From Qipengyuania profundimaris (lineage in GTDB: Bacteria; Pseudomonadota; Alphaproteobacteria; Sphingomonadales; Sphingomonadaceae): DNA of 64,000 nt. Both the position numbers and the translations under genes were made by a program. The stretch is from positions 2,650,631-2,714,630 of the forward strand of contig NZ_JAVAIM010000001.1 of NCBI RefSeq assembly GCF_030717945.1, written 5' to 3'. Shown piece after piece: positions 1-64,000 of this stretch. The notes beneath the pieces are model-generated. The model saw nothing but the letters and a program-made list of their open reading frames with translations. It did not search any database and had not been told where the DNA came from. Within the stretch, counting starts at the first letter, position 1. Each line of letters begins with the position of its first letter.

Positions 1-701
1 GCGACCATCCCTTCGATGCGCGCGCCGCCCGCACCGCGATCGACACCCATGCCGCATGGTCCAGCGCGGAGAAGCGCCTCGTCCCGGTGGTCGCGGTCAC
101 CTTCCTGCTGTGGATGGGGCAGATGTGGATCGCGCCCTATCTTCCCGAAGGCTCGCTGACCGACGGGACGATCGCCATCCTGATGGGGCTGACGCTGTTC
201 CTGCTGCCGGACGGCACCGGACGTCCGCTGCTGGTGTGGGAAGAGGCCGACCGCGCGCCGTGGGGCGTCATCATGATGTTCGGGGGCGGCCTCGCGCTCG
301 CTGCGGGCATGGCCGCCAGCGGGCTGGCCGACTGGCTGGGCGAGGCGCTGCTTCCTCTTGAGGCATGGCCGCTCATATTGGTTGCCATAGCGGTCGTCGC
401 CATGGTCGTGCTGATCACCGAGTTCGCCAGCAATGTCGCGACCGCCTCGGGCATTATCCCGGTCGTTGCGGCGCTGGTCGTGGCGCTCGGTGTCGATCCG
501 ATCCTTCTCGCCATGCCCGCCGCCCTCGCCGCGAGCTGGGGCTTCATGCTCCCGGCGGGGACCGGCCCAAATGCCATCGCCTGGGCGACCGGCCGCATCC
601 GGATCGAGAGCATGGTGAAGGCGGGCATCCTGCTCGACCTGTTCGGCATCGTGATGATCGTCGCGGTGGTATGGGGCATGAACGCGCTGGTTGCTGGCTG
701 A
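1..701 (+). CDS. SLC13/DASS-family sodium:anion symporter, 3' part
   Basis: This is the C-terminal part of an inner-membrane carrier; its start lies before the window and the reading frame enters at base 3. About 232 residues are visible with several hydrophobic segments. The stretch TEFASNVATASGIIPV matches the Thr/Ser-Asn-x-Ala-Thr signature of the DASS family, and GTGPNAIAWATG further on matches the second family signature (P-x-G-T-x-P-N). Family members move dicarboxylates, sulfate or other anions with Na+; the substrate cannot be told from this part. The gene ends with TGA at 699-701 and no partner follows closely. Confidence 0.85.
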   Translation, partial: DHPFDARAARTAIDTHAAWSSAEKRLVPVVAVTFLLWMGQMWIAPYLPEGSLTDGTIAILMGLTLFLLPDGTGRPLLVWEEADRAPWGVIMMFGGGLALAAGMAASGLADWLGEALLPLEAWPLILVAIAVVAMVVLITEFASNVATASGIIPVVAALVVALGVDPILLAMPAALAASWGFMLPAGTGPNAIAWATGRIRIESMVKAGILLDLFGIVMIVAVVWGMNALVAG

Positions 702-720
702 TTTTCCTACTCAGGAAGCC

Positions 721-749
721 GGAGCTATGCCGCCGGGATGATATGCTCC
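721..749. other. imperfect hairpin after the transporter gene
   Basis: GGAGCTAT at 721-728 pairs with ATATGCTCC at 741-749 with one bulged T. It lies 20 bases after the transporter stop. There is no T run, so an intrinsic terminator is only a weak possibility. Confidence 0.3.
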
Positions 750-810
750 GAGAATCCAACCTGGCTCGCCGTTGAGCCTGACGAAAATGGCTGCGAAGTT
801 TCTCGTCCCT

Positions 811-837
811 GGACTGTGGTCCATGCGGTCCATGTGA
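811..837 (-). repeat. dispersed 27-base repeat, copy 1
   Basis: The 27 bases 811-837 are the exact reverse complement of 39890-39916, about 39 kb away in another intergenic gap. Read on the minus strand, the core holds CATGGACC twice at a 9-base spacing. Weaker similarity continues for roughly 15 bases on each side. It lies in the 702-1002 gap, which otherwise holds only the hairpin at 721-749 and the structured leader at 895-989. Confidence 0.75.
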
Positions 838-894
838 CTGGACTCGTCGCAGTTGAAACCAACATCGGTCCAACATAAGGGAGACGGCGCGAGC

Positions 895-989
895 GGCAGT
901 TGGCGGAGATGCGTTCCTGCGGAGGTTAGGAACGGGCGCCCCGACTGCCCCACCGGCCCCCGCCTTCCTGGGGGCATGTTTGCAGGAAG
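895..989 (+). promoter_or_regulatory. structured 5' leader of the PLP enzyme gene, ribosome site in a hairpin
   Basis: Two stem-loops are visible. The first is stacked from GGCAGT 895-900 with ACTGCC 944-949, GGCG 902-905 with CGCC 937-940, and CGTTCCT 912-918 with AGGAACG 928-934. The second pairs CTTCCTG 964-970 with CAGGAAG 983-989 and buries the AGGAAGG ribosome-binding sequence (984-990) of the next gene. CCCCC at 957-961 could instead pair with GGGGG at 970-974, which would open the second hairpin. That arrangement suggests control of translation. It does not match the SAM-II, SAH or cobalamin riboswitch signatures as I know them. That it is regulatory is inference. Confidence 0.4.
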
Positions 990-1002
990 GATGCTCCTCC
1001 CC

Positions 1003-2316
1003 ATGAGCGACAACGACATCGACCCCACCACCCCGCGCAAGAACCCCAAGGCGGAAGTCACCAAGATCAACGGCCGCGCGCTGAAGCCGAGCACGCTGAT
1101 GATGGGCCACGGCTACGACCCGACCCTGTCGGAAGGCAGCCTGAAGGCCCCGATCTTCCTCACCAGCACCTTCGCCTTTCCCAGCGCGGCCGACGGCAAG
1201 CGCCATTTCGAAGGCATCACCGGCAAGCGCCCGGGTGGCGCAGACGGCCTCGTCTATTCGCGCTTCAACGCGCCCAACCAGGAAATCCTCGAGGATCGCC
1301 TTGCGGTGTGGGACGGGGCGGAAGAGGCGCTCTCCTTCTCGAGCGGGATGACCGCGATCGCCGTGCTGCTGCTGGCGGCCTGCAAGGCGGGCGACGTGAT
1401 CGTGCACTCCGGCCCGCTCTATGCGGCATCCGAAGGCTTCATCGCCAAGACCATGGCGAAATTCGGTGTCACCTTCATCGACTTCCCCGCCGGCGCCAGC
1501 CGCGAACAGCTCGACGAAGTGATGACCAAGGCGAAGGCCAAGGCCGAGGAGCAGGGCGGCGAAGTGCCGATGATCTACCTCGAAAGCCCCGGCAACCCGA
1601 CCAATGCGCTGGTCGATATCGAAGCAGTCAAGGAAGCGCGCGATGCGCATTTCGATCCGGACAAGTGCTCGATCGCGATCGACAACACCTTCCTCGGCCC
1701 GCTGTGGCAGCGCCCGCTCGACCATGGAGCGGACCTCGTGGTCTACTCGCTGACGAAGTATGTCGGCGGCCATTCGGACCTCGTCGCGGGCAGCGTTTCG
1801 GGCAAGAAGCGCTTTATCGATGCGATCCGCATGCTCCGCAACACGATGGGCGGCATCTGCGATCCGAATACGGCATGGATGCTGTGCCGCAGCCTCGAAA
1901 CCGTGGAACTGCGCATGCAACGCGCGGGCGAGAACGCCGCCAAGGTGTGCGACTTCCTCAGCAAGCACCCGAAGGTCGAAGGCCTGGGCTATCTCGGCAT
2001 GATCAAGGATGCGCGGCAGCAGGACATCTACGACCGCCATTGCCTCGGTGCAGGCTCGACCTTCTCGCTGCTGCTCAAGGGCGGCGAGGCGGAATGCTTC
2101 CGCTTCCTCGACGCGCTCAAGATCGCCAAACTGGCGGTGAGCCTCGGCGGCACGGAAACGCTCGCCAGCCACCCCGCATCGATGACGCACCTCTCGGTTG
2201 CCGAAGGCCGCCGCGCCGAGCTCGGCATTTCGGATAATCTCGTGCGCATCAGCATCGGGATCGAGGATGCCGACGATCTGATCGCCGACTTCGAACAGGC
2301 GCTGGAGGCGGTCTGA
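1003..2316 (+). CDS. cystathionine gamma-synthase family PLP-dependent enzyme
   Basis: This is a 437-residue fold-type I PLP enzyme of the Cys/Met metabolism family (cystathionine gamma-synthase, gamma-lyase, methionine gamma-lyase, O-acylhomoserine sulfhydrylase). The PLP lysine lies in YSLTKYVGGHSDLVAG, preceded by the cofactor-binding Asp of AIDNTFLGP, and the substrate loop YSRFNAPNQEILEDRLA is typical. The C-terminal SLGGTETLASHPASMTH is also a family hallmark. I chose ATG 1003 because AGGAAGG sits 12 bases upstream; ATG 991 in the same frame lies too close to it. The exact reaction cannot be decided from sequence. The next gene overlaps its stop. Confidence 0.88.
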   Translation: MSDNDIDPTTPRKNPKAEVTKINGRALKPSTLMMGHGYDPTLSEGSLKAPIFLTSTFAFPSAADGKRHFEGITGKRPGGADGLVYSRFNAPNQEILEDRLAVWDGAEEALSFSSGMTAIAVLLLAACKAGDVIVHSGPLYAASEGFIAKTMAKFGVTFIDFPAGASREQLDEVMTKAKAKAEEQGGEVPMIYLESPGNPTNALVDIEAVKEARDAHFDPDKCSIAIDNTFLGPLWQRPLDHGADLVVYSLTKYVGGHSDLVAGSVSGKKRFIDAIRMLRNTMGGICDPNTAWMLCRSLETVELRMQRAGENAAKVCDFLSKHPKVEGLGYLGMIKDARQQDIYDRHCLGAGSTFSLLLKGGEAECFRFLDALKIAKLAVSLGGTETLASHPASMTHLSVAEGRRAELGISDNLVRISIGIEDADDLIADFEQALEAV

Positions 2317-3200
2317 AACGGATCGGCTTCCTCGCTTGTGCGGATACCCTCCCCGGCGATGGCCCTCGCCGGGGAGACGCGTTCGAGCACGATCTGGAGG
2401 TGGCCGCCCTGCGCCCGGCGTTTGCAGCGGCGGGGCTGGAACTGGCCGAGATCGACTGGCGCGCACCACTCGAGGCGTTCGACGGGCTCGCGCTGGTCCT
2501 GCTGGGTACGGCATGGGATTACCAGGACCATCCGAAGGAATTCCTCGCCCGGCTGGAGGCTCTGCAAGCGCGCGGCATTGCCGTTTGCAATCCGCCCGAG
2601 ATCGTGCGGTGGAACGCGGACAAGGGCTATCTGCGCGAGATGGACGAGGCCGGTGCGACCACCGTGCCGACCGCCTATTTCATGGATGCGGATGCAAGCG
2701 ACGTCGGCGCGGCGATGGATATGTTCGATACGCCGTCGGTGGTCGTCAAGCGCCGCATCGGGGCGGGCGGCCTAGGCCAATACCGCTTCTCGGCCGATGC
2801 GATGCCCGATCCCGATTGGCGAATGGGCCATCGGTGCATGATCCAGCCCTTCCTGTCGAGCGTGACCGAAGAGGGCGAATACACCTTCCTCTTCATCGAC
2901 GGCGCGTTCAGTCACGGCGTGCTCAAACGCGCCGCAGAGGGAGAATATCGCATCCAGTCGCTCTATGGCGGATACGAAACGGACTACACGCCCAGCGCGG
3001 AAGATCTGGCCACGGCGCAGGCGGTTGTCGAAGTGCTGCCCTTCCCCGCGCCGCTCTACTGCCGGATCGACATGGCCCGCCTGCCGTCAGGTGAGCTGGC
3101 ATTGATGGAAGCGGAAATGATCGAGCCCTACTTCTATCCCGAGCAGGGTCCGGGTTTAGGCAAGCAACTGGCCAGCGCCGTGCGCAAGCGGCTTGGTTAG
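2313..3200 (+). CDS. ATP-grasp domain protein with apparent CTG start
   Basis: The protein of about 295 residues belongs to the ATP-grasp superfamily (ATP-dependent carboxylate-amine ligases). KRRIGAGGLGQYRF looks like the nucleotide-binding lysine and glycine-rich loop, and the C-terminal EMIEPYFYP carries acidic residues expected for Mg2+. Homology-like sequence (KRIGFLACADTLPGD and onward) runs back to base 2316, upstream of the first GTG at 2400. No ATG, GTG or TTG precedes it in frame, so the start is probably CTG 2313. That CTG overlaps the previous stop as CTGA, with GGAGG at 2304-2308. Translation is probably coupled to the PLP enzyme. The substrate is unknown. Confidence 0.75.
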   Translation: MKRIGFLACADTLPGDGPRRGDAFEHDLEVAALRPAFAAAGLELAEIDWRAPLEAFDGLALVLLGTAWDYQDHPKEFLARLEALQARGIAVCNPPEIVRWNADKGYLREMDEAGATTVPTAYFMDADASDVGAAMDMFDTPSVVVKRRIGAGGLGQYRFSADAMPDPDWRMGHRCMIQPFLSSVTEEGEYTFLFIDGAFSHGVLKRAAEGEYRIQSLYGGYETDYTPSAEDLATAQAVVEVLPFPAPLYCRIDMARLPSGELALMEAEMIEPYFYPEQGPGLGKQLASAVRKRLG

Positions 3201-3730
3201 CCCTTCCACTCGCGGCGCTCTTCCGCAACCTTCAGAACTTCGTAAGCCACCTGCAGCTTCTGGAACTCGGCTGCCGCTTCGGCATCGCCGGGCTTCACGT
3301 CGGGATGTACGGTCTTGGCCTTTTCGCGCCACGCTTTCTTGATCGTGGCGAAATCGGCGTCGGCCTCCAGTTCGAGGATGTCGAGCGCACGCATTTCGTC
3401 CGCGCTGCGCGAGCCGTCGCCGCTGCCGCCCCAGCCATAGTGCTGAGCCTCGGCATAGCCGGCATTTTCGCTACGCTCTGCCTTGGCGCGCTGTTCTTTC
3501 TCAGCCTTGTCGAGGCCTTCGAAATAATCCCACTTCTGGTTGTATTCGGCTGCATGACGCTGGCAGAACATCCAGCGTTCCGGGCTGTTCGGCGCCTTGG
3601 GCGCGGGGCAGTCGCCCGGCTCGTCGCAACCATGCCGGTCGCAAATCCGCACATTCGTCGCCTCGCGCGAGGAGCCGTAGCCGCGCCATCTGGGGAAGCC
3701 CCAGTCATTTGATCGCCGCGCCTTAGGCAT
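3197..3730 (-). CDS. J-domain (DnaJ-like) protein
   Basis: This 177-residue protein has a C-terminal J domain (about residues 112-175) with the HPD tripeptide in TVHPDVKPGD, so it can stimulate an Hsp70 ATPase. The N-terminal half is Cys/His-containing (ICDRHGCDEPGDCPAP, then WMFCQRHAAEYNQKW) and may bind a metal. It is a small DnaJ-like co-chaperone of the type common in alphaproteobacteria, without the G/F-rich or DnaJ zinc-finger regions. It overlaps the 3' end of the convergent ATP-grasp gene by four bases. Confidence 0.88.
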   Translation of the reverse strand: MPKARRSNDWGFPRWRGYGSSREATNVRICDRHGCDEPGDCPAPKAPNSPERWMFCQRHAAEYNQKWDYFEGLDKAEKEQRAKAERSENAGYAEAQHYGWGGSGDGSRSADEMRALDILELEADADFATIKKAWREKAKTVHPDVKPGDAEAAAEFQKLQVAYEVLKVAEERREWKG

Positions 3731-3830
3731 TGCGGCCGAATGTCGTTTGTCGAGATCGCATGGCAGTCAATCTAAGCGTCCTCGCGATAGAGGCAAGGAT
3801 GTGGGAACGGGTTGCAATATGAAATGTTGC

Positions 3831-3864
3831 GTTGCGGTAGGGTTTGTTAACCCTCGCCTGCAAC
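3831..3864 (+). promoter_or_regulatory. hairpin in the leader of the small secreted protein
   Basis: GTTGC 3831-3835 pairs with GCAAC 3860-3864, and inside it AGGGTT 3839-3844 pairs with AACCCT 3849-3854 around a TGTT loop. It sits 24 bases before the ATG at 3888, between two divergent genes. It could be an operator or an RNA stem; the role is unknown. Confidence 0.3.
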
Positions 3865-3887
3865 AGACGCCCCCGAGAGAAGAGAGC

Positions 3888-4040
3888 ATGAGCAAGCAAC
3901 TGACCCTGTCGGCCCGGATCAGCACCGCCCTGATGGCGGTGTTCGTGATCGCGCTTGCGACAGGCGGACTGAATGTCGATGCGCCTGCCGAAACTCTTTC
4001 CGGCAATCCCCCGCTGATCGGACTTTCGATCGGTCGCTGA
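3888..4040 (+). CDS. small secreted or membrane protein, 50 residues
   Basis: The short ORF starts with ATG 3888 behind GAGAGAAGAGAG. Its N-terminal half, LTLSARISTALMAVFVIALATGG (residues about 4-26), reads as a signal peptide or single membrane helix; the rest is short and polar. It has its own upstream hairpin and a perfect terminator at 4071-4099, which supports it being expressed. The function is unknown. Confidence 0.5.
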   Translation: MSKQLTLSARISTALMAVFVIALATGGLNVDAPAETLSGNPPLIGLSIGR

Positions 4041-4070
4041 CCTGTCCCTCCCGAGTGTCGCGACCGCGTG

Positions 4071-4099
4071 AAGGGCTCCCGTCCGTGACGGGAGCCCTT
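4071..4099. terminator. bidirectional terminator between the small ORF and pal
   Basis: AAGGGCTCCCGTC at 4071-4083 pairs perfectly with GACGGGAGCCCTT at 4087-4099 around a CGT loop (13 bp). A/T-rich flanks on both sides fit use by the two convergent genes. Confidence 0.8.
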
Positions 4100-4112
4100 C
4101 CTATTTCAGAGG

Positions 4113-4622
4113 TCAGTTGATGACGACGGTCGCGGCGCGGCGGTTCTGCGCCCAGGCGGATTCGTTCGAACCCAGCGCAACCGGGCGTTCCTTGCCGTAG
4201 CTGACCGTGCGAATACGATTGGCCGGGATGCCGATCGAGACGAGATAGTTCTTCGCCGCGTTGGCGCGCCGCTCACCCAGCGCGAGGTTGTATTCCCGCG
4301 TGCCGCGTTCGTCGGCATGGCCTTCGACGGTGAAGTTGAGTTGCGGATACTGGCTGAAATACTGGCCCTGCACCTGCAGCTTCGCCGAATCCTCGGAATC
4401 GATGTTGTACCGATCGGTATCGAAATAGACGACCGTATTTGCCACACCCACGGCATCGGTGAAGTGCTGCTGCGTCCCCACGGTCGGGCCGGTCGGCGCG
4501 GTTGGCGTAGGCGTCGCGGTCTGCGTCGGCGGCGGCGGCAGTTCTTCCGGCGCCTTCTTCTGGCAGGCCGCCAAAGCGATGGTCGAAGCGAGCATCAATC
4601 CTGTTGCAACACGGGTATTCAT
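4113..4622 (-). CDS. pal: peptidoglycan-associated lipoprotein Pal
   Basis: Pal is an outer-membrane lipoprotein that binds peptidoglycan and forms part of the Tol-Pal system. The 169-residue product has a lipoprotein signal ending in ALAAC (Cys 20), a Pro/Thr-rich linker, and a C-terminal OmpA-like domain. Typical sequences of that domain are FTVEGHADERGTREYN and LALGERRANAAKNYL. It is last in the minus-strand tol cluster, 76 bases after tolB. No ybgF/cpoB gene follows; the next gene is convergent. Confidence 0.96.
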   Translation of the reverse strand: MNTRVATGLMLASTIALAACQKKAPEELPPPPTQTATPTPTAPTGPTVGTQQHFTDAVGVANTVVYFDTDRYNIDSEDSAKLQVQGQYFSQYPQLNFTVEGHADERGTREYNLALGERRANAAKNYLVSIGIPANRIRTVSYGKERPVALGSNESAWAQNRRAATVVIN

Positions 4623-4698
4623 AGTGCTGTCCCCTTTTCAAACAGCGTGGTGAAGTCGGTTTGCCCCCCGAGTTCGTCCTACAAGACTCTCAATGATC

Positions 4699-6090
4699 TT
4701 ACGGCAGGATCGGTCCCCAAGCGGGGTCCGACCCGTCCACCGGCGTCGGCAGGCGGCGCTCGTTCTCGCCGGTCAGATCGACCTGCCACAGTCCGGCCTT
4801 GCCGCTGTTCCGCTCGGTGCGGAAGAATTGGATGATGCGACCGTTGGGCGCCCATGTCGGGGCTTCGTCCTGCCAGCCGCGGGTCAGGGTGCGCACGCTG
4901 CCACCCGATGGCGTCATGACACCGACATTGAAGCTGCTCGAATTGGTGAAGGCGATCTGGTCGCCGCGCGGGCTCCATTCCGGCGTCGCGCAGCGCCCGC
5001 CGAAGAAGCTGATGCGGCGCGGGTTCGATCCGTCGGAATTCATGACGTAGCACTGCTGCCCACCGGACCGGTCGCTTTCGAAGACGATGCGGCTGCCATC
5101 GGGCGAGTAAGACCCGCCGATGTCGATGCCGGGTGCATCCGTGAGTCGCTGCGGCGTACCGCCCGTACTCGGCACGCGATAGATGTCCGTATTGCCGTTC
5201 ACCGCCATCGAATAGAGGATGTAGCGCCCATCAGGGCTCCAGCGCGGCGCGAAGGTCGGATTGTCGCTCTGCGTCACCAGCGTCTGACGGCCGGTGCCGA
5301 TGTCGTAGACATAAATCCGCGGATTGCCGTCGACATAGCTGAGGTAGGACAGCTTCTTGTAATCGGGCGAATAGCGCGGCGTCAGCGCGGTCGAGCGACC
5401 GGTGGTGATGAAGCGATGGTTTGCTCCGTCGCTGTCCATAATCGCCAGCCGCTTGGTGCGATTATCCTTAGGCCCCGTTTCGGCGATATAGGCAATGCGG
5501 CTGTCGAAGAACGGGCTCTCACCGGTCAGTCGCGAATAGACGAGGTCGGCGCATTTGTGCGCCGCGCGCCGCCAGTCAGCCGGTTCAACGATCCAGCCCT
5601 CGCGGACCAGTTGCTGCTGCAGCGCCATGTCGTAGAGGTAGCAGCCAACCGTCAGCCGGTTGTCGCTGCGCGCGCGGACATAGCCATGCACCAGCATCTC
5701 CGCGCCGCGATTGGACCAGGTCGGCCAGTTTGGCGCGTTTATCTCGGGAAAACTCGGCTGGGGCAGCGCGTCGGGACCGGTCGGCTTGAACAGGCCGTTG
5801 TTTCGCAGGTCGGCGGTGATGACGCGGGCAAGTTCCTTGCCCAGCGCAGCCGTGCCGTTCTGGTTGGCCGGGGTGGCGACATCGGCATCGGTCGCGAAAC
5901 CGGGAATGGCGATGCCCAGGTCTTCCAGCGCGGTTTCGTCGGTGATGGTGAAGGTCAGCCCTTCGCCATCCTCCGCCTCCATGACGGTTTCGACCTCGCC
6001 GCCTTCCTGGATGGGCTGGCCGAGATCCTCGTTCTGCGCCGCAAGCGGGGCGGCGACGAGAGCGGTGGCAAAAATGAAGAGCTTTTTCAT
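4699..6090 (-). CDS. tolB: periplasmic Tol-Pal protein TolB
   Basis: TolB is a periplasmic beta-propeller that interacts with Pal. I place the start at ATG 6090, giving 463 residues with a signal peptide MKKLFIFATALVAAPLAAQ. The C-terminal half shows repeated WD40-like blades, for example PTFAPRWSPDGRYILYS, IGGSYSPDGSRIVF and ATPEWSPRGDQIAFT. The start codon overlaps the tolA stop by four bases, so the two are probably translated together. Confidence 0.96.
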   Translation of the reverse strand: MKKLFIFATALVAAPLAAQNEDLGQPIQEGGEVETVMEAEDGEGLTFTITDETALEDLGIAIPGFATDADVATPANQNGTAALGKELARVITADLRNNGLFKPTGPDALPQPSFPEINAPNWPTWSNRGAEMLVHGYVRARSDNRLTVGCYLYDMALQQQLVREGWIVEPADWRRAAHKCADLVYSRLTGESPFFDSRIAYIAETGPKDNRTKRLAIMDSDGANHRFITTGRSTALTPRYSPDYKKLSYLSYVDGNPRIYVYDIGTGRQTLVTQSDNPTFAPRWSPDGRYILYSMAVNGNTDIYRVPSTGGTPQRLTDAPGIDIGGSYSPDGSRIVFESDRSGGQQCYVMNSDGSNPRRISFFGGRCATPEWSPRGDQIAFTNSSSFNVGVMTPSGGSVRTLTRGWQDEAPTWAPNGRIIQFFRTERNSGKAGLWQVDLTGENERRLPTPVDGSDPAWGPILP

Positions 6091-6905
6091 CGGGACAAAT
6101 TCCTGTCGAAGCGGGCGCCGCGGATGGACTTCCACGCGTTGTAATATTCGGGCGGGAGATCGAAGGGCGCGGCAAGTTGGACGGCGCGGATGGCGACTTC
6201 GGCGTGGCGGCCCTTCTGGGCTTCATTGGCCGGGGTCACGCCATCCTGTGAGACGACGCGCGGGCGACCCGCCAGCGAGCCGTCGGGATTGAGATCGAAG
6301 GCGAGAACGGAGACGAGCAGTTCGGCGTCGGCACCGGACGGCGCCTTGCCCTGCCAGTGCGGGCGCACCTGCCGGGCAATTGCCTGCACGATCGAAGCCT
6401 TCGCGCTGGCCCCGATCTGCGACGCAGGAACGCGGGTCTCGCTGGTCGTGGTACTGGCGCCTGCGCCGTCGAGGAAGCTGTCGCCGAGGCGCGAGCCGCC
6501 GCTGCGTTCGCTGCTGCGCGGCTGCGTTTGCGTGCGCTGCGGCTCCCGGCGCGGGGCCTCGCGCGGCTGCGTGCGCGGCGCCGGGACGGGCGATTGAACG
6601 CGCGGGACCGGCGGCGTGACCTGACGCGGGACGGGCGGAGCGACCGGCTCGACAACCGGCGGGGCAGGACTGTCCGACAATGTCGGCGCGACTGCGGCGC
6701 GGCTTTCCGGGACCGGATCGGGCGCGGTAGCTTCCAGCCCGACTTCCTCGGCGAGGCTCACCGTCATGCGCTCGACCGGCTCGAAAGTCGGGGCCGGGAG
6801 CAAGCCTTGCACGAACAGGCCAGCAAACAGCGCCAGATGCAGGATGAGTGCGACCAGTAGCCCGGTCTTCTCCTCGCTGCGAAAGGCGGTGTCTCCCATG
6901 CTCAC
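6087..6905 (-). CDS. tolA: TolA-like envelope protein
   Basis: TolA links the inner-membrane TolQR motor to Pal and TolB. The 272-residue product has one N-terminal membrane helix (LLVALILHLALFAGLF), a long Pro/Arg/Gln-rich middle region (about residues 75-150) and a C-terminal TonB/TolA-like domain from about residue 165. The middle is Pro-rich rather than the Ala/Lys-rich helix of the enterobacterial protein. ATG 6899 is an alternative start two codons downstream. It lies three bases after tolR and overlaps tolB. Confidence 0.88.
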   Translation of the reverse strand: MSMGDTAFRSEEKTGLLVALILHLALFAGLFVQGLLPAPTFEPVERMTVSLAEEVGLEATAPDPVPESRAAVAPTLSDSPAPPVVEPVAPPVPRQVTPPVPRVQSPVPAPRTQPREAPRREPQRTQTQPRSSERSGGSRLGDSFLDGAGASTTTSETRVPASQIGASAKASIVQAIARQVRPHWQGKAPSGADAELLVSVLAFDLNPDGSLAGRPRVVSQDGVTPANEAQKGRHAEVAIRAVQLAAPFDLPPEYYNAWKSIRGARFDRNLSR

Positions 6906-6908
6906 CGG

Positions 6909-7390
<482 letters not shown>

Positions 7391-7391
<1 letters not shown>

Positions 7392-8089
7392 CAGCGCTGC
7401 TCCAGCTGGCGGCTGAATGTCGCGGAGAGCTTGTCGGCAAAGCGCTGCAGCCGCGCTTCGTAGCGATCCACGCGATGGCTGAAGCGGTTATAGGCAATCA
7501 CCGCGGGAATGGCGGCGAACAGGCCGATCGCGGTCGCGAACAACGCTTCCGAGATCCCCGGCGCGACCACGGCGAGCGAGCTGCTTTCCTGCGCGCCGAT
7601 CTGGAAGAAGCTGTTCATGATGCCCCAAACGGTGCCGAACAGGCCCACGAAGGGCGCAACCGAGCCGACCGTGGCGAGGAAGTTCAGGCGCTCGGCGATG
7701 TCGTCGGCCTCCAGCGCGATCTGGCTGTCCATCGCGATACCGATGCGGCCGCGCAGCGCTTCCTTGTCGCGCACCTCGCCCTTGGTGGATTTGCGCCATT
7801 CGCTGACGGCCGCCTGCGCGACGCGAGCGGCCGGGATGTCCTTGTTGCCGCGTTCGGACATGAACCGATCGAAATTGTCCGCCTGCCAGAACTCGCTTTC
7901 ATAGGCGATCATGCGTTTGCGGGTGCGCGCCATGCGCAGGCTGAAGCTGACGATGATCATCCAGACCCAGATGCTGGCCAGCAAAAGCCCTGCCATCACC
8001 AGCTGGACGACGATGTCCGCATCGAGGAACAGTTCGATCGGATCGAGCCGCGTCGGGGCAGCGGCTGCAAGCATGGAAAGTGTGGTCAT
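7391..8089 (-). CDS. tolQ: MotA/TolQ/ExbB-family proton-channel subunit
   Basis: TolQ is the larger motor subunit of the Tol system. From ATG 8089 the product has 232 residues and three membrane helices: [20 protein letters not shown] near the N-terminus and a helix pair around [15 protein letters not shown] and [13 protein letters not shown]. Both are family signatures. It overlaps the ybgC stop by four bases and tolR by one to three bases, so the operon is tightly coupled. Confidence 0.95.
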
Positions 8090-8538
8090 TCGCCCTCTTG
8101 GATACCGAAGCGCGCAAAGGCCGCGCGCCATTCTTCGGGCTGGCGCACTGGCCGGCCCCCGGGTGAAACGAAACCGACGCGCAAATGTGCCTCGGCCAGC
8201 AAATCGTCCCCGCGAAACGCCCGCTGGTGCATGCGGCAGGACGCTGCGCGCATCTGCGTGCAGGTGGTAACGATCGTCACATCATCATCCAGCTTCGCGG
8301 GGCTAAGATATTTCAGCGAGAGTTCGGATACGGCGTAGGCGCCCGTCCCGTCCTCGATCGCCGCGCGCTGGTCGATCTCGAGCCGACGCAGCAGATCGCT
8401 GCGCGCCCGTTCGAACCAGCGCAGATAGTTCGCGTGATAGGTGATGCCCGACAGATCCGTGTCTTCGTAATAGACGCGCACCGCATAGAGGTGGCAGCTG
8501 CCATCGATCACGCCGTCGGGGGGATTGGGTAGAACCAT
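8086..8538 (-). CDS. ybgC: YbgC-type acyl-CoA thioesterase
   Basis: This is a 150-residue hot-dog-fold thioesterase, the usual first gene of Tol-Pal operons. The signature YYEDTDLSGITYHANYL holds the catalytic Asp, followed by RWFERARSDLL. Family enzymes hydrolyse short acyl-CoA or acyl-ACP; the link to Tol function is by association. The 114-base gap upstream (8539-8653) should hold the operon promoter, but I see no clear element in it. Confidence 0.93.
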   Translation of the reverse strand: MVLPNPPDGVIDGSCHLYAVRVYYEDTDLSGITYHANYLRWFERARSDLLRRLEIDQRAAIEDGTGAYAVSELSLKYLSPAKLDDDVTIVTTCTQMRAASCRMHQRAFRGDDLLAEAHLRVGFVSPGGRPVRQPEEWRAAFARFGIQEGE

Positions 8539-8653
8539 TCGGACGGCGCTCTAGCGCAGCGGAAATTCGCTGCAAAGACGGCATTCGACTCCTGAACATT
8601 AACGGCGATGAAACGAGGCATGGAGGCGGTGAAAATGTTCGAAAGCAGGGAGC

Positions 8654-9034
8654 CTATCTTCGTGCAATCATCGGCCCCAATGGCTCACCACCAAAAAGGT
8701 GCACATGCAGATGCGGCACTTCCTGGCCGCCATGCGCGCCGATATTGGCCATCATGCGGTAGCCGGGCTCGACCAGACCCTTGTCGCGAGCGACCTTACC
8801 CACGGCGCGCACGAAGCCCGCGATTTCCTCGGCGCTCGCTTTCGTACTGAAGTCGTCCCAACTGACGTAGCGGCCCTTCGGTATGACCAGCGTGTGCACC
8901 TCGGCCTGCGGATTGATGTCCTCGAAGGCGAAGGCCCATTCGTCCTCATAGACTTTGTTCGAGGGAATTTCCCCGCGCAGGATCTTCGCGAAGATGTTGT
9001 CGTCGTCATAAGGCTTTGTCGGGTCGATCGGCAT
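8654..9034 (-). CDS. histidine triad (HIT) family hydrolase
   Basis: The 126-residue protein is an HINT-type nucleotide phosphoramidase. The triad HLHVHLF lies near residues 108-114, and the N-terminal NIFAKILRGEIPSNKVYEDE is typical of HINT proteins. Its ATG overlaps the hisE TAA by one base, so it is the last gene of the histidine unit. Confidence 0.93.
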   Translation of the reverse strand: MPIDPTKPYDDDNIFAKILRGEIPSNKVYEDEWAFAFEDINPQAEVHTLVIPKGRYVSWDDFSTKASAEEIAGFVRAVGKVARDKGLVEPGYRMMANIGAHGGQEVPHLHVHLFGGEPLGPMIARR

Positions 9035-9348
9035 TAGGCGCTCCTCGAATTCTTCTCGTCGATACCGCTGGTCCCCTCGCGTCGGTCGAGTTCGGCCAGC
9101 ACTTCGGCCAGCGACACATCCTTTGCGCTAAGAAGCACCATCAGGTGAAAGAGCACATCCGCCGCCTCGCCGACCAGCTCTTCGCGGCTGCCGCTGAGCG
9201 CGGCGACGCAGGCCTCGACGGCCTCCTCGCCCAGCTTGCGCGCCATGACCGGCACGCCGCGGTGGCTGAGCTGCGCGACATAGCTGGTGTCGGGATCGGC
9301 ATCCCGGCGGTTCGCGATGGTGGTTTCGAGGCGGGTGAGCGTGTCCAT
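9034..9348 (-). CDS. hisE: phosphoribosyl-ATP pyrophosphohydrolase HisE
   Basis: HisE performs the second step of histidine synthesis, hydrolysing phosphoribosyl-ATP to phosphoribosyl-AMP. The 104-residue MazG-fold protein shows the metal-binding helices KLGEEAVEACVAAL and ELVGEAADVLFHLMVLL. I prefer ATG 9348 (MDTLTRLETTI) over the upstream ATG at 9363. A 55-residue membrane ORF separates it from hisF. Confidence 0.94.
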   Translation of the reverse strand: MDTLTRLETTIANRRDADPDTSYVAQLSHRGVPVMARKLGEEAVEACVAALSGSREELVGEAADVLFHLMVLLSAKDVSLAEVLAELDRREGTSGIDEKNSRSA

Positions 9349-9393
9349 CGGCCTGCTATGCACGGCGGCGCGGCGCGAGGCAATCGGGCCAGG

Positions 9394-9561
9394 CTATTGT
9401 CCGCCGTCGCTGCGACCGATCAGGAAGCGACCCACAACAATGCCGCCCAGTGCGACCGCCACGATCATCAAAGCGCTGGGCTCTTGCAGGCGCGCGGCGA
9501 TGCCAGCCGGGCCGGAGAGATCCGCGAACTGCGCGGCCAGCGATATGAACTGGCTGGACAT
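9394..9561 (-). CDS. 55-residue single-helix membrane protein in the his operon
   Basis: The ATG is at 9561 and the TAG at 9394-9396. The protein has a polar N-terminal half and a hydrophobic segment ALMIVAVALGGIVVGRF followed by a short Arg/Gly tail. The EPSALMIV start and GR end loosely resemble a PEP-CTERM sorting tail, though this may be chance. It sits in the same direction between hisF and hisE with short gaps. The function is unknown; co-transcription with the his genes is inferred from position. Confidence 0.5.
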   Translation of the reverse strand: MSSQFISLAAQFADLSGPAGIAARLQEPSALMIVAVALGGIVVGRFLIGRSDGGQ

Positions 9562-9635
9562 GAGTCGCCCTATGCCAGAGCGGTGTGACGGGCGCAGGAC
9601 TTGCGTGGCGCTTGTCCCTCATGGGGACGCGCACT

Positions 9636-10409
9636 TTATCCGCGGGCAGGCAATCTAGCCTCGCGCAGGGCCGCATGGGCCTCGGCCACCGTGTGCTCGC
9701 CGAAATGGAAGATCGATGCGGCAAGGACGGCGCTTGCGTGCCCCTTGGTCACGCCTTCGACGAGATGGTCGAGCGTGCCGACGCCGCCGCTGGCGATGAC
9801 AGGGATCGAGACACTGTCCGCGATCGCGCGGGTCAGTTCGAGATCGTAGCCCGCCTTGGTCCCGTCACCGTCCATCGAGGTGACAAGCAACTCTCCCGCG
9901 CCCAACTCCGCCAGTCGCTCGGCATGCTCGATGGCGTCGATCCCGGTCGGCTTGCGGCCTCCGTGAGTGAAGATTTCCCAGCCGCGAAAGCCTTCGCCCT
10001 CGGTTCGAGCCCGCGCATCGACGCTGGCGACAACGCACTGGCTGCCGAATTTCTCGGCGATCTCGCGCACCAGCTCGGGTCGCGAAACGGCTGCCGAATT
10101 GATCGCGACCTTGTCCGCGCCGGCCAGTAAGAGTGCACGCGCATCTTCCACGCTGCGCACCCCGCCACCGACAGTCAGCGGCATGAAGCACACCGCCGCC
10201 GTACGCCGCACCATGTCGAGCAGCGTTCCGCGCCCCTCGTGGCTGGCGGAAATGTCGAGAAAACACAGCTCGTCGGCGCCCGCGCGGTCGTAGGCCTGCG
10301 CCTGCTCGACCGGGTCGCCCGCATCCTTGAGATCGACGAAATTGACGCCCTTCACCACGCGCCCATCGGCCACGTCGAGGCAGGGGATGACGCGGATACG
10401 GACGGTCAC
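9636..10409 (-). CDS. hisF: imidazole glycerol phosphate synthase cyclase subunit HisF
   Basis: HisF is the (beta-alpha)8 cyclase half of IGP synthase, which closes the imidazole ring using ammonia from HisH. The 257-residue product has [14 protein letters not shown] at the start and [16 protein letters not shown] in the middle, holding the two catalytic Asp residues. The start codon is GTG at 10409 and overlaps the hisA stop as GTGA. Confidence 0.97.
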
Positions 10410-11134
10410 GATTGCTTCGCCGCCTTAAGCGCTTCGGCAAGATCGAGCCTCCCGTCATAGAGCGCACGTCCGGTGATCACGCCCTCGATCCCATCGGCGG
10501 CATGCGGCTTCAGCGCCTCGATGTCTTCGATCCCTGCGACGCCGCCGCTGGCGATGACGGGGATGTCGACCTGTTGAGCAAGCCCGACTGTTGCCTCGAC
10601 ATTTACGCCCTTCAGCAGCCCGTCGCGCCCGATATCGGTGAACAGCAGCGCGGCCACACCCGCATCCTCGAACCGGCGGGCGAGATCGACCACCGGCACG
10701 TCCGACACCTCAGCCCAGCCCTCGGTCGCGACCATGCCGTCCTTCGCATCGACCGCAACGACGATGGCCTGCGGATGTGCGCGGGCCATCTCTTTCACGA
10801 ACTCCGGATCCTTCAGCGCCGCCGAACCCATCACGATTCGCGACACGCCTGCATCGAGCCAGCCCTCGACGTCCTCTTGGCTGCGGATGCCACCGCCCAA
10901 TTGCACGCGCCCCGCGAAGGCCGCAACGATGCTCTCGACCGCCTCGCGGTTCTGCGCCGATCCGGCGAAGGAACCGTCGAGATCGACCACGTGGAGATAC
11001 TCGGCCCCGGCCTCCGCAAACAGCGTCGCCTGCTTGGCCGGATCGTCGCCATAAACCGTCGCGCGATCCATATCGCCCTCTGCGAGACGCACCACCTGGC
11101 CGCCTTTGAGATCGATGGCAGGAAATATAATCAC
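10406..11134 (-). CDS. hisA: HisA isomerase (ProFAR isomerase)
   Basis: HisA isomerises ProFAR to PRFAR in histidine synthesis. I choose GTG 11134, which gives the standard N-terminus [17 protein letters not shown], 242 residues, and a GTGA overlap with the hisH stop. An ATG three codons upstream (11143) is possible but would add residues not usual in the family. The second catalytic Asp lies in LFTDIGRDG. Confidence 0.95.
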
Positions 11135-11757
11135 GGTTTCCACTCCAGAAAACGGGTCAGGGTCGCAAGGCCATAATGCTGGCTCTTCTCCGGATGGAAC
11201 TGCACGCCAAGCAGATTGTCGCGGCCGACCGCAGCGACCAGACCGCCTCCGTGATCGGTCATGGCGAGCACGTCCTTCCCGCTATCCGCATGGAAGTGGA
11301 AGGAGTGGAGGAAATAGGCCTCTCCCTCATATACCACATCGTGCATTTTCGCGTGCGGCGTCAGCGCAACATCGTTCCAGCCCATGTGCGGTACCTTCAC
11401 GCTTTCATCGGTTGGCTCGATCAGCCGCACCTCGCCCTCGATCCAGTCGAGCCCGGGCGTGATGCCATGCTCCAGACCCTGCGTGGCGAGCAATTGCATG
11501 CCCACGCAAATACCGAGGAACGGCGCGCCGCCCACGAAGACCCGTTCGTGCATCGCCTCGATCGCCCCGTCGACAGCGCGCAGGCCTTCGGCGCACGCCT
11601 TGAACGAGCCGACACCGGGAAGAACGATCCGGTCGGCCGCGCGGATGACATCGGGATCGTCGGTGACTTTCACCTTCGCTCCGACCTTGCGGAGCGCGTT
11701 TTCGACTGAGTGGAGGTTGCCCGCGCCGTAATCGACAAGCGCGATTATCTCACCCAC
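11131..11757 (-). CDS. hisH: imidazole glycerol phosphate synthase glutaminase subunit HisH
   Basis: HisH is the class I glutaminase that feeds ammonia to HisF. The 208-residue protein carries [10 protein letters not shown], the nucleophile Cys in [11 protein letters not shown], and the His/Glu of VQFHPEKSQ. Its start overlaps the end of hisB by eight bases. Confidence 0.97.
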
Positions 11758-12343
11758 CGAGCTGGCCCTTCGTCGAGGGGATCGCGCCGCCTTTGCGCGG
11801 ATCGATTTCGCAAGCGATCCGCATCGCTCGGGCGAAGCCCTTGTAGATGCTTTCGCAAATGTGGTGATTGTTAGTGCCGTAGAGCAGCTCGATGTGCAGC
11901 GTCAGGCCGCAGGTCTGAGCGACCGAGTGGAACCAATGCTCGATCAGCTCGGTGTCCCATTCGCCCAGCTTTTCCTGGCTGAAGCCCGCCTTCCACACGA
12001 AATAGGGCCTGCCGGATATATCGAGTGCGACGCGCGCCAGCGTCTCGTCCATCGGCGAATAGGCGCTGCCATACCGCGCGATCCCACCCTTGTCGCCAAG
12101 CGCCTGCGCCAAAGCCTGGCCGAGCGCGAGCGCACTGTCCTCGGTGGTGTGGTGCTGGTCGACATGGAGGTCGCCGTCGACTTTCAACGTGACGTCGATC
12201 AGGGAATGCTTGGCGAATTGCTCGACCATGTGATCGAGAAAGCCGATGCCGGTGGTTACGTCGTATGATCCGGTCCCGTCGAGATCGACCTCGACGAGAA
12301 TTTTCGTTTCCGCAGTGTTGCGCTCGATACGGCCTGTTCGCAT
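11750..12343 (-). CDS. hisB: imidazoleglycerol-phosphate dehydratase HisB
   Basis: The monofunctional dehydratase (197 residues from ATG 12343) converts IGP to imidazole acetol phosphate. Metal-binding motifs [10 protein letters not shown] and [11 protein letters not shown] are present, as is the terminal [14 protein letters not shown]. It is the first gene of the minus-strand his unit. The region 12344-12457 is shared with the divergent sspB. Confidence 0.97.
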
Positions 12344-12457
12344 GGCGCCCGCGCTAGAGCCGCACGGGGCGATAGGCAAGAAATAGCACCTTACGGCGTA
12401 GTAAAGCCGCGCTTAAAGCGCTTGACCCGCGCGCCTCGCGGTTACACCTAGGCGCGC

Positions 12458-12961
12458 ATGAGCGACGAGACGCCCGACAGCCTGATCCCTTACGATTCCA
12501 TCGTGCAGGAGGCCCTGCGCGCAGTGGTAGGCCGCGTGCTCGGCGAAATCGAGCAGACCGGCAGCGAACTGCCGGGCGCGCATCACTTCTACATCACATT
12601 CAAGACGCACGCCCCCGGCGTGAGCATCCCCGACAGCCTGCGCGAGCGGTTCCCGGACGAGATGACGATCGTGCTGCAGAACAAGTTCTGGGACCTGAAC
12701 GTCCGCGAAGACGGCTTTTCGGTCGGGCTGAGCTTCAACCAGGTGCCCGCCGCGCTCGACATCCCCTTCGCCGCGATCACGCAATTCGTCGATCCGGCGG
12801 TCGACTTCGGGCTCCAGTTCCAGGCGACCGTGGCCGACATGGCTCCTGCCCCGACCGAGCATCCCGAAAATGACGGATCGGAACAGGGCGAGGATGCAGC
12901 CGTTGAGGGTGCAGAAGACGGATCCAACGTCGTCACGGTCGATTTCGGCCGCAAGAAATAG
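12458..12961 (+). CDS. sspB: SspB, ClpXP adaptor for ssrA-tagged proteins
   Basis: SspB delivers ssrA-tagged proteins to the ClpXP protease. The 167-residue product has the alphaproteobacterial substrate-binding domain (about residues 1-115, e.g. FYITFKTHAPGVSIPDSL). An acidic linker follows, and the C-terminal VVTVDFGRKK is the ClpX-binding tail. It is transcribed away from hisB. Confidence 0.93.
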   Translation: MSDETPDSLIPYDSIVQEALRAVVGRVLGEIEQTGSELPGAHHFYITFKTHAPGVSIPDSLRERFPDEMTIVLQNKFWDLNVREDGFSVGLSFNQVPAALDIPFAAITQFVDPAVDFGLQFQATVADMAPAPTEHPENDGSEQGEDAAVEGAEDGSNVVTVDFGRKK

Positions 12962-12996
12962 CCGCGGCGCGAAGCCCCGGCAGAACGGGGCATGGC

Positions 12997-13434
12997 ATGG
13001 GCTTGAGCAGCAAGAAGAAACCGAACCATCTGACCGATCGCGCTGGCGCGGCGATCGAGAAGGCGACCGACAAGACTATCGGCCCGGACGAAATGCCGGG
13101 GCCGAGCCCGGACCCGTCGACCAATCTCATCATTCACGACATCCTCCTTCGCAGTGTCGGGCGGCTGTCCCGCATGACAGTGGAGAAGGCCCTGCTCGGG
13201 CGGCGCTACGGCAAGGGCTACGCTAAGCAGATCGTCGAAAATCGCTCGACCCTCAACGCTCTGGCGGCCTACGGCGTCACCAAGGTCGCGACGAAATCCG
13301 TACCCGGCGCCCTAGCGGTAGGGACCGGCCTTGCGCTCAAGGTGCTGTTCGACAGGGGCCGTTCGCGCCGCAAATCGAAAGCAGCCGGCGAGAAAATGCT
13401 GCGCGAGCAGGCCGATCCCGATAGCTTGATCTAG
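12997..13434 (+). CDS. conserved hypothetical protein, 145 residues
   Basis: I do not recognise a characterised family. The protein has a basic N-terminus (MGLSSKKKPNHL) and a middle region that could be two amphipathic or weakly hydrophobic helices (NALAAYGVTKVATKSVPGALAVGTGLALK). A Lys/Arg-rich stretch and an acidic end follow. It lies 35 bases after sspB and 54 bases before gmk on the same strand. Confidence 0.7.
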   Translation: MGLSSKKKPNHLTDRAGAAIEKATDKTIGPDEMPGPSPDPSTNLIIHDILLRSVGRLSRMTVEKALLGRRYGKGYAKQIVENRSTLNALAAYGVTKVATKSVPGALAVGTGLALKVLFDRGRSRRKSKAAGEKMLREQADPDSLI

Positions 13435-13488
13435 GCGTAGTGCCCTGCCGCCCTTGATTTCGGCGGCCGGCTTGGCGCAAGAGCGCGC

Positions 13489-14136
13489 ATGGCCGAATCC
13501 CAAACTCCGACAGACAAACTCGCACGGCGCGGGCTGATGTTCATCCTCTCTTCGCCGAGCGGCGCGGGCAAGACGACGATCAGCCGGATGCTGCTGGAGG
13601 CCGAAGACGAGATCAAGCTGTCGGTCAGTGTGACGACCCGCCCGCCACGACCGGGCGAGATCGACGGGGTGCATTACTACTTCGTCGACGATGCCGAGTT
13701 CGACCGGATGGTCGAGGAGGACGACTTCTACGAATGGGCTCATGTCTTCGGCCATCGCTACGGCACACCCAAAGGCCGCATCCGCAATGCGCTGAAGGAC
13801 GGGCAGGATTTCCTGTTCGACATCGACTGGCAGGGAACGCAGCAGCTCTACCAGAAGGACCAGCAGGACGTGGTCCGCGTGTTCATCCTGCCCCCCAGCA
13901 TCGCCGAACTCGAACGCCGCCTGCGCAGCCGCGGGACCGATGCAGAAGAGGTAATCGAGGCGCGCATGGAACGCGCCCGATCGGAGATCAGCCACTGGGA
14001 CGCCTATGACTACGTCGTGATCAACGAAGACGCGCAGGCCTGCTTCGCCAAAGTTCGCGAGATCCTCGATGCCGAGCGGATGAAGCGTCAGCGGCAGACC
14101 GGGCTGATCCCCTTCGTCCGCGAACTGATGAGCTGA
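13489..14136 (+). CDS. gmk: guanylate kinase
   Basis: Gmk phosphorylates GMP to GDP. The 215-residue protein has the P-loop SSPSGAGKTT (about residues 18-27), the GMP-binding segment VSVTTRPPRPGEIDGVHYYF and the lid region RSRGTDAEEVIEARM. The next gene starts three bases after its stop. Confidence 0.97.
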   Translation: MAESQTPTDKLARRGLMFILSSPSGAGKTTISRMLLEAEDEIKLSVSVTTRPPRPGEIDGVHYYFVDDAEFDRMVEEDDFYEWAHVFGHRYGTPKGRIRNALKDGQDFLFDIDWQGTQQLYQKDQQDVVRVFILPPSIAELERRLRSRGTDAEEVIEARMERARSEISHWDAYDYVVINEDAQACFAKVREILDAERMKRQRQTGLIPFVRELMS

Positions 14137-14138
14137 CC

Positions 14139-14912
14139 ATGGAGGGCGGGGTCGCATCGCTGACGGATCGCGAACGCGAAGTCCTGCGTTTGCTGCTGGC
14201 GGGGCACACGGCCAAATCCGCCGCCGCCGAGCTCGACTTGTCGGTCCACACGGTCAACGACTATCTGCGCGAAGCCCGCAAGAAACTCGGGGTGGCCAGC
14301 AGTCGGGAGGCCGCAAGAATCTTGGGGGAGCAGAACGAGCAGCCCCCACAAAGCGCCCCCCAAAATGCTGCACCCGAGCAAATCGGGATGGCCGATGCTG
14401 CAACCGCCACCGATACTCTGATGCCATCAGCAACCCCGGGCCGCCGCAACCGCGTGGCTTGGATCATCGGAGGAACACTCATGTTCACAGCCATTGTCGC
14501 CGCAGTCCTGCTCGCCACTTCATCCGGATCGCACGACGCCGGAGAAGACGAGATGGAGGCATCCTTGCAGCAGGGCACACCGGCGGAAGCCGCCGCGCGC
14601 GACTGGATCAAGCTCGTCGATGCCGGCAATTATCAAGAAAGCTGGGCGCAGGCCGGATCGATGTTCAAATCCGCGGTGACTGCCGACGCCTGGGCCAAGC
14701 AGGTCACGCCGGTACGCCAGCCGCTCGGTGAGGTCGTCAGCCGCAATCTCAAAGGCATTGACGCACCCGCCTCGCTCCCCGGCGCGCCGAAGGGCGAGTA
14801 TCGCATCGTCACCTTCGACACGGATTATGCATCAGCCGCAGGTGCGGTCGAAACCGTCGTTCTCGCCAAATCCGGCAGTGACTGGGGCGTCGTCGGATAT
14901 TTCATCCGGTGA
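14139..14912 (+). CDS. LuxR-type HTH, membrane segment and DUF4019 domain protein
   Basis: The 257-residue protein starts with a LuxR/GerE-type helix-turn-helix (about residues 5-62: LTDREREVLRLLLAGHTAKS, then DLSVHTVNDYLREARKKLG). A single membrane helix follows near residues 108-130 (VAWIIGGTLMFTAIVAAVLL), and then a DUF4019 domain (AAARDWIKLVDAGNYQESW to the end). The order predicts a cytoplasmic DNA-binding head and an extracytoplasmic domain, so it may be a one-component membrane sensor. The target genes are unknown. Confidence 0.8.
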   Translation: MEGGVASLTDREREVLRLLLAGHTAKSAAAELDLSVHTVNDYLREARKKLGVASSREAARILGEQNEQPPQSAPQNAAPEQIGMADAATATDTLMPSATPGRRNRVAWIIGGTLMFTAIVAAVLLATSSGSHDAGEDEMEASLQQGTPAEAAARDWIKLVDAGNYQESWAQAGSMFKSAVTADAWAKQVTPVRQPLGEVVSRNLKGIDAPASLPGAPKGEYRIVTFDTDYASAAGAVETVVLAKSGSDWGVVGYFIR

Positions 14913-14913
14913 C

Positions 14914-14940
14914 CACCCGCGCCGGTGTATGGCGCGGGTG
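14914..14940. terminator. hairpin between convergent DUF4019 and SDR genes
   Basis: CACCCGCGCC 14914-14923 pairs with GGCGCGGGTG 14931-14940 (10 bp, 7-base loop). There is no T run, but its place between two convergent genes fits a terminator. Confidence 0.5.
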
Positions 14941-14954
14941 ACAGATCCTGCCGG

Positions 14955-15761
14955 TCAGTCCCCCGACGGATCGACGAAATTGCCCGCGCCGACATTGGCG
15001 TTTACCACGCCCCCATCGATCGCGATGGTCGTGCCGACGACATAGTCGCCCGCGCGGCTGAGCAAATAGATCGCCCCGCCCGCCATATCCTCGGTCACTC
15101 CGACGCGGCGCGAAGGAATACCCTTCTCGACCATATCCGCATTGTCTCGCGCCGCGCGGTTCATGGCGCTAGGAAAGGCGCCGGGTCCGATACCGTTCAC
15201 GACGATATTGTGCTGTACCAGCTCCGCCGCCATGCGCCGTGTTAGGTGGATGAGGCCTGCCTTCGACGCCTGATAAGGATAGGTTGGCCAGGGATTGGTC
15301 TTCATGCCGTCGATGCTGGCAATCATCAGCACCTTGGCCGGGCGATCCTTCGTACCGGACTTCTTCAGCAGCGGCATCAGCTTCTGCGTCAGGAAGAACG
15401 GCGTCTTGACGTTCAAATCCATCGTGCGGTGCCAGCCGGCCTCGCTGAATTCCTCGAACGGTTCTCCCCAGGCGGCGCCGGCATTGTTCACGAGGATGTC
15501 GAGCTTGTCCTCGCGGGCGGCCAGATCGTCCGCCAGCTGCTGGATGCCGTCCATCTGCGACAGGTCGCCGACCAAGCCGATGACCTTCTCGCCAAGTTCG
15601 GCGCTAGTCTCGTCGACCTGCTCCTTCTTGCGGGCGACGATGTAGACACGCGCTGCGCCCGCAGCGAGCAGGCCTTCAACGATCATCTTGCCGATGCCGC
15701 GGCTTCCGCCGGTGACGAGGGCGACGCGGCCTTCTAGGCCGAACAGGTCTTGCAGGTTCAT
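14955..15761 (-). CDS. SDR-family oxidoreductase
   Basis: This 268-residue short-chain dehydrogenase has the cofactor motif TGGSRGIGK, the NNAG motif (LVNNAGAAWG), and the catalytic Ser, Tyr and Lys in MIASIDG and YPYQASKAG. Family members reduce or oxidise hydroxy- or ketoacyl groups with NAD(P)H. It is the last gene of a three-gene minus-strand unit behind two acyl-CoA dehydrogenases, 17 bases after the second one, so it may act on an acyl-CoA intermediate. Confidence 0.88.
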   Translation of the reverse strand: MNLQDLFGLEGRVALVTGGSRGIGKMIVEGLLAAGAARVYIVARKKEQVDETSAELGEKVIGLVGDLSQMDGIQQLADDLAAREDKLDILVNNAGAAWGEPFEEFSEAGWHRTMDLNVKTPFFLTQKLMPLLKKSGTKDRPAKVLMIASIDGMKTNPWPTYPYQASKAGLIHLTRRMAAELVQHNIVVNGIGPGAFPSAMNRAARDNADMVEKGIPSRRVGVTEDMAGGAIYLLSRAGDYVVGTTIAIDGGVVNANVGAGNFVDPSGD

Positions 15762-15778
15762 ATGTCTCTCTCCCCGGC

Positions 15779-16918
15779 TTAATAGCCGCTCAGTTCCGCA
15801 ACGCGGCCCGCGTGATAGTACTGGTCGCCGAGAAATTCCTGCAGCGCCCGGTCGCGTTTCATGTAAAGGCCGATGTCGTATTCATCGGTCATGCCGATGC
15901 CGCCATGCATCTGCACACCTTCGCGCACCGCGAGGCCCGCAGCCTTGGCAACCTTAGCCTTGGCGACGCTGGTCATCAGCTCGGCCTTCTCGCTGCCGCC
16001 ATCGACCAGCTGCGCGGCCTTGACGGTCACGGCGCGAGCGATTTCGACTTCGGAATAAAGATGCGCGGCACGGTGCTGCAGCGCCTGGAATTCGCCGATC
16101 AGCCGGCCGAACTGCTTGCGCTGCTTGATATAGTCGACGGTCATGTCCATCGCCCCGCGCGCCACACCGACGCCTTCGGCTGCCGAGCCGACCCGGCCCG
16201 CCATCAGCACGGCGTCGAGGATCGCGCGGCCACCGTCGACCTCGCCGATCACGGCATCCCCGTCGAGCTCGACATTGTCGAAGCTGACATGGCTCGCCAT
16301 CGAACTGTCGACCAGCCGCACGCTGTCGTGGCTCATCCCGCTTGCGTCCTGCGGCACGGCGAACAGGGTGATGCCATCCTTGTCGTCATCGCTGCCGGAA
16401 GTGCGCGCGGCAACCACGATCATCTCGCTCGACGCGCCATAAACCACGAAGTCTTTCTTGCCCGAAAGGCGGAAGCCATTGCCGGATTTCTCCGCCTTGG
16501 TCGCGATCCGCTCGGGACGGTGCTTGGGCCCTTCGTCGATCGCCACGGCATAGACCTTGTCGCCCGAAATGAGGTCCGGCAGCCAGCGGCCCTTCACATC
16601 GTTGCTGCCGTGCTTGAGCGCTGTCGCGGCGAGCACGGAAGAGGACAGGAAGGGCGACGGCGTGAGATTGCGCCCGATCTCTTCCAGCACGATTCCGGCT
16701 TCGACCTGGCCCATGCCGAGGCCGCCGTCGTCCTCGTCCACCAGCATGCCGGTGAAGCCCATTTCGGCGAACTGCTTCCACAGGCCATGGCCGAAACCAT
16801 CCTTGCAGTCGCGGTCGCGCCAGTGGCGCAGCTGGTTCTTGATCGAACCTTCCTCGGCCATGAACTGGCTGGCGGTTTCGGCCAGCATCGCCTGGTCGTC
16901 GTCGTAGTACAGAGGCAT
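15779..16918 (-). CDS. acyl-CoA dehydrogenase subunit lacking the usual catalytic Glu motif
   Basis: The 379-residue protein has the acyl-CoA dehydrogenase fold (FGRLIGEFQALQHRAAHLYS and GGIGMTDEYDIGLYMKRDRA). Where most family members carry the Y-E-G-T motif with the catalytic Glu, it reads ALQEFLGDQYYHAGRV. Its gene lies four bases behind another acyl-CoA dehydrogenase gene that keeps this motif. In steroid-degrading actinobacteria, paired FadE proteins form alpha2beta2 complexes with one catalytic residue per heterodimer; the same is inferred here. Confidence 0.85.
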   Translation of the reverse strand: MPLYYDDDQAMLAETASQFMAEEGSIKNQLRHWRDRDCKDGFGHGLWKQFAEMGFTGMLVDEDDGGLGMGQVEAGIVLEEIGRNLTPSPFLSSSVLAATALKHGSNDVKGRWLPDLISGDKVYAVAIDEGPKHRPERIATKAEKSGNGFRLSGKKDFVVYGASSEMIVVAARTSGSDDDKDGITLFAVPQDASGMSHDSVRLVDSSMASHVSFDNVELDGDAVIGEVDGGRAILDAVLMAGRVGSAAEGVGVARGAMDMTVDYIKQRKQFGRLIGEFQALQHRAAHLYSEVEIARAVTVKAAQLVDGGSEKAELMTSVAKAKVAKAAGLAVREGVQMHGGIGMTDEYDIGLYMKRDRALQEFLGDQYYHAGRVAELSGY

Positions 16919-16922
16919 CGGA

Positions 16923-18107
16923 TCAGGCTCCCGGCAGGTCGAGGATACGTTTGGAAATGACGTTGAGCATCACTTCGCTCGTACCGCCTTCGATGGAATT
17001 GGCCTTGGTCCGCAGCCATCCGCGCGCAGCCTTGCCGCCGTTCGACGCTTCGCTTTCCCATTCGAGCGCGTGGCTGCCGCCGGCCGCCATGACCAGTTCG
17101 TTACGGCGCTTGTTGAGCTCGGTACCGGCGTATTTCATCATGTTCGGCTGTGCGGGATGGCCCTTGCCGGATTTAAGTTCGTCCATGAACTTCTCGCTCA
17201 TGGCGGTGTAGGCCAGCGCATCGACGTCGAACATGGCGATCTCGGCGCGCAGCACCGGGTCGAGCGCGCCCTGGCGCGAGGTGACAGCGCCGAGCGAAGT
17301 CGCCCGGTCGCCGCCGCCGGTCGCCGAGATCATCTCGCGCTCATGGCCGAGGAGGTATTTCGCCACGTCCCAGCCGCGGTTGATTTCGCCGACAAAGCCG
17401 GGAATGTCCTCGCCGTAGCTCTTCGGCACGGTGACATCGTCCATGAAGGTTTCGCAGAACGGGCTGTTGCCGCTGATCAGCTTGATCGGCTTGGTCGACA
17501 CACCATCGCTGGCCATGTCGAAAAGCATGAAGGTGATGCCCTGGTACTTGTTCTCCTTATCGGTGCGGACGAGGCAGAAAATCCAGTCGGCTTCGTCGGC
17601 GTAGGAGGTCCAGATCTTCTGGCCGTTCACGACCCAGTGATCGCCCTTGTCCTCGCCGAAGGTCTGCATGGAGACGAGGTCGGAGCCGCTGCCCGGCTCG
17701 CTATAGCCCTGGCACCAGCGGATTTCGCCATTGGCGATCTCATTCAGGAAGCGCTGCTTCTGTCCTTCGGTGCCGAAGTGCAGCAGCGCCGGGCCGAGCA
17801 TCCAGATGCCGAAGCTCGAGAGCGGCGGGCGGGCATTGATCGCAGCCATTTCCTGGCGGAGCACCTTGCCCTGCGCCGGGGTGAGGCCGGCGCCGCCATA
17901 TTCCTTCGGCCATTCGGGAACGGTGTAGCCCTTTTCGCGGCAGGCCTCGAACCAGACCTTTTGCGCATCGTTCTTGAAGCTGGCGTTGCGCCCGCCCCAG
18001 TAAACGTCTTCCTCGTCGCGGACTGGCTCGCGCATTTCGGGTGGGCAATTGGCTTCCAGCCATTGGCGCGTTTCGGCGCGGAAGGCTTCGAGATCGCTAT
18101 CGGACAT
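16923..18107 (-). CDS. acyl-CoA dehydrogenase, catalytic subunit of a probable heteromer
   Basis: The protein of about 394 residues is a FadE-type FAD dehydrogenase that makes 2-enoyl-CoA. FAD and substrate regions are visible (WCQGYSEPGSGSDLVSMQT, WTSYADEADWIFCLVRTD). The C-terminal NSIEGGTSEVMLNVISKRIL holds the Glu-Gly-Gly-Thr catalytic region. ATG 18107 has GAGAGG nine bases upstream; ATG 18113 is a possible alternative. It opens the minus-strand arm and is divergent from the SDR at 18287. Confidence 0.88.
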   Translation of the reverse strand: MSDSDLEAFRAETRQWLEANCPPEMREPVRDEEDVYWGGRNASFKNDAQKVWFEACREKGYTVPEWPKEYGGAGLTPAQGKVLRQEMAAINARPPLSSFGIWMLGPALLHFGTEGQKQRFLNEIANGEIRWCQGYSEPGSGSDLVSMQTFGEDKGDHWVVNGQKIWTSYADEADWIFCLVRTDKENKYQGITFMLFDMASDGVSTKPIKLISGNSPFCETFMDDVTVPKSYGEDIPGFVGEINRGWDVAKYLLGHEREMISATGGGDRATSLGAVTSRQGALDPVLRAEIAMFDVDALAYTAMSEKFMDELKSGKGHPAQPNMMKYAGTELNKRRNELVMAAGGSHALEWESEASNGGKAARGWLRTKANSIEGGTSEVMLNVISKRILDLPGA

Positions 18108-18142
18108 GGCCATGATCCTCTCTGTTCTGAAACATCGGTATG

Positions 18143-18158
18143 TTGACGCTAACGTTAG
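18143..18158. promoter_or_regulatory. candidate operator in the divergent promoter region
   Basis: The 16 bases TTGACGCTAACGTTAG contain a perfect 10-base palindrome CTAACGTTAG (18149-18158). The whole resembles, at about 13 of 16 positions, the TTGACGTTAACGTCAA-like sites I recall for LiuR-type regulators of acyl-CoA catabolism in proteobacteria. It lies between the divergent arms of the acyl-CoA gene cluster. No regulator gene is next to it. Confidence 0.4.
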
Positions 18159-18286
18159 GAGGATTCGGCCACCGGGTGCAAGGGTGCACACGACGACCTG
18201 CAATGCCGTAGCGTCAGGCGGAATGCGTTGACGAGCGGGGCAGCGCGCCTAAGCTGGAGGCGGAGAAATTCGGGGAGAGAGTAGGC

Positions 18287-19147
18287 ATGCGATTCTCTGG
18301 CAAGACGGTCGTGATTACCGGCGCCGCATCGGGCATCGGCGCGGAAACGACGCGCCTGTTCGCCAGCGAAGGCGCGACCGTTTTCGCCAGCGACATCGAT
18401 GCCGAAAACGGCGCGAAGCTCGCGAGCGAAACCGACGGCGACGTGCGGTTCGCCGAGTGCGACGTCTGCGATCCTGCGGCCATGAAGGCACTGATGGACC
18501 GCGCGGCAAGCGAGACCGGCGGGATCGATGTCGTCTTCAATAATGCCGGAGCGGGCGGCGCGCGCCCGCCGATCGACGAGATCGAACCCGATGAGTGGGA
18601 CCGCACGATGGACCTGCTGCTGCGCTCGGTCGCGATGGGTATCCGCTATGCGGTGCCGCATATGAAGGGGCGGAAAGGTGCGAGCATCGTCAACGTCTCC
18701 AGCGTTGCCGCGGTGGGCCCGGGCTATTCGCCGACCGCCTATGCCGTGGCGAAGGCCGGCGTATTGCACCTCACCAAATGCGCAGCGACCGATCTCGCGC
18801 AATTCGGCATCCGCGTGAACGCGATCCAGCCGGGCTTCATCAATACGAACATCTTTACTGCGAGCCTGGAAATTACCGGCGAGATGCGATCTATGGCCAA
18901 TGCGGCAATCGCGCAGATGTCCTCAAATGCCCAGCCGGTCGCCCGGGGCGGACAGCCCCGTGACATCGCTAATGCGGTCGCCTTCCTAGCGGGCGAGGAA
19001 GCGAGCTTCATGACCGGGGCCTCGCTGATCGTCGACGGCGGGATCACGCTCGGTCCCCGGCATAGCTGGGATCCGGAGGAACCGGGCCTGTTCGCCGCAC
19101 TCGAGGCGATGGAAGAGCAGGCGAAACAGGGCGCTGCCGCCACCTGA
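18287..19147 (+). CDS. SDR-family oxidoreductase
   Basis: The 286-residue classical SDR has TGAASGIGAETTRLF for the cofactor, FNNAGAGGA, and the catalytic residues in NVSSVAAVGPGYSPTAYAVAKAG. The C-terminal GASLIVDGGITLG is typical. It opens the plus-strand arm of the catabolic cluster. Its TGA shares a base with the ATG of the next gene, so the two are coupled. A role in oxidising a hydroxyacyl or alcohol intermediate is inferred from context. Confidence 0.88.
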   Translation: MRFSGKTVVITGAASGIGAETTRLFASEGATVFASDIDAENGAKLASETDGDVRFAECDVCDPAAMKALMDRAASETGGIDVVFNNAGAGGARPPIDEIEPDEWDRTMDLLLRSVAMGIRYAVPHMKGRKGASIVNVSSVAAVGPGYSPTAYAVAKAGVLHLTKCAATDLAQFGIRVNAIQPGFINTNIFTASLEITGEMRSMANAAIAQMSSNAQPVARGGQPRDIANAVAFLAGEEASFMTGASLIVDGGITLGPRHSWDPEEPGLFAALEAMEEQAKQGAAAT

Positions 19148-20616
19148 TGTCATTCGTCGACGGCCCTCTCTCCCAAAGACTGAAGCTGGTCCACGGCTCC
19201 GGCGCGGTGGCCTTCGGCGTGAAGGATTCAGGGTTCAGCTTCTTCCTGCTGCCGTTCTACAATCTCGTACTGGGCGTCGATGCGGGCGTCGTCGGTGCGG
19301 CGCTGGCTACCGCGCTGGTCGTCGATGCGCTGGTCGATCCGCTGATCGGCCATCTGTCCGACCGGACCTACACGCGCTGGGGTCGCAGGCTGCCGTGGCT
19401 CTATGTTGCACCTTGGCCGCTCGCCCTGCTGTGGACGGTGCTGTGGTCCCCGCCCTTCACCGGTACGCCCGGCTTCTGGGAGATCGTCGCACTGGCCGTG
19501 GGCGTGCGGCTGCTGCTCTCCGCCTGCGAGGTCCCCTCGGTCAGCCTGGTTCCCGAAATCACCGACGATTACGACGAGCGCACCACGCTGTTTCGCTATC
19601 GCTTCCTGTCGGGCTGGATCGGCGGATTGCTGATGATGGTGCTGGCCTTCACGATCTTCCTGCCCACGCCCGAAGCGCAATTGCAACCCGAAGGCTATGC
19701 GCAATTCGGCCTCTTCGGGGCGGGCCTGATGGTGCTCGCGGTCATCGGTTCGGCGGCGGCGCAGCACAGGATCGTGGCGCAGCTTCCGGCGCATCGACCG
19801 CCCCCGTTCTCGCTACGCGGCGCGTTCGCCGAAATCTTCGATGCGTTTCGCGAGAAGGCCTTCGTGATCTTCGCCCTCGGCGGTCTGGCCGCATATGTGC
19901 TGCAGGGAATGACCTTCTCGATCACGCAATATGTGAACCTCTACGTCTGGCAATTCAGCGAGCTCGCTTTCCGGCTTTACCCGGTGGTGCTGTTTTTCTC
20001 CGTCGTGCTGATGTTCGTCATCGTCGGCCCGCTGCACCGCGCCTGGGGCAAGCCAAAATCGGCAGCGGTGGCGGCCATCGTCGGCCTGACCTTTTACTGC
20101 CTGCCCTATATGCTGCTGCTGGCAGGGGCCTGGCCTACCACCGGCACTACCGCCTCGACCGCCCTGCTGTACGTCTTCCTCATCTGCGCCAACACGGCGA
20201 GCGTCGTGTCGATCATCTCCGCCACCTCCATGGTCGCCGAGATCGTCGAGGCTTTCGAGGAGCGGACCGGCAAGCGCGCCGAGGGCACGTTCTATTCGGG
20301 CAACTGGCTGGTTCAGAAATGCGCGACCGGGGGCGGCATCCTGCTGACCAGCCTGATTGTCCAGTCGATCGATCTTGCGCCCGGGACGCCGCAATCGCAG
20401 GTGACGCAGGAAACCGTCACCCAGCTGGTGGTGCTCTTCGTCGCGGCCGCCAGCATGCTCGGCCTCATCGCCGCCTTTTGGCTCGGCCGCTTCCCGATCA
20501 CGCGCGAGCAGCACGAGGCCCGTGTGGCGGCCCGGCGCGCTTCCGACCCTGAATTCCCCAAGGCGATCGACGATGCGGTACGCGCCGATCCCGACGGCCA
20601 CACGATAACCCCCTAG
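19147..20616 (+). CDS. GPH/MelB-type MFS transporter
   Basis: The 489-residue polytopic inner-membrane protein resembles the glycoside-pentoside-hexuronide:cation symporter family. The cation-site motif ALVVDALVDPLIGHLSDRT and the loop YTRWGRRLPWLY are present in the first quarter. About 11-12 hydrophobic segments are visible. It sits inside an acyl-CoA catabolic cluster, so the substrate is more likely a hydrophobic acid or conjugate than a sugar; this is inference. Confidence 0.85.
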   Translation: MSFVDGPLSQRLKLVHGSGAVAFGVKDSGFSFFLLPFYNLVLGVDAGVVGAALATALVVDALVDPLIGHLSDRTYTRWGRRLPWLYVAPWPLALLWTVLWSPPFTGTPGFWEIVALAVGVRLLLSACEVPSVSLVPEITDDYDERTTLFRYRFLSGWIGGLLMMVLAFTIFLPTPEAQLQPEGYAQFGLFGAGLMVLAVIGSAAAQHRIVAQLPAHRPPPFSLRGAFAEIFDAFREKAFVIFALGGLAAYVLQGMTFSITQYVNLYVWQFSELAFRLYPVVLFFSVVLMFVIVGPLHRAWGKPKSAAVAAIVGLTFYCLPYMLLLAGAWPTTGTTASTALLYVFLICANTASVVSIISATSMVAEIVEAFEERTGKRAEGTFYSGNWLVQKCATGGGILLTSLIVQSIDLAPGTPQSQVTQETVTQLVVLFVAAASMLGLIAAFWLGRFPITREQHEARVAARRASDPEFPKAIDDAVRADPDGHTITP

Positions 20617-20697
20617 GCGTGCAGGTGGAGGCTTGGCTTGCGCCGCCGCATCTGCCAGTTTCATGAAGCAACCGATCTGAGAGAAGAGGAAAACACG

Positions 20698-22050
20698 ATG
20701 GATTTCGAACCCACTGAGAAACAAGTATTCTGGCGCGACCGGGTGAAGAACTTCATCGAGCAGCACGTGCGTCCGGCCATCCCCACCTATCGCGAACAGG
20801 ATGCGGAAGGCGATCGCTGGAAGGTGATCCCGGTCGTCCAGGAACTTAAGGCCAAGGCCAAGGCGGATGGCATCTGGAATCTCTTCATGCCGCCGCGCAA
20901 CGAAGGCCATCACCATGTCGAGGAGACCTATGAGTTCGACGGTCCCGGCCTGACTAATCTCGAATATGCGCTCTGCGCCGAAGAAATGGGCCGCGTCGGC
21001 TTCGCGTCCGAAGTCTTCAACTGCTCCGCGCCCGATACCGGCAACATGGAAGTGTTCCACCGCTATGGCACGCGCGAGCAGAAGGACGAGTGGCTGACGC
21101 CATTGATGAACGGCGAAATCCGCTCCGCCTTCCTCATGACCGAGCCTTACACGGCCAGCTCCGACGCGACGAACATCGAGACCCGCATCGAACGCGACGG
21201 CGACGAATATGTCATCAATGGCCGCAAGTGGTGGTCCTCGGGCCTCGGCGATCCGCGCTGCAAGGTCTCGATCGTCATGGGCAAGACCGACTTTTCCGCC
21301 GGTCGCCATGCGCAGCAGTCGATGGTCCTCATGCCGAACGATGCGCCCGGCGTGAACATCATCCGCCACCTGCCCGTCTTCGGTTACGACGATGCCCCGC
21401 ACGGGCACATGGAAGTCGAGCTGAAGGATGTGCGCGTCCCCGTGACCAATATGCTGCTGGGCGAAGGTCGCGGTTTCGAGATCGCGCAGGGCCGCCTCGG
21501 CCCGGGCCGCATCCACCACTGCATGCGCACCATCGGCGTGGCCGAAGAAGCGCTGGAGAAGATGTGCAAACGCCTGCAGGAGCGCGAAGCCTTCGGCAAG
21601 CCGATCTACAAGCACTCGGTATGGGAAGAGCGCGTCGCCCGCGCCCGCATCGATATCGACATGACCCGCCTGCTCTGCCTGAAGGCCGCCGACATGATGG
21701 ACAAGGTCGGCAACAAGGCGGCCAAGCAGGAGATCGCCATGATCAAGGTGCAAGCGCCGAACATGGCCCTGCGGATCATCGACGATGCCATCCAGGCCCA
21801 TGGCGGTGGCGGCGTGAGCGAGGACTACGGCCTTGCGAGCGCCTATGCCCACCAGCGCACGCTGCGCCTGGCGGACGGTCCGGACGAGGTCCACGCCCGC
21901 TCCATCGCACGCATGGAATTCGCCAAGCATACGCCGAACGAAGGGCCGAGCAGTAATGCCCTGCGCAACAGCAACGCCCAGTCGGCCAGCGCCGGCAGCG
22001 CAGCGGCCAGCGCCGGCATGTCCAGTGGCGATGTAGGAGCAACGCGCTGA
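20698..22050 (+). CDS. ACAD10/11-like acyl-CoA dehydrogenase
   Basis: The 450-residue product (ATG 20698 behind AGAGAAGAGGA) is closer in visible motifs to the dehydrogenase domain of animal ACAD10/ACAD11 than to ordinary FadE. Examples are [45 protein letters not shown] and [11 protein letters not shown], the last replacing the usual catalytic Glu motif. Bacterial LvaC of levulinate catabolism is the same type. It ends in a Ser/Ala/Asn-rich low-complexity tail of about 35 residues. The next gene overlaps its stop. With the kinase at 23135 it probably turns 4-phosphoacyl-CoA into enoyl-CoA. Confidence 0.88.
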
Positions 22051-23135
22051 TGGCCAAAGCAGCAATACTCGAGCAGGTCGGCGGGCTGACGATCGGCGAG
22101 GTCGAACTCGCCGATCCGGCCCCGCACGAAGTCCTGATAGACACCAAGGCGTGCGGGCTGTGCCATTCGGACCTGCACTTTATCGACGGGGCCTATCCAC
22201 ACCCGCTTCCGGCCATTCCGGGCCATGAGGCGGCGGGTGTGGTGCGCGCGGTCGGCAGCGAGGTGAAGACCGTGAAACCGGGTGACCATGTCGTCTCCTG
22301 CCTCTCGGCCTTCTGCGGCCATTGCGAGTTCTGCGTGACCGGGCGCATGGCGCTGTGCATGGGAGCGGACACGCGCCGCGACCAGACGGCACCGCCGCGC
22401 ATCACCCGCAATGGTGGCGAAACCGTGGCCCAGATGCTCAATCTGTCGGCCTTTGCCGAACAGATGCTGATCCACGAGCATGCCTGCGTCGCCATCGACA
22501 AGGACATGCCGCTGGACCGTGCTGCCGTGATCGGCTGTGCGGTCACGACCGGAGCAGGCGCGATCTTCAACGCCTGCTCGGTCGTTCCGGGCGAAAGTAT
22601 AGCGGTCGTCGGCTGCGGCGGCGTTGGGCTCGCGGCCATCAATGCGGCCAAGATTACCGGTGCCGGCAAAGTCATCGCGATCGATCCGCTGCCCGAAAAA
22701 CGTGCCCTGGCCGAAACGCTGGGCGCAACGCACACGATCGACGCCATGGCGGACGATGCAGTCGAACAGGTCATGAAGATCACCGGCGGCGGCGTGCATC
22801 ATGCAATCGAAGCTGTCGGCCGGCAAGCGAGCGCGGACCTGTGCGTGAAGATCCTGAGGCGCGGCGGCACGGCGACGATCCTCGGTATGATGCCATTGGA
22901 CTGCAAGGTCGGCCTCGGCGCGATGGACCTGCTTTCCGGCAAGAAGCTGCAAGGCGCGATCATGGGGATGAACCATTTCCCGGTCGATCTGCCGCGCCTG
23001 GTGGATTTCTACATGCGCGGACTGCTCGATCTCGACACGATCATAGCGGAGCGCATTCCGCTCGAGAAGATCAACGAGGGGTTCGAGAAAATGAAGCAGG
23101 GCACCTCGGCGCGCAGCGTGGTGGTGTTCGATTGA
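22050..23135 (+). CDS. zinc-dependent alcohol dehydrogenase
   Basis: The 361-residue medium-chain dehydrogenase has catalytic-zinc ligands in CGLCHSDLHF and GHEAAGVV. A structural-zinc lobe has four Cys (CGHCEFCVTGRMALC), and the NAD site is VVGCGGVGLAAINAAK. It is close to the class III/AdhC-like branch. Its ATG overlaps the preceding TGA and its own TGA overlaps the next ATG, so three genes are translationally coupled. The alcohol oxidised is unknown. Confidence 0.9.
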   Translation: MAKAAILEQVGGLTIGEVELADPAPHEVLIDTKACGLCHSDLHFIDGAYPHPLPAIPGHEAAGVVRAVGSEVKTVKPGDHVVSCLSAFCGHCEFCVTGRMALCMGADTRRDQTAPPRITRNGGETVAQMLNLSAFAEQMLIHEHACVAIDKDMPLDRAAVIGCAVTTGAGAIFNACSVVPGESIAVVGCGGVGLAAINAAKITGAGKVIAIDPLPEKRALAETLGATHTIDAMADDAVEQVMKITGGGVHHAIEAVGRQASADLCVKILRRGGTATILGMMPLDCKVGLGAMDLLSGKKLQGAIMGMNHFPVDLPRLVDFYMRGLLDLDTIIAERIPLEKINEGFEKMKQGTSARSVVVFD

Positions 23136-24211
23136 TGTCGGAACAGCAAATCGACTTCGACAAGGAAATGGTCGGCACGGTCGAAGTGTCGGACAAGGAC
23201 GCGATGGACCTCGACACGCTGACGGCATGGTTCGAAGCCAATGTCGAGGGCTTCGAAGGACCGATCAGCTATTCGAAGTTCAAGGGCGGCCAGTCGAACC
23301 CGACCTACCGGATCGACACGCCGAACCAGTCTTACGTTCTGCGCCGCCAGCCCTTCGGTAAACTGCTGCCTAGCGCGCATGCGGTGGACCGCGAATACAA
23401 GGCCATGCATGCCCTCGGCCCGACCGGCTTTCCTGTGCCCAAGACCTATGGCCTGTGCGAAGACCCGGACGTCATCGGCTCGAAGTTCTTCGTCATGGGT
23501 CTCGCCGACGGGCGATCCTTGTGGAACGGTGCCCTCCCCGGCATCGACCCGAAGGACCGGCGCGAGATCTACAATGCCATGATCGACACCATGGCCGAGT
23601 TGCACCTGCGCAAGCCGGACGAAATCGGCCTGTCCGACTTCGGCAAGCCCACCGACTATTGCGCTCGCCAGATCTCTCGCTGGTCGAAACAGTACAAACT
23701 CTCCGAAACCGAGCATATGCCGCAGATGGAGCGGTTGATCGAATGGCTCCCGCAGACGATCCCGCCGCAGCACGAAAGCAGCGTGGTCCATGGCGACTAC
23801 CGGCTCGACAACATGATCTTCGAAAAGGATGCCAATCGCGTGCTCGCGGTGCTCGACTGGGAGCTGTCGACGCTGGGCGATCCGATCGCGGATTTCAGCT
23901 ACCTCATGCTCAACTGGCACAACCCGGCAGACGGGCGCGCGGGGTTGCTCGGCCTCGACTTGGACGAGCTCGGCATCCCGACGCAGCAGGAAGCAGTCGA
24001 TCGCTATGTCGCCAAGACCGGCTATCCGGTGCCGCCGATGGACTGGTACTTTGCTTACAACCTCTTCCGGCTGGCCGGCATCATGCAGGGCATCAAGAAG
24101 CGGGTGATCGACGGTACGGCATCGTCCGCCCACGCCAAGAACATGTCCGAGCGCGTCGCGCCGCTGGTGGAGCGCGCCTACCAGTTCGCGCAGGCTGCGG
24201 GGATGGACTAG
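23135..24211 (+). CDS. APH-fold kinase, ACAD10/11 N-domain and LvaA type
   Basis: The 358-residue protein belongs to the aminoglycoside phosphotransferase superfamily. YVLRRQPFGKLLPSAHAVDRE at the start holds the ATP-binding region, VHGDYRLDNMIF is the catalytic loop, and VLDWELSTLGDPIADF is the Mg2+ motif. This order and wording match the N-terminal domain of animal ACAD11. In that system and in LvaA, the kinase phosphorylates the 4-hydroxyl of 4-hydroxyacyl-CoA so the dehydrogenase partner can eliminate phosphate. Its ATG overlaps the alcohol dehydrogenase stop. Confidence 0.88.
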   Translation: MSEQQIDFDKEMVGTVEVSDKDAMDLDTLTAWFEANVEGFEGPISYSKFKGGQSNPTYRIDTPNQSYVLRRQPFGKLLPSAHAVDREYKAMHALGPTGFPVPKTYGLCEDPDVIGSKFFVMGLADGRSLWNGALPGIDPKDRREIYNAMIDTMAELHLRKPDEIGLSDFGKPTDYCARQISRWSKQYKLSETEHMPQMERLIEWLPQTIPPQHESSVVHGDYRLDNMIFEKDANRVLAVLDWELSTLGDPIADFSYLMLNWHNPADGRAGLLGLDLDELGIPTQQEAVDRYVAKTGYPVPPMDWYFAYNLFRLAGIMQGIKKRVIDGTASSAHAKNMSERVAPLVERAYQFAQAAGMD

Positions 24212-24259
24212 CGCGGCTGGGCTGCTAACGAGCGCTCCGAAACGAACACGGAGACCAGC

Positions 24260-25084
24260 ATGAGCGCCGACCTTGAAACCCGCATCGAAGCCGCGTGGGA
24301 AGACCGCGCGAACGTGACGCCAAAATCGGGCGACGTGCGCGAGGCGGTCGAGGCTGCGCTCAAGATGCTCGACAGCGGAAAGGGTCGCGTCGCCGAGCCC
24401 GACGGTAAGGGCGGCTGGCAGGTCAACCAGTGGCTCAAGAAGGCCGTGCTGCTCAGCTTCCGGCTTAACGACAACCGCGTGATGGACGGCGGCAGCGCCG
24501 GTCACCCCGCCTTCGACAAGGTGCCGAGCAAGTTCGCTGGCTGGGACGATGCCCGGTTTCGCGAAGCCGGTTTCCGCGTCGTGCCCGGCGCAGTGGCCCG
24601 CGAGGGGGCCTATATCGCCCCCGGCTGCGTGCTGATGCCGAGCTTCGTCAACATCGGCGCCTATGTCGGCAAAGGCACCATGGTCGATACCTGGGCCAGC
24701 ATCGGCAGCTGTGCCCAGATCGGCGAGAACTGCCACATCTCCGCCGGCGCCGGCATCGGCGGCGTCCTCGAACCTATGCAGGCGAACCCGACCATCATCG
24801 GCGACAACTGCTTCATCGGCGCGCGCAGCGAGATCGTCGAAGGGGTGATAGTCGGCGAAGGCAGCGTCGTCGCGATGGGCGTCTTCATCACCCAGTCGAC
24901 CAAGATCGTCTATCGCGACACGGGCGAGATCATCCGCGGGCACATCCCGCCCTATTCCGTGGTGGTGCCCGGCTCACTGCCAGGCAAGGATGGCGGACCC
25001 GGCCTCGCCTGCGCCGTCATCGTCAAGACGGTAGACGCGCAAACCCGCGAGAAAACGGGCATCAACGACTTGTTGCGCGACTGA
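24260..25084 (+). CDS. dapD: tetrahydrodipicolinate N-succinyltransferase DapD
   Basis: DapD adds succinyl from succinyl-CoA to tetrahydrodipicolinate in lysine and diaminopimelate synthesis. The 274-residue product has an N-terminal helical domain. A left-handed beta-helix of hexapeptide repeats follows ([21 protein letters not shown] region, then [20 protein letters not shown]). Its genomic link to the upstream catabolic cluster is probably only positional. Confidence 0.97.
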
Positions 25085-25102
25085 TCCGCAGGCCTGTAAA
25101 AG

Positions 25103-25129
25103 GGAACATTCGCCGCTGAGGCGCGTATC
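25103..25129 (+). promoter_or_regulatory. candidate EcfG-type general stress promoter
   Basis: GGAAC at 25103-25107 is followed after 16 bases by CGTATC at 25124-25129. Alphaproteobacterial general-stress sigma EcfG promoters read about GGAAC-N16/17-CGTT. It lies about 40 bases before the ATG at 25168 and ahead of the small stress-type genes. One -10 base differs from the consensus as I know it. Confidence 0.4.
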
Positions 25130-25167
25130 GCAGCAAATGGTCGAAACGACCGGGAGGTATTCTCACA

Positions 25168-25497
25168 ATGGAAAAGCATGATGGTCACGTCCACGTGGAC
25201 GAAGTCGAAGCGAGCGGCGGCAGCAAGGAAGGCGTCGTACGCTGGGTACTTGCCGGAGGACTGCTGCTGGCAATCCTGCTGATGTCGATCGTCTGGATCA
25301 TACCCGCCATGACGCAGGGTGATGTCGAAGAAGAGGCCACCGTGAGCGGTGAGATCTCCACCATGGAGAGCGACGGCGACAATACCGACAGCATCGTGGG
25401 AACTGGATCTTCGACCGATCTCGGAGACGATCAGGAACCGACGATGGACGCCGATGTTCAGGAAGAAGACGGATTGAGCGTCATCGAGAACAACTGA
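25168..25497 (+). CDS. small single-pass membrane protein with acidic tail
   Basis: The 109-residue protein has a His/Asp/Glu-rich N-terminus (MEKHDGHVHVDEVE), one membrane helix near residues 25-47 (VVRWVLAGGLLLAILLMSIVW) and a long acidic, Ser/Thr-rich outer part. I do not recognise a family. It leads a row of short genes (DUF2945, DUF3008, DUF3140) only 15 bases apart, and a candidate EcfG promoter lies upstream. Confidence 0.65.
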   Translation: MEKHDGHVHVDEVEASGGSKEGVVRWVLAGGLLLAILLMSIVWIIPAMTQGDVEEEATVSGEISTMESDGDNTDSIVGTGSSTDLGDDQEPTMDADVQEEDGLSVIENN

Positions 25498-25512
25498 TCG
25501 AGGTAGAGCCCC

Positions 25513-25740
25513 ATGAGCAATTCCAATAGTTTCCAGACCGACCAGTACGTCGAATGGGAGTGGGGGAACGGCAAGGGCAAGGGCCAGATCAAGGAACGCT
25601 TCGAGCGCGAAGTGACCCGCACGCTTCAGGGCAGCGAAGTTACCAAGGATGGCGACGAGGACAATCCGGCCTATCTGATAAAGCAGGAAGACGGCGACGA
25701 GGTCTTGAAGCGCGGCTCCGAACTTTCGGCGCAGAACTGA
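25513..25740 (+). CDS. DUF2945 (Tudor-like) small protein
   Basis: The 75-residue protein matches DUF2945: QYVEWEWGNGKGKGQI near the start and NPAYLIKQEDGDEVLKRGSEL near the end. The family is small, soluble and often found with other stress-type DUF genes; no reaction is known. Its TGA shares a base with the next ATG. Confidence 0.8.
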   Translation: MSNSNSFQTDQYVEWEWGNGKGKGQIKERFEREVTRTLQGSEVTKDGDEDNPAYLIKQEDGDEVLKRGSELSAQN

Positions 25741-25931
25741 TGCCGAAAGCCAAAAGCAAAGCGCAGCAGCAGGCCGCTGGAGCCGCTCTGTCCGCCAAGC
25801 GCGGAGAGACAAAAGTGTCCGACCTGCAGGGCGCGTCCAAGGACATGTATGAGAGCATGAGCGAGGACGAACTCGACGAAATGGCGTCGACCGACCGCTC
25901 CGACCTGCCCGACACGGCGGACGACGATTGA
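25740..25931 (+). CDS. DUF3008-family protein
   Basis: The 63-residue product has the DUF3008 pattern: a basic N-terminus (MPKAKSKAQQQAAGAALSAK), then GASKDMYESMSEDELDEMAST. It overlaps both neighbours at the stop/start codons (TGATG), which argues for coupled synthesis. The function is unknown. Confidence 0.8.
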   Translation: MPKAKSKAQQQAAGAALSAKRGETKVSDLQGASKDMYESMSEDELDEMASTDRSDLPDTADDD

Positions 25932-26260
25932 TGGACGGGGACAAGAAGGACGAGGTCTATTCCGATTTTACCGACTGCGTGAACATGCAGCCGAAAGAAC
26001 TCGAGGAATGGCTCGATACCGAAAAGTCGAAATCGGTCGGCGACAATGACGGCGGCGAAAGCACCGGCCACCGGTCGGGCCGCCGGATCGTCGAGATCAA
26101 GCGGACGAAGAAAGACGACCTGACGGACAGCCAGTACGAGCACATGCAGAAGGTCGTCGGCTATGTGCACCGTCACACCGCGCAAAAGCCTTCCGGCGAC
26201 ATCGAAGAAAGCGATTGGCGCTACAGCCTGATGAACTGGGGTCACGACCCCTGTAAATGA
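25931..26260 (+). CDS. DUF3140-family protein
   Basis: The 109-residue protein matches DUF3140: YSDFTDCVNMQPKELEEWL, then RRIVEIKRTKKDDLTDSQYE and DWRYSLMNWGHDP. I place the start at ATG 25931, which overlaps the DUF3008 stop. Family members are predicted DNA- or chromatin-associated in some annotations, but no activity is established. Confidence 0.8.
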   Translation: MDGDKKDEVYSDFTDCVNMQPKELEEWLDTEKSKSVGDNDGGESTGHRSGRRIVEIKRTKKDDLTDSQYEHMQKVVGYVHRHTAQKPSGDIEESDWRYSLMNWGHDPCK

Positions 26261-26265
26261 GCCGA

Positions 26266-26288
26266 CCGGGGAGGTTCAGTCCTCCCCG
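26266..26288. terminator. hairpin between DUF3140 and dipeptidase genes
   Basis: CGGGGAGG at 26267-26274 pairs with CCTCCCCG at 26281-26288. It lies between convergent genes and covers the last codons of the dipeptidase. There is no clear T run. Confidence 0.45.
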
Positions 26289-27544
26289 TCGCGCGGCGCA
26301 CCCACAGCATATTCGATCGGCGTAGCGTTCCGCTGGGTTGCCGCATAGGCCTCCGCCGCGCGCAAGACCCGCATCATGTTGCGCGAGGAAATCTTTTCGA
26401 GATCCTCCTGCGAATAGCCGCGCCGGGCCAGTTCGACGAATAGCGCCGGATAGCCGGTTACGTCTTCCATGCCGACCGGGCCGTTGGGCATGCCGTCGTA
26501 ATCCCCGCCGATGCCGATGTTGTCGATCCCGGCGACTTCGCGGACATGGTCGATATGGTCGGCCATATCGGAGATAGTCGATACCGGCGCGCGGTTCTCC
26601 GCATCCCAGACCGCAAGCTGCGCTTCGACTTCGTCGGGCCGACCGGGAAGCAGAGCTTCGAGCCGCGCCTGCTCCGAAGCGCGATTGGCGGAATGCTGGC
26701 GCAAATCCTCGGTCAGGAACCACGGTAGTGCCACCACCATCACGATGCCGCCATTCTGCGGCAGGCGGGCGAGCACGCTGTCCGGCACGTTGCGCAAATG
26801 GCCGTTGATCGCCCGCGCGCCGGAGTGACTGAAGATTACCGGTGCACCGGCCACGTCGATCGCATCGTGCATCGCCTCCTCGCTGACATGGCTGAGATCG
26901 ACCAGCATGCCGATGCGATTCATCTCGCGCACGACGTCCATGCCGAAAGCGTTCAATCCGCCATGCTTGGGCGCGTCGGTCGCACTATCGGCCCAACTCA
27001 GTGTGGTGCCATGGGTCAGCGTCATATAGCGGGCACCGAGATCGTACATCTGGCGCAACACGGCAAGGCTCGATCCGATCGAGTGCCCGCCTTCCATCCC
27101 GAGCAATGAGGCCACGCGCCCCGCCGCCATCGCCTGTTCGACGTCGTCTGCAGTCAGCGCGAGCTGCAGCGTGTCGGGATAGCGCGCGATCAACCGCTTG
27201 GTCACGTCGATCTGCTCGATGGTCGCCTGCACGGCTTCGGGTTCCGGCAGGCTGGCGCTGACATAGACCGACCACCACTGCGCGCCGACCTTGCCGGTGC
27301 GCAGGCGCGCAATGTCGGTGTGCATCGCAGCCCGATCCTCGGTCGCCGTATCGAGCGTGTCGGCGAAATCGAAATCGTTGATGCGGTTGTCGAACCGGCT
27401 GCGAAGCTGGATCGGCACGTCGTTGTGGCCATCCCACACCGGCGCCGCTTCGAGCGCAGCTGCGGCGGTTTGCTCGGCCCGGTCCTGTGCGGCGAGCGGG
27501 CTGGTCGTGATGAGAAACGCGGCGGCGAGAGCGAGTGTGCGCAT
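26276..27544 (-). CDS. secreted membrane-dipeptidase family (M19) peptidase
   Basis: The 422-residue zinc peptidase of the renal dipeptidase family starts at ATG 27544 with a signal peptide MRTLALAAAFLITTSPLAAQ. Metal-binding sequences are visible in VWDGHNDVPIQL (His-x-Asp), LLGMEGGHSIG (Glu), MLVDLSHVSEEA and VIFSHSGARAI. It probably cleaves dipeptides in the periplasm. It is divergent from the DUF427 gene. Confidence 0.92.
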   Translation of the reverse strand: MRTLALAAAFLITTSPLAAQDRAEQTAAAALEAAPVWDGHNDVPIQLRSRFDNRINDFDFADTLDTATEDRAAMHTDIARLRTGKVGAQWWSVYVSASLPEPEAVQATIEQIDVTKRLIARYPDTLQLALTADDVEQAMAAGRVASLLGMEGGHSIGSSLAVLRQMYDLGARYMTLTHGTTLSWADSATDAPKHGGLNAFGMDVVREMNRIGMLVDLSHVSEEAMHDAIDVAGAPVIFSHSGARAINGHLRNVPDSVLARLPQNGGIVMVVALPWFLTEDLRQHSANRASEQARLEALLPGRPDEVEAQLAVWDAENRAPVSTISDMADHIDHVREVAGIDNIGIGGDYDGMPNGPVGMEDVTGYPALFVELARRGYSQEDLEKISSRNMMRVLRAAEAYAATQRNATPIEYAVGAPRDGED

Positions 27545-27608
27545 AAATGGAACCCCTTGCGATGTCGTGGGCTGTCCTAGCAAAGACAGACTGCAAGGAA
27601 AGGCGGGA

Positions 27609-27902
27609 ATGATGACGATCGAAGCACGGTGGAACGGCGAGACCCTGGCGCGGAGCGACGACACAGTCGTCGTGGAGGGTAATCATTATTTTCCGGCCAA
27701 GGATGTGGCGCGCGGCGTTCTGACGACCAGCGACAAGACCACCACCTGCCCGTGGAAAGGCACGGCACAGTACCATTCGATCAATGCGGGCGGCGCAATC
27801 AATCCCGACGCCGCATGGTACTATCCCGAACCGAAGCCCGACGCCGCCCATATCAAGGGCCGCATCGCTTTCTGGAATGGTGTCGAGGTGGTCGAGGTTT
27901 GA
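27609..27902 (+). CDS. DUF427-family protein
   Basis: The 97-residue single-domain protein matches DUF427: EARWNGETLARSDDTVVVEG, then HYFPAKDV, CPWKGTAQYHS and AWYYPEPKPDAAHIKGRIAFW. The reaction is not established for the family. The following gene starts inside its stop region with TTG. Confidence 0.85.
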   Translation: MMTIEARWNGETLARSDDTVVVEGNHYFPAKDVARGVLTTSDKTTTCPWKGTAQYHSINAGGAINPDAAWYYPEPKPDAAHIKGRIAFWNGVEVVEV

Positions 27903-28135
27903 GCAACCTCGAAGCAGAAATTCTGAAAATGCTCGGCCGTCGCGCCGAAGGCGCGACTTTGTGCCCCAGCGAGGTGGCCCGCTTTGTGTCCCCCGATGAC
28001 TGGCGTGCGGAGATGATTGCAGTGCATGCTGCGACCGACAAATTGGTCAGCCGCGGCGAATTCTCGCTCAGCTGGAAAGGCGAACCGATGCCACGGCGCA
28101 AAGGACCTTACCGTATCGGCAAGCCTTCCCAATGA
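27899..28135 (+). CDS. DUF3253-family protein, TTG start
   Basis: The 78-residue protein matches DUF3253 (ILKMLGRRAEGATLCPSEVA, then DDWRAEM and GPYRIGKP), a small winged-helix-like family. The start is TTG 27899, overlapping the DUF427 TGA, because no ATG precedes the conserved part. The next gene overlaps its end by four bases. Confidence 0.8.
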   Translation: MSNLEAEILKMLGRRAEGATLCPSEVARFVSPDDWRAEMIAVHAATDKLVSRGEFSLSWKGEPMPRRKGPYRIGKPSQ

Positions 28136-28533
28136 TCCAGGTGGTCGTCAGACTGTTGCTGGCGGTTTTCTTTGCAACCGCCGGGTATCTGCATCTTGCG
28201 CGCCCGGAACCGTTTCTCACGATCATGCCACCTTGGGTGCCCATGGCCGAAGCCGTCGTGTTCTGGACCGGCATTGCCGAACTGCTGGGCGCAGTCGCTT
28301 TGTTCCAGGGCGTCTCGATACCGTTGCGTCGAGCCGGCGCGATCGGCCTCGCGCTTTACGCAGTGTGCGTGTTTCCGGCAAATATCCATCACTTCGCGCT
28401 CGACATGGCGCGCCCCGATGGCGGGCTGGGGCTCGGCTATCACATACCGAGAATGTTCGCGCAGCCACTCGTGATCTGGCTCACGCTGTGGTCCGGCGGC
28501 GTCACGGACTGGCCGTTTCGCCGCCGGTCCTGA
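28132..28533 (+). CDS. DoxX-like integral membrane protein
   Basis: The 133-residue protein has about four membrane helices. LLLAVFFATAGYLHLARPEPFLTIMPPWVP resembles DoxX/DoxD-like proteins, and the end reads FPANIHHFALD then PRMFAQPLVIWLTLW. The function is unknown. Its ATG overlaps the DUF3253 stop, making a three-gene overlapping set. Confidence 0.82.
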   Translation: MIQVVVRLLLAVFFATAGYLHLARPEPFLTIMPPWVPMAEAVVFWTGIAELLGAVALFQGVSIPLRRAGAIGLALYAVCVFPANIHHFALDMARPDGGLGLGYHIPRMFAQPLVIWLTLWSGGVTDWPFRRRS

Positions 28534-28539
28534 GCAGGA

Positions 28540-28791
28540 TCAGCTCATGTGCTTCGAGACGGCGCCCGTCATCTTGAACATGGAGATCTGTTCCTTGCCG
28601 ATCACCGCGCCGAGCTTGTCGTCGGGGTTGATCATGCGCTTGTCCTTGGAATCCTGCAGGTTGTTCGCCTTGATGTGATCCCACACCTTCGACGTGACCT
28701 GGGCGCGGGTCATGGGACCCTTGCCGACCACGTTTTCCAGTTCCGGCGTCAGGTTCACCGGCTTCTGCAATGCGTTGTTCTTGCCAGCCAT
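28540..28791 (-). CDS. SWIB/MDM2-domain protein
   Basis: The 83-residue protein is almost entirely a SWIB domain: PVNLTPELENVVGKGPMTRA, then VTSKVWDHIKANNLQDSKDK and MFKMTGAVSKHM. Bacterial SWIB proteins are small and chromatin-like in ancestry (also found in Chlamydia). The role here is unknown. Confidence 0.9.
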   Translation of the reverse strand: MAGKNNALQKPVNLTPELENVVGKGPMTRAQVTSKVWDHIKANNLQDSKDKRMINPDDKLGAVIGKEQISMFKMTGAVSKHMS

Positions 28792-28816
28792 GATAATTCC
28801 TTTCCTTGGCTATGCT

Positions 28817-29401
28817 TCAATCATCGTCGTCGAGATCCTCTAGGTCCAGTTCCTCGACCTGATGGCCTTCGAACCGGGCGGTGAGGACCGCGGCGGCGGT
28901 CACGTGTCCGTCCAGATTTCGGACGAGTTCCTCATGCGTCGCACCCGGCATCAATGTGAGCGGGAGATCGACGGCAAAAAGCTGAAACAGGTAACGATGC
29001 TCTTCTCCAAGCGGCGGGTCGGGCAGGAGCCATTCGGAATTCCCATGGGCGTTCTTGCCGGTGCGCGGCGGGACTTCCCCTTCCAGCAGCTTGCCCTTCT
29101 GGCCGGGCAGCCCCCAAACCGTCCAATGCACCTGGCCCGTAACGATATCCTCTGCGACCAGCACCAGTTCCTGCGTACCCGGCGGCGGCGCGGTCCATTC
29201 GAGCGGCGGCGCGACCGCATCTTCTTCGATCGCAGTAAAAGAGGGGTCGAGCTCGCCACCGTGGCGAAAAGCGTCGCTCGCCAGCGCGAAGCCGGAGCGA
29301 CCCAGAGCCTTTTCCTCGGCCACCTTCGCCAAGGTGGGTGCATGCGGCACCTCCCCTCCACCGATCGCCTGTTGGATCCAACCCGGTACGCCGCTCGACA
29401 T
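28817..29401 (-). CDS. YbhB/YbcL (PEBP-like) protein
   Basis: The 194-residue protein of the phosphatidylethanolamine-binding/Raf-kinase-inhibitor-like family has the ligand-site elements PPLEWTAPPPGTQELVLVAED and VHWTVWGLPG and GEEHRYLFQLFAVD. It lacks a signal peptide. The end is strongly acidic (EELDLEDLDDDD). ATG 29401 gives the family-like start. Confidence 0.88.
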   Translation of the reverse strand: MSSGVPGWIQQAIGGGEVPHAPTLAKVAEEKALGRSGFALASDAFRHGGELDPSFTAIEEDAVAPPLEWTAPPPGTQELVLVAEDIVTGQVHWTVWGLPGQKGKLLEGEVPPRTGKNAHGNSEWLLPDPPLGEEHRYLFQLFAVDLPLTLMPGATHEELVRNLDGHVTAAAVLTARFEGHQVEELDLEDLDDDD

Positions 29402-29634
29402 GCTTGCTCCTATGCCCGGCGCACACTGCGCGCGCCTTTCGATAGGAGAGTAAGGCACAGGGACGGGAGGAAAACCATGTGCGGTGGAGGAATTTGCACC
29501 GTTTTCCCCCCGTAAAAACCGAATTTCGCTATTTCCCCCGCCCTTTGGCTGCCTCCTTGATCAGCCCGGATTAATCCCCCATGCCGGAAACACGGGTTCC
29601 GTCGATCGGGACCGCAGGAATTTGGAGACATCGC

Positions 29635-31062
29635 ATGTCTATGGGTCGCACCATTCTCAGCACCACTCTGGCCTTTTCGCTCGCCGCTTGCGGCGGAGGC
29701 GGGAGCGGCGGAAGCACTAGCGGTAGCGGCGGCGGAGCGACCGGCGGAGGCAGTACGAATCAGTGCTCCTTGAGCCAACGCCAGGATTGGGTCCTGGCCC
29801 AGCTGAACGAGTGGTACCTGTTCCCGAACCTGCTCGACACCTCGGTATCGAAGGCGAATTACGACGGCGTCCAGTCCTACATCAACGCTCTTGTGGCACC
29901 CGCCCGCGCGCAAAACCGTGATCGCTTCTTCACCTACATCACCTCAATTGAAGAAGAGAACGATCTTATCCAGAACGGCTCCAACGCGGGTTTCGGCGTT
30001 CGCCTGAGCTACGACACGCAGGCGCGGCGAGTATTCGTGGTGGAAGCCTTCGAAAACGCCCCTGCCTTTGCCGAAGGGATCGACCGGGGGACGGAAATTC
30101 TCGCCATCGGCGGCCAGACGGTGGCTGACATCATGGCGGCCAATCCGAATAATCCCGCAGGTGCGGTTAGCAACGCCCTTGGCCCGAGCGAGCCCGGGGT
30201 CACCCGCGAATTGCGGATTCGCCAGCCGGACGGCACGGAAAGCAGGGTCTCTGTAGCCAAAGAGGAATACAGTCTCGATCCGCTGTCCGATCGCTACGGC
30301 TCGCTGATCCTGGACAACGGCGGGACCAAGGTCGGTTACATAAACCTGCGGACCTTCATCGTCGACGACGCCTCGCGTCAGTTGCGCGATGCTTTCTCCC
30401 AATTCCGGTCGCAGGGTATCGAGCAGGTCATTCTCGATTTTCGCTACAACGGTGGCGGGCTCGTATCGGTAGCGGAACTGCTCGGCGACCTGCTGGCGGC
30501 AGACAAGGTCGGACAGGAATTTTCGACGACTATCTTCAGACCTTCCAAGAGCGAGAACAACGAAACCTACAATTTCAGTTCTCAACCCCAGGCGATTTCC
30601 GCAATGAAGATTGCAGTCATCGGTACGAACGCCACGGCATCGGCTAGCGAACTTCTACCGAATGCGTTCATTCCCTATCTCGGCCAGAATATCGCTTTCG
30701 TCGGGAGCGATACCTTCGGCAAGCCCGTCGGCCAGATCGCCCGCGACCGTTCTGCCTGCGACGATCGCCTGCGCGTGGTCGCCTTCCGCTCGGTCAACCG
30801 CGACGACAACGGCGGCTATTACGATGGGCTCGCCTCGGTCATGCCGCGCACCTGCGCGGCGGCGGACGATTTCCTCGTTCCGCTCGGCGATCCTCGCGAA
30901 GCCTCGATCTCCGCGGCGCTGGATTTCCTCGCCGGTCGCAGTTGCACCGCAATCGGCGCGGCCGACAAGGACGGCACCGTGCAGGCCCGCCTGCCGGAAC
31001 GCGAACTGATGATGCCGAGCGAGCCGAGCGCTGCGCAGCTGCGCATCCCCGGGCTCTTCTGA
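29635..31062 (+). CDS. S41-family (tail-specific) protease, lipoprotein
   Basis: The 475-residue product has a lipobox ending SLAACGGGG followed by a Gly/Ser-rich linker. A PDZ-like segment follows around residues 140-200 (EGIDRGTEILAIGGQTV), and then the S41 protease core. The Ser nucleophile is in TNATASASELLPNAF, the general-base Lys in SDTFGKPVGQI, and DFRYNGGG precedes them. It is expected to face the periplasm. Confidence 0.9.
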   Translation: MSMGRTILSTTLAFSLAACGGGGSGGSTSGSGGGATGGGSTNQCSLSQRQDWVLAQLNEWYLFPNLLDTSVSKANYDGVQSYINALVAPARAQNRDRFFTYITSIEEENDLIQNGSNAGFGVRLSYDTQARRVFVVEAFENAPAFAEGIDRGTEILAIGGQTVADIMAANPNNPAGAVSNALGPSEPGVTRELRIRQPDGTESRVSVAKEEYSLDPLSDRYGSLILDNGGTKVGYINLRTFIVDDASRQLRDAFSQFRSQGIEQVILDFRYNGGGLVSVAELLGDLLAADKVGQEFSTTIFRPSKSENNETYNFSSQPQAISAMKIAVIGTNATASASELLPNAFIPYLGQNIAFVGSDTFGKPVGQIARDRSACDDRLRVVAFRSVNRDDNGGYYDGLASVMPRTCAAADDFLVPLGDPREASISAALDFLAGRSCTAIGAADKDGTVQARLPERELMMPSEPSAAQLRIPGLF

Positions 31063-31074
31063 TCCGGACGGTGC

Positions 31075-31410
31075 ATGGCTGAGAAACAGTACACCAACTT
31101 CGCGGAGTTCTGGCCGTTTTACCTGCGCGAGCATTCGCGCCCTGGTACACGCGCCCTGCACTATATCGGGACTTCGCTGGTCGTGGCGCTGGCCATCGTA
31201 GCTTTGGTGACCGCGAACTGGTGGCTGCTCGCAGCCATGCCGGTCGCGGGGTACTTCTTCGCCTGGATCGCACATTTTGCGCATGAGAAGAACCGGCCTG
31301 CGACCTTTACCTACCCGCTCTGGAGCCTCGGAGCCGATTTCCGCATGTGGTGGCTCTGGTTGACGGGGCGTCTCGGACCCGAACTCGAGCGTGCAGGCGT
31401 CGAGCGCTAG
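31075..31410 (+). CDS. Mpo1-like (DUF962) membrane protein
   Basis: The 111-residue protein has two membrane helices and the family histidines in [11 protein letters not shown] and [15 protein letters not shown]. Yeast Mpo1 of this family is an Fe2+-dependent dioxygenase of 2-hydroxy fatty acids. Whether the bacterial protein does the same is not shown. It overlaps the convergent DUF3429 gene by four bases. Confidence 0.85.
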
Positions 31411-31862
31411 GCGAGCGCCGCAGCGACCGTAGCGAGACCGAGCCCGACCGAGAGCGGCACCCTGAGCGACATCCACCAGGCGGGCGCCAGCGGGCGCAGC
31501 TTCGCATCGACGGCGAGGCTCATGAGAATGCCGCTCCCCAGCATGATGAGCGACGGCTCGGGCCAGGTCTGGCCGAACACCCATGGCAGATAGGCGACGA
31601 GCGCTATCAGGCTTGGAATGACCGCCACCACCCAGACCCAGCCGAGCGAGCGCCGGTTCTCTGCTGCCGGTGCCATGGCCGCAATGCCCCACCACATGCC
31701 ACCGAGGAAACTGAAGATCAGCGCGGCATAGCCGAAGGCGATCGCCTGCGCGGCATAGCGCCACTCGTCCGGCCCGACATACAGCGCGAGCACGCAAGCA
31801 AATTGCGGCAAGAGGCCGGCAAGGCCGAGAAGGCGGGGAAGCGATGGTACGGTGCGCATCAT
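31407..31862 (-). CDS. DUF3429 membrane protein
   Basis: The 151-residue polytopic protein matches DUF3429, with about five membrane helices and the typical [17 protein letters not shown]. No function is known for the family. Confidence 0.82.
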
Positions 31863-31890
31863 CTAGAGTGTCTCCGCCCGCCCAACGCGC

Positions 31891-32310
31891 TCACGGTGTT
31901 GCAGGTCCGGAGAAAGGCTGCCGATCGGTCCATGCACATCCCTCGCGCATTTCGCCGCCGACCAACAGGGTGGCGGTAAAGGGATAGCTGCGGTCGCTCA
32001 TGCCGTCGGAACAGGTGCCGGGCGTGATGGTGAGGTCGAAGGTCGCGCCATCCAGCGTGCCGCTGTACCCCGCGCCGTTGAGCCCGGAAAAGCGTTCGAC
32101 CGGAAAACGCGTTCCGTCCGGATTTTCCGGCGTCGCATAGGATACGGTACCGCCTTCGATCGAACCGTTCCAGAAAGGCTCCGTACCGGTGAAGCGCACG
32201 ATGTCATCGGCAGCGATGGCGTCGAAAGCGTCGCTGCGCTCAGCCTGCTCCCCTGCCTGACATCCAGTCACAAGCGCGGCGATTGTGCAGGCGAACAGAG
32301 AAGTTCTCAT
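31891..32310 (-). CDS. COG3650-like lipoprotein
   Basis: The 139-residue protein has a short signal with lipobox ALVTGCQAG and a beta-rich domain. RFTGTEPFWNGSIEGGTVSY and the terminal CSDGMSDRSYPFTATL are typical of COG3650 proteins. It overlaps the downstream end of the upstream esterase gene by four bases, so both are likely in one transcript. Confidence 0.75.
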   Translation of the reverse strand: MRTSLFACTIAALVTGCQAGEQAERSDAFDAIAADDIVRFTGTEPFWNGSIEGGTVSYATPENPDGTRFPVERFSGLNGAGYSGTLDGATFDLTITPGTCSDGMSDRSYPFTATLLVGGEMREGCAWTDRQPFSGPATP

Positions 32311-33227
32311 GCGGAAACCCTTGCGTGCTGGCGGATGAAGTCCGCCGTCTCGTCCAGCGCTTGCCGCCCCTCCGGCACGGGAAGCAACATCCAGACGTGG
32401 AACATGCCCGGATATTCGCGATAGATATGCGAGCGAGAGCCGAAAGCTGTCAGTTTCTCATCGAGCCGGCGACCATCGACCAGCAGGATGTCGCTCGTGC
32501 CCGAAAAGATTGCAGTCGGAGGCAGTCCTTTCAGCGGTCCGAACAGGGGGCTGACCTTGGGGTCGTCCGGCGCAAGTTCACCGCGATACATAGCACCGCA
32601 TGCTTGAAGGCCCGAAACCGCCAACATCCTGTCACGCGGCTCGATATCGCGCTGCCCCGGCGCATCCGCGGTGGCATCGAGCCAGGGCGAGAACAGGACG
32701 AGCGAGCCAGGTAATTCGCCGCCATCCTCCCGGATCATCTGCGCGAGCGCCAGCGCCATGCCGCCACCTGCGCTGTCACCCATGACGGTTAGCCTATCCG
32801 CGCCGTGTTTCGCAGCGACATCGCCGTAAAGTGCTCGCATGGCATCCAGCACATCGGCTGCCTTGTGCTCGGGCGCGAGCGGATAGAGCGGGACCGTGGC
32901 AGACGCGCCGAGATCGCGGCAGAGCCGCGCGATACTGTCCCAATGGACGGCGGCGATGTCCATCACGTAGCCGCCGCCATGAAGGTAGAGGAGATTTGGC
33001 GCGCTAGCTGCATCGACCCCCCGCGGGGTCATCGTGACGACTTTGAAACCTCGTCTGTCGTCCTCGACAATATCGAATTGCTTGCGAAGCGCGTCACGCG
33101 GCATGACCGTCGGCTTGCGCCGTAAGGCCGCGATGCGGTCCTCGAGCTTGTCCGGCTCGGAAAAGAACCGCTTGATGCCGAGGAGCGGCAAGGCAAGATT
33201 GACGAGGCGTGCTCGCAGGCTGGGCAT
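32307..33227 (-). CDS. alpha/beta hydrolase of the hormone-sensitive lipase family
   Basis: The 306-residue esterase has the oxyanion motif YLHGGGYVM and the nucleophile motif VMGDSAGGGMALA. Asp and His of the triad are likely in SDILLVDGR and MFHVWML. It probably hydrolyses short-chain esters; the natural substrate is unknown. It has no signal peptide. Confidence 0.92.
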   Translation of the reverse strand: MPSLRARLVNLALPLLGIKRFFSEPDKLEDRIAALRRKPTVMPRDALRKQFDIVEDDRRGFKVVTMTPRGVDAASAPNLLYLHGGGYVMDIAAVHWDSIARLCRDLGASATVPLYPLAPEHKAADVLDAMRALYGDVAAKHGADRLTVMGDSAGGGMALALAQMIREDGGELPGSLVLFSPWLDATADAPGQRDIEPRDRMLAVSGLQACGAMYRGELAPDDPKVSPLFGPLKGLPPTAIFSGTSDILLVDGRRLDEKLTAFGSRSHIYREYPGMFHVWMLLPVPEGRQALDETADFIRQHARVSA

Positions 33228-33311
33228 GGTATCGCTATTCCCAATCTACCGACGTGGTAGGCGAGAAGACTAGCGAGGGATTACGTGCTGTCCAGCGGCA
33301 GGGTCCGCACG

Positions 33312-34208
33312 TCAGCGGCCAAAGATGCGCGAAAGCAGCCCGCGCTTGGGCTCTTCCTCTTCTTCTTGGCCGGTTTCGAGGACCCGGCGGCGCAGGTCTG
33401 AGCCGGTCGGCTTCTTTTCTTCCTCGACGGGTCGAACCTGAATGAAGTCGGCGGCGAGGATCGGGGCGCATTCGCTCGCCTCGGTCTTGCGCTGCGGCTC
33501 GACCGTCCGCGCACCTATGCCGTGGACCATCACGATTTCAGGCCGCATCTCCACCGTTCCGGCGAGCACCGGAATACCGCCTGGCAGGCCGTGGATGGTG
33601 CATTCGCTGGCAACCGCTTGCTGGAACAGAAGCGCGCGCCACCAGCAGCCGAGCACATATTCGACATAGCGCAACGGCGCATCTTCGGGCGCACCATCGC
33701 GGAAGAAGTGGCGCTGCTTGTGATGCAGCAGTGCCGTGTTGAGCTCGTCCAGTCCGTCGATGTCGAGATAGACTTCGATGTCCTCGTCATATCCGGCCCA
33801 GGCGGGGCCGTCTTCCGCCTGCATCTGGGCAAACAGGTCCGCCTCGCGCGCCGTGCTGAATCCGAACGCCTCGTCCGTGTAGAGGCCGAGCATCATGAAC
33901 GGGTGATGGAGTTGCCCCTTCTCGAAGGCCCGGTCAGCCTCGTTTGCCACCGCCAGCGTGACGCCGGTGATCGTTTCGCCCTCGTGGTCCTGAATGGCTT
34001 CGACCAGTTCCGGCCATCCGGCGATGGTCACGCCTTCGGGCGTCGTACGCAGGCACATGCGCCCGAATTCGCTTTCGAGCTGCTCGATCGCCGGTTGGAG
34101 GATGCCGTGGATGTCGTCGAGACTGCCCGCCTCGAACAGGCGCCGCAGGTCGCTTTCCCAGGCGTCCTCGCCCTTGGCGGTCGCAAATGTCAGTTGCAGG
34201 TCATGCAT
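33312..34208 (-). CDS. conserved hypothetical protein, 298 residues
   Basis: I do not recognise a characterised family. The protein (ATG 34208) is soluble, acidic in its first two thirds, and has no signal peptide or membrane helix. It ends in a Glu-rich then basic tail (EEEEEPKRGLLSRIFGR). Sequences such as DEDIEVYLDIDGLDELN suggest an alpha/beta domain. It stands alone between the esterase and a divergent gene. Confidence 0.7.
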   Translation of the reverse strand: MHDLQLTFATAKGEDAWESDLRRLFEAGSLDDIHGILQPAIEQLESEFGRMCLRTTPEGVTIAGWPELVEAIQDHEGETITGVTLAVANEADRAFEKGQLHHPFMMLGLYTDEAFGFSTAREADLFAQMQAEDGPAWAGYDEDIEVYLDIDGLDELNTALLHHKQRHFFRDGAPEDAPLRYVEYVLGCWWRALLFQQAVASECTIHGLPGGIPVLAGTVEMRPEIVMVHGIGARTVEPQRKTEASECAPILAADFIQVRPVEEEKKPTGSDLRRRVLETGQEEEEEPKRGLLSRIFGR

Positions 34209-34351
34209 CACTCGTCTCTCGCTTCCGGCTTTCCGGAGGTTTCGCGCAGTGCATACGCGCAAAGTGTCACCACGCTGTTAACCTAGCCGCTGAACCATTG
34301 CAGACCGGTTCAATGCATCGGTTAAAGCGGTGTGAATGCCGAGGGTGGGCG

Positions 34352-34963
34352 ATGCTCGTAAAGAGGGCCGCGGAACCGGGCGCACGGTCCGCTCATTCCT
34401 TCAGCAGAACCATGACAAGCGGTCCCAACATCAATCTTGCCCGCACAGGCTTCGCCGTTGCCCTCCTCGGCGTGGTGCTCGGCGGCATGCTGACCGGTGA
34501 AGCCATCGGCGAAACGCCGATGTTGCAAAAGCGTGGTCACGAGTTCGCCCTTCCGCAAACGCCTGCACCCGAGGTTTCGAGAACGGCGAGCCGGAACACC
34601 CCTGATCACTATCCTCTCGTGACGCCCGAGGGTACGATCCCAGTGGCGGAGCTAGCCTTTCATGGACGGCTGCGGGATCAACGCCTGGAGTGGTTCGACC
34701 AAGGCGATACGACCCGTCTCGATGCCGACTACGAGAACTTCTTCGACGAAGCCGAAGTCGATGCGCTGGCGTCTGGTCCTGCAGTAAGGCGTGAGCCGAT
34801 CGAGCAACGCAAGCTTCGCGCCCCCTCGCCGACACGACGTTCGACGACCGCTGGTGCCGTCATCGTCGAGCCACTCGCCGGCACCCTCGAGGTGGAGCCG
34901 ATCGAAGATACGCCCGAACCGGTGTCCATCGATATTCCGGAAAACAAAAAGGGCGACCTCTAA
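34352..34963 (+). CDS. unknown membrane-anchored protein, 203 residues
   Basis: ATG 34352 has GAGGGTGGG upstream; ATG 34412 is an alternative start. The protein has one helix (TGFAVALLGVVLGGMLTGEAI) and then a long polar Pro/Glu/Arg-rich part ending EPVSIDIPENKKGDL. This looks like a single-pass protein with its C-terminal part outside. No family is recognised. A terminator overlaps its stop. Confidence 0.55.
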   Translation: MLVKRAAEPGARSAHSFSRTMTSGPNINLARTGFAVALLGVVLGGMLTGEAIGETPMLQKRGHEFALPQTPAPEVSRTASRNTPDHYPLVTPEGTIPVAELAFHGRLRDQRLEWFDQGDTTRLDADYENFFDEAEVDALASGPAVRREPIEQRKLRAPSPTRRSTTAGAVIVEPLAGTLEVEPIEDTPEPVSIDIPENKKGDL

Positions 34964-34975
34964 GGTCGCCCTTTT
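34947..34975. terminator. bidirectional terminator overlapping the stop codon
   Basis: AAAAGGGCGACC (34947-34958) pairs with GGTCGCCCTTTT (34964-34975), and the TAA of the plus-strand gene lies in the loop. It serves the plus-strand gene and probably the convergent fasciclin gene. Confidence 0.85.
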
Positions 34976-34995
34976 CTATGCGAATTATCGAGCGC

Positions 34996-35574
34996 TTACT
35001 GCGGCATAAGCACGGTATCGATGACGTGGATCACGCCATTCGATGCAGCAACATCGGTTGCCGTCACGGTCGACGTGCCACCGGCAGCATCGGTCAGGAC
35101 GACATTGCCGTCGACGACATTGGCAGTGAGCGTGCCGCCATTGACGGTATTGATCGTATAGCCATCTTCACCCGCATCGGAAATCGCCTGCGTCAGCGTA
35201 GCCGCATCAACATTGCCTTCCACCACGTGGTAGGTGAGGATGTTGCCGAGCGTCTCCGTATCGTTCGTGGTCAGCTCGGTCAGGGTCGCCTCAGGGATCT
35301 TTCCGAAAGCGTCGTTGGTCGGTGCGAAAACGGTGTAAGGACCGTCACCCGAGAGCGTATCGCCGAGTTCGGCAGCCGTCACAGCGCTGACTAGCGTCGA
35401 GAACTGTTCGTCGCCCTGCGCGACTTCCACGATGGTGCCGGTCTCGGCGGTGTCATTCGCCATCTGGTCGGCAGCGGCGGTGTCGTCGGTCGTCGGCGTT
35501 TCTTCGACCGGTTCTGCACAGGCGGCAATAGCCAGCGAGGCAGCCGAGGCGAGCGCGATTGTAAGCTTGTTCAT
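34996..35574 (-). CDS. fasciclin-domain lipoprotein
   Basis: The 192-residue product starts at ATG 35574 with a lipoprotein signal ending LAIAACAEP. An acidic Thr/Glu linker follows, and then one fasciclin (FAS1) domain with GPYTVFAPTNDAFGKI and the C-terminal NGVIHVIDTVLMP. FAS1 domains act in adhesion or ligand binding at the cell surface. Confidence 0.92.
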   Translation of the reverse strand: MNKLTIALASAASLAIAACAEPVEETPTTDDTAAADQMANDTAETGTIVEVAQGDEQFSTLVSAVTAAELGDTLSGDGPYTVFAPTNDAFGKIPEATLTELTTNDTETLGNILTYHVVEGNVDAATLTQAISDAGEDGYTINTVNGGTLTANVVDGNVVLTDAAGGTSTVTATDVAASNGVIHVIDTVLMPQ

Positions 35575-35836
35575 ATCTAACCCTTTTTTGAAGAGAGTGA
35601 GCGTGTCGGCGACAGGCTCTTCCAGCCGCCGCTTCAAGATACGAACGACAAACCCAGCTGGATGTTTCCGATTTGGGCGAAATTGTGTCCAATCGGCGCG
35701 AAGCTGAGACGAAACGAGGCATAACCAAGGTCGAGACGGTCACGAGTTGATCTCAATGAGCCCCCCTCACGCCTCTGGCACTTCGGATGGATTCGCTCGT
35801 TCATGATTGACCTGCTCTCAACACGAGGAAAAGCCT

Positions 35837-36256
35837 ATGCCTGACCGCACCATTTCCGATATCGCCGCCAAGCTGAAGTCGATCGACATCGCCATGCTCG
35901 TCACCAAAACCGGTGCCGAAGGCGCAATCGCCGCTCGACCGATGTCGAACAATAAGGACGTCAGCGCCGAGGACGGAACCACCTACCATTTTGCGACGGA
36001 CGATGGCCGAATCGACGACGACCTCAAGCGTTCGGACCAGTGCGGCGCGACCTATTCCAGCGGCGAATTCTATTGCGCCGTCCAAGGGACCGGCAAGCTC
36101 CATCGCGACCGTGCAACGCTGGAAAAGCATTGGGTCAAGGATCTCGAGAAGTGGTTCGAAAACGGTCTCGACACCGATGGCTTGGTGCTGATCGAAGTAT
36201 CGCCCGACCGGATCGCGTGGTGGGAAGGCCGCGACCAGGGCGAACTTACGCCCTGA
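35837..36256 (+). CDS. pyridoxamine 5'-phosphate oxidase-like (general stress) protein
   Basis: The 139-residue protein has the split-barrel fold of flavin-binding general stress proteins: IDIAMLVTKTGAEGAIAARPM, TYHFATDDGRI and LVLIEVSPDRIAWWEG. It may bind FMN or a related flavin. ATG 35837 lies behind GAGGAAAAGCC. Confidence 0.85.
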   Translation: MPDRTISDIAAKLKSIDIAMLVTKTGAEGAIAARPMSNNKDVSAEDGTTYHFATDDGRIDDDLKRSDQCGATYSSGEFYCAVQGTGKLHRDRATLEKHWVKDLEKWFENGLDTDGLVLIEVSPDRIAWWEGRDQGELTP

Positions 36257-36287
36257 GCACTTGCGCGGAACCTCGGTCGACCCGTGC

Positions 36288-36632
36288 TCACATGACCTTA
36301 TCGGGGCGCGGGTCGTGGCCGTGGCGGCCTTCCTTGCCGAAGTGGCGCTCGAGCCGCTGGGCGAGCGTATTTGCCGCCATGCGCGCAGCATCGTCTACCT
36401 TGCTGGCCTTGGCTGTCACGCCGACCGGCTTGCCGCCGCGCGGGCGCGCCTCGATCGTGCAGGCCTTGTCGTCGGCACCATGCTTGGCGCCGTTTTCGTC
36501 GCGCACGTGAATTTCGATCCGGGTCAGGCGCTCGTCGAAGCGCGCCAGCTTGTCGCGCACGCTCGCCTCGATTCGTTCGGCGACGTTTTCGGTTCCCATA
36601 ACGCTGCTGTCGGAATTGAACTGGACCTGCAT
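36288..36632 (-). CDS. HPF/RaiA-type ribosome-associated protein
   Basis: The 114-residue protein contains one S30AE-type domain (IEASVRDKLARFDERLTRIEIHVRDEN, then ARMAANTLAQRLERHFGKEG). Such proteins bind the 30S decoding region during stationary phase. This is the short form, without the C-terminal dimerisation domain of long HPF. It is convergent with the PNPOx-like gene. Confidence 0.82.
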   Translation of the reverse strand: MQVQFNSDSSVMGTENVAERIEASVRDKLARFDERLTRIEIHVRDENGAKHGADDKACTIEARPRGGKPVGVTAKASKVDDAARMAANTLAQRLERHFGKEGRHGHDPRPDKVM

Positions 36633-36835
36633 CGGGATCGCTCCTCTCGATTGTTTCTCTCATAGTTAGAAATGGGTCTCGGCCTGCAGGTTTCCAGAGC
36701 AAATTCATTTTTCGCTGTGCCTGGACCGCGACAAATCGCTCCCTGTTCGGAACGCCGCACGCCACCACTCATTGATTTTCTATAAGCATTTCAACACTCG
36801 CAGACCGGTCGACGCCGGTTGGGAAGATCTGACCC

Positions 36836-37375
36836 ATGACCATACGCCTCGCTCCCCTCACCGCCGCAATCGCCGCAAGTGCTCTCTTCACGGCACCGCT
36901 CGCAGCCCAGGATTTCGATCTCGATGGCGACGACGACGGTGGCGACATCGGCACCGAAGAGGTAATCGCCGGGGCCGTCATCATCGGCGGGCTCGCCGCG
37001 ATCCTCGGCGGGGATGACGACGATGATCGGTACCGCGACCGCCGATATGGGGACGATTACTACTACGACCGCGGCTACGAAGGCCGCTATTACGATGGCG
37101 AGCACCGCATGCAGTACAGCCGCGAGCTGATCGAACGCTGCGTCTATGTCGCCGAGAACGAAGCCCGCCGCTGGGGACCGGCCAATGTGACTCAAATCGA
37201 AGATGTCGACCGCGACGGCCGGCTGCTCAAGGTCGAAGGCGACATCCGCATCGCCGGACATTACGAGCGCGACGGCTGGAACGATTACGATTACGACGAC
37301 GGCGACAGCGGCGAGTTCGAATGCATGATCGATCGCCGCGGACGCGTGGTCGATATCGATTTCGACGGACTATGA
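36836..37375 (+). CDS. secreted Asp/Tyr-rich hypothetical protein
   Basis: The 179-residue product has a signal peptide (MTIRLAPLTAAIAASALFTA to the AQ cleavage site). A very acidic Asp-rich stretch and a hydrophobic Gly/Ile segment (VIAGAVIIGGLAAILGG) follow, then an Asp/Tyr/Arg-rich low-complexity region and a compact C-terminal domain. The family is unrecognised. It is probably exported. Confidence 0.7.
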   Translation: MTIRLAPLTAAIAASALFTAPLAAQDFDLDGDDDGGDIGTEEVIAGAVIIGGLAAILGGDDDDDRYRDRRYGDDYYYDRGYEGRYYDGEHRMQYSRELIERCVYVAENEARRWGPANVTQIEDVDRDGRLLKVEGDIRIAGHYERDGWNDYDYDDGDSGEFECMIDRRGRVVDIDFDGL

Positions 37376-37399
37376 GGCGAGGCGGCACCCGTCGCCACC

Positions 37400-37729
37400 T
37401 CATCCCATGCCGAGCAGGAAGGCGAGGAATAGCACGCCGAACACGGCATCGCCCACCAATATCCAGCCGAGCGCTTTCGGCGTTTCCAGCTCCCGCAGCG
37501 CCGGAGCCATCAGCGCGACGACACCCGCCTTACCCAGCACGCCTGCCCACAGCATCGGCCCGAAGCGCACCGGGTCGAGCGCGACGATGGCATAGACCAC
37601 GCCGAACGCCACCACGAGCAGGCCGATGACCCTGCCCTCGCGCGGAGCGCCGGACTGCAACAGGCTGCCCGCGCCGATCACGGCGTTATAGGCTGCGGCC
37701 GCCCAGAAGACGATTGGCCAGAACTCCAT
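37400..37729 (-). CDS. small integral membrane protein, 109 residues
   Basis: About four hydrophobic helices are visible, for example IGLLVVAFGVVYAIVALDP and WILVGDAVFGVLFLAFLLG. No family is recognised with certainty. It is convergent with the Asp/Tyr-rich gene and lies about 27 bases downstream of the NTF2-like gene. Confidence 0.65.
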   Translation of the reverse strand: MEFWPIVFWAAAAYNAVIGAGSLLQSGAPREGRVIGLLVVAFGVVYAIVALDPVRFGPMLWAGVLGKAGVVALMAPALRELETPKALGWILVGDAVFGVLFLAFLLGMG

Positions 37730-37756
37730 CGCGCCTCTCCTTGGCTGCCTTCGATC

Positions 37757-38161
37757 CTACCGCCCCAAAGCCGCGTCTGCCAGGATCGTGTCCATATACT
37801 CACGCACCTCGACGATTTTGCCGTCCGCTAGCCTGAACACGAAGGCGTAGTCGTTGTCGTAGCGCAGACCCTCCACCGTTTCCGCATCGCCCTTGGCCAG
37901 CACCACCACGTGATCGCCATCGGCGAGGATCAGTTCGGGGATATTGAGATAGGGTCCGGCGAAGCGCGCGAACAGCGGGCCGACGAGGTCGCGCTCCACT
38001 GCAGGGAGGCCCTTGGCATGTTTCGACCAGGCGGAAGAGCCCATGACCCGCCACTCGATTTCCTCCGCGAACAGCGGAAGGAAGTGCGACGGATCGCCGT
38101 GGCGCAGACCTTCGAAAGCTTTCTCGATCAGCGCGCGGTTGGTTTCGGTTGCATCAGCCAT
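37757..38161 (-). CDS. nuclear transport factor 2-like (SnoaL-type) protein
   Basis: The 134-residue protein has the cone-shaped NTF2 fold: ALIEKAFEGLRHGDPSHFLPLFAEEIEW and then YAFVFRLADGKIVEVREYMDT. Family members are enzymes or ligand binders. It overlaps the preceding membrane-protein gene by eight bases, so both are likely co-expressed. Confidence 0.85.
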   Translation of the reverse strand: MADATETNRALIEKAFEGLRHGDPSHFLPLFAEEIEWRVMGSSAWSKHAKGLPAVERDLVGPLFARFAGPYLNIPELILADGDHVVVLAKGDAETVEGLRYDNDYAFVFRLADGKIVEVREYMDTILADAALGR

Positions 38162-38498
38162 TTCCACTCTCCCTGTTCCCTTCCGCGATGCGGCGGTGTT
38201 CGTCGACCGAGCGCTTCATTTCCGCCGCCTGCAGATGCAGCGCCTGGTTCGACAAACGGATCTCGCGGCTCTGCTGGAAGAAGCCGAGCACCAGCCACAG
38301 GAAGGCCAGCGGGCTGGACACCCCGCCGAGGAAATCGCCCAGCTCGTTGAGGCGCAAGTCCGCCGGGTTCTGCCCCTGCACCGTCAGATAGATCACCAGC
38401 CCCGCCAGATAGAGCGCGGTCAGGACCAGGCCGACGACCGGCAATCGCCGTCGCTCGCGCTTGTCGTCCAGTATGGCGGCGGGTTCGGTATCGGCCAT
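38154..38498 (-). CDS. two-helix membrane protein with coiled-coil-like tail
   Basis: The 114-residue protein has two membrane segments (VVGLVLTALYLAGLVIYLTV and VSSPLAFLWLVLGFFQQ). A polar helical end follows (SREIRLSNQALHLQAAEMKR) that could form a coiled coil. No characterised family is recognised. Confidence 0.65.
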   Translation of the reverse strand: MADTEPAAILDDKRERRRLPVVGLVLTALYLAGLVIYLTVQGQNPADLRLNELGDFLGGVSSPLAFLWLVLGFFQQSREIRLSNQALHLQAAEMKRSVDEHRRIAEGNRESGNG

Positions 38499-38726
38499 GG
38501 CGCTCCCCTTCTCGCAGCGGCGGATCTTGCCGGGAGAGTGGCGGGAGTTTGCCCGCTTGTCGATAGGTGCACGGCGACGAAGGGAGAGCGTGCTCCCCTC
38601 GCCCCGCCCAGCTACCGCCTGCGCGCATATGAGCCGGATGGACGGAACGCGCGCGCGCCCTCACCCGTCGGTGCAGCATCACGGCAAGGCGCACACTGCT
38701 GCCCCGCCCTTACAAGGAACCCAACC

Positions 38727-39236
38727 ATGTCAGCCCCCAAGAATCTCACCGATTGCTACACCCACGAACTGCAGGACAACTGGTCCGCGAACGAGCAGAT
38801 GGAGACAATCGTCCGCAAGATGGCCGATGCCACCGACGACAGCTCGCTCGCCGACAAGCTCAGGAAATCCGCCGACGGCATTGCCGACAGCACCGCGACG
38901 GTGAAGGAGCTGCTCTCCGACTGCGGCATCTCCGAGAAGGAGCATTGCAAGGGCATGGAAGGCCTCGTCAAGGAAGCCACTAAGCACGTGCTCGAAGCCG
39001 ATTTTGACGATGGCGACGTGCGCGACGTGGTGCTGATCTCGCAATACCAGCGCATGAGCCACTACGGCATCTGCGGCTTCGGCACGGCCAAGGCCTATGC
39101 CGAGGCGCTGGGCAAGAACGACCATGTGGCCAAGCTCGATGAGCTGACCGCCAATTGCTACGAGGCGGACGAGAAGATGACCGACCTCGCCGAACGCTGC
39201 GCCAACCTCCGCGCGAAGGAGACCGAAGCCGCCTGA
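38727..39236 (+). CDS. DUF892 (YciE/YciF-type) ferritin-like protein
   Basis: The 169-residue helical protein matches DUF892 (KNLTDCYTHELQDNWSANEQ, then CKGMEGLVKEA and SQYQRMSHYGICGFGTAKA). YciE/YciF proteins are stress-induced, ferritin-like and bind metal. ATG 38727 follows AAGGAACCC. Confidence 0.88.
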   Translation: MSAPKNLTDCYTHELQDNWSANEQMETIVRKMADATDDSSLADKLRKSADGIADSTATVKELLSDCGISEKEHCKGMEGLVKEATKHVLEADFDDGDVRDVVLISQYQRMSHYGICGFGTAKAYAEALGKNDHVAKLDELTANCYEADEKMTDLAERCANLRAKETEAA

Positions 39237-39260
39237 TCCGGCCACGATGGACCATCGGAC

Positions 39261-39292
39261 CCCCGCCCGCCACATGGCGCGGCGGGGCTTTT
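39261..39292 (+). terminator. rho-independent terminator after the DUF892 gene
   Basis: CCCCGCC-CGCC (39261-39271) pairs with GGCG and, past a bulged C, with GGCGGGG (39276-39287). CTTTT follows. Confidence 0.7.
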
Positions 39293-39344
39293 GGTGTCCA
39301 GCCGCCATTTACCGGCATCGCGCCACTCGGCTAGGGGATCGGCC

Positions 39345-39845
39345 ATGCCTGCGCCCATGCCCCTCACGCCCGCGATCCTGGTCGATGCAGATGCCTGCCC
39401 GGTGAAGGAGGAGATCTACCGCGTGGCGGAGCGTCACAAGGCCCATGTCCGCGTGGTCAGCAACAGTCCCTTCCGCGTGCCGGTGAGCGAGCGGGTGAAG
39501 CGGGTGGTGGTCTCCGACGGCCCGAATGGACCAAAATACGACGCGGCAGACGACTGGATCGCGGAGAACGCATCCCCAAGCACCGTGGTCATCACCGCCG
39601 ACATCCTGCTGGCCGAACGCTGCCTAAAGGCGGGCGCGACGGTGCTGCGCCACGACGGCAAGCCCTTCGATGCCGCCAGCATCGGCAGCGCGATCGCCAC
39701 CCGCGCGATCATGGAAGACCTGCGCGCCGGGATGGACGGTCCCCTCGGCACGGCCGGAGGTGGCCCGCCCCCGTTCGGCAAGGCGGACCGGTCCAACTTC
39801 CTGCAGGCGCTGGACCGAGTGCTGGTGAAGCTCGCCAGGGCCTGA
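39345..39845 (+). CDS. YaiI/YqxD (DUF188) family protein
   Basis: The 166-residue PIN-like protein has ILVDADACPVKEEIYRVAER at the start and RHDGKPFDAASIGSAIATR and FGKADRSNFLQALDRVL at the end, all DUF188 hallmarks. The conserved Asp residues suggest metal binding; the biochemical role is not settled. Confidence 0.92.
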   Translation: MPAPMPLTPAILVDADACPVKEEIYRVAERHKAHVRVVSNSPFRVPVSERVKRVVVSDGPNGPKYDAADDWIAENASPSTVVITADILLAERCLKAGATVLRHDGKPFDAASIGSAIATRAIMEDLRAGMDGPLGTAGGGPPPFGKADRSNFLQALDRVLVKLARA

Positions 39846-39889
39846 GCGGCGTGTAGGACGATTGCAGGACTTGCCTCCTGCCAGTCCCA

Positions 39890-40000
39890 TCACATGGACC
39901 GCATGGACCACAGTCCTGGGGCAAAAAAGTTTGAGGGGGTGTGCAGGCGCTCGGCGGACGGTCTTGGGAGGGGCGGAGCGTGAACATGGACCGCATGACA
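39890..40000 (+). repeat. dispersed repeat, copies 2 and 3, in a 187-base gap
   Basis: Bases 39890-39916 are the exact reverse complement of 811-837. A partial third copy begins at 39984 (ACATGGACCGCATG shared with 39892-39905). The period-9 CATGGACC unit appears twice in copy 2. The rest of the gap 39846-40033 is GC-rich and shows no gene. Several copies in non-coding gaps suggest a dispersed family. Confidence 0.7.
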
Positions 40001-40033
40001 ACAGGTTCGGGCGGAGTAGGAAAGACCCCCTTT

Positions 40034-40549
40034 TCAGGCCGCGAGCGCCCTGACCCTTTCAGCGATTTCGCCGATCGCACACGGCTCCGCCATCGCTCCG
40101 ACACGCGATAGTGCGATTGTTTTCTGATCGGACAAGTCGGCAGCCCTCACGGCATGGAATTGCCATTGGGCAGGCTCGCGATGATCTGCACGCTGCGGAT
40201 CGGCCACACCGTGCCAGCCGAAGACATAGATCTGCGCCGCACGGCCCGGCTCATCGATCCAGTGCAAGCCTTCGTAGCGGCCTGTCCGCGCCTCGATATC
40301 GAAGCGACCGCGATTGGGGCGGAGGCTGGGTTCGTGCCAACTCTGTAAAGCGGCCGACTGCTTCACTTCGAGTCTTACTCCAGCGCCATTCTCGAAATCG
40401 TGCGAAGCCAAATCGGCAGAGCACCACCGCCATTCGGGTTCCAGAACCTGCGCCAAGATTGCCTCTACAAGCGTACCGCGGAAGGTATTGGTGACGAGGG
40501 GCTTGTCGAACAGCGCCGACATCAAGCGCGATTTCAAGTCGGCATCCAT
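40034..40549 (-). CDS. orphan PD-(D/E)XK nuclease-like protein
   Basis: The 171-residue protein (ATG 40549) is unannotated by any name I know. It shows the residue order of the restriction-endonuclease fold: Glu 29 in FRGTLVEAIL, Asp 51 in ASHDFENG and Glu 61-x-Lys 63 in VRLEVKQS. A Trp/Tyr-rich second half follows (EGLHWIDEPG, AQIYVFGWHG). No methyltransferase or helicase gene is next to it. The 382-base gap upstream (40550-40931) is partly AT-rich and carries only a start-less coding remnant, so transfer is possible. Confidence 0.55.
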   Translation of the reverse strand: MDADLKSRLMSALFDKPLVTNTFRGTLVEAILAQVLEPEWRWCSADLASHDFENGAGVRLEVKQSAALQSWHEPSLRPNRGRFDIEARTGRYEGLHWIDEPGRAAQIYVFGWHGVADPQRADHREPAQWQFHAVRAADLSDQKTIALSRVGAMAEPCAIGEIAERVRALAA

Positions 40550-40931
40550 GTTGCGCGTATAGCCGCCGCGCGCAATGCGGTGAAGAAGGAAGCCCGTCCT
40601 CAAGCAGCGAAGCGGTAGGACAACAGAAACTCGCAAGGCGGGCATCGGCTATCACGAGATCGTCGCCGGCCACACCACACCAAGCGAGCTCAGGACACTT
40701 GTCGAAAGACTGGTCCCGGAACAAAAAGGATAGTGTCTCGTATCGAAAAGGATAGCGCCGGAAATCAAATGTGGATTATTTATCCGCCATACATTTTATG
40801 GGTCACCGTAATTTTACCGTATTTGATTAGAAAGCTGGAAGCCTAAGCTATAGCTAGTAATCTCCTTTAATCTTTGTAGAAATTACTTTGACCATTCCCG
40901 CTCGTTAAATCTCATCCGATTTGGAGCGATT

Positions 40932-41411
40932 TTGAAACTGCCGAACGAGACATTATCCCGCGTACATATTACGCCCCGCCAACTCGAATGTATCGAAATG
41001 GTTGGCGAGGGAATGTCGTCCAAGGAAATTGGCAGAAAATTGGGCATTTCCCATCGGACGGTCGAGGCCCATATCTTCGCCGTGATGGATGCTCTCGATG
41101 TCGGCAATCGGGCAGCGGCCGTCCGAAAAATTCAGGAGCTCGAAAGCGCGCAGACAAATATCGCTGAGAGCTCTTCCATCGTTCTGAAGGGCCCAGCGAC
41201 TGAGAATTATCTCATCGCGCCGAAGCCGCCGACTGAACACCAAGTCCGGAGAACGCGCCGTAACGCGTTTTTACCTCCCCCGGGTGGACGTAGGAATACC
41301 GACGGTCCGGCCCAACGGTTGATCTGGATTACGAGGATCACCCTGATCGTTCTCGTCGTCGTCAACGCGATCATTCTGTCCGTTTTGGCGCTATCGGCGA
41401 TGGCAGAATAG
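40932..41411 (+). CDS. LuxR-type HTH protein with C-terminal membrane helix
   Basis: The 159-residue protein has a LuxR-type helix-turn-helix (about residues 10-70: HITPRQLECIEMVGEGMSSKEIG, then GISHRTVEAHIFAVMDALDV). A polar linker follows, and then a C-terminal membrane helix ITLIVLVVVNAIILSVLAL. It has no sensor domain. The start follows GGAGCG, at 10-12 bases. The upstream gap is AT-rich compared with the rest of the window. Two unknown genes follow in the same direction. Confidence 0.78.
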   Translation: MKLPNETLSRVHITPRQLECIEMVGEGMSSKEIGRKLGISHRTVEAHIFAVMDALDVGNRAAAVRKIQELESAQTNIAESSSIVLKGPATENYLIAPKPPTEHQVRRTRRNAFLPPPGGRRNTDGPAQRLIWITRITLIVLVVVNAIILSVLALSAMAE

Positions 41412-41471
41412 GCAATGCGATGGTTTTCTTGCCCCCCCAGAGCCTGAAGCTTTGGAGTAGAAGGAGAAAAC

Positions 41472-41813
41472 ATGTTCAAGATCGAAGAAACATCCGGTCG
41501 AGTAGTGGCCGGCGAAACCCAGCAATCCATAGCCATGATCGACAAGGCACTGATTTCGGCGGCCAACCTATGCGCAAGCATCGTGGAAGCCAGCAATTCC
41601 TCCAGCCTTCCAGTCAACGCGCCGCAGGCTGCGCTGTCCGAACTCGGCGAAGGTCTGTCGATGCTGATTGCCGGGCGTCAGCGGCTCGGTTCCGCCACGC
41701 TTGAAATGATCAAGATACAGAAAGCGTCCAATCTCGAAGCGGTATCTTTCGGATGCCCGGATGGAAATTTCGGCTTCCAGGCACACCCATCCACGGCCAC
41801 ACAGGACGCCTGA
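41472..41813 (+). CDS. hypothetical protein, 113 residues
   Basis: The protein is soluble and mostly helical: TQQSIAMIDKALISAANLCA, then AALSELGEGLSMLIAGRQRL. The start is ATG 41472 behind AGAAGGAG. No family is recognised. It lies 60 bases after the LuxR-type membrane gene and three bases before the next gene, so the three may be one unit. Confidence 0.7.
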   Translation: MFKIEETSGRVVAGETQQSIAMIDKALISAANLCASIVEASNSSSLPVNAPQAALSELGEGLSMLIAGRQRLGSATLEMIKIQKASNLEAVSFGCPDGNFGFQAHPSTATQDA

Positions 41814-41816
41814 ACC

Positions 41817-42248
41817 ATGACTATCGTCGCGATCGGTTTCTACATTGTCTTTTTCGGCCTGATCGGCCTGGTCTGGCAATTGGGCGATCGCGACGATCAC
41901 AAGATGATGCTCATCGTTACGGCTGCGATCGTCGCAACATCACTGACCGGTTTCTTCGGTGAATACGAGCGACGGGTCCTCGTGCGCATCATCGACACGC
42001 TTCTCGCCGTCGGCGTCACCTATTATGCCGTGAAGTCGTCGCGGTATTGGCCGCTTTGGTTTGCGGGCATCCTTTGGGCCGCCGTGATCCTCGGCCTACT
42101 GGCATTTGCACTGCCGCCTGCGGAGGCGAATATCCTCTTCTTCGCAAGCACAGCCATGTCCTTCCCGTCCCTGCTTGTAATGGCGGTCGGCCTCGTGATG
42201 GACAGCAGATCGAATGGCCGGTCGCAAGCTCGTCCAGACGTTCCTTAA
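41817..42248 (+). CDS. polytopic membrane protein, 143 residues
   Basis: About four or five hydrophobic helices are visible (IVAIGFYIVFFGLIGLVWQL, MMLIVTAAIVATSLTGFF, ILWAAVILGLLAFAL, FPSLLVMAVGLVMD). No characterised family is recognised. It starts three bases after the preceding gene and is convergent with thiC. Confidence 0.7.
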   Translation: MTIVAIGFYIVFFGLIGLVWQLGDRDDHKMMLIVTAAIVATSLTGFFGEYERRVLVRIIDTLLAVGVTYYAVKSSRYWPLWFAGILWAAVILGLLAFALPPAEANILFFASTAMSFPSLLVMAVGLVMDSRSNGRSQARPDVP

Positions 42249-42256
42249 GATTGAGA

Positions 42257-44170
<1,914 letters not shown>

Positions 44171-44204
44171 TCATGACGGAAGAAGAGCGGATTTATCGCG
44201 CCGC

Positions 44205-44295
44205 CCACTCCCTCCGCCGATGCTAATCGGTTCAGGTTCGACGGGTCGGCGGACTTCAACCGCCCTCTCAGCCTCATGGCTCCCCGGGGATCGGA
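44205..44295 (-). promoter_or_regulatory. TPP (THI-box) riboswitch
   Basis: On the minus strand the leader reads CTGAGAGGG, then ACCCGTCGAACCTGA and GATTAGCATCGGCGGAGGGA, the conserved TPP-aptamer blocks. It ends about 50 bases before the thiC ATG and so should lower thiC expression when TPP is plentiful. Confidence 0.95.
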
Positions 44296-44398
44296 AATGG
44301 TCTAAACCCTGCGCGGCCCTGGCGCAAGGCCAGTGCGAGGGCGGATAGTGAACGCGGCGTTTACCATCATTTAAACGTGTTGTCGTATCGAGCGGCCA

Positions 44399-46300
44399 GT
44401 GACGAGAATACCGACCAGTTGCTTGCCACTCGTTCTACGAGTCCTGCTGCTCACCTGCGGCCTGCTGGTGCTTTTCCAATCGCAAACAGCAATGGCGCAA
44501 GACTGTTCACGAGCAGGGGCCCGGGGCGCGGCTCCATCGTCATGGGAGACGTATTGCTGGCTCAACATGAACATCTACAACGATACGATTGCCCGTTCCG
44601 CCACCGGACAATCGCTCAGTTACAACTTGCCCGACGGATCGCGGCTGACGTTCCGCCTGCGAGTTACGAATACGCCGACTACGGCGGGGACCGCGCTCTT
44701 CAGCGCCACCGCACCCAGCTGGACGGGCGCGGCAGTGGGCAACAGCAGCTTCCTCAACATTCCGGGCCGCCCGATCCTCTATCAAGGTGCGGCAGGATCA
44801 CTTACCACGCTCAACATAACCAACATCACCGTCATTCCGCCAGCTGGAGTTGCTCAGGCAAGTCAGTACGCTTTCGTGGTCGCCGATGCGGAGTCGACCG
44901 ACAATTCCGAGTATCAGCAATACACGACCAATGGCGGTGCCTGGCAGATCCTGGACCGCGTGGCACCGATCAGCGGTATGCAATATCCGGTCACGACCGG
45001 TGTGGGCACGACCACGTTCCGTGCGGCGGGGGGCGGCCAATCAGGCAATGTCGGCGCGTTTATCGTCAGCTCGCTCAACCCGACATCAGCCACGGTCACC
45101 ATGCAGGGTGCAGGACTTCAGGGCGTCATGCTCGCAATCCGTTTTGCGTCGATCACACTAAGCAAACAGATCGAGGGTCCTCGTATCGCAGATAGCGACC
45201 AGTTCCGTTTCTCGATCCGTTCCACCAGCGGTGCTACCGTTTATGCGCAAGGCCAGACGAGCGGAACCGATCGCGGCCCCTTCCCCGCAGCCGTTTTCTC
45301 GTCGACGTCAGGCGTGCCTCTCGTCCTTCGCGAAGAGATGCTCCCGGGAAGCTCCAGTAACTTAGCCGATTATCGGGGCTCGCTTACCTGTACCAATGCG
45401 AATACCGCCTCCACCACCGTCATGCCCCGAAATGTCGTTACGACCAGCTACAATTTCGGGACCTTGCAATTCGGCGATTTCGTCGATTGCATCTTCACCA
45501 ACACGCCTTACCCGCGCGTCGAGCTTCGCACAGCCATAGCATCCGCCGGCCGTATCTTCACGACCGATCAGTTCACGCTGACGATTCGCGACGACACCGC
45601 GAACGCGCAGGTGGCGGCGTTTACAACTACCGGGACCGGCGCGACCGTAAGCCCTTCGACGTCGGGCCTTTTGTCCGCCACGGCCGGGAGCACTTATCGA
45701 TTTACCGAAACCGCAAGTGGAACGACAATCCTTTCAAGGTACGCGCCCCGCCTTGCATGCGTGAACCGTAACGGGTCTTCGACAACCAGTCTGCCGTCAG
45801 GGGGATCGACAGGAACGGTCATTCCCAAACTCGGTGATATCATTGTCTGTACAATCACCAATACGCGCAACGCACCGGCCGCGATCCTTACGGTTGGCAA
45901 AGCATCGCGAGTGGTGTCGTCTTCGGGAGACAGTTCCGCCCCGATGGCGATACCCGGCGCCATTATCGAATATACGGTTACCGTGACGAACACGGGTGAC
46001 GCCCCTACGGACGCCTCGACCCTGCGCCTTTTCGACAGACCCGACGAGGCGATGGCATGGCTGACAACCTTTACGCCGGTATTCACTGATGGGCCGATTG
46101 CCAGCGGGCTGACTTTCAATAGCGGCAGCAATGTCGCCTATTCCAACCAGTCTGGCGGGAACCCCTTCGGATACGCGCCTGCCGGGCCGCAGGATCCTGC
46201 CGTTACAGCGATTCGCTTTTCACCGGCCGGGACGCTGCGGGCATCCGACGGAACAGCGCATCCCAGCTTCACTCTTCGATACCGGATGGTAGTAGAATGA
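44399..46300 (+). CDS. large exported protein with prealbumin-like and DUF11 repeats
   Basis: The 633-residue product has a signal peptide (VLRVLLLTCGLLVLFQSQTAMA). A beta-rich N-domain runs to about residue 250, and two copies of a prealbumin-like/SpaA-like domain follow, each ending with a CxxTNT-type strand (VDCIFTNTPYP, VCTITNTRNAP). A DUF11-like domain (IEYTVTVTNTGDAPTDA) is last. It lacks an LPXTG or PEP-CTERM signal and ends soon after DUF11, so anchoring is unclear. It is convergent with the RTX gene. Confidence 0.8.
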   Translation: MTRIPTSCLPLVLRVLLLTCGLLVLFQSQTAMAQDCSRAGARGAAPSSWETYCWLNMNIYNDTIARSATGQSLSYNLPDGSRLTFRLRVTNTPTTAGTALFSATAPSWTGAAVGNSSFLNIPGRPILYQGAAGSLTTLNITNITVIPPAGVAQASQYAFVVADAESTDNSEYQQYTTNGGAWQILDRVAPISGMQYPVTTGVGTTTFRAAGGGQSGNVGAFIVSSLNPTSATVTMQGAGLQGVMLAIRFASITLSKQIEGPRIADSDQFRFSIRSTSGATVYAQGQTSGTDRGPFPAAVFSSTSGVPLVLREEMLPGSSSNLADYRGSLTCTNANTASTTVMPRNVVTTSYNFGTLQFGDFVDCIFTNTPYPRVELRTAIASAGRIFTTDQFTLTIRDDTANAQVAAFTTTGTGATVSPSTSGLLSATAGSTYRFTETASGTTILSRYAPRLACVNRNGSSTTSLPSGGSTGTVIPKLGDIIVCTITNTRNAPAAILTVGKASRVVSSSGDSSAPMAIPGAIIEYTVTVTNTGDAPTDASTLRLFDRPDEAMAWLTTFTPVFTDGPIASGLTFNSGSNVAYSNQSGGNPFGYAPAGPQDPAVTAIRFSPAGTLRASDGTAHPSFTLRYRMVVE

Positions 46301-46380
46301 AGGCGCCGAATTAGCGCCACTCGCTCCAGCCATCCGGCAGATCAGTTGCTGGCGAACGCCAGGTGCTGCCGCGTCTACCC

Positions 46381-49300
46381 TTACCAGTAGATCACGTCGG
46401 CACCCGTGAGTGCATCCGCCAGGCTATCGGCAGCGGCCATTCCGGAAACCTTGTCAGCCAAGGGGTTCGAGGCCGAAAATTGCTGGAAGTCGTAGGCTTC
46501 GAAGCTCGACGCGGTCAGCTGCGTGCCGGCATCGACCTTGGCGAACAGCACCTTGGCCTGTGCGCCGCTGCCGTCGGCATCGTACCAGATGTTGCCGGTA
46601 GAACTGTCGTAGATGATCCGCTGGCTGGCCGTGCTTGCACTGGTTCCGGCGCGGAACGCCGCGGCATCAAGCACGCCTTCCGAACCTATTCCGGAGAAGA
46701 TGCCGAGATTGAGGATGATGCCATCGGTGCCTACCGCGAAGTCGGTGATGGTATCGACATTGCCTGCGCCAAGGTGGCTATCGAAGATGAAGACGTCGGT
46801 CCCGCCTCCCCCGGTCAGCATATCGGCGCCATCGCCGCCGAACAGCAGGTCGAGGCCCGCACCGCCTTCCAGACGGTCGTCCCCATCTCCGCCGAACAGA
46901 ATGTCGTCGCCATCGTCGCCGAAGAGACGGTCTGCGCCCGCTTCTCCGTAAAGCTCGTCGTGATCGGCCCCGCCCACCAACGTGTCGCTGCCAGAACCGC
47001 CGAACAGCAGATCGAAGCCTGCACCGCCCGTCAGGTGATCGTTGCCGCCTTCGCCCAGAAGTATATCGTTGCCTGCCCCGCCATCGAGGATGTCGTCCCC
47101 GTCACCGCCGTCCATGCCGTCGTCGCCAAGACCGCCGATGAGCCGATCGTTGCCGATACCGCCATAAAGCAGGTCGCTTCCGGTGCCGCCGCTGAGGTAA
47201 TCGGCCCCGGACCCGCCATCGAGCTGGTCGGCGCCGTCGTCGCCGAACAGCTGATCGTCACCGCCATCGCCCTGCAGCATGTCGTCTTGGCCGCCGCCGC
47301 GAAGTACGTCGTCATCATCGCCGCCGGAAAGCACGTCTGCTCCGTAGCCGCCCACCAGAAGGTCGCGCCCGGCGTCACCGGAAAGACTGTCGTTTCCGCC
47401 TCCGCCATTCAGCGTATCGTTGCCGTCACCGCCGATCAGGGTGTCGGCGCCAGCCTCGCCGTTCAACGTGTCGGCTCCGCCGTTTCCTTCCAGCCAGTCG
47501 TCACCCGCGCCGCCGAACAGGCGATCGTTGCCAGCACGGCCGTAGAGCAGGTCGTTGCCGCTGCCACCATTCAAAAGGTCGTTACCCTGCCCGCCGGTGA
47601 GCGTGTCCATGCCCATGCCGCCGTACAGCTGGTCGTCGTCGGCACCGCCGTCGATGACATCGTTGTTGCGTCCGCCGGAAATGGTGTCGGCCCCGTCTCC
47701 GCCGAACAGCGCATCGTCGCCGTCGCCGCCGTCGATAGCGTCGTCGCCGCCGTCACCGAAGATTTCGTCTGCGCCCGCGCCGCCTACCAGCGTATCGCCG
47801 CCATAGCCGCCGCGCATGTGATCGTCGCCTTCGCCGCCGTACATTCGATCCGTGCCGTTCTCTCCGTAGAGGAAGTCGTCCCCTGCAAGTCCGCGAAGCG
47901 TATCGTTACCCGCGCCGCCGCGAAGGGTGTTGGAACCCCACGATCCACGCAGCAGGTCGTCGCCCGCACCGCCAGTGAGCGACTCAGTGCCGGGATTGTA
48001 ATTGACCGACCAGCCGTTGGCGAAGTCCGAGATGTCATGATCCTGGAACGTCGCGACGGTGACCCACTCGCCGCTATAGTCGCGCACCTGCAATAGGGCG
48101 TCCGAACCGTCCTGCCAGAAACGCATGTCTTGGGTGAGGAAAGGGTTCTGCCCCCGGTAGATACCGAGATAGACCAGCTCGTCGATCTGCATCAAATCGC
48201 CACCTGCGCCGGTGTCGAAATCGCGGATGACTATGTCGAGATCGCCCGACGGTGTCAGGGCATAGGGATCGAACCGCAAGGTGTCGCGTCCGCTCCCCAA
48301 CGCCACATCCATCGCCAGGCCGTTGAATGTCAGCCAGACGGTATCGTCGTCGAGACCCGCCCGGATGACGACCGAGCCTTCATTGCCGTTAAAATAGAAG
48401 GCGTCGCGCCCTGCGCCACCGATGGCGTCGACCCGGGTCGCGTTGTAAATCTGGCCGCCGAAGCCGTCGTTCCCGTTGCCGCCCTGCATAAGCACCCTGC
48501 CGACCGGATCGGTGTCATACCGGCTGAGGGTCAGCTGGTCGTCGCCCTCACCGCCGTAAAGCCGGTCGTTCACCCCTGTGCTGGACAAGGTGTCGTTGCC
48601 GTTCCCCCCAAACAAGTCGTTTGATCCGCCATTGCCGTCCAGCCAGTCGTTCCCGTCGCCACCGTAAATGCTGTCGTCGCCGGCCAAGCCATAAACGGTA
48701 TCGTTTTGTCCAAGGCCGTAGAGTGTGTCGCCGCCTTCGGTACCTTGGTAATAATCGTCATACTGGCTGCCGTACCAGGTAATCCCCGGACCGGGCGTGC
48801 CGTCGTAATTGTAGCCGAGATTGCTGTAGACGAAATCGGTCAGGGCCGTGTCCTGGAAGGTGACCATCGTCACGTAATACCCGGACGTATGGCGGTACTG
48901 CAGCAGCACGTCGCTGCCGTACTGGATCATCTGCAGGTAGCCACCCGCGAACGGATTCCCGCCGTCGTCGTACCAGCCCGTCAGAGTCTCGATGAGCGAG
49001 TCGCTCAGAACAATCTCGTCGCCGTTTTCCCCCGTCTGGAAATCGCCGATCGTGATGCTGCTCGCTTCGCCGAGCGTCTGGTTGTAGTCGTAATAGGAAT
49101 ACCCGCCGAAGATGCGGACGATATCCTGCCCATCGCCGAGCCGTATGTCCCACTGCATGCCGTAGGTTTCGACATTAACCTCGTCATTGCCGGCACCGGC
49201 GCGAACGACGACATTGCCCGCTTCCCCGCTCGCTCCGATCAGATCGTCCCCTGCGCCGCCGATAGCGGTCAGCGTACCGGCGAACTGCGTATCGCGGATG

Positions 49301-50469
49301 TTGAAGAATAGAAGGTCGTTGCCGTTGCCGCCGTCGAGCAGGATGCGGTCCTGGCTGGTGCCCATTCCTTCGTCGCGATAGGCGAAGAGGTAATCGTCCC
49401 CATCCTCGCCATAGGACCGGTCGTTGCCGGCGCTGCTGGTGATCGAGTCGATGCCCGCGCCGCCATAGACAATGTCATCGCCCAGGAAGCCGTATATATC
49501 GTCGTTTCCGCCGCGGCCGTAGATCGTATCGCCCCCGGCAGTGCCAACCAGGTAGTCGGCGTTGTCCGTTCCGTTGATGGTCTCGCCGACGGGCGGCTCG
49601 CCGCTGGTGTCGAAGCCGACATTGGCCTCGTTGAAGGTGCTCGCCTGGGTGTTCTCGAACCGGATCAGCGTTTCGAAATCATAGCCGGTGCCCGAACCGT
49701 CCCGGTCGATCTGCAATAATGTGTCGGTTCCGTTCTGGAGCAAGCGCGCATGGCCGGTCGAGAACGGATTGCTGCCATAAGGCATGCCGGTCATCTGATG
49801 GGGAATTTCGTCCCACACCAGTACGTCACCGTTGGCACCGGTGTCGAAATCGGTGACCACCATGGCGACATGCCCCCAATCCACCTGGCGCAGGACCATA
49901 TAATCGGTCTCTGCGCCGAGGCTTATCGTGAAGCTCGCTCCGCTCAGGTAGATGTCGAAGCGATCGCCGCCATCGCCGCCATGAGCCGTTGCCTGGCCGA
50001 AACCGCCGGAGAGGCTGAACCAATCGATCCCAGCCTCTCCATAGGCGGTCACGACGGTATTTACTTGGTTGTAACCCAGAAAGATCCGGAAACTGTCACC
50101 GCCATCGCCGCCGTAAAGAACGCTCGAAGATGCCTCTGCTCCATAATAGGAACGATCGAAGTTTATGGAGTCGTTGCCGAGGCCTGCGCGGACAATATCG
50201 CTACCCCAGTTCGCCTGGATGGAATCGTCGCCGGCGCCGCCATAAAGCAAATCGTCGCCAAACCCGCCGTCGATATAGTCATGGCCATCGCCACCGATGA
50301 TCGTGTCATTGCCGTCGTCGCCGAAGAGGTTGTCGTTACCCGCACCCCCATCGATGCGGTCGTTGCCACCTAAGCCCGTGATGTCGTCATCACCGCCGAG
50401 ACCTTCGAGAATGTCGTCGCCGTCGGTACCCTCGATGTAGTCGCCACCTTCAGTGCCGGTAAAACGCAT
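46381..50469 (-). CDS. giant RTX (haemolysin-type calcium-binding) exported protein
   Basis: The 1362-residue protein starts at ATG 50469 and carries dozens of GGxGxDxUx nonapeptides. The N-terminal two thirds contain three modules, each an RTX block plus a beta region of the type D-F-x-T-G-x-x-G-D, N-P-F, G-x-D-x-L-L-Q, T-F-x-D. A long uninterrupted RTX region follows. The C-terminus (NVDTITDFAVGTDGIILNLG, then TGNIWYDADGSGAQAKVLF) is of the serralysin/M10 type-1 secretion kind. It binds Ca2+ outside the cell. No type 1 secretion genes are adjacent. Confidence 0.93.
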   Translation of the reverse strand: MRFTGTEGGDYIEGTDGDDILEGLGGDDDITGLGGNDRIDGGAGNDNLFGDDGNDTIIGGDGHDYIDGGFGDDLLYGGAGDDSIQANWGSDIVRAGLGNDSINFDRSYYGAEASSSVLYGGDGGDSFRIFLGYNQVNTVVTAYGEAGIDWFSLSGGFGQATAHGGDGGDRFDIYLSGASFTISLGAETDYMVLRQVDWGHVAMVVTDFDTGANGDVLVWDEIPHQMTGMPYGSNPFSTGHARLLQNGTDTLLQIDRDGSGTGYDFETLIRFENTQASTFNEANVGFDTSGEPPVGETINGTDNADYLVGTAGGDTIYGRGGNDDIYGFLGDDIVYGGAGIDSITSSAGNDRSYGEDGDDYLFAYRDEGMGTSQDRILLDGGNGNDLLFFNIRDTQFAGTLTAIGGAGDDLIGASGEAGNVVVRAGAGNDEVNVETYGMQWDIRLGDGQDIVRIFGGYSYYDYNQTLGEASSITIGDFQTGENGDEIVLSDSLIETLTGWYDDGGNPFAGGYLQMIQYGSDVLLQYRHTSGYYVTMVTFQDTALTDFVYSNLGYNYDGTPGPGITWYGSQYDDYYQGTEGGDTLYGLGQNDTVYGLAGDDSIYGGDGNDWLDGNGGSNDLFGGNGNDTLSSTGVNDRLYGGEGDDQLTLSRYDTDPVGRVLMQGGNGNDGFGGQIYNATRVDAIGGAGRDAFYFNGNEGSVVIRAGLDDDTVWLTFNGLAMDVALGSGRDTLRFDPYALTPSGDLDIVIRDFDTGAGGDLMQIDELVYLGIYRGQNPFLTQDMRFWQDGSDALLQVRDYSGEWVTVATFQDHDISDFANGWSVNYNPGTESLTGGAGDDLLRGSWGSNTLRGGAGNDTLRGLAGDDFLYGENGTDRMYGGEGDDHMRGGYGGDTLVGGAGADEIFGDGGDDAIDGGDGDDALFGGDGADTISGGRNNDVIDGGADDDQLYGGMGMDTLTGGQGNDLLNGGSGNDLLYGRAGNDRLFGGAGDDWLEGNGGADTLNGEAGADTLIGGDGNDTLNGGGGNDSLSGDAGRDLLVGGYGADVLSGGDDDDVLRGGGQDDMLQGDGGDDQLFGDDGADQLDGGSGADYLSGGTGSDLLYGGIGNDRLIGGLGDDGMDGGDGDDILDGGAGNDILLGEGGNDHLTGGAGFDLLFGGSGSDTLVGGADHDELYGEAGADRLFGDDGDDILFGGDGDDRLEGGAGLDLLFGGDGADMLTGGGGTDVFIFDSHLGAGNVDTITDFAVGTDGIILNLGIFSGIGSEGVLDAAAFRAGTSASTASQRIIYDSSTGNIWYDADGSGAQAKVLFAKVDAGTQLTASSFEAYDFQQFSASNPLADKVSGMAAADSLADALTGADVIYW

Positions 50470-50641
50470 GACCAGTATTCCCTGCCCAGATTGACCCAAT
50501 AGCCAAGTGTTTACGGGCAGTTTTTGTCTGGTCGAGCGAATTTGCGGAGCACAAGACGTTTTCTGCCAAACGAGGACTTTACGTCACTATCGGCAGCAGG
50601 TTTCGTCAGACTAGTTGAGCACTATTCCTAAAACGGAAAAT

Positions 50642-50715
50642 TGGATGCCCCGTGAGGATTCGAACCTCAATTGACGGAGTCAGAGTCCGTAGTCTTACCA
50701 TTAGACGACGGGGCA
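50642..50715 (-). tRNA. tRNA-Gln, anticodon CTG
   Basis: The minus strand folds as a cloverleaf: acceptor TGCCCCG/CGGGGCA, anticodon stem ACGGA/TCCGT with loop CTCTGAC (CTG, reads CAG), and T-arm TGAGG-TTCGAAT-CCTCA. CCA is encoded and the discriminator is T (U). It lies between the RTX gene and ppx. Confidence 0.93.
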
Positions 50716-50904
50716 TCGGCGCTCACCGGGCCGCGCAGAATCGTGTACTGCGCGCGGGAGAGGTGGGCCATCTAGTTTCGCCGTCTGCCGAGGTCAACCC
50801 CGCTCCGGCGGCGCCTCTTGCCCCCTTTGCGCTTCACGGCTAGCATCGGCACCAAGTCCCCGCGCCCAATGGTTGGTGCGGGAGGAACAAGAAAGCTCCT
50901 TATA

Positions 50905-52113
50905 ATGGCGGACAGTCCTCCGCCGGACATCACAAGGGGGCCTGGACGCAAACGGGGCGACAAGTCCGGCAAGGTAGCCGATTTTCGCTACAAGCGCCCC
51001 GCCCGGCCCGACCAGACGAGAGGCGAAGCTCGCACCCGTGCGCCGCACGAAGGCACAGCCGGACGTGGACCGGGCGCAAACGCCCGACCGAACACGCACT
51101 ACCGCCAGGCGTACGCCGCGCTCGATCTTGGCACGAACAACTGCCGCCTGCTGATCGCACGGCCGAGCGGAGCGGATTTCACCGTGATCGATGCCTTCAG
51201 CCGCGTGGTCCGGCTCGGCGAAGGCCTCGCTGCGAGCGGAAGATTGTCGGACGAGGCAATGGACCGGACGCTTGCCGCCCTGCAGGTCTGTGCGGAAAAG
51301 CTGAGGCGCCGCAATGTCCGCCTCGCACGTTCGGTCGCGACCGAGGCCTGCCGCCGCGCTGCCAATGGCCCGAAGTTCATCGAGCGGGTGAAAGAGGAAA
51401 CCGGCATCGTCCTCGACATCATCTCCGCGCAGGAGGAAGCGCGACTGGCGGTGCTCGGCTGCCATGTCCTGCTGGAAGACGGGACCGGCCCGGCGATCAT
51501 CTTCGACATCGGCGGCGGTTCGACCGAGCTGGTGCTGGTCGAACCGGGCGGCCCGGTCCCGCGCATCCTCGACTGGCTGAGCGTGCCGTGGGGTGTCGTC
51601 TCGCTGACCGATACTGTCGGGCCGTCGGACGGCAGCGAGGAAGGCCGGCTCGATCGCTATCGCGAAATGCGCCGGACGGTCGCCCGCAGCTTCCGCAGCT
51701 TTGCCGAGCGGATCGGCGAGCATGCGCGCTCGAGCGACGGCATCCGCCTACTCGGCACGAGCGGCACGGTGACCACGCTTGCCAGCCTGCATCTCGAACT
51801 GCCGCAATACGATCGCCGCGCCGTCGACGGCCTGATCCTGCCCTCGCAGGCAATGCGCGACATTTCCACGCGCCTCTCGCGGATGAGCGAGGCCGACCGC
51901 CGCCAGCTGCCCTGCATCGGCGACGATCGCGCCAATCTCGTCATCGCCGGCTGCGCGATCCTGGAATCGATCCTCGACATCTGGCCCTCGGTCCAGCTCG
52001 GCGTGGCCGATCGCGGCATTCGCGAAGGCATCCTGCGCAGCCTGATCGCCGCCGATGCCGACGGCGAACGCAGCCGCGCGGCCATGCAGAAGATGCGGGA
52101 GCAGGATGTATGA
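50905..52113 (+). CDS. ppx: Ppx/GppA-family exopolyphosphatase
   Basis: This is a polyphosphate or ppGpp(p) phosphatase of the actin-like ATPase superfamily. The 402-residue product has LDLGTNNCRLLIARPSG (phosphate loop), the second loop IFDIGGGSTELVLVEPGG and GTSGTVTTLASL. ATG 50905 gives an extra basic, low-complexity N-terminus of about 65 residues before the core. Rather than the standard 500-residue length, it has only the two actin-like domains. Confidence 0.9.
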   Translation: MADSPPPDITRGPGRKRGDKSGKVADFRYKRPARPDQTRGEARTRAPHEGTAGRGPGANARPNTHYRQAYAALDLGTNNCRLLIARPSGADFTVIDAFSRVVRLGEGLAASGRLSDEAMDRTLAALQVCAEKLRRRNVRLARSVATEACRRAANGPKFIERVKEETGIVLDIISAQEEARLAVLGCHVLLEDGTGPAIIFDIGGGSTELVLVEPGGPVPRILDWLSVPWGVVSLTDTVGPSDGSEEGRLDRYREMRRTVARSFRSFAERIGEHARSSDGIRLLGTSGTVTTLASLHLELPQYDRRAVDGLILPSQAMRDISTRLSRMSEADRRQLPCIGDDRANLVIAGCAILESILDIWPSVQLGVADRGIREGILRSLIAADADGERSRAAMQKMREQDV

Positions 52114-52153
52114 TTAGTAGTAGCATTCCGGGTGGCGGTTTCTTTTTCGGGTG

Positions 52154-52205
52154 CGGAAAGCGCATCCGCGCTTTCCTTGCGGCACCGGCCGGACGGATGT
52201 CCGGC
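52154..52205 (+). repeat. paired hairpins with complementary loops before rlmE
   Basis: GGAAAGCGC 52155-52163 pairs with GCGCTTTCC 52168-52176 (loop ATCC). GCCGGAC 52188-52194 pairs with GTCCGGC 52199-52205 (loop GGAT). The two four-base loops are complementary. It fills most of the 52114-52228 gap and resembles a REP-type or RNA double hairpin. Confidence 0.55.
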
Positions 52206-52228
52206 ACGCACGCAAACGGAAAAATATA

Positions 52229-52888
52229 ATGGCCCGCTCCGGCAAGGATCGCGAAACGCGGGTTCGCACCGCGAAGAAGCGAACGGCGAGTTCGACCCGC
52301 TGGCTACAGCGCCAGCTCAACGATCCCTACGTCAAGCAAGCAAAGGCCGAAGGATATCGCAGCCGCGCGGCCTACAAGCTGATCGAGCTGGATGAGAAAT
52401 ACGGGTTGCTGAATGGCGTAACCCGCGTCGTCGATCTCGGTATCGCGCCCGGCGGCTGGAGCCAGGTCGTACGCAAGCGCAAGCCCAAAGCTCTGATCGT
52501 GGGCATCGACCTGCTCGAAGTGGAGCCGATCGAGGGCGTCGAAATCTTCCAGATGGACTTCATGGACGACGATGCGCCGCGCGTGCTGGAAGAGGCACTG
52601 GGAGGCAAGGCCGAGCTGGTGATGAGCGACATGGCCGCCAATACCGTAGGCCACAAACAGACCGATCACCTGCGCACCATGGGCCTGGTCGAAGCCGGCG
52701 CCTGGTTCGCGATCGAAAACCTCGCGCTAGGCGGGACCTATCTTGCCAAAGTCCTCGCGGGCGGGACCGACAACGACCTGCTCACCTTGCTCAAGAAGCA
52801 CTTCAAGACGGTGAAGCATGCAAAGCCTCCCGCCAGCCGCAAGGGTTCCAGTGAGTGGTATGTCATAGCTCAGGGTTTCAAGGGCTAA
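52229..52888 (+). CDS. rlmE: 23S rRNA 2'-O-ribose methyltransferase RlmE
   Basis: RlmE methylates U2552 of 23S rRNA. The 219-residue SAM enzyme has VVDLGIAPGGWSQVV for SAM and the K-D-K-E catalytic residues: Lys in RAAYKLIELDEKY, Asp in VMSDMAANTVG, Lys in YLAKVLAGG and Glu in SSEWYVIAQG. The start is ATG 52229. Confidence 0.96.
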   Translation: MARSGKDRETRVRTAKKRTASSTRWLQRQLNDPYVKQAKAEGYRSRAAYKLIELDEKYGLLNGVTRVVDLGIAPGGWSQVVRKRKPKALIVGIDLLEVEPIEGVEIFQMDFMDDDAPRVLEEALGGKAELVMSDMAANTVGHKQTDHLRTMGLVEAGAWFAIENLALGGTYLAKVLAGGTDNDLLTLLKKHFKTVKHAKPPASRKGSSEWYVIAQGFKG

Positions 52889-52899
52889 GCCACAAACGG

Positions 52900-52925
52900 A
52901 AAGGCCCCGCCGAAGCGAGGCCTTT
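52900..52925. terminator. bidirectional terminator between rlmE and the cytochrome c gene
   Basis: AAAGGCC 52900-52906 pairs with GGCCTTT 52919-52925, with an inner CGC/GCG stem and a CGAA loop. It lies between convergent genes, with A-rich and T-rich flanks. Confidence 0.75.
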
Positions 52926-52949
52926 TCTCGTCAAATACGAAGCTGGCGC

Positions 52950-53657
52950 CTAGTCGACCTTGGTCGCCCCTTCGTTGTCGCCGGCGGCGTTCGCGGCAGG
53001 CACCGGCTGATCGGCACTCATGGCGCCAGCCGCCTGCGCGGGATCGGCGGGTTCGCCTTCGACCGCGCCCGGACCTGCGCCTGGCGCTTCGCCTGCAACG
53101 TCTTCGCTCTCGACTTCGGGAGCTGCGGGTGCAGGCTTGGCAGGCGCACCGCCGAACGTGGACATATATTCCATCACATTGGCGCGATCTTCAGGCTTGG
53201 ACAGGCCGGCAAAGCTCATCTTGGTGCCGCTTGCGAAAGCGCGCGGGCTGGTGAGCCACTCGTTCATGTTCTCCCAAGTCCACTGGCCACCCTTTTCGGA
53301 CAAGGCACTGGAATAGGCGAAGCCCGCGTGGCCGGCGATAGCCTTACCCATCGTGCCGTATAGATTCGGGCCGATGCCATTGGCGCCGCCCTGTTCGATC
53401 GTATGGCAGGCGGTGCATTTGGCGAAGACCGCCTCGCCCGCAGCCGCATCGGCGTTGGCCAGAAGTGTGCCGAGATCCGGCCCCGCATCCGCGCCCGCAT
53501 CGGTTTCCTCGCCCTGCACGAAATAGCCAGGCTCCGCGCCCTCTGGCAGTTCGCCGCTGTCCGCATGGAAATACATGCCCGATGCGATCGAGCTGCCGAG
53601 CGCGACGATACCGGCGAAAAGGACCCAGCCGGCGGCGGTATTGAAACGGTCGTCCAT
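52950..53657 (-). CDS. membrane-anchored class I cytochrome c
   Basis: The 235-residue protein (ATG 53657) has an N-terminal membrane helix (AAGWVLFAGIVALGSSIASG). A single haem domain follows with FAKCTACHTIEQGG and the axial Met in TKMSFAGL, and then a long Pro/Ala/Glu-rich tail. It is like CycM/c552-type electron carriers to the terminal oxidase. The tail is longer than usual. Confidence 0.9.
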   Translation of the reverse strand: MDDRFNTAAGWVLFAGIVALGSSIASGMYFHADSGELPEGAEPGYFVQGEETDAGADAGPDLGTLLANADAAAGEAVFAKCTACHTIEQGGANGIGPNLYGTMGKAIAGHAGFAYSSALSEKGGQWTWENMNEWLTSPRAFASGTKMSFAGLSKPEDRANVMEYMSTFGGAPAKPAPAAPEVESEDVAGEAPGAGPGAVEGEPADPAQAAGAMSADQPVPAANAAGDNEGATKVD

Positions 53658-53789
53658 TGCGTGCTTGCCTGCGAAAAAATCTGTTGGTTCGATGGTTGCG
53701 CGCCGCTCTAGTGAAGCAAGCGGGCGGGCGCAAGTGCGCTTCGTGCAATAGCTCTTGAACCGCGCGTAGGCCGCCCGTAACGCTGCGCC

Positions 53790-54683
53790 ATGCGCCAATT
53801 TGCCAAGCCAGCTCTTGAGATGGTTGATTCCATGCGGTCCGCTGCGGCGGGTGATCCGATGCGCGCTATTGCTTTCGGCGGGGCACCCGGATCGAATTCG
53901 CACCAGGCGGCGATGCAGTTCGCGCCCGAGGCGCTGCCGCTGCCCTGTTTCAGCTTCGAAGATGCGCTGGAAGCGGTCGACAGCGGCCGTGCGGGCTGCG
54001 CAATGATCCCGATCGAGAATTCGCAGCACGGGCGCGTGGCCGATATCCACTTCCTGCTCCCCGAAAGCGGCCTCAATATCGTTGCGGAGCATTTTATGCG
54101 CATCACCCACGCGCTCATGGCGCTGGGCGAGGGGCCGTTCGAGGCGGCCTACAGCCATCCGCAGGCGCTTGGACAGTCGCGCCAGTTTTTGGCCGAACGC
54201 GAGATCGTGGGGCTCAGCCATGCCGACACAGCCGGCGCGGCTGCCTTCGTGGCGGAAAGCGGGAACCCGTTCATCGCCGCGCTCGCCCCACCGCTGGCGG
54301 CCGATCTCTACGGCCTGAAGATCATCGAGGACGAGGTCGAGGACGCGCATGACAACACGACCCGCTTCGTCGTGCTCGCGAAGGAACCGCTCGACGCCGC
54401 GACGCTGGTCGGGACGTCGGCAATGACGACCTTCATCTTCGAGGTGAAGAACATCCCGGCCGCGCTCTACAAGGCGCTGGGCTGTTTCGCGACCAACGGC
54501 GTCAACATGACCAAGCTGGAAAGCTACCAGAAGGGCGCCAGCTTCGCCGCCACCCAGTTTTTTGCCGACATAGAGGGGGTTCCGGGCAATCCACGCGTCG
54601 ATACCGCGCTGGAGGAGCTTGCCTTTCAGACGAACCAGGTCCGCCTGCTCGGTAGCTACCCTCAAGCAAGGAAGCGCGGCTAA
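53790..54683 (+). CDS. pheA: prephenate dehydratase PheA
   Basis: The 297-residue enzyme converts prephenate to phenylpyruvate in phenylalanine synthesis. It has IAFGGAPGSNSHQAA at the N-terminus, the catalytic Thr-Arg-Phe in DNTTRFVVLAK, and a regulatory ACT domain with LESYQKGASF. ATG 53790 gives an N-terminal helix as in related sphingomonad proteins; ATG 53859 is an alternative. It is divergent from the cytochrome c gene. Confidence 0.93.
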   Translation: MRQFAKPALEMVDSMRSAAAGDPMRAIAFGGAPGSNSHQAAMQFAPEALPLPCFSFEDALEAVDSGRAGCAMIPIENSQHGRVADIHFLLPESGLNIVAEHFMRITHALMALGEGPFEAAYSHPQALGQSRQFLAEREIVGLSHADTAGAAAFVAESGNPFIAALAPPLAADLYGLKIIEDEVEDAHDNTTRFVVLAKEPLDAATLVGTSAMTTFIFEVKNIPAALYKALGCFATNGVNMTKLESYQKGASFAATQFFADIEGVPGNPRVDTALEELAFQTNQVRLLGSYPQARKRG

Positions 54684-54841
54684 CGGAAGCCCGCCGAGCG
54701 AAAATCTTTCGGCGAGTCGTTTCTGAAGTTCGACGGGTCGAACGAAAAACATCCAGACTCTGAAAATAAACGGGAACCTTTTCCTTTCAGGCCCTTTTCC
54801 TTCTCGCATTTATTCGTTCGAATAATGATGAGGGATTCACT

Positions 54842-55933
54842 ATGCGCAAGCCAATAATTGTTGCGGCGATCTGCTCTACAGCACTCGCCACGCCTGCCAT
54901 CGCTCGTGATGGACAGACCTATGTCGAACTCGGCTTCGGCCCGCTGATCGCGGAAGATATCGACGTTCGCGAAATCGCTCCGAATACCGGTAGCCCGGCA
55001 ACCTTGGAGCCTGACGACTTCGGTTACGACGGTGCGATCATCGTCGGTCACGACTTCGGCCAGTTCCGCACGGAAGTCGAAGCCGCCTATCGCAACACCG
55101 ATTTCGACGCCTTGCAGGCCGGTGGTGCCACCTTCGACGGTGGCCTTATCGACGGCGACGTCTCCACGCTGAGCTTCATGGGCAACATCCTCGCGGACTT
55201 CGGTCCAGACGATGGCGTCCAGTTCTTCTTCGGCGTCGGCGGCGGTGCCGCCAAGCTCGACCCGCGCCTGACGCTCGCCGCTGCTCCGGTAATCGACGGC
55301 AGCGACTGGGAGTTCGCATGGCAGGGCATCGCCGGCGTGCGCGCTCCGCTTACCGACACGATCGATGTCGCGTTGCGTTATCGCTACTATCATATCGACG
55401 ATTTCACCGCTGGCGGCGAGAACGGCTCCAGCGCGTGGAAGGGCGATTTCACCACCCATTCGGTGCTCGGCTCGATCGCGTTCAACTTCGGTGGCGCAAC
55501 CCCGCCGCCGCCTCCGCCGCCCCCGCCGCCGCCTCCCCCGCCGCCCCCGCCTCCGCCGCCGCCCCCGCCGCCGGAAGCACCCTGTGCGACGGGTCCGTAC
55601 ATCGTCTTCTTCAACTGGGACGAATCGACGATCACGCCGGAAGCGGCATCGATCCTCGACAATGCGGTTTCGGCTTACACCAACTGCGGCACGGCAGCGG
55701 TCATGCTGGCAGGTCACACCGACACCTCGGGTTCGGCGGCCTACAACATGGGTCTGGCAGAACGTCGTAACGACTCGGTTCGCGACTATCTGACCAGCCG
55801 CGGCGTACCGGGTGGCCGGATCACCAGCGAAGCGTTCGGTGAGAACCAGCTCCGCGTTCCGACCGCCGACGGCGTCCGCGAACTGCAGAACCGTCGCGTG
55901 GAAATCACCTACGGTCCGGGTTCGGGCATGTAA
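54842..55933 (+). CDS. OmpA-family outer-membrane protein with a 24-proline linker
   Basis: The 363-residue protein has a signal peptide (MRKPIIVAAICSTALATPAIA) and an N-terminal beta-barrel of about 200 residues. A linker of 24 consecutive Pro residues (codons 55502-55573) follows, and then a C-terminal OmpA peptidoglycan-binding domain (LAGHTDTSGSAAYNMGLAER, NRRVEITYG). It should tie the outer membrane to the cell wall. A strong terminator follows. Confidence 0.95.
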   Translation: MRKPIIVAAICSTALATPAIARDGQTYVELGFGPLIAEDIDVREIAPNTGSPATLEPDDFGYDGAIIVGHDFGQFRTEVEAAYRNTDFDALQAGGATFDGGLIDGDVSTLSFMGNILADFGPDDGVQFFFGVGGGAAKLDPRLTLAAAPVIDGSDWEFAWQGIAGVRAPLTDTIDVALRYRYYHIDDFTAGGENGSSAWKGDFTTHSVLGSIAFNFGGATPPPPPPPPPPPPPPPPPPPPPPPPEAPCATGPYIVFFNWDESTITPEAASILDNAVSAYTNCGTAAVMLAGHTDTSGSAAYNMGLAERRNDSVRDYLTSRGVPGGRITSEAFGENQLRVPTADGVRELQNRRVEITYGPGSGM

Positions 55934-55966
55934 TCAGGGTTTTCGCCCCAAAGCGAAAACACCGAG

Positions 55967-55997
55967 AGGGGACCGGAGCGATCCGGTCCCCTTTTTT
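55967..55997 (+). terminator. rho-independent terminator after the OmpA gene
   Basis: AGGGGACCGGA (55967-55977) pairs with TCCGGTCCCCT (55982-55992) around a GCGA loop, followed by a run of T to 55997. Confidence 0.92.
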
Positions 55998-56059
55998 GTG
56001 CTCTATCTGGAAGCTGCTTGTGATCCGGTAGCCCGCCACCGGGCTAGACGGCAGACGCG

Positions 56060-57115
56060 CTACTCTTCGTCAGCGTAGATCGCGACCTCGCTCTCGCCGG
56101 TGCTTGTCGCCCGTCCGCGATACATCCCCGCGGTGTTCATAGCATAGAGCGCGTGGCCTTCGGGCGTTAGGACGATTACCCCACCATCACCTCCAAGCTG
56201 GCCAACATCTGCGATCACTGCGTCGATTTCCTGTTGGCTTTCAGCGTCAGTCAGTTCGACGCCTTCATCGAACGGCGCTCCACCGCGGATTTGCGAGCGG
56301 AACGTTAGTCGCGTGCAAATATCCTTCGCCACCCCCAAGCGGATGAAAAACTCGCCCCATCCCGTCGCCGAGACCGCGCAGGCGCGATTGTCTGCATAGG
56401 TGCCCGCCCCGATGATCGGCGCGTCGCCGATGCGGCCCCAGCGCTTGCCGGTCATCCCGCCGGTCGAAGTGCCCGCGGCCAAGTTGCCGTCCCGGTCCAG
56501 CGCAACTGCGCCGACCGTGCCGAACTTGATATCGACATCGAGCGCGGAGAGCTTGTCCGCCTTCATCCGCTCCAGCGCCTCGCGCCGCGCCTCGGTATCG
56601 AACCATTCGGGCGGCATAGTCTCGATACCTTGTTCGGCGGCGAACTGCTCCGCCCCCTCGCCTGCCAGCATCACATGCGGGCTGTCGGTCATCACCTTGC
56701 GCGCGAGCAGGATCGGATGGCGAATGCCGGTAACGCCCGCCACCGCGCCGGCATCGCGGTCCCGCCCGTCCATGATCGAGGCGTCGAGCTCGTGCTCCCC
56801 CTCCCAGGTATAGACCGCGCCGCGCCCGGCGTTGAATTTCGGATCGTCCTCCATCAGCAGGATTGCCGCCTCGATCGCATCGAGCGCGCTGCCGCCCTCG
56901 GCCAGAACCTTCGCACCGGCGTCGAGCGCGGCCTTCAGGGCGGCGCGATAGGCCGCGTCGCGCTCTGCCGTCATGTCTTCGCGCCGGATGGTTCCCGCCC
57001 CGCCGTGAATGGCGATCGACCAGCGCGGTGCCTCCTCCTGCGCACCGGCAGGCGCAGCGACGGCGATGGCGAAGAGGGCGGCGGTGCCGGTGACGGCTCT
57101 GGTCAGTTTGTGCAT
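56060..57115 (-). CDS. secreted isoaspartyl peptidase/L-asparaginase
   Basis: This 351-residue N-terminal-nucleophile hydrolase has a signal peptide (AVTGTAALFAIAVAAPAGAQ). The conserved HGGAGTIRR lies near the start, and the cleavage-site Thr is in FGTVGAVALDRDGNLAAGTS. Self-cleavage before that Thr makes alpha and beta subunits. It acts on isoaspartyl peptides or asparagine, probably in the periplasm. Confidence 0.94.
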   Translation of the reverse strand: MHKLTRAVTGTAALFAIAVAAPAGAQEEAPRWSIAIHGGAGTIRREDMTAERDAAYRAALKAALDAGAKVLAEGGSALDAIEAAILLMEDDPKFNAGRGAVYTWEGEHELDASIMDGRDRDAGAVAGVTGIRHPILLARKVMTDSPHVMLAGEGAEQFAAEQGIETMPPEWFDTEARREALERMKADKLSALDVDIKFGTVGAVALDRDGNLAAGTSTGGMTGKRWGRIGDAPIIGAGTYADNRACAVSATGWGEFFIRLGVAKDICTRLTFRSQIRGGAPFDEGVELTDAESQQEIDAVIADVGQLGGDGGVIVLTPEGHALYAMNTAGMYRGRATSTGESEVAIYADEE

Positions 57116-57224
57116 CTTACGGGCTTAGCATGCGGAGTTGTCCACCCGCCAGAGCTCCCGATTTTGTAAAGATGCCACAACATGTTAGGCTGTCATCGCG
57201 AGGGGGAAACTGGGGAGAAATTCA

Positions 57225-58475
57225 ATGCGTATCGGGAATTACCGGTTCGATCAGGAGGTGGCGATGAACGTCATCGAGAAGGTCGGGCTCGCACTTATCG
57301 TGCTGGTCATTACCTGGCTGGCCGCGAAGGCCGCCAAATGGGCCTTTGCCAAGCTGGTCGACAATATCTCATTCTTCCAGCGGCACACAGGTAGCGGGAC
57401 ATCGCTGGGCGAAAGCCTCGGCAAGATCGTCAGCCTGCTTATCTGGCTGTTCGGCTTGCTGGTCATCCTACAGATCCTCGGCCTCGGGGCGGTTGCCGGA
57501 CCGGTGGACAGCCTGCTGGAAAATATCGTCGATTTCATCCCCAACCTAATCGGTGCGGGGCTGATCTTCTTCATCGGCATGATGGTGGCACGGATCGTGC
57601 GCGACCTGATCATGACGACGTTGCAGACCGTCGATTTCGACAAATGGGCCAATCGCGGCGGCGTGGACAGCGTCACGGGCAACAGCGCCATCAGCAAGAC
57701 CATCGCGACGATCGTTTATGCGATCATCGTGATATTCGTGTCGATCATGGCGCTCGAAGCATTGAGCATCGATAGCATCAGCGGCCCGGCCAGCTCCATG
57801 CTGCAACTGATCTTCAACGCCATTCCCAACATCATCGCCGCAGCGATCCTGCTGGGCATCGGCTATCTGATCAGCCGCTTCGTCGTTCAGGTGCTCAAGG
57901 AAGTGCTGCCCGGCCTCGGCGTCGATCGGGCGCTGGCGGAAACCGGCATGGTGGGTGAAGGCACGACCGCATCGGGCATCATCGCCCGTGTGGTGCAGGT
58001 GGCGATCATCTTGTTCTTCGCCATCGCCGCAACGCGCCTGCTGGGCTTTCCCGAGCTGACCGCGATCCTCGACCAGGTGCTCGAACTGGGCGGCCGGGTG
58101 ATCTTCGGCGCAGTCGTGATCGCCTTCGGCTTCTTCATTGCCAATCTCCTCGCCCGCCTGATCTCGGGTGACGGGGAGAACGCGACGGCAGCCACAATCG
58201 TGCGCTGGGCGACGATCATCCTGTTCGTGTTCATGGGCCTGCAGTTTACCGGCATTGGTGGCATGATCCCGGCCAATGCGCTGACGATCCTGATCGCCGG
58301 TGTGGCGGTGGCCGGCGCCCTCGCCTTCGGCCTTGGCGGCCGCGATTGGGCGGCGCGCAAGCTCGATCAGATGGACAGCGATCTCGGCGGAGGCGGCTCG
58401 CCCGCAGCACCGAAGCCGAAGCGCAGCCGCAAGGCCGCGCCCAGGGCAGAGGATCCCCTGCCCCCGGGCGCCTGA
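57225..58475 (+). CDS. MscS-type conserved TM-helix channel protein
   Basis: The 416-residue protein is made of repeated MscS-type membrane-helix segments (pattern IPNLIGAGLIFFIGMMVARIV, then IPNIIAAAILLGIGYLISRFV, then VIFGAVVIAFGFFIANLLA). It has no obvious soluble MscS beta domain. The C-terminal tail is Pro/Lys/Arg-rich. It is probably a mechanosensitive or related small-conductance channel. ATG 57225 follows GGGGAG. Confidence 0.85.
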   Translation: MRIGNYRFDQEVAMNVIEKVGLALIVLVITWLAAKAAKWAFAKLVDNISFFQRHTGSGTSLGESLGKIVSLLIWLFGLLVILQILGLGAVAGPVDSLLENIVDFIPNLIGAGLIFFIGMMVARIVRDLIMTTLQTVDFDKWANRGGVDSVTGNSAISKTIATIVYAIIVIFVSIMALEALSIDSISGPASSMLQLIFNAIPNIIAAAILLGIGYLISRFVVQVLKEVLPGLGVDRALAETGMVGEGTTASGIIARVVQVAIILFFAIAATRLLGFPELTAILDQVLELGGRVIFGAVVIAFGFFIANLLARLISGDGENATAATIVRWATIILFVFMGLQFTGIGGMIPANALTILIAGVAVAGALAFGLGGRDWAARKLDQMDSDLGGGGSPAAPKPKRSRKAAPRAEDPLPPGA

Positions 58476-58496
58476 TCGCCAAGCGAACCCAATGAA

Positions 58497-58534
58497 CGGG
58501 GCGCGGGAATTTCTAATCCCGCGCCCCGTTTTTC
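58497..58534 (+). terminator. rho-independent terminator after the MscS-type gene
   Basis: ACGGGGCGCGGGA (58497-58509) pairs with TCCCGCGCCCCGT (58518-58530), followed by TTTT. Confidence 0.92.
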
Positions 58535-58574
58535 GTGTTAGGTCACCTGCCTAGAGATACGAGGAGAGAGCGGC

Positions 58575-59537
58575 ATGAGCGAATTCGGGTTTTCCAGCAC
58601 GGCGGACGAGGTCCTCGAAGGCAAGGATTTGTCGGGGCGCACGGCGCTGATCACGGGTGGCTATTCCGGCCTCGGCAAGGAGACCGCAAGGGCGATGGCG
58701 GCCAGGGGCGCGCATATCATCCTGTCGGGCCGCGACGCGACGAAGCTCGACCATGCCGCGCGAGAGATCGCCGATGCGACCGGCGCGAAAGTCGAAACCC
58801 TCGTCTGCGACCTGGCCTCGCTCGACAGTGTGCGCAAAGCCGCGAAAGAAGCGAACGAACGCTTCGACAAGATCGACCTGCTGATCAACAATGCCGGGGT
58901 CATGGCTCCGCCGCTGGAGCGGACCGAGGAAGGCTTCGAACTGCAGTTCGGCACCAACCACGTGGGCCACTTCCTGCTCACCAACCTGCTGATGCCGCTG
59001 GTCGAGAAGGGCGATCGCCCGCGGATCGTCAACCTTTCCAGCCGCGGCCACCATTTCGACCACGTCCATTTCGACGACCCGAATTATCAGGGGCGCGATT
59101 ACGAAAAGTGGACGGCTTACGGTCAGTCCAAGACCGCCAACATTCTGTTTTCCGTCGGGCTCGAGCAGCGGCTCGGCGACAAGGGCGTGCATGCCTATGC
59201 GCTGCATCCGGGCGGCATCCAGACCAATCTCGGCCGCCACATGACCGAAGAAGACATGGCCTGGATGATGAACCGCATCAAGAAGATGGCGGAGAAGAGC
59301 GGCGAGGAGCCGCAGGGCTTCAAGACCATCCCGCAGGGCGCGGCGACCACTTGCTGGGTCGCCACCACAGACGAGCTGGAAGGCGCGGGCGGCGTCTATT
59401 GCGAGGATTGCCATGTCGCCAATCAGGACGACGAGGATACGACCGGTGGGGTGAAGAGCTACGCCATCGATCGCGATAATGCGGAAAGGCTTTGGGCCAT
59501 GAGCGAGGAGATGGTCGGCGAGACATTCGCCTACTGA
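58575..59537 (+). CDS. SDR-family oxidoreductase, retinol-dehydrogenase-like
   Basis: The 320-residue SDR has TGGYSGLGKETARAM for the cofactor, LLINNAGVMAPP, and the catalytic Ser in IVNLSSRGHHFDH and Tyr-x3-Lys in TAYGQSKTAN. Overall it looks like the protochlorophyllide/retinol dehydrogenase type. It has an unusual insert near the C-terminus (YCEDCHVANQDDEDTTGG). The substrate is unknown. Confidence 0.9.
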   Translation: MSEFGFSSTADEVLEGKDLSGRTALITGGYSGLGKETARAMAARGAHIILSGRDATKLDHAAREIADATGAKVETLVCDLASLDSVRKAAKEANERFDKIDLLINNAGVMAPPLERTEEGFELQFGTNHVGHFLLTNLLMPLVEKGDRPRIVNLSSRGHHFDHVHFDDPNYQGRDYEKWTAYGQSKTANILFSVGLEQRLGDKGVHAYALHPGGIQTNLGRHMTEEDMAWMMNRIKKMAEKSGEEPQGFKTIPQGAATTCWVATTDELEGAGGVYCEDCHVANQDDEDTTGGVKSYAIDRDNAERLWAMSEEMVGETFAY

Positions 59538-59626
59538 ATTTTTCGCGGATCCTGTAACCCGGCCCTGCTTAGCTGCGAACAACCTGACCACCGCGCATTG
59601 CAATGTGCGGGGGAAAGGAGCGGGCG

Positions 59627-60157
59627 ATGATCGCCGACGAAGCCAGCCTCGCGCATCTCATGCGCGCCTCGCAAAAGGGCGATCGCGGTGCCTATCGCGT
59701 CCTGCTGTCCGAGGTGCAGATGTGGCTGGAACGTTATTTCCGCCGCCGCGTGGCATCATCCCAGCTCGACGATCTGGTGCAGGAGGTCCTCATGGCAGTG
59801 CACAACAAGCGTGCCACCTGGGATCCCGACCGCGCCTTCCTCCCGTGGCTCGCTGCCATCGCACGTTATCGCTGGGTCGATCATCTGCGCAAGGTTTATC
59901 GCAATGCCGAGGACGAGCTGGGCGACTGGGACGCCGCCGAGGGCAGCGACGAAGAGACGGTGATGGCGCGGATGAGCCTCGAACGATTGTTCGTGCATCT
60001 GCCCGACAAGCAGAGCGAAGTCATCGAACTCGTCAAGATCGAAGGGCTTTCCATCGCGGAAGCTGCCCAGAAAACCGGCCAAAGCGAAAGCCTGGTCAAG
60101 GTGAATATCCATCGCGGACTGAAGAAGCTGTCCGCACTGGTAGAGAAAGCAGAATGA
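59627..60157 (+). CDS. ECF-family RNA polymerase sigma factor
   Basis: The 176-residue sigma factor has region 2 (LDDLVQEVLMAVHNKRATWD) and region 4 (LPDKQSEVIELVKIEGLSIA, then ESLVKVNIHRGLKKL). It resembles SigF-type ECF factors paired with NrsF proteins in alphaproteobacteria. The next gene overlaps its stop and encodes the likely anti-sigma factor. ATG 59627 is chosen behind GGAGCGGGCG. Confidence 0.9.
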   Translation: MIADEASLAHLMRASQKGDRGAYRVLLSEVQMWLERYFRRRVASSQLDDLVQEVLMAVHNKRATWDPDRAFLPWLAAIARYRWVDHLRKVYRNAEDELGDWDAAEGSDEETVMARMSLERLFVHLPDKQSEVIELVKIEGLSIAEAAQKTGQSESLVKVNIHRGLKKLSALVEKAE

Positions 60158-60801
60158 GTATGAATCGGGTTAGCAATTCCCTCCTTGACGATCTGGCAGC
60201 GGACCTCGCGCCGGTGCAGCCGATCCGCCAGTGGCAGGGCATTTCTCTCGTTGTCGTTTCCGCGCTTGTCACTGTCGGCTTGGTCGACCTTGCCGAAGGG
60301 CTTTGGCACGGTATGCTGACAGGTGAGGCCAATCCGCTTTTCTTTCTGACATACGGGATGCTGGGCCTCTTGGCCGCAGCCTCGGCACTTGCGGTGTTGC
60401 GTATGGCTCAGCCGCGCATCGGCAACACGCAGGATGGCGCACGCTGGTCCTTCGCCATGCTTGGCCTTCTGCCAACGACCGCACTCGTTTCACTGGCTGT
60501 CGGAGGATCCTTTGCGCAACTCGTCGACGACCCTTATGGATTTGAATGCTTCGCTTGGTCGACCGGCCTCGGCTTGCTCAGTGCAGCGGCAATGGTCCTG
60601 TGGCTGCGCAGGGGCGCGCCTGTTTCACTGAATGCCGCAGGTACATTCACTGGCGTAGCCGCCGGTGCCATCGGCAGCGTCTCGCTCGGCCTCGCCTGCC
60701 CGATCGATACTCTGCCCCATCTGGGGGTGTGGCATGTCCTGCCGGTAGTGGTAGCCGCCTTGCTCGGTCGCCTGATCGTCCCGACGCTCGTGCGGTGGTA
60801 A
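60154..60801 (+). CDS. NrsF-family (DUF1109) anti-sigma factor
   Basis: The 215-residue polytopic protein has about six membrane helices and the family ending LPHLGVWHVLPVVVAALLGR. The two Cys in GFECFAW and LACPIDT suit redox or metal sensing known for this family. It overlaps the sigma gene as ATGA, so the two are made together. Confidence 0.85.
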   Translation: MSMNRVSNSLLDDLAADLAPVQPIRQWQGISLVVVSALVTVGLVDLAEGLWHGMLTGEANPLFFLTYGMLGLLAAASALAVLRMAQPRIGNTQDGARWSFAMLGLLPTTALVSLAVGGSFAQLVDDPYGFECFAWSTGLGLLSAAAMVLWLRRGAPVSLNAAGTFTGVAAGAIGSVSLGLACPIDTLPHLGVWHVLPVVVAALLGRLIVPTLVRW

Positions 60802-60802
60802 T

Positions 60803-61804
60803 CTAGAGCCACCGCAAGCGGCGGAAGATCACGATCAGCGCGACGAAGACGAACAGGCACAGCGCCACGACTGCCCAGAAGGCATCGGGATCGTCCATCC
60901 CCGGCATGCCGCCAACGTTGATGCCGAGCAGGCCGGTAAGGAAGCCGAGCGGCAGGAAGATACCGGCCACGATGGTCAGCATGTAGGTCGCGTGTTCGCT
61001 CGACGCGAGGCTGCGGGCGCGGATCTCGTCCTGCAGCACCAGCGCGCTTTCCTTGCTGATGTCGATATCGTCGAGATAGCGGCGCAGGCGCGCGATACTC
61101 TCGGCGATCTCGCGGCGGTCGTGATCCTCGAACCAGTAGGGGGCATCCCGACTGATCTGCTCCAGCGCCTCGTGCTGCGGCGCCATGTGGCGCTTGAGGC
61201 CGAGGCAGTTGCGGCGGATGGTGGAGATCTGCTTGAGCATGCGCTCGGCGTGCTCCTCCGGATCGTCATGCTCCAGCTCGTCGAGCACGGCGTTCATATC
61301 GACGATCGACTGGCTCATCCGGGTAATCAGCAGTTCTGCCAGCAGCGTGATCGTCGCCCCCGCATCGGGCGGTCCATTGCCGCGGTCGAGCATGGCGACC
61401 ACCTCGCGCGGCGTTTGCAGCGGATGGCGGCGCAGCGTGATCAACCGCCGCCCATCGCACCATACCTGCATGGAGATCATGTCTTCGGGCTGTGCGCCGG
61501 GATTGAAATTGATCCCGCGCAGGGTCGCCACCAGCGTCTCGCCTTCGGTAAAGGCACGCGGACGAGTGGCGTCACTGGTGAGCAGCTCTGCGGTAGGCTC
61601 GGGAATTTGCAACTCGCTCTCGAGCCAGTCCTGCACCCCGTCGCGATTGCGGCAGACGTGGAGCCACATGACCTCGCCCGGCGCCGCCGGTTGCCAGCCT
61701 TGTGCCTCCTCCCAGCCGATTTCGCGCGCGCCGCCCTGCCCGTCTAGCACGCGCCCGAACAGCAGCGGAGTCTCGGTCTGGGTGTCGTCGGTCGCTTCGC
61801 TCAT
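60803..61804 (-). CDS. zntB: CorA-family zinc transporter ZntB
   Basis: The 333-residue protein of the CorA/Mrs2/ZntB family has an acidic N-terminal domain and two C-terminal membrane helices, with the pore signature GINVGGMPG between them. It exports or imports zinc; the direction is debated in the family. It is divergent from ispG. Confidence 0.92.
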
Positions 61805-61874
61805 ACGTGTGTCATGCCGCAGCGCGCGGCGCTTGTCATTGCCCCTTCATCATCGGCCCTCTATATCGACACCC

Positions 61875-63017
61875 ATGTCTTCCGTACGCCCTTGGCGCGA
61901 TATCGAGCGCCGCCAGTCCCGCCAGATCATGGTCGGCAACGTCCCCGTGGGTGGCGATGCGCCGATTACCGTGCAGACCATGACCAACACGCCGACCGAG
62001 GACGTGGGTGCCACGATCGACCAGATCCGCCGCTGCGAGGACGCGGGCGCGGACATCATCCGCGTGTCCTGCCCGACCGAGGAGTCGACCGCGAACTTCG
62101 ACCGCATCACCCGCGCGGCCAGCGTGCCGATCGTCGCGGATATCCATTTTCACTACAAGCGCGCGCTTGAGGCTGCCGACAAAGGCGCGGCCTGCTTGCG
62201 GATCAATCCGGGCAACATAGGCTCGTCCGAGCGCGTGGCGGAGGTCGTCCGCGCGGCCAAGGCCAATGGCTGCGCCATCCGCATCGGCGTGAATGCCGGC
62301 AGCCTCGAGAAAGACCTGCTGGAGAAATACGGCGAGCCCTGCCCCGAAGCGCTGATCGAAAGCGCGCTCGATCATATTAAGCTGCTGCAGGATCACGACT
62401 TTCACGAATACAAGGTAGCGGTGAAGGCGAGCGACGTGTTCCTGGCCGTGGCGGCCTATCACGGGCTGGCCGAGGCGGTCGATTGTCCCTTGCATCTCGG
62501 CATTACCGAAGCGGGCGGGCTGGTCGGCGGCACGGTCAAGAGCGCACTCGGCATCGGCAGCCTGCTGTGGGCCGGGATCGGCGACACGATCCGCGTCTCG
62601 CTTTCGGCCGAGCCGGAGCAGGAAGTGAAGGTCGGCTACGAAATCCTGAAGTCGCTCGGCTTGCGCACCCGCGGCGTGCGAGTGGTGTCATGCCCCAGTT
62701 GCTCGCGCCAGGGTTTCGACGTGATCCGCACGGTCGAAGCGCTGGAGAAGAGGCTGGAGCATATCAAGACGCCGATGAGCCTCTCGGTCCTCGGCTGCGT
62801 GGTGAACGGCCCCGGCGAGGCGCGCGAGACCGATATCGGCCTGACCGGCGGCGGCAGCGGCAAGCATATGGTCTATCTCTCGGGCGTTAAGGACCACCAT
62901 ATCGAGAGCGAGGACATGCTCGACCACATCGTGAAGCTGGTTGAGGAAAAGGCCGCGCTGATCGAGGCGGGCGATGCGATTGCCTTCGACCCGCATGCGA
63001 AGGAAGCGGCGGAATAA
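61875..63017 (+). CDS. ispG: 4-hydroxy-3-methylbut-2-enyl diphosphate synthase IspG
   Basis: IspG carries out the penultimate step of the MEP isoprenoid pathway. The 380-residue product has the iron-sulfur Cys residues in [11 protein letters not shown] and [13 protein letters not shown] and the N-terminal [22 protein letters not shown] 61875 gives the normal length. Confidence 0.97.
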
Positions 63018-63077
63018 CCCCCCCAGGCGACTGTTCGCTTTACCCGTTTTTAAGCTTGGCCTGCGACATTCGTTCGT

Positions 63078-63611
63078 ATGCGCGAAGCCCTCTTCTTTGC
63101 CGTAGCAGCCGGTTCTTTCGTCGCCATCGTGTGGGGCGGCACCGATGCTGACGCGTCTGCGGAAGGCGATGCGGCAGGGATCGCCGAGGCAAAGGCCGAA
63201 ATCGCGCAGGCCCAGGCCGACAAGAGCTATGCCGCCTGGACTTCAGGCGAAACGATCCTGCCGCGCGAAGGCGACGGGCATTTCTATGCCAGCGTAGCAG
63301 TCAACGGCACGCCGGTGAACTTCATGGTCGATACCGGTGCCAGTATGGTCGCCCTTACCGGCACAGATGCGCGCGCAGCTGGCCTGTACTGGAACGATGC
63401 CGATGTGCGCCCTGTGGCGCGAGGAGCGAGCGGACCGGTCTATGGCGTAAATGTCCAGCTCGACCATGTCTCGCTCGGCGGTCACGAGGCGAGCAATGTC
63501 CCCGGCGTCATCGTCCCCGAGGGCCTCGGCGTCTCTCTGCTCGGCCAGAGCTTCCTGCGCACTATCGAGCCGGTTCGTATCGAGAGCGACCGGATGGTGC
63601 TCGGCGGGTGA
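63078..63611 (+). CDS. retropepsin-like aspartic protease (TIGR02281 type)
   Basis: The 177-residue protein has an N-terminal hydrophobic segment and one aspartic-protease domain with MVDTGASMVALTGTDA. The DVRPVARGASGPVYG and SLLGQSFLRTI parts are also usual. It is a clan AA protease, probably periplasmic or membrane-anchored. The substrate is unknown. Confidence 0.9.
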   Translation: MREALFFAVAAGSFVAIVWGGTDADASAEGDAAGIAEAKAEIAQAQADKSYAAWTSGETILPREGDGHFYASVAVNGTPVNFMVDTGASMVALTGTDARAAGLYWNDADVRPVARGASGPVYGVNVQLDHVSLGGHEASNVPGVIVPEGLGVSLLGQSFLRTIEPVRIESDRMVLGG

Positions 63612-63666
63612 CGAACCGACGAATTGTTCATGGTGCCGTTATCGCGGCTCTGCTACATTCGGTCTG

Positions 63667-64000
63667 ATGAGACGGCGCGATCTTCTGACGGGGACGCTGG
63701 CAGCGGGTGCAATCGCTGCCGTTCCCGCGCGTGTGTTTGCCCAAGTCAATCCTTATGCTGCACGCGACCGTGTGCTGCTTGAGATCGCGCGCGAACAGCT
63801 CGCCCGTGTCGGCGGGGATATCTGGAAGCGGGACATCGTCGGGATCGCCGATTTCGGCGTCCATTCGGCGGAGCGGCGGTTCTATTTCGTGGATGTCGAG
63901 AACGAGCGCGTGGCGAATTACCACGTCAGCCATGGCGACGGTTCCGATCCGGAGCACGACGGGTGGCTGAATCGCTATTCGAACGTCGAAGGCTCGCATT
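63667..64000 (+). CDS. murein L,D-transpeptidase-like protein, 5' part
   Basis: The gene starts at ATG 63667 and runs off the window, with 111 residues visible. The start MRRRDLLTGTLAAGAIAAVP is a twin-arginine-type signal. The following IVGIADFGVHSAERRFYFVD and YHVSHGDGSD match the YkuD_2-type L,D-transpeptidase catalytic-domain family; the catalytic Cys is outside the window. Confidence 0.8.
   Translation, partial: MRRRDLLTGTLAAGAIAAVPARVFAQVNPYAARDRVLLEIAREQLARVGGDIWKRDIVGIADFGVHSAERRFYFVDVENERVANYHVSHGDGSDPEHDGWLNRYSNVEGSH

Follow-up and report, generated by a model that had tools for sequence, protein, structure and literature searches.

A predicted PD-(D/E)XK nuclease gene of Qipengyuania profundimaris and its likely kinship to the BisI family of modification-dependent restriction enzymes

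NhoI and Eco15I, two members of the BisI family of Type IIM enzymes, are solitary and cut DNA containing 5-methylcytosine, the C-terminal half of NhoI reading the methyl groups. The BisI and GlaI families are presented as distinctive among modification-dependent enzymes in having no separate sensor domain, and PvuII as the nearest classical relative of the BisI enzymes (PMC11347163). Some BisI homologs adjoin phage genes, among them Bce1273I and Bth171I, which were mapped on pBR322, and one of these enzymes was called a possible intermediate between Type II and Type IIM (PMC4926085). Nicking of unmodified DNA is reported for some BisI homologs (PMC8281217), and one modification-dependent enzyme of a different type is known to be encoded by a virus (PMC10101028).

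The gene considered here lies in a stretch of 64,000 nucleotides of the Q. profundimaris chromosome (hereafter the window), the features of which are collected in Table 1. Its product, a protein of 171 amino acids (P0001), is read on the minus strand, from 40549 to 40034, the plus strand of the same interval containing two stops. An earlier sequence-only reading had given this interval and had picked out Glu29, Asp51, Glu61 and Lys63 as nuclease residues; both the coordinates and the residue numbers are exact in the minus-strand translation. The 171-aa start was preferred to the upstream ATG because, in clear full-length matches to relatives, the alignment starts at one of residues 1-9 of the shorter protein. 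The left neighbour is taken to be a YaiI/UPF0178-type gene (yaiI), and the minus-strand ORF beyond the right neighbour is presumably thiC; the TPP riboswitch predicted upstream of the latter is barely above the Rfam gathering score.

Table 1. Features of the window around the nuclease gene.
Feature	Coordinates	Strand	Remarks
YaiI/UPF0178-type protein (presumed), left neighbour	39345..39845	+	flank marker
Pair of 13-nt repeats CATGGACCGCATG	39893..39997	+	3' side of nuclease
PD-(D/E)XK nuclease gene (P0001, 171 aa)	40034..40549	-	ORF translation, alignment, AF2 model, Foldseek
Possible N-terminal extension, ATG at 40645 (203 aa)	40550..40645	-	less likely start
AT-rich gap	40600..40931	.	5' side of nuclease; GC 0.46 for 40600-40999
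LuxR/GerE HTH regulator, right neighbour	40932..41411	+	adjoins yaiI too in G398
thiC (presumed)	42257..44158	-	flank marker; TPP riboswitch at 44191-44296

Conservation of the four residues was assessed on two alignments of relatives. Alignment A1 (24 rows, P0001 included) includes 6 of 12 plasmid matches and 1 of 3 phage matches (one of those omitted is the second FP_Brigit record), excludes L011 (stop), L018 and L024 (split gene), L020 and L021 (weak), L022, and L023 and L025 (same protein as L009), and was built without the carriers from the later searches of the genus (60 genomes) and the order (396 genomes). Alignment A3 (30 rows) used 26 of 40 viral loci, after removal of duplicates or near-duplicates (L040, L042, L043, L045, L046, L050, L052, L053, L059) and of frame-broken (L066, L067, L069) or truncated (L068, L072) loci. 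Glu29 and Asp51 are present in 24/24 rows of A1, position 61 is E in 20, Q in 3 and A in 1 (E or Q in 23/24), and position 63 is K in 22 and R in 2. Among the 6864 ordered picks of E, D, E and K available in P0001, only 2 are equally conserved in A1, namely this quartet and its variant with the two E exchanged, and 2/6864 are likewise as conserved in A3. The four residues thus go beyond chance, and computation establishes them as the conserved core, with a conserved active site, of a genuine family. The only A1 row that has lost E61 and K63 together is L019, from a genome of another genus (G118): this family member, which adjoins thiC (L100/L019), has A in place of E61 and R in place of K63, and is probably a decayed or repurposed copy. 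Between P0001 and its nearest relative, dN is 0.23 and dS, which is near saturation, is 1.17 (ratio about 0.2); the window gene is under purifying selection.

The AF2 model of P0001, computed with 30 aligned family members, confidently shows a restriction-endonuclease fold and has a pLDDT of 92.3 and a pTM of 0.86, and that of a phage-clade relative a pLDDT of 94.3 and a pTM of 0.88. In P0001, helix H21-36 is followed by strands 52-54, 59-66 and 82-84, and the residues occur in the order E ... D ... (D/E)xK; a predicted structure lacking the nuclease core had been named beforehand as grounds for abandoning the nuclease reading, and the model has that core. Foldseek searches of the PDB with the window model placed NhoI/Eco15I chains at ranks 1-8 (best E 4.8e-3, prob 0.99), with no PDB match reaching E 1e-3 and TM-scores to these chains of only 0.24-0.53. 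With the phage-clade model, ranks 1-9 were NhoI/Eco15I (best NhoI E 2.6e-4, prob 1.00) and seven such chains fell below E 1e-3. In VIA comparisons, where a Z below 8 may merely reflect a common arrangement, the window model matched NhoI with Z 9.2 (5.7 A over 124), tied with I-Ssp6803I at Z 9.2 (3.1 A over 116) and followed by Eco15I (8.9), A. fulgidus Hjc (7.5, 2.6 A over 102), PvuII (7.4) and B. subtilis RecU (6.5). The phage-clade model matched NhoI with Z 10.1 (3.4 A over 115) and Eco15I with Z 9.8 (2.9 A over 111), the homing endonuclease I-Ssp6803I still being tied with NhoI at Z 9.9 (5.2 A over 122). Nothing in the viral structure library matched with an E of 1e-3 or lower. The structural matches lend indirect support to one metal site in which the four residues may meet. 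Profile and structure searches lead to NhoI/Eco15I, the active site is conserved, and the PD-(D/E)XK assignment stands: P0001 very probably has the nuclease fold, its active site being intact.

At the sequence level, the A1 profile had NhoI as its sole match in the PDB (E 0.032), and the A3 profile did not match NhoI. Alignment of A1 by hhalign to eight mREase_II homologs gave E 4.2e-7 (prob 92.7) over 46 columns, from T20 to A67; these homologs are finds of the PADLOC mREase_II model, and the two checked match Eco15I/NhoI at 1.7e-18 to 1.9e-30. The similarity to BisI is confined to 45-46 columns of the catalytic core and leaves the C-terminal half unaligned. The mREase_II model itself matches weakly 2/24 members of A1 (best E 4.1e-4) and 5/30 of A3 (best E 1.9e-4), and it matches neither P0001 nor any other protein of the source genome.

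The unnamed family and the BisI enzymes (BisI, NhoI, Eco15I) share a small single-domain PD-(D/E)XK fold, a solitary gene, and the order N ... E ... D ... (E/Q)xK with an N-to-E spacing as in NhoI, and BisI enzymes are the best Foldseek and profile match of the family. N21 of P0001 aligns with residue 44 of the NhoI chain, which would correspond to Asn42 if the numbering is shifted by the offset of the catalytic Glu; in the published numbering that Glu is Glu50, and Asn42 contacts the minor groove (PMC11347163). The family differs from BisI in that most of its members have ExK (EVK in P0001), the Q of the BisI motif QxK standing at position 61 in 3/24 rows of A1, and in its own conserved C-terminal half (R103, Y108, F110, W129, F131). 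It differs also in that the methyl-binding dipeptide was not located: in the MAFFT alignment A6, the C-terminal region of which is unreliably aligned, there is no clear (H/R)(V/I/T/M) dipeptide, and a conserved Q-K-(T/S) lies nearby. P0001 is not claimed as a BisI enzyme proper, given its motif, the end of homology past the core and the methyl pocket that was not located; a family sister to the BisI (NhoI/Eco15I) enzymes is the best reading. Searches with P0001 matched no family in Pfam, NCBIfam or PADLOC, and its single-sequence search of the PDB returned only two chance matches (E about 1). Individual members gave scattered weak matches in Pfam, NCBIfam and PHROG, among them DUF6998, GspM and frataxin, and these were taken as chance. 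No description attributable to the family was found in the literature; sequences are not searchable there, so that an entry under another name or in REBASE is possible.

The nuclease gene is single-copy in the source genome. It was found in 2/60 genomes of the genus and in 18/397 at the family level (16 clear after removal of the weak G226 and G364), and an order-level profile search found it in 12/396 genomes, all 12 belonging to the same family; relatives are present on Erythrobacter, Sphingomonas and Novosphingobium contigs. Tblastn searches found distant relatives in 12 plasmid records (72,556 records, E up to 0.01), from Priestia, Streptomyces, Mycobacterium, Rhodococcus, Cellulosimicrobium, Pseudoalteromonas and Sphingobium, and relatives in 3 phage records (50,697 records, E up to 0.1), two of them Faecalibacterium phage FP_Brigit. 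A scan of viral contigs with P0001 as single sequence found no relative, and a profile narrower than A1 (A2), built from five plasmid and phage relatives, found 40 loci. A tree of 34 rows separates a phage/plasmid clade from a sphingomonad clade (support 100*); the window gene groups with three other members (96*), and three of these four genes are near thiC. The protein, which had been called an orphan, is not one: it has relatives in 16/397 family genomes, on plasmids and in phages of other phyla and at the 40 viral loci, and the suggested association with mobile elements holds at the family level, relatives being often carried by phages and plasmids.

At the window itself, the AT-rich gap 5' of the nuclease is confirmed (values in Table 1). 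The 13-nt repeat occurs in three copies in the window, with at most 1 mismatch, against 0.17 expected (822-834, 39893-39905 and 39985-39997). The pair on the 3' side of the nuclease recurs beside yaiI in two genomes of the genus where the nuclease search has no match, complete in G398 (L131) and as a single copy in G403 (L132). The repeats that had been described as a cluster next to the gene thus exist, but they belong to the end of yaiI and do not mark the edge of the nuclease gene. A second species of the genus (G439) likewise has a nuclease (68% identity) flanked by yaiI and thiC, which a Fic-domain gene adjoins, and in two other genera (G164, G118) a family member is found 2.1 and 0.2 kb from thiC. 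In G398, where the nuclease is unmatched, yaiI and the LuxR gene are separated by 0.4 kb; an alignment of its DNA to the window (about 79% over 301 bases) runs from yaiI into the nuclease gene, of which it reaches the final 75 bases or so. A 24-aa match to the C-terminus of the nuclease at that place (E 0.023) proves nothing alone, because an unrelated stretch (L137) scored E 0.009 in the same search; the continuous DNA alignment weakly suggests loss of the nuclease by deletion in G398, with a C-terminal remnant kept. For ten further genomes of the genus, tblastn detected no nuclease copy in the surroundings of yaiI. Transfer had been suggested as a possibility; in the sense of a recent arrival it is not supported, in view of the same flanks in G439, the proximity to thiC in two further genera, a dN/dS of about 0.2 and, weakly, the possible remnant in G398. 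The window nuclease is probably an old resident of the yaiI-thiC site. A mobile-element boundary around the window gene was accordingly rejected, the repeats being the yaiI end and a second species having the gene between the same flanks, and no integrase-like ORF was seen within 4 kb of it (ORFs read by eye).

A constant partner gene was also sought and rejected: a divergent HTH gene (6 loci), a DUF488 gene (3 loci) and ParB/N6-N4-methyltransferase clusters (4 loci) are clade-specific, and none is general. The DUF488-type gene is divergent and next to the nuclease in L093, L094 and L095 (Pfam on two of three). At L090, L091, L101 and L102 (G112, G029, G094), the nuclease adjoins an N6/N4-methyltransferase cluster and a divergent HTH gene of 67-68 aa; the methyltransferase of L090, the one locus tested with Pfam, is fused to ParB, and the cluster also contains genes that we take to be DUF5681-like and terminase-like. 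G094 has three nuclease copies of identical nuclease sequence. The arrangement at these four loci resembles a mobile element of small size, perhaps a satellite-like one.

Of 41 phage and plasmid records, 19, all among the 35 from phages, have a serine or tyrosine integrase domain within 0.76 kb of the nuclease, and in 18 of these 19 it is downstream on the same strand; the 41 records do not comprise viral loci L040, L042, L043, L053, L068 and L072 and still contain near-duplicates. FP_Brigit is annotated with an HTH gene followed by the nuclease and then a large serine recombinase, and HTH-like genes were read by eye upstream of the nuclease in several other records, among those listed. Genes sited between HTH gene and integrase are generally those that a prophage expresses in its lysogen, and a lone nuclease there should therefore spare both host and prophage. 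This siting argues, short of proof, that the nuclease requires some modification or structure which host DNA lacks; counter to it stand the mapping on pBR322 of Bce1273I and Bth171I, which lie beside phage genes, and the nicking of unmodified DNA by some BisI homologs. On the Cellulosimicrobium plasmid pCPRO01 (L031), an annotated restriction-endonuclease gene adjoins the relative and another lies about 4 kb away on the opposite side; these surroundings are possibly a defence cluster.

Linkage to methyltransferases bears on whether P0001 might be the restriction half of a Type II R-M system, with its C5 or N6/N4 methyltransferase elsewhere or lost, or a BisI-like enzyme whose activity extends to unmodified DNA, an explanation which is considered unlikely. 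PvuII, a PD-(D/E)XK enzyme, is among the nearest folds, at a lower similarity (Z about 7) and with the difference that P0001 has no linked cognate methyltransferase of the classical Type II kind at the window (PF00145/PF01555). The sequence-only reading had noticed no partner methyltransferase, and this is accurate for PF00145 and PF01555, the two families searched: the source genome has one match to each, about 677 kb and 1.5 Mb from the nuclease (contig coordinates), and none within 600 kb. Its one unlinked C5 methyltransferase could still serve a Type II enzyme, and this rival is also favoured by two BisI homologs that are encoded next to phage genes and are active on pBR322 (PMC4926085). 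Across 20 sphingomonad loci from 17 genomes (two in G029, three in G094, G342 counted once), 14 have neither PF00145 nor PF01555 within 5 kb (contig ends limit the view in G070, G080 and G129 at least). The other 6 have PF00145 (G179, 3.3 kb off, and G342) or PF01555 (G112, G029 and two copies in G094), N6/N4-methyltransferase domains being within about 2 kb at the four cluster loci described above. Neighbouring methyltransferases are thus of different kinds, which speaks against a single partner. At the G342 locus (L103), the nuclease is split by an insertion, presumably IS66-like, and a C5 methyltransferase follows it immediately in the same orientation, the layout of a classical R-M pair. 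Among phage and plasmid records, many of which are fragments, PF00145 is within 5 kb in only 2/41, the two with identical nucleases. C5-methyltransferase genes above the cut-off are present in 9/16 clear carriers vs 195/381 other genomes (Fisher p 0.80), leaving 7/16 carriers without any; carriers have neither an obligate C5-methyltransferase partner nor an avoidance of such genes.

A structure-specific nuclease (a resolvase of the Hjc/RecU kind or a repair enzyme), or a free-standing homing-type nuclease serving the recombination of mobile elements, is distinctly unlikely. It would account for the integrase domains beside the nuclease in phage records and for the shared catalytic core, with VIA Z from 6.5 to 9.9 over I-Ssp6803I, Hjc and RecU (for Hjc and RecU the likeness is one of fold only, Z 6.5-7.5), and integrase- or resolvase-like ORFs were read by eye near the nuclease in L093, L094 and L095. 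Against it, BisI enzymes come first in Foldseek and sequence profiles point to them, the genomic site varies between clades, the 4 kb around the window gene show no integrase-like ORF on reading by eye, and no intron RNA, such as the group I intron of an I-Ssp6803I-type homing endonuclease, was found in the window at Rfam gathering thresholds. Very improbable is a DenB-like nuclease (T4 endonuclease IV type) degrading unmodified or single-stranded DNA of the host or a competitor. T4 DenB has a similar motif layout, E...WD...EVK...W (AEFFVADWL...WD...VEVK...W), and PHROG 1360 ('DenB-like') matches 9/24 members of A1 (best E 1.5e-5). The profile similarity is nevertheless weak and limited to some members: P0001 has no PHROG 1360 match, only 6/30 members of A3 have one (best E 0.025), and a phage 'DNA endonuclease IV' came no higher than rank 31 among the matches to viral structures (E 0.3). 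DenB is moreover, according to its database record, a lytic-phage enzyme degrading host DNA, and a chromosomal enzyme under purifying selection could hardly be free to cut unmodified host DNA.

The best explanation, favoured tentatively and at slightly under an even chance in its full form, is that P0001 is a solitary restriction nuclease sister to BisI. P0001 would belong to an unnamed family of PD-(D/E)XK DNA endonucleases and be small and probably dimeric. Mg2+ would be bound, and water activated for DNA cleavage, by E29 of the core helix, by D51, and by E61 and K63 of the strand that follows, and the conserved N21 would sit where Asn42 of NhoI contacts the minor groove. Because no PF00145 or PF01555 methyltransferase is near the gene, host DNA would have to be spared by the enzyme's own specificity, and P0001 would act as a solitary restriction enzyme in this manner. 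The simplest way of sparing the host would be to cut only modified foreign DNA, carrying for example 5-methyl- or hydroxymethyl-cytosine. A role in DNA restriction or defence is fairly probable, and a defence role as such plausible; dependence on modification could go either way, with the balance leaning slightly against it. Such an enzyme may protect against viruses that disguise their DNA.

A broader picture, doubtful when taken as a whole, is that of an unnamed, phylum-spanning family of solitary modification-sensing nucleases, carried by phages between repressor and integrase, long kept in sphingomonad chromosomes, and reading DNA with a C-terminal half of its own, unlike that of BisI. If it is true, temperate phages would carry the nuclease to restrict competing phages with modified DNA; if unmodified DNA is cut instead, the surprise would be that phage and host tolerate such an enzyme without a methyltransferase. 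The question thus opened is what small solitary nucleases in prophage lysogeny modules target, and how they spare the host. A family sister to BisI, found in Pseudomonadota, Actinomycetota, Bacillota and phages and nameless in the libraries searched, would represent many candidate defence genes, and may possibly offer new tools for the reading of DNA modifications.
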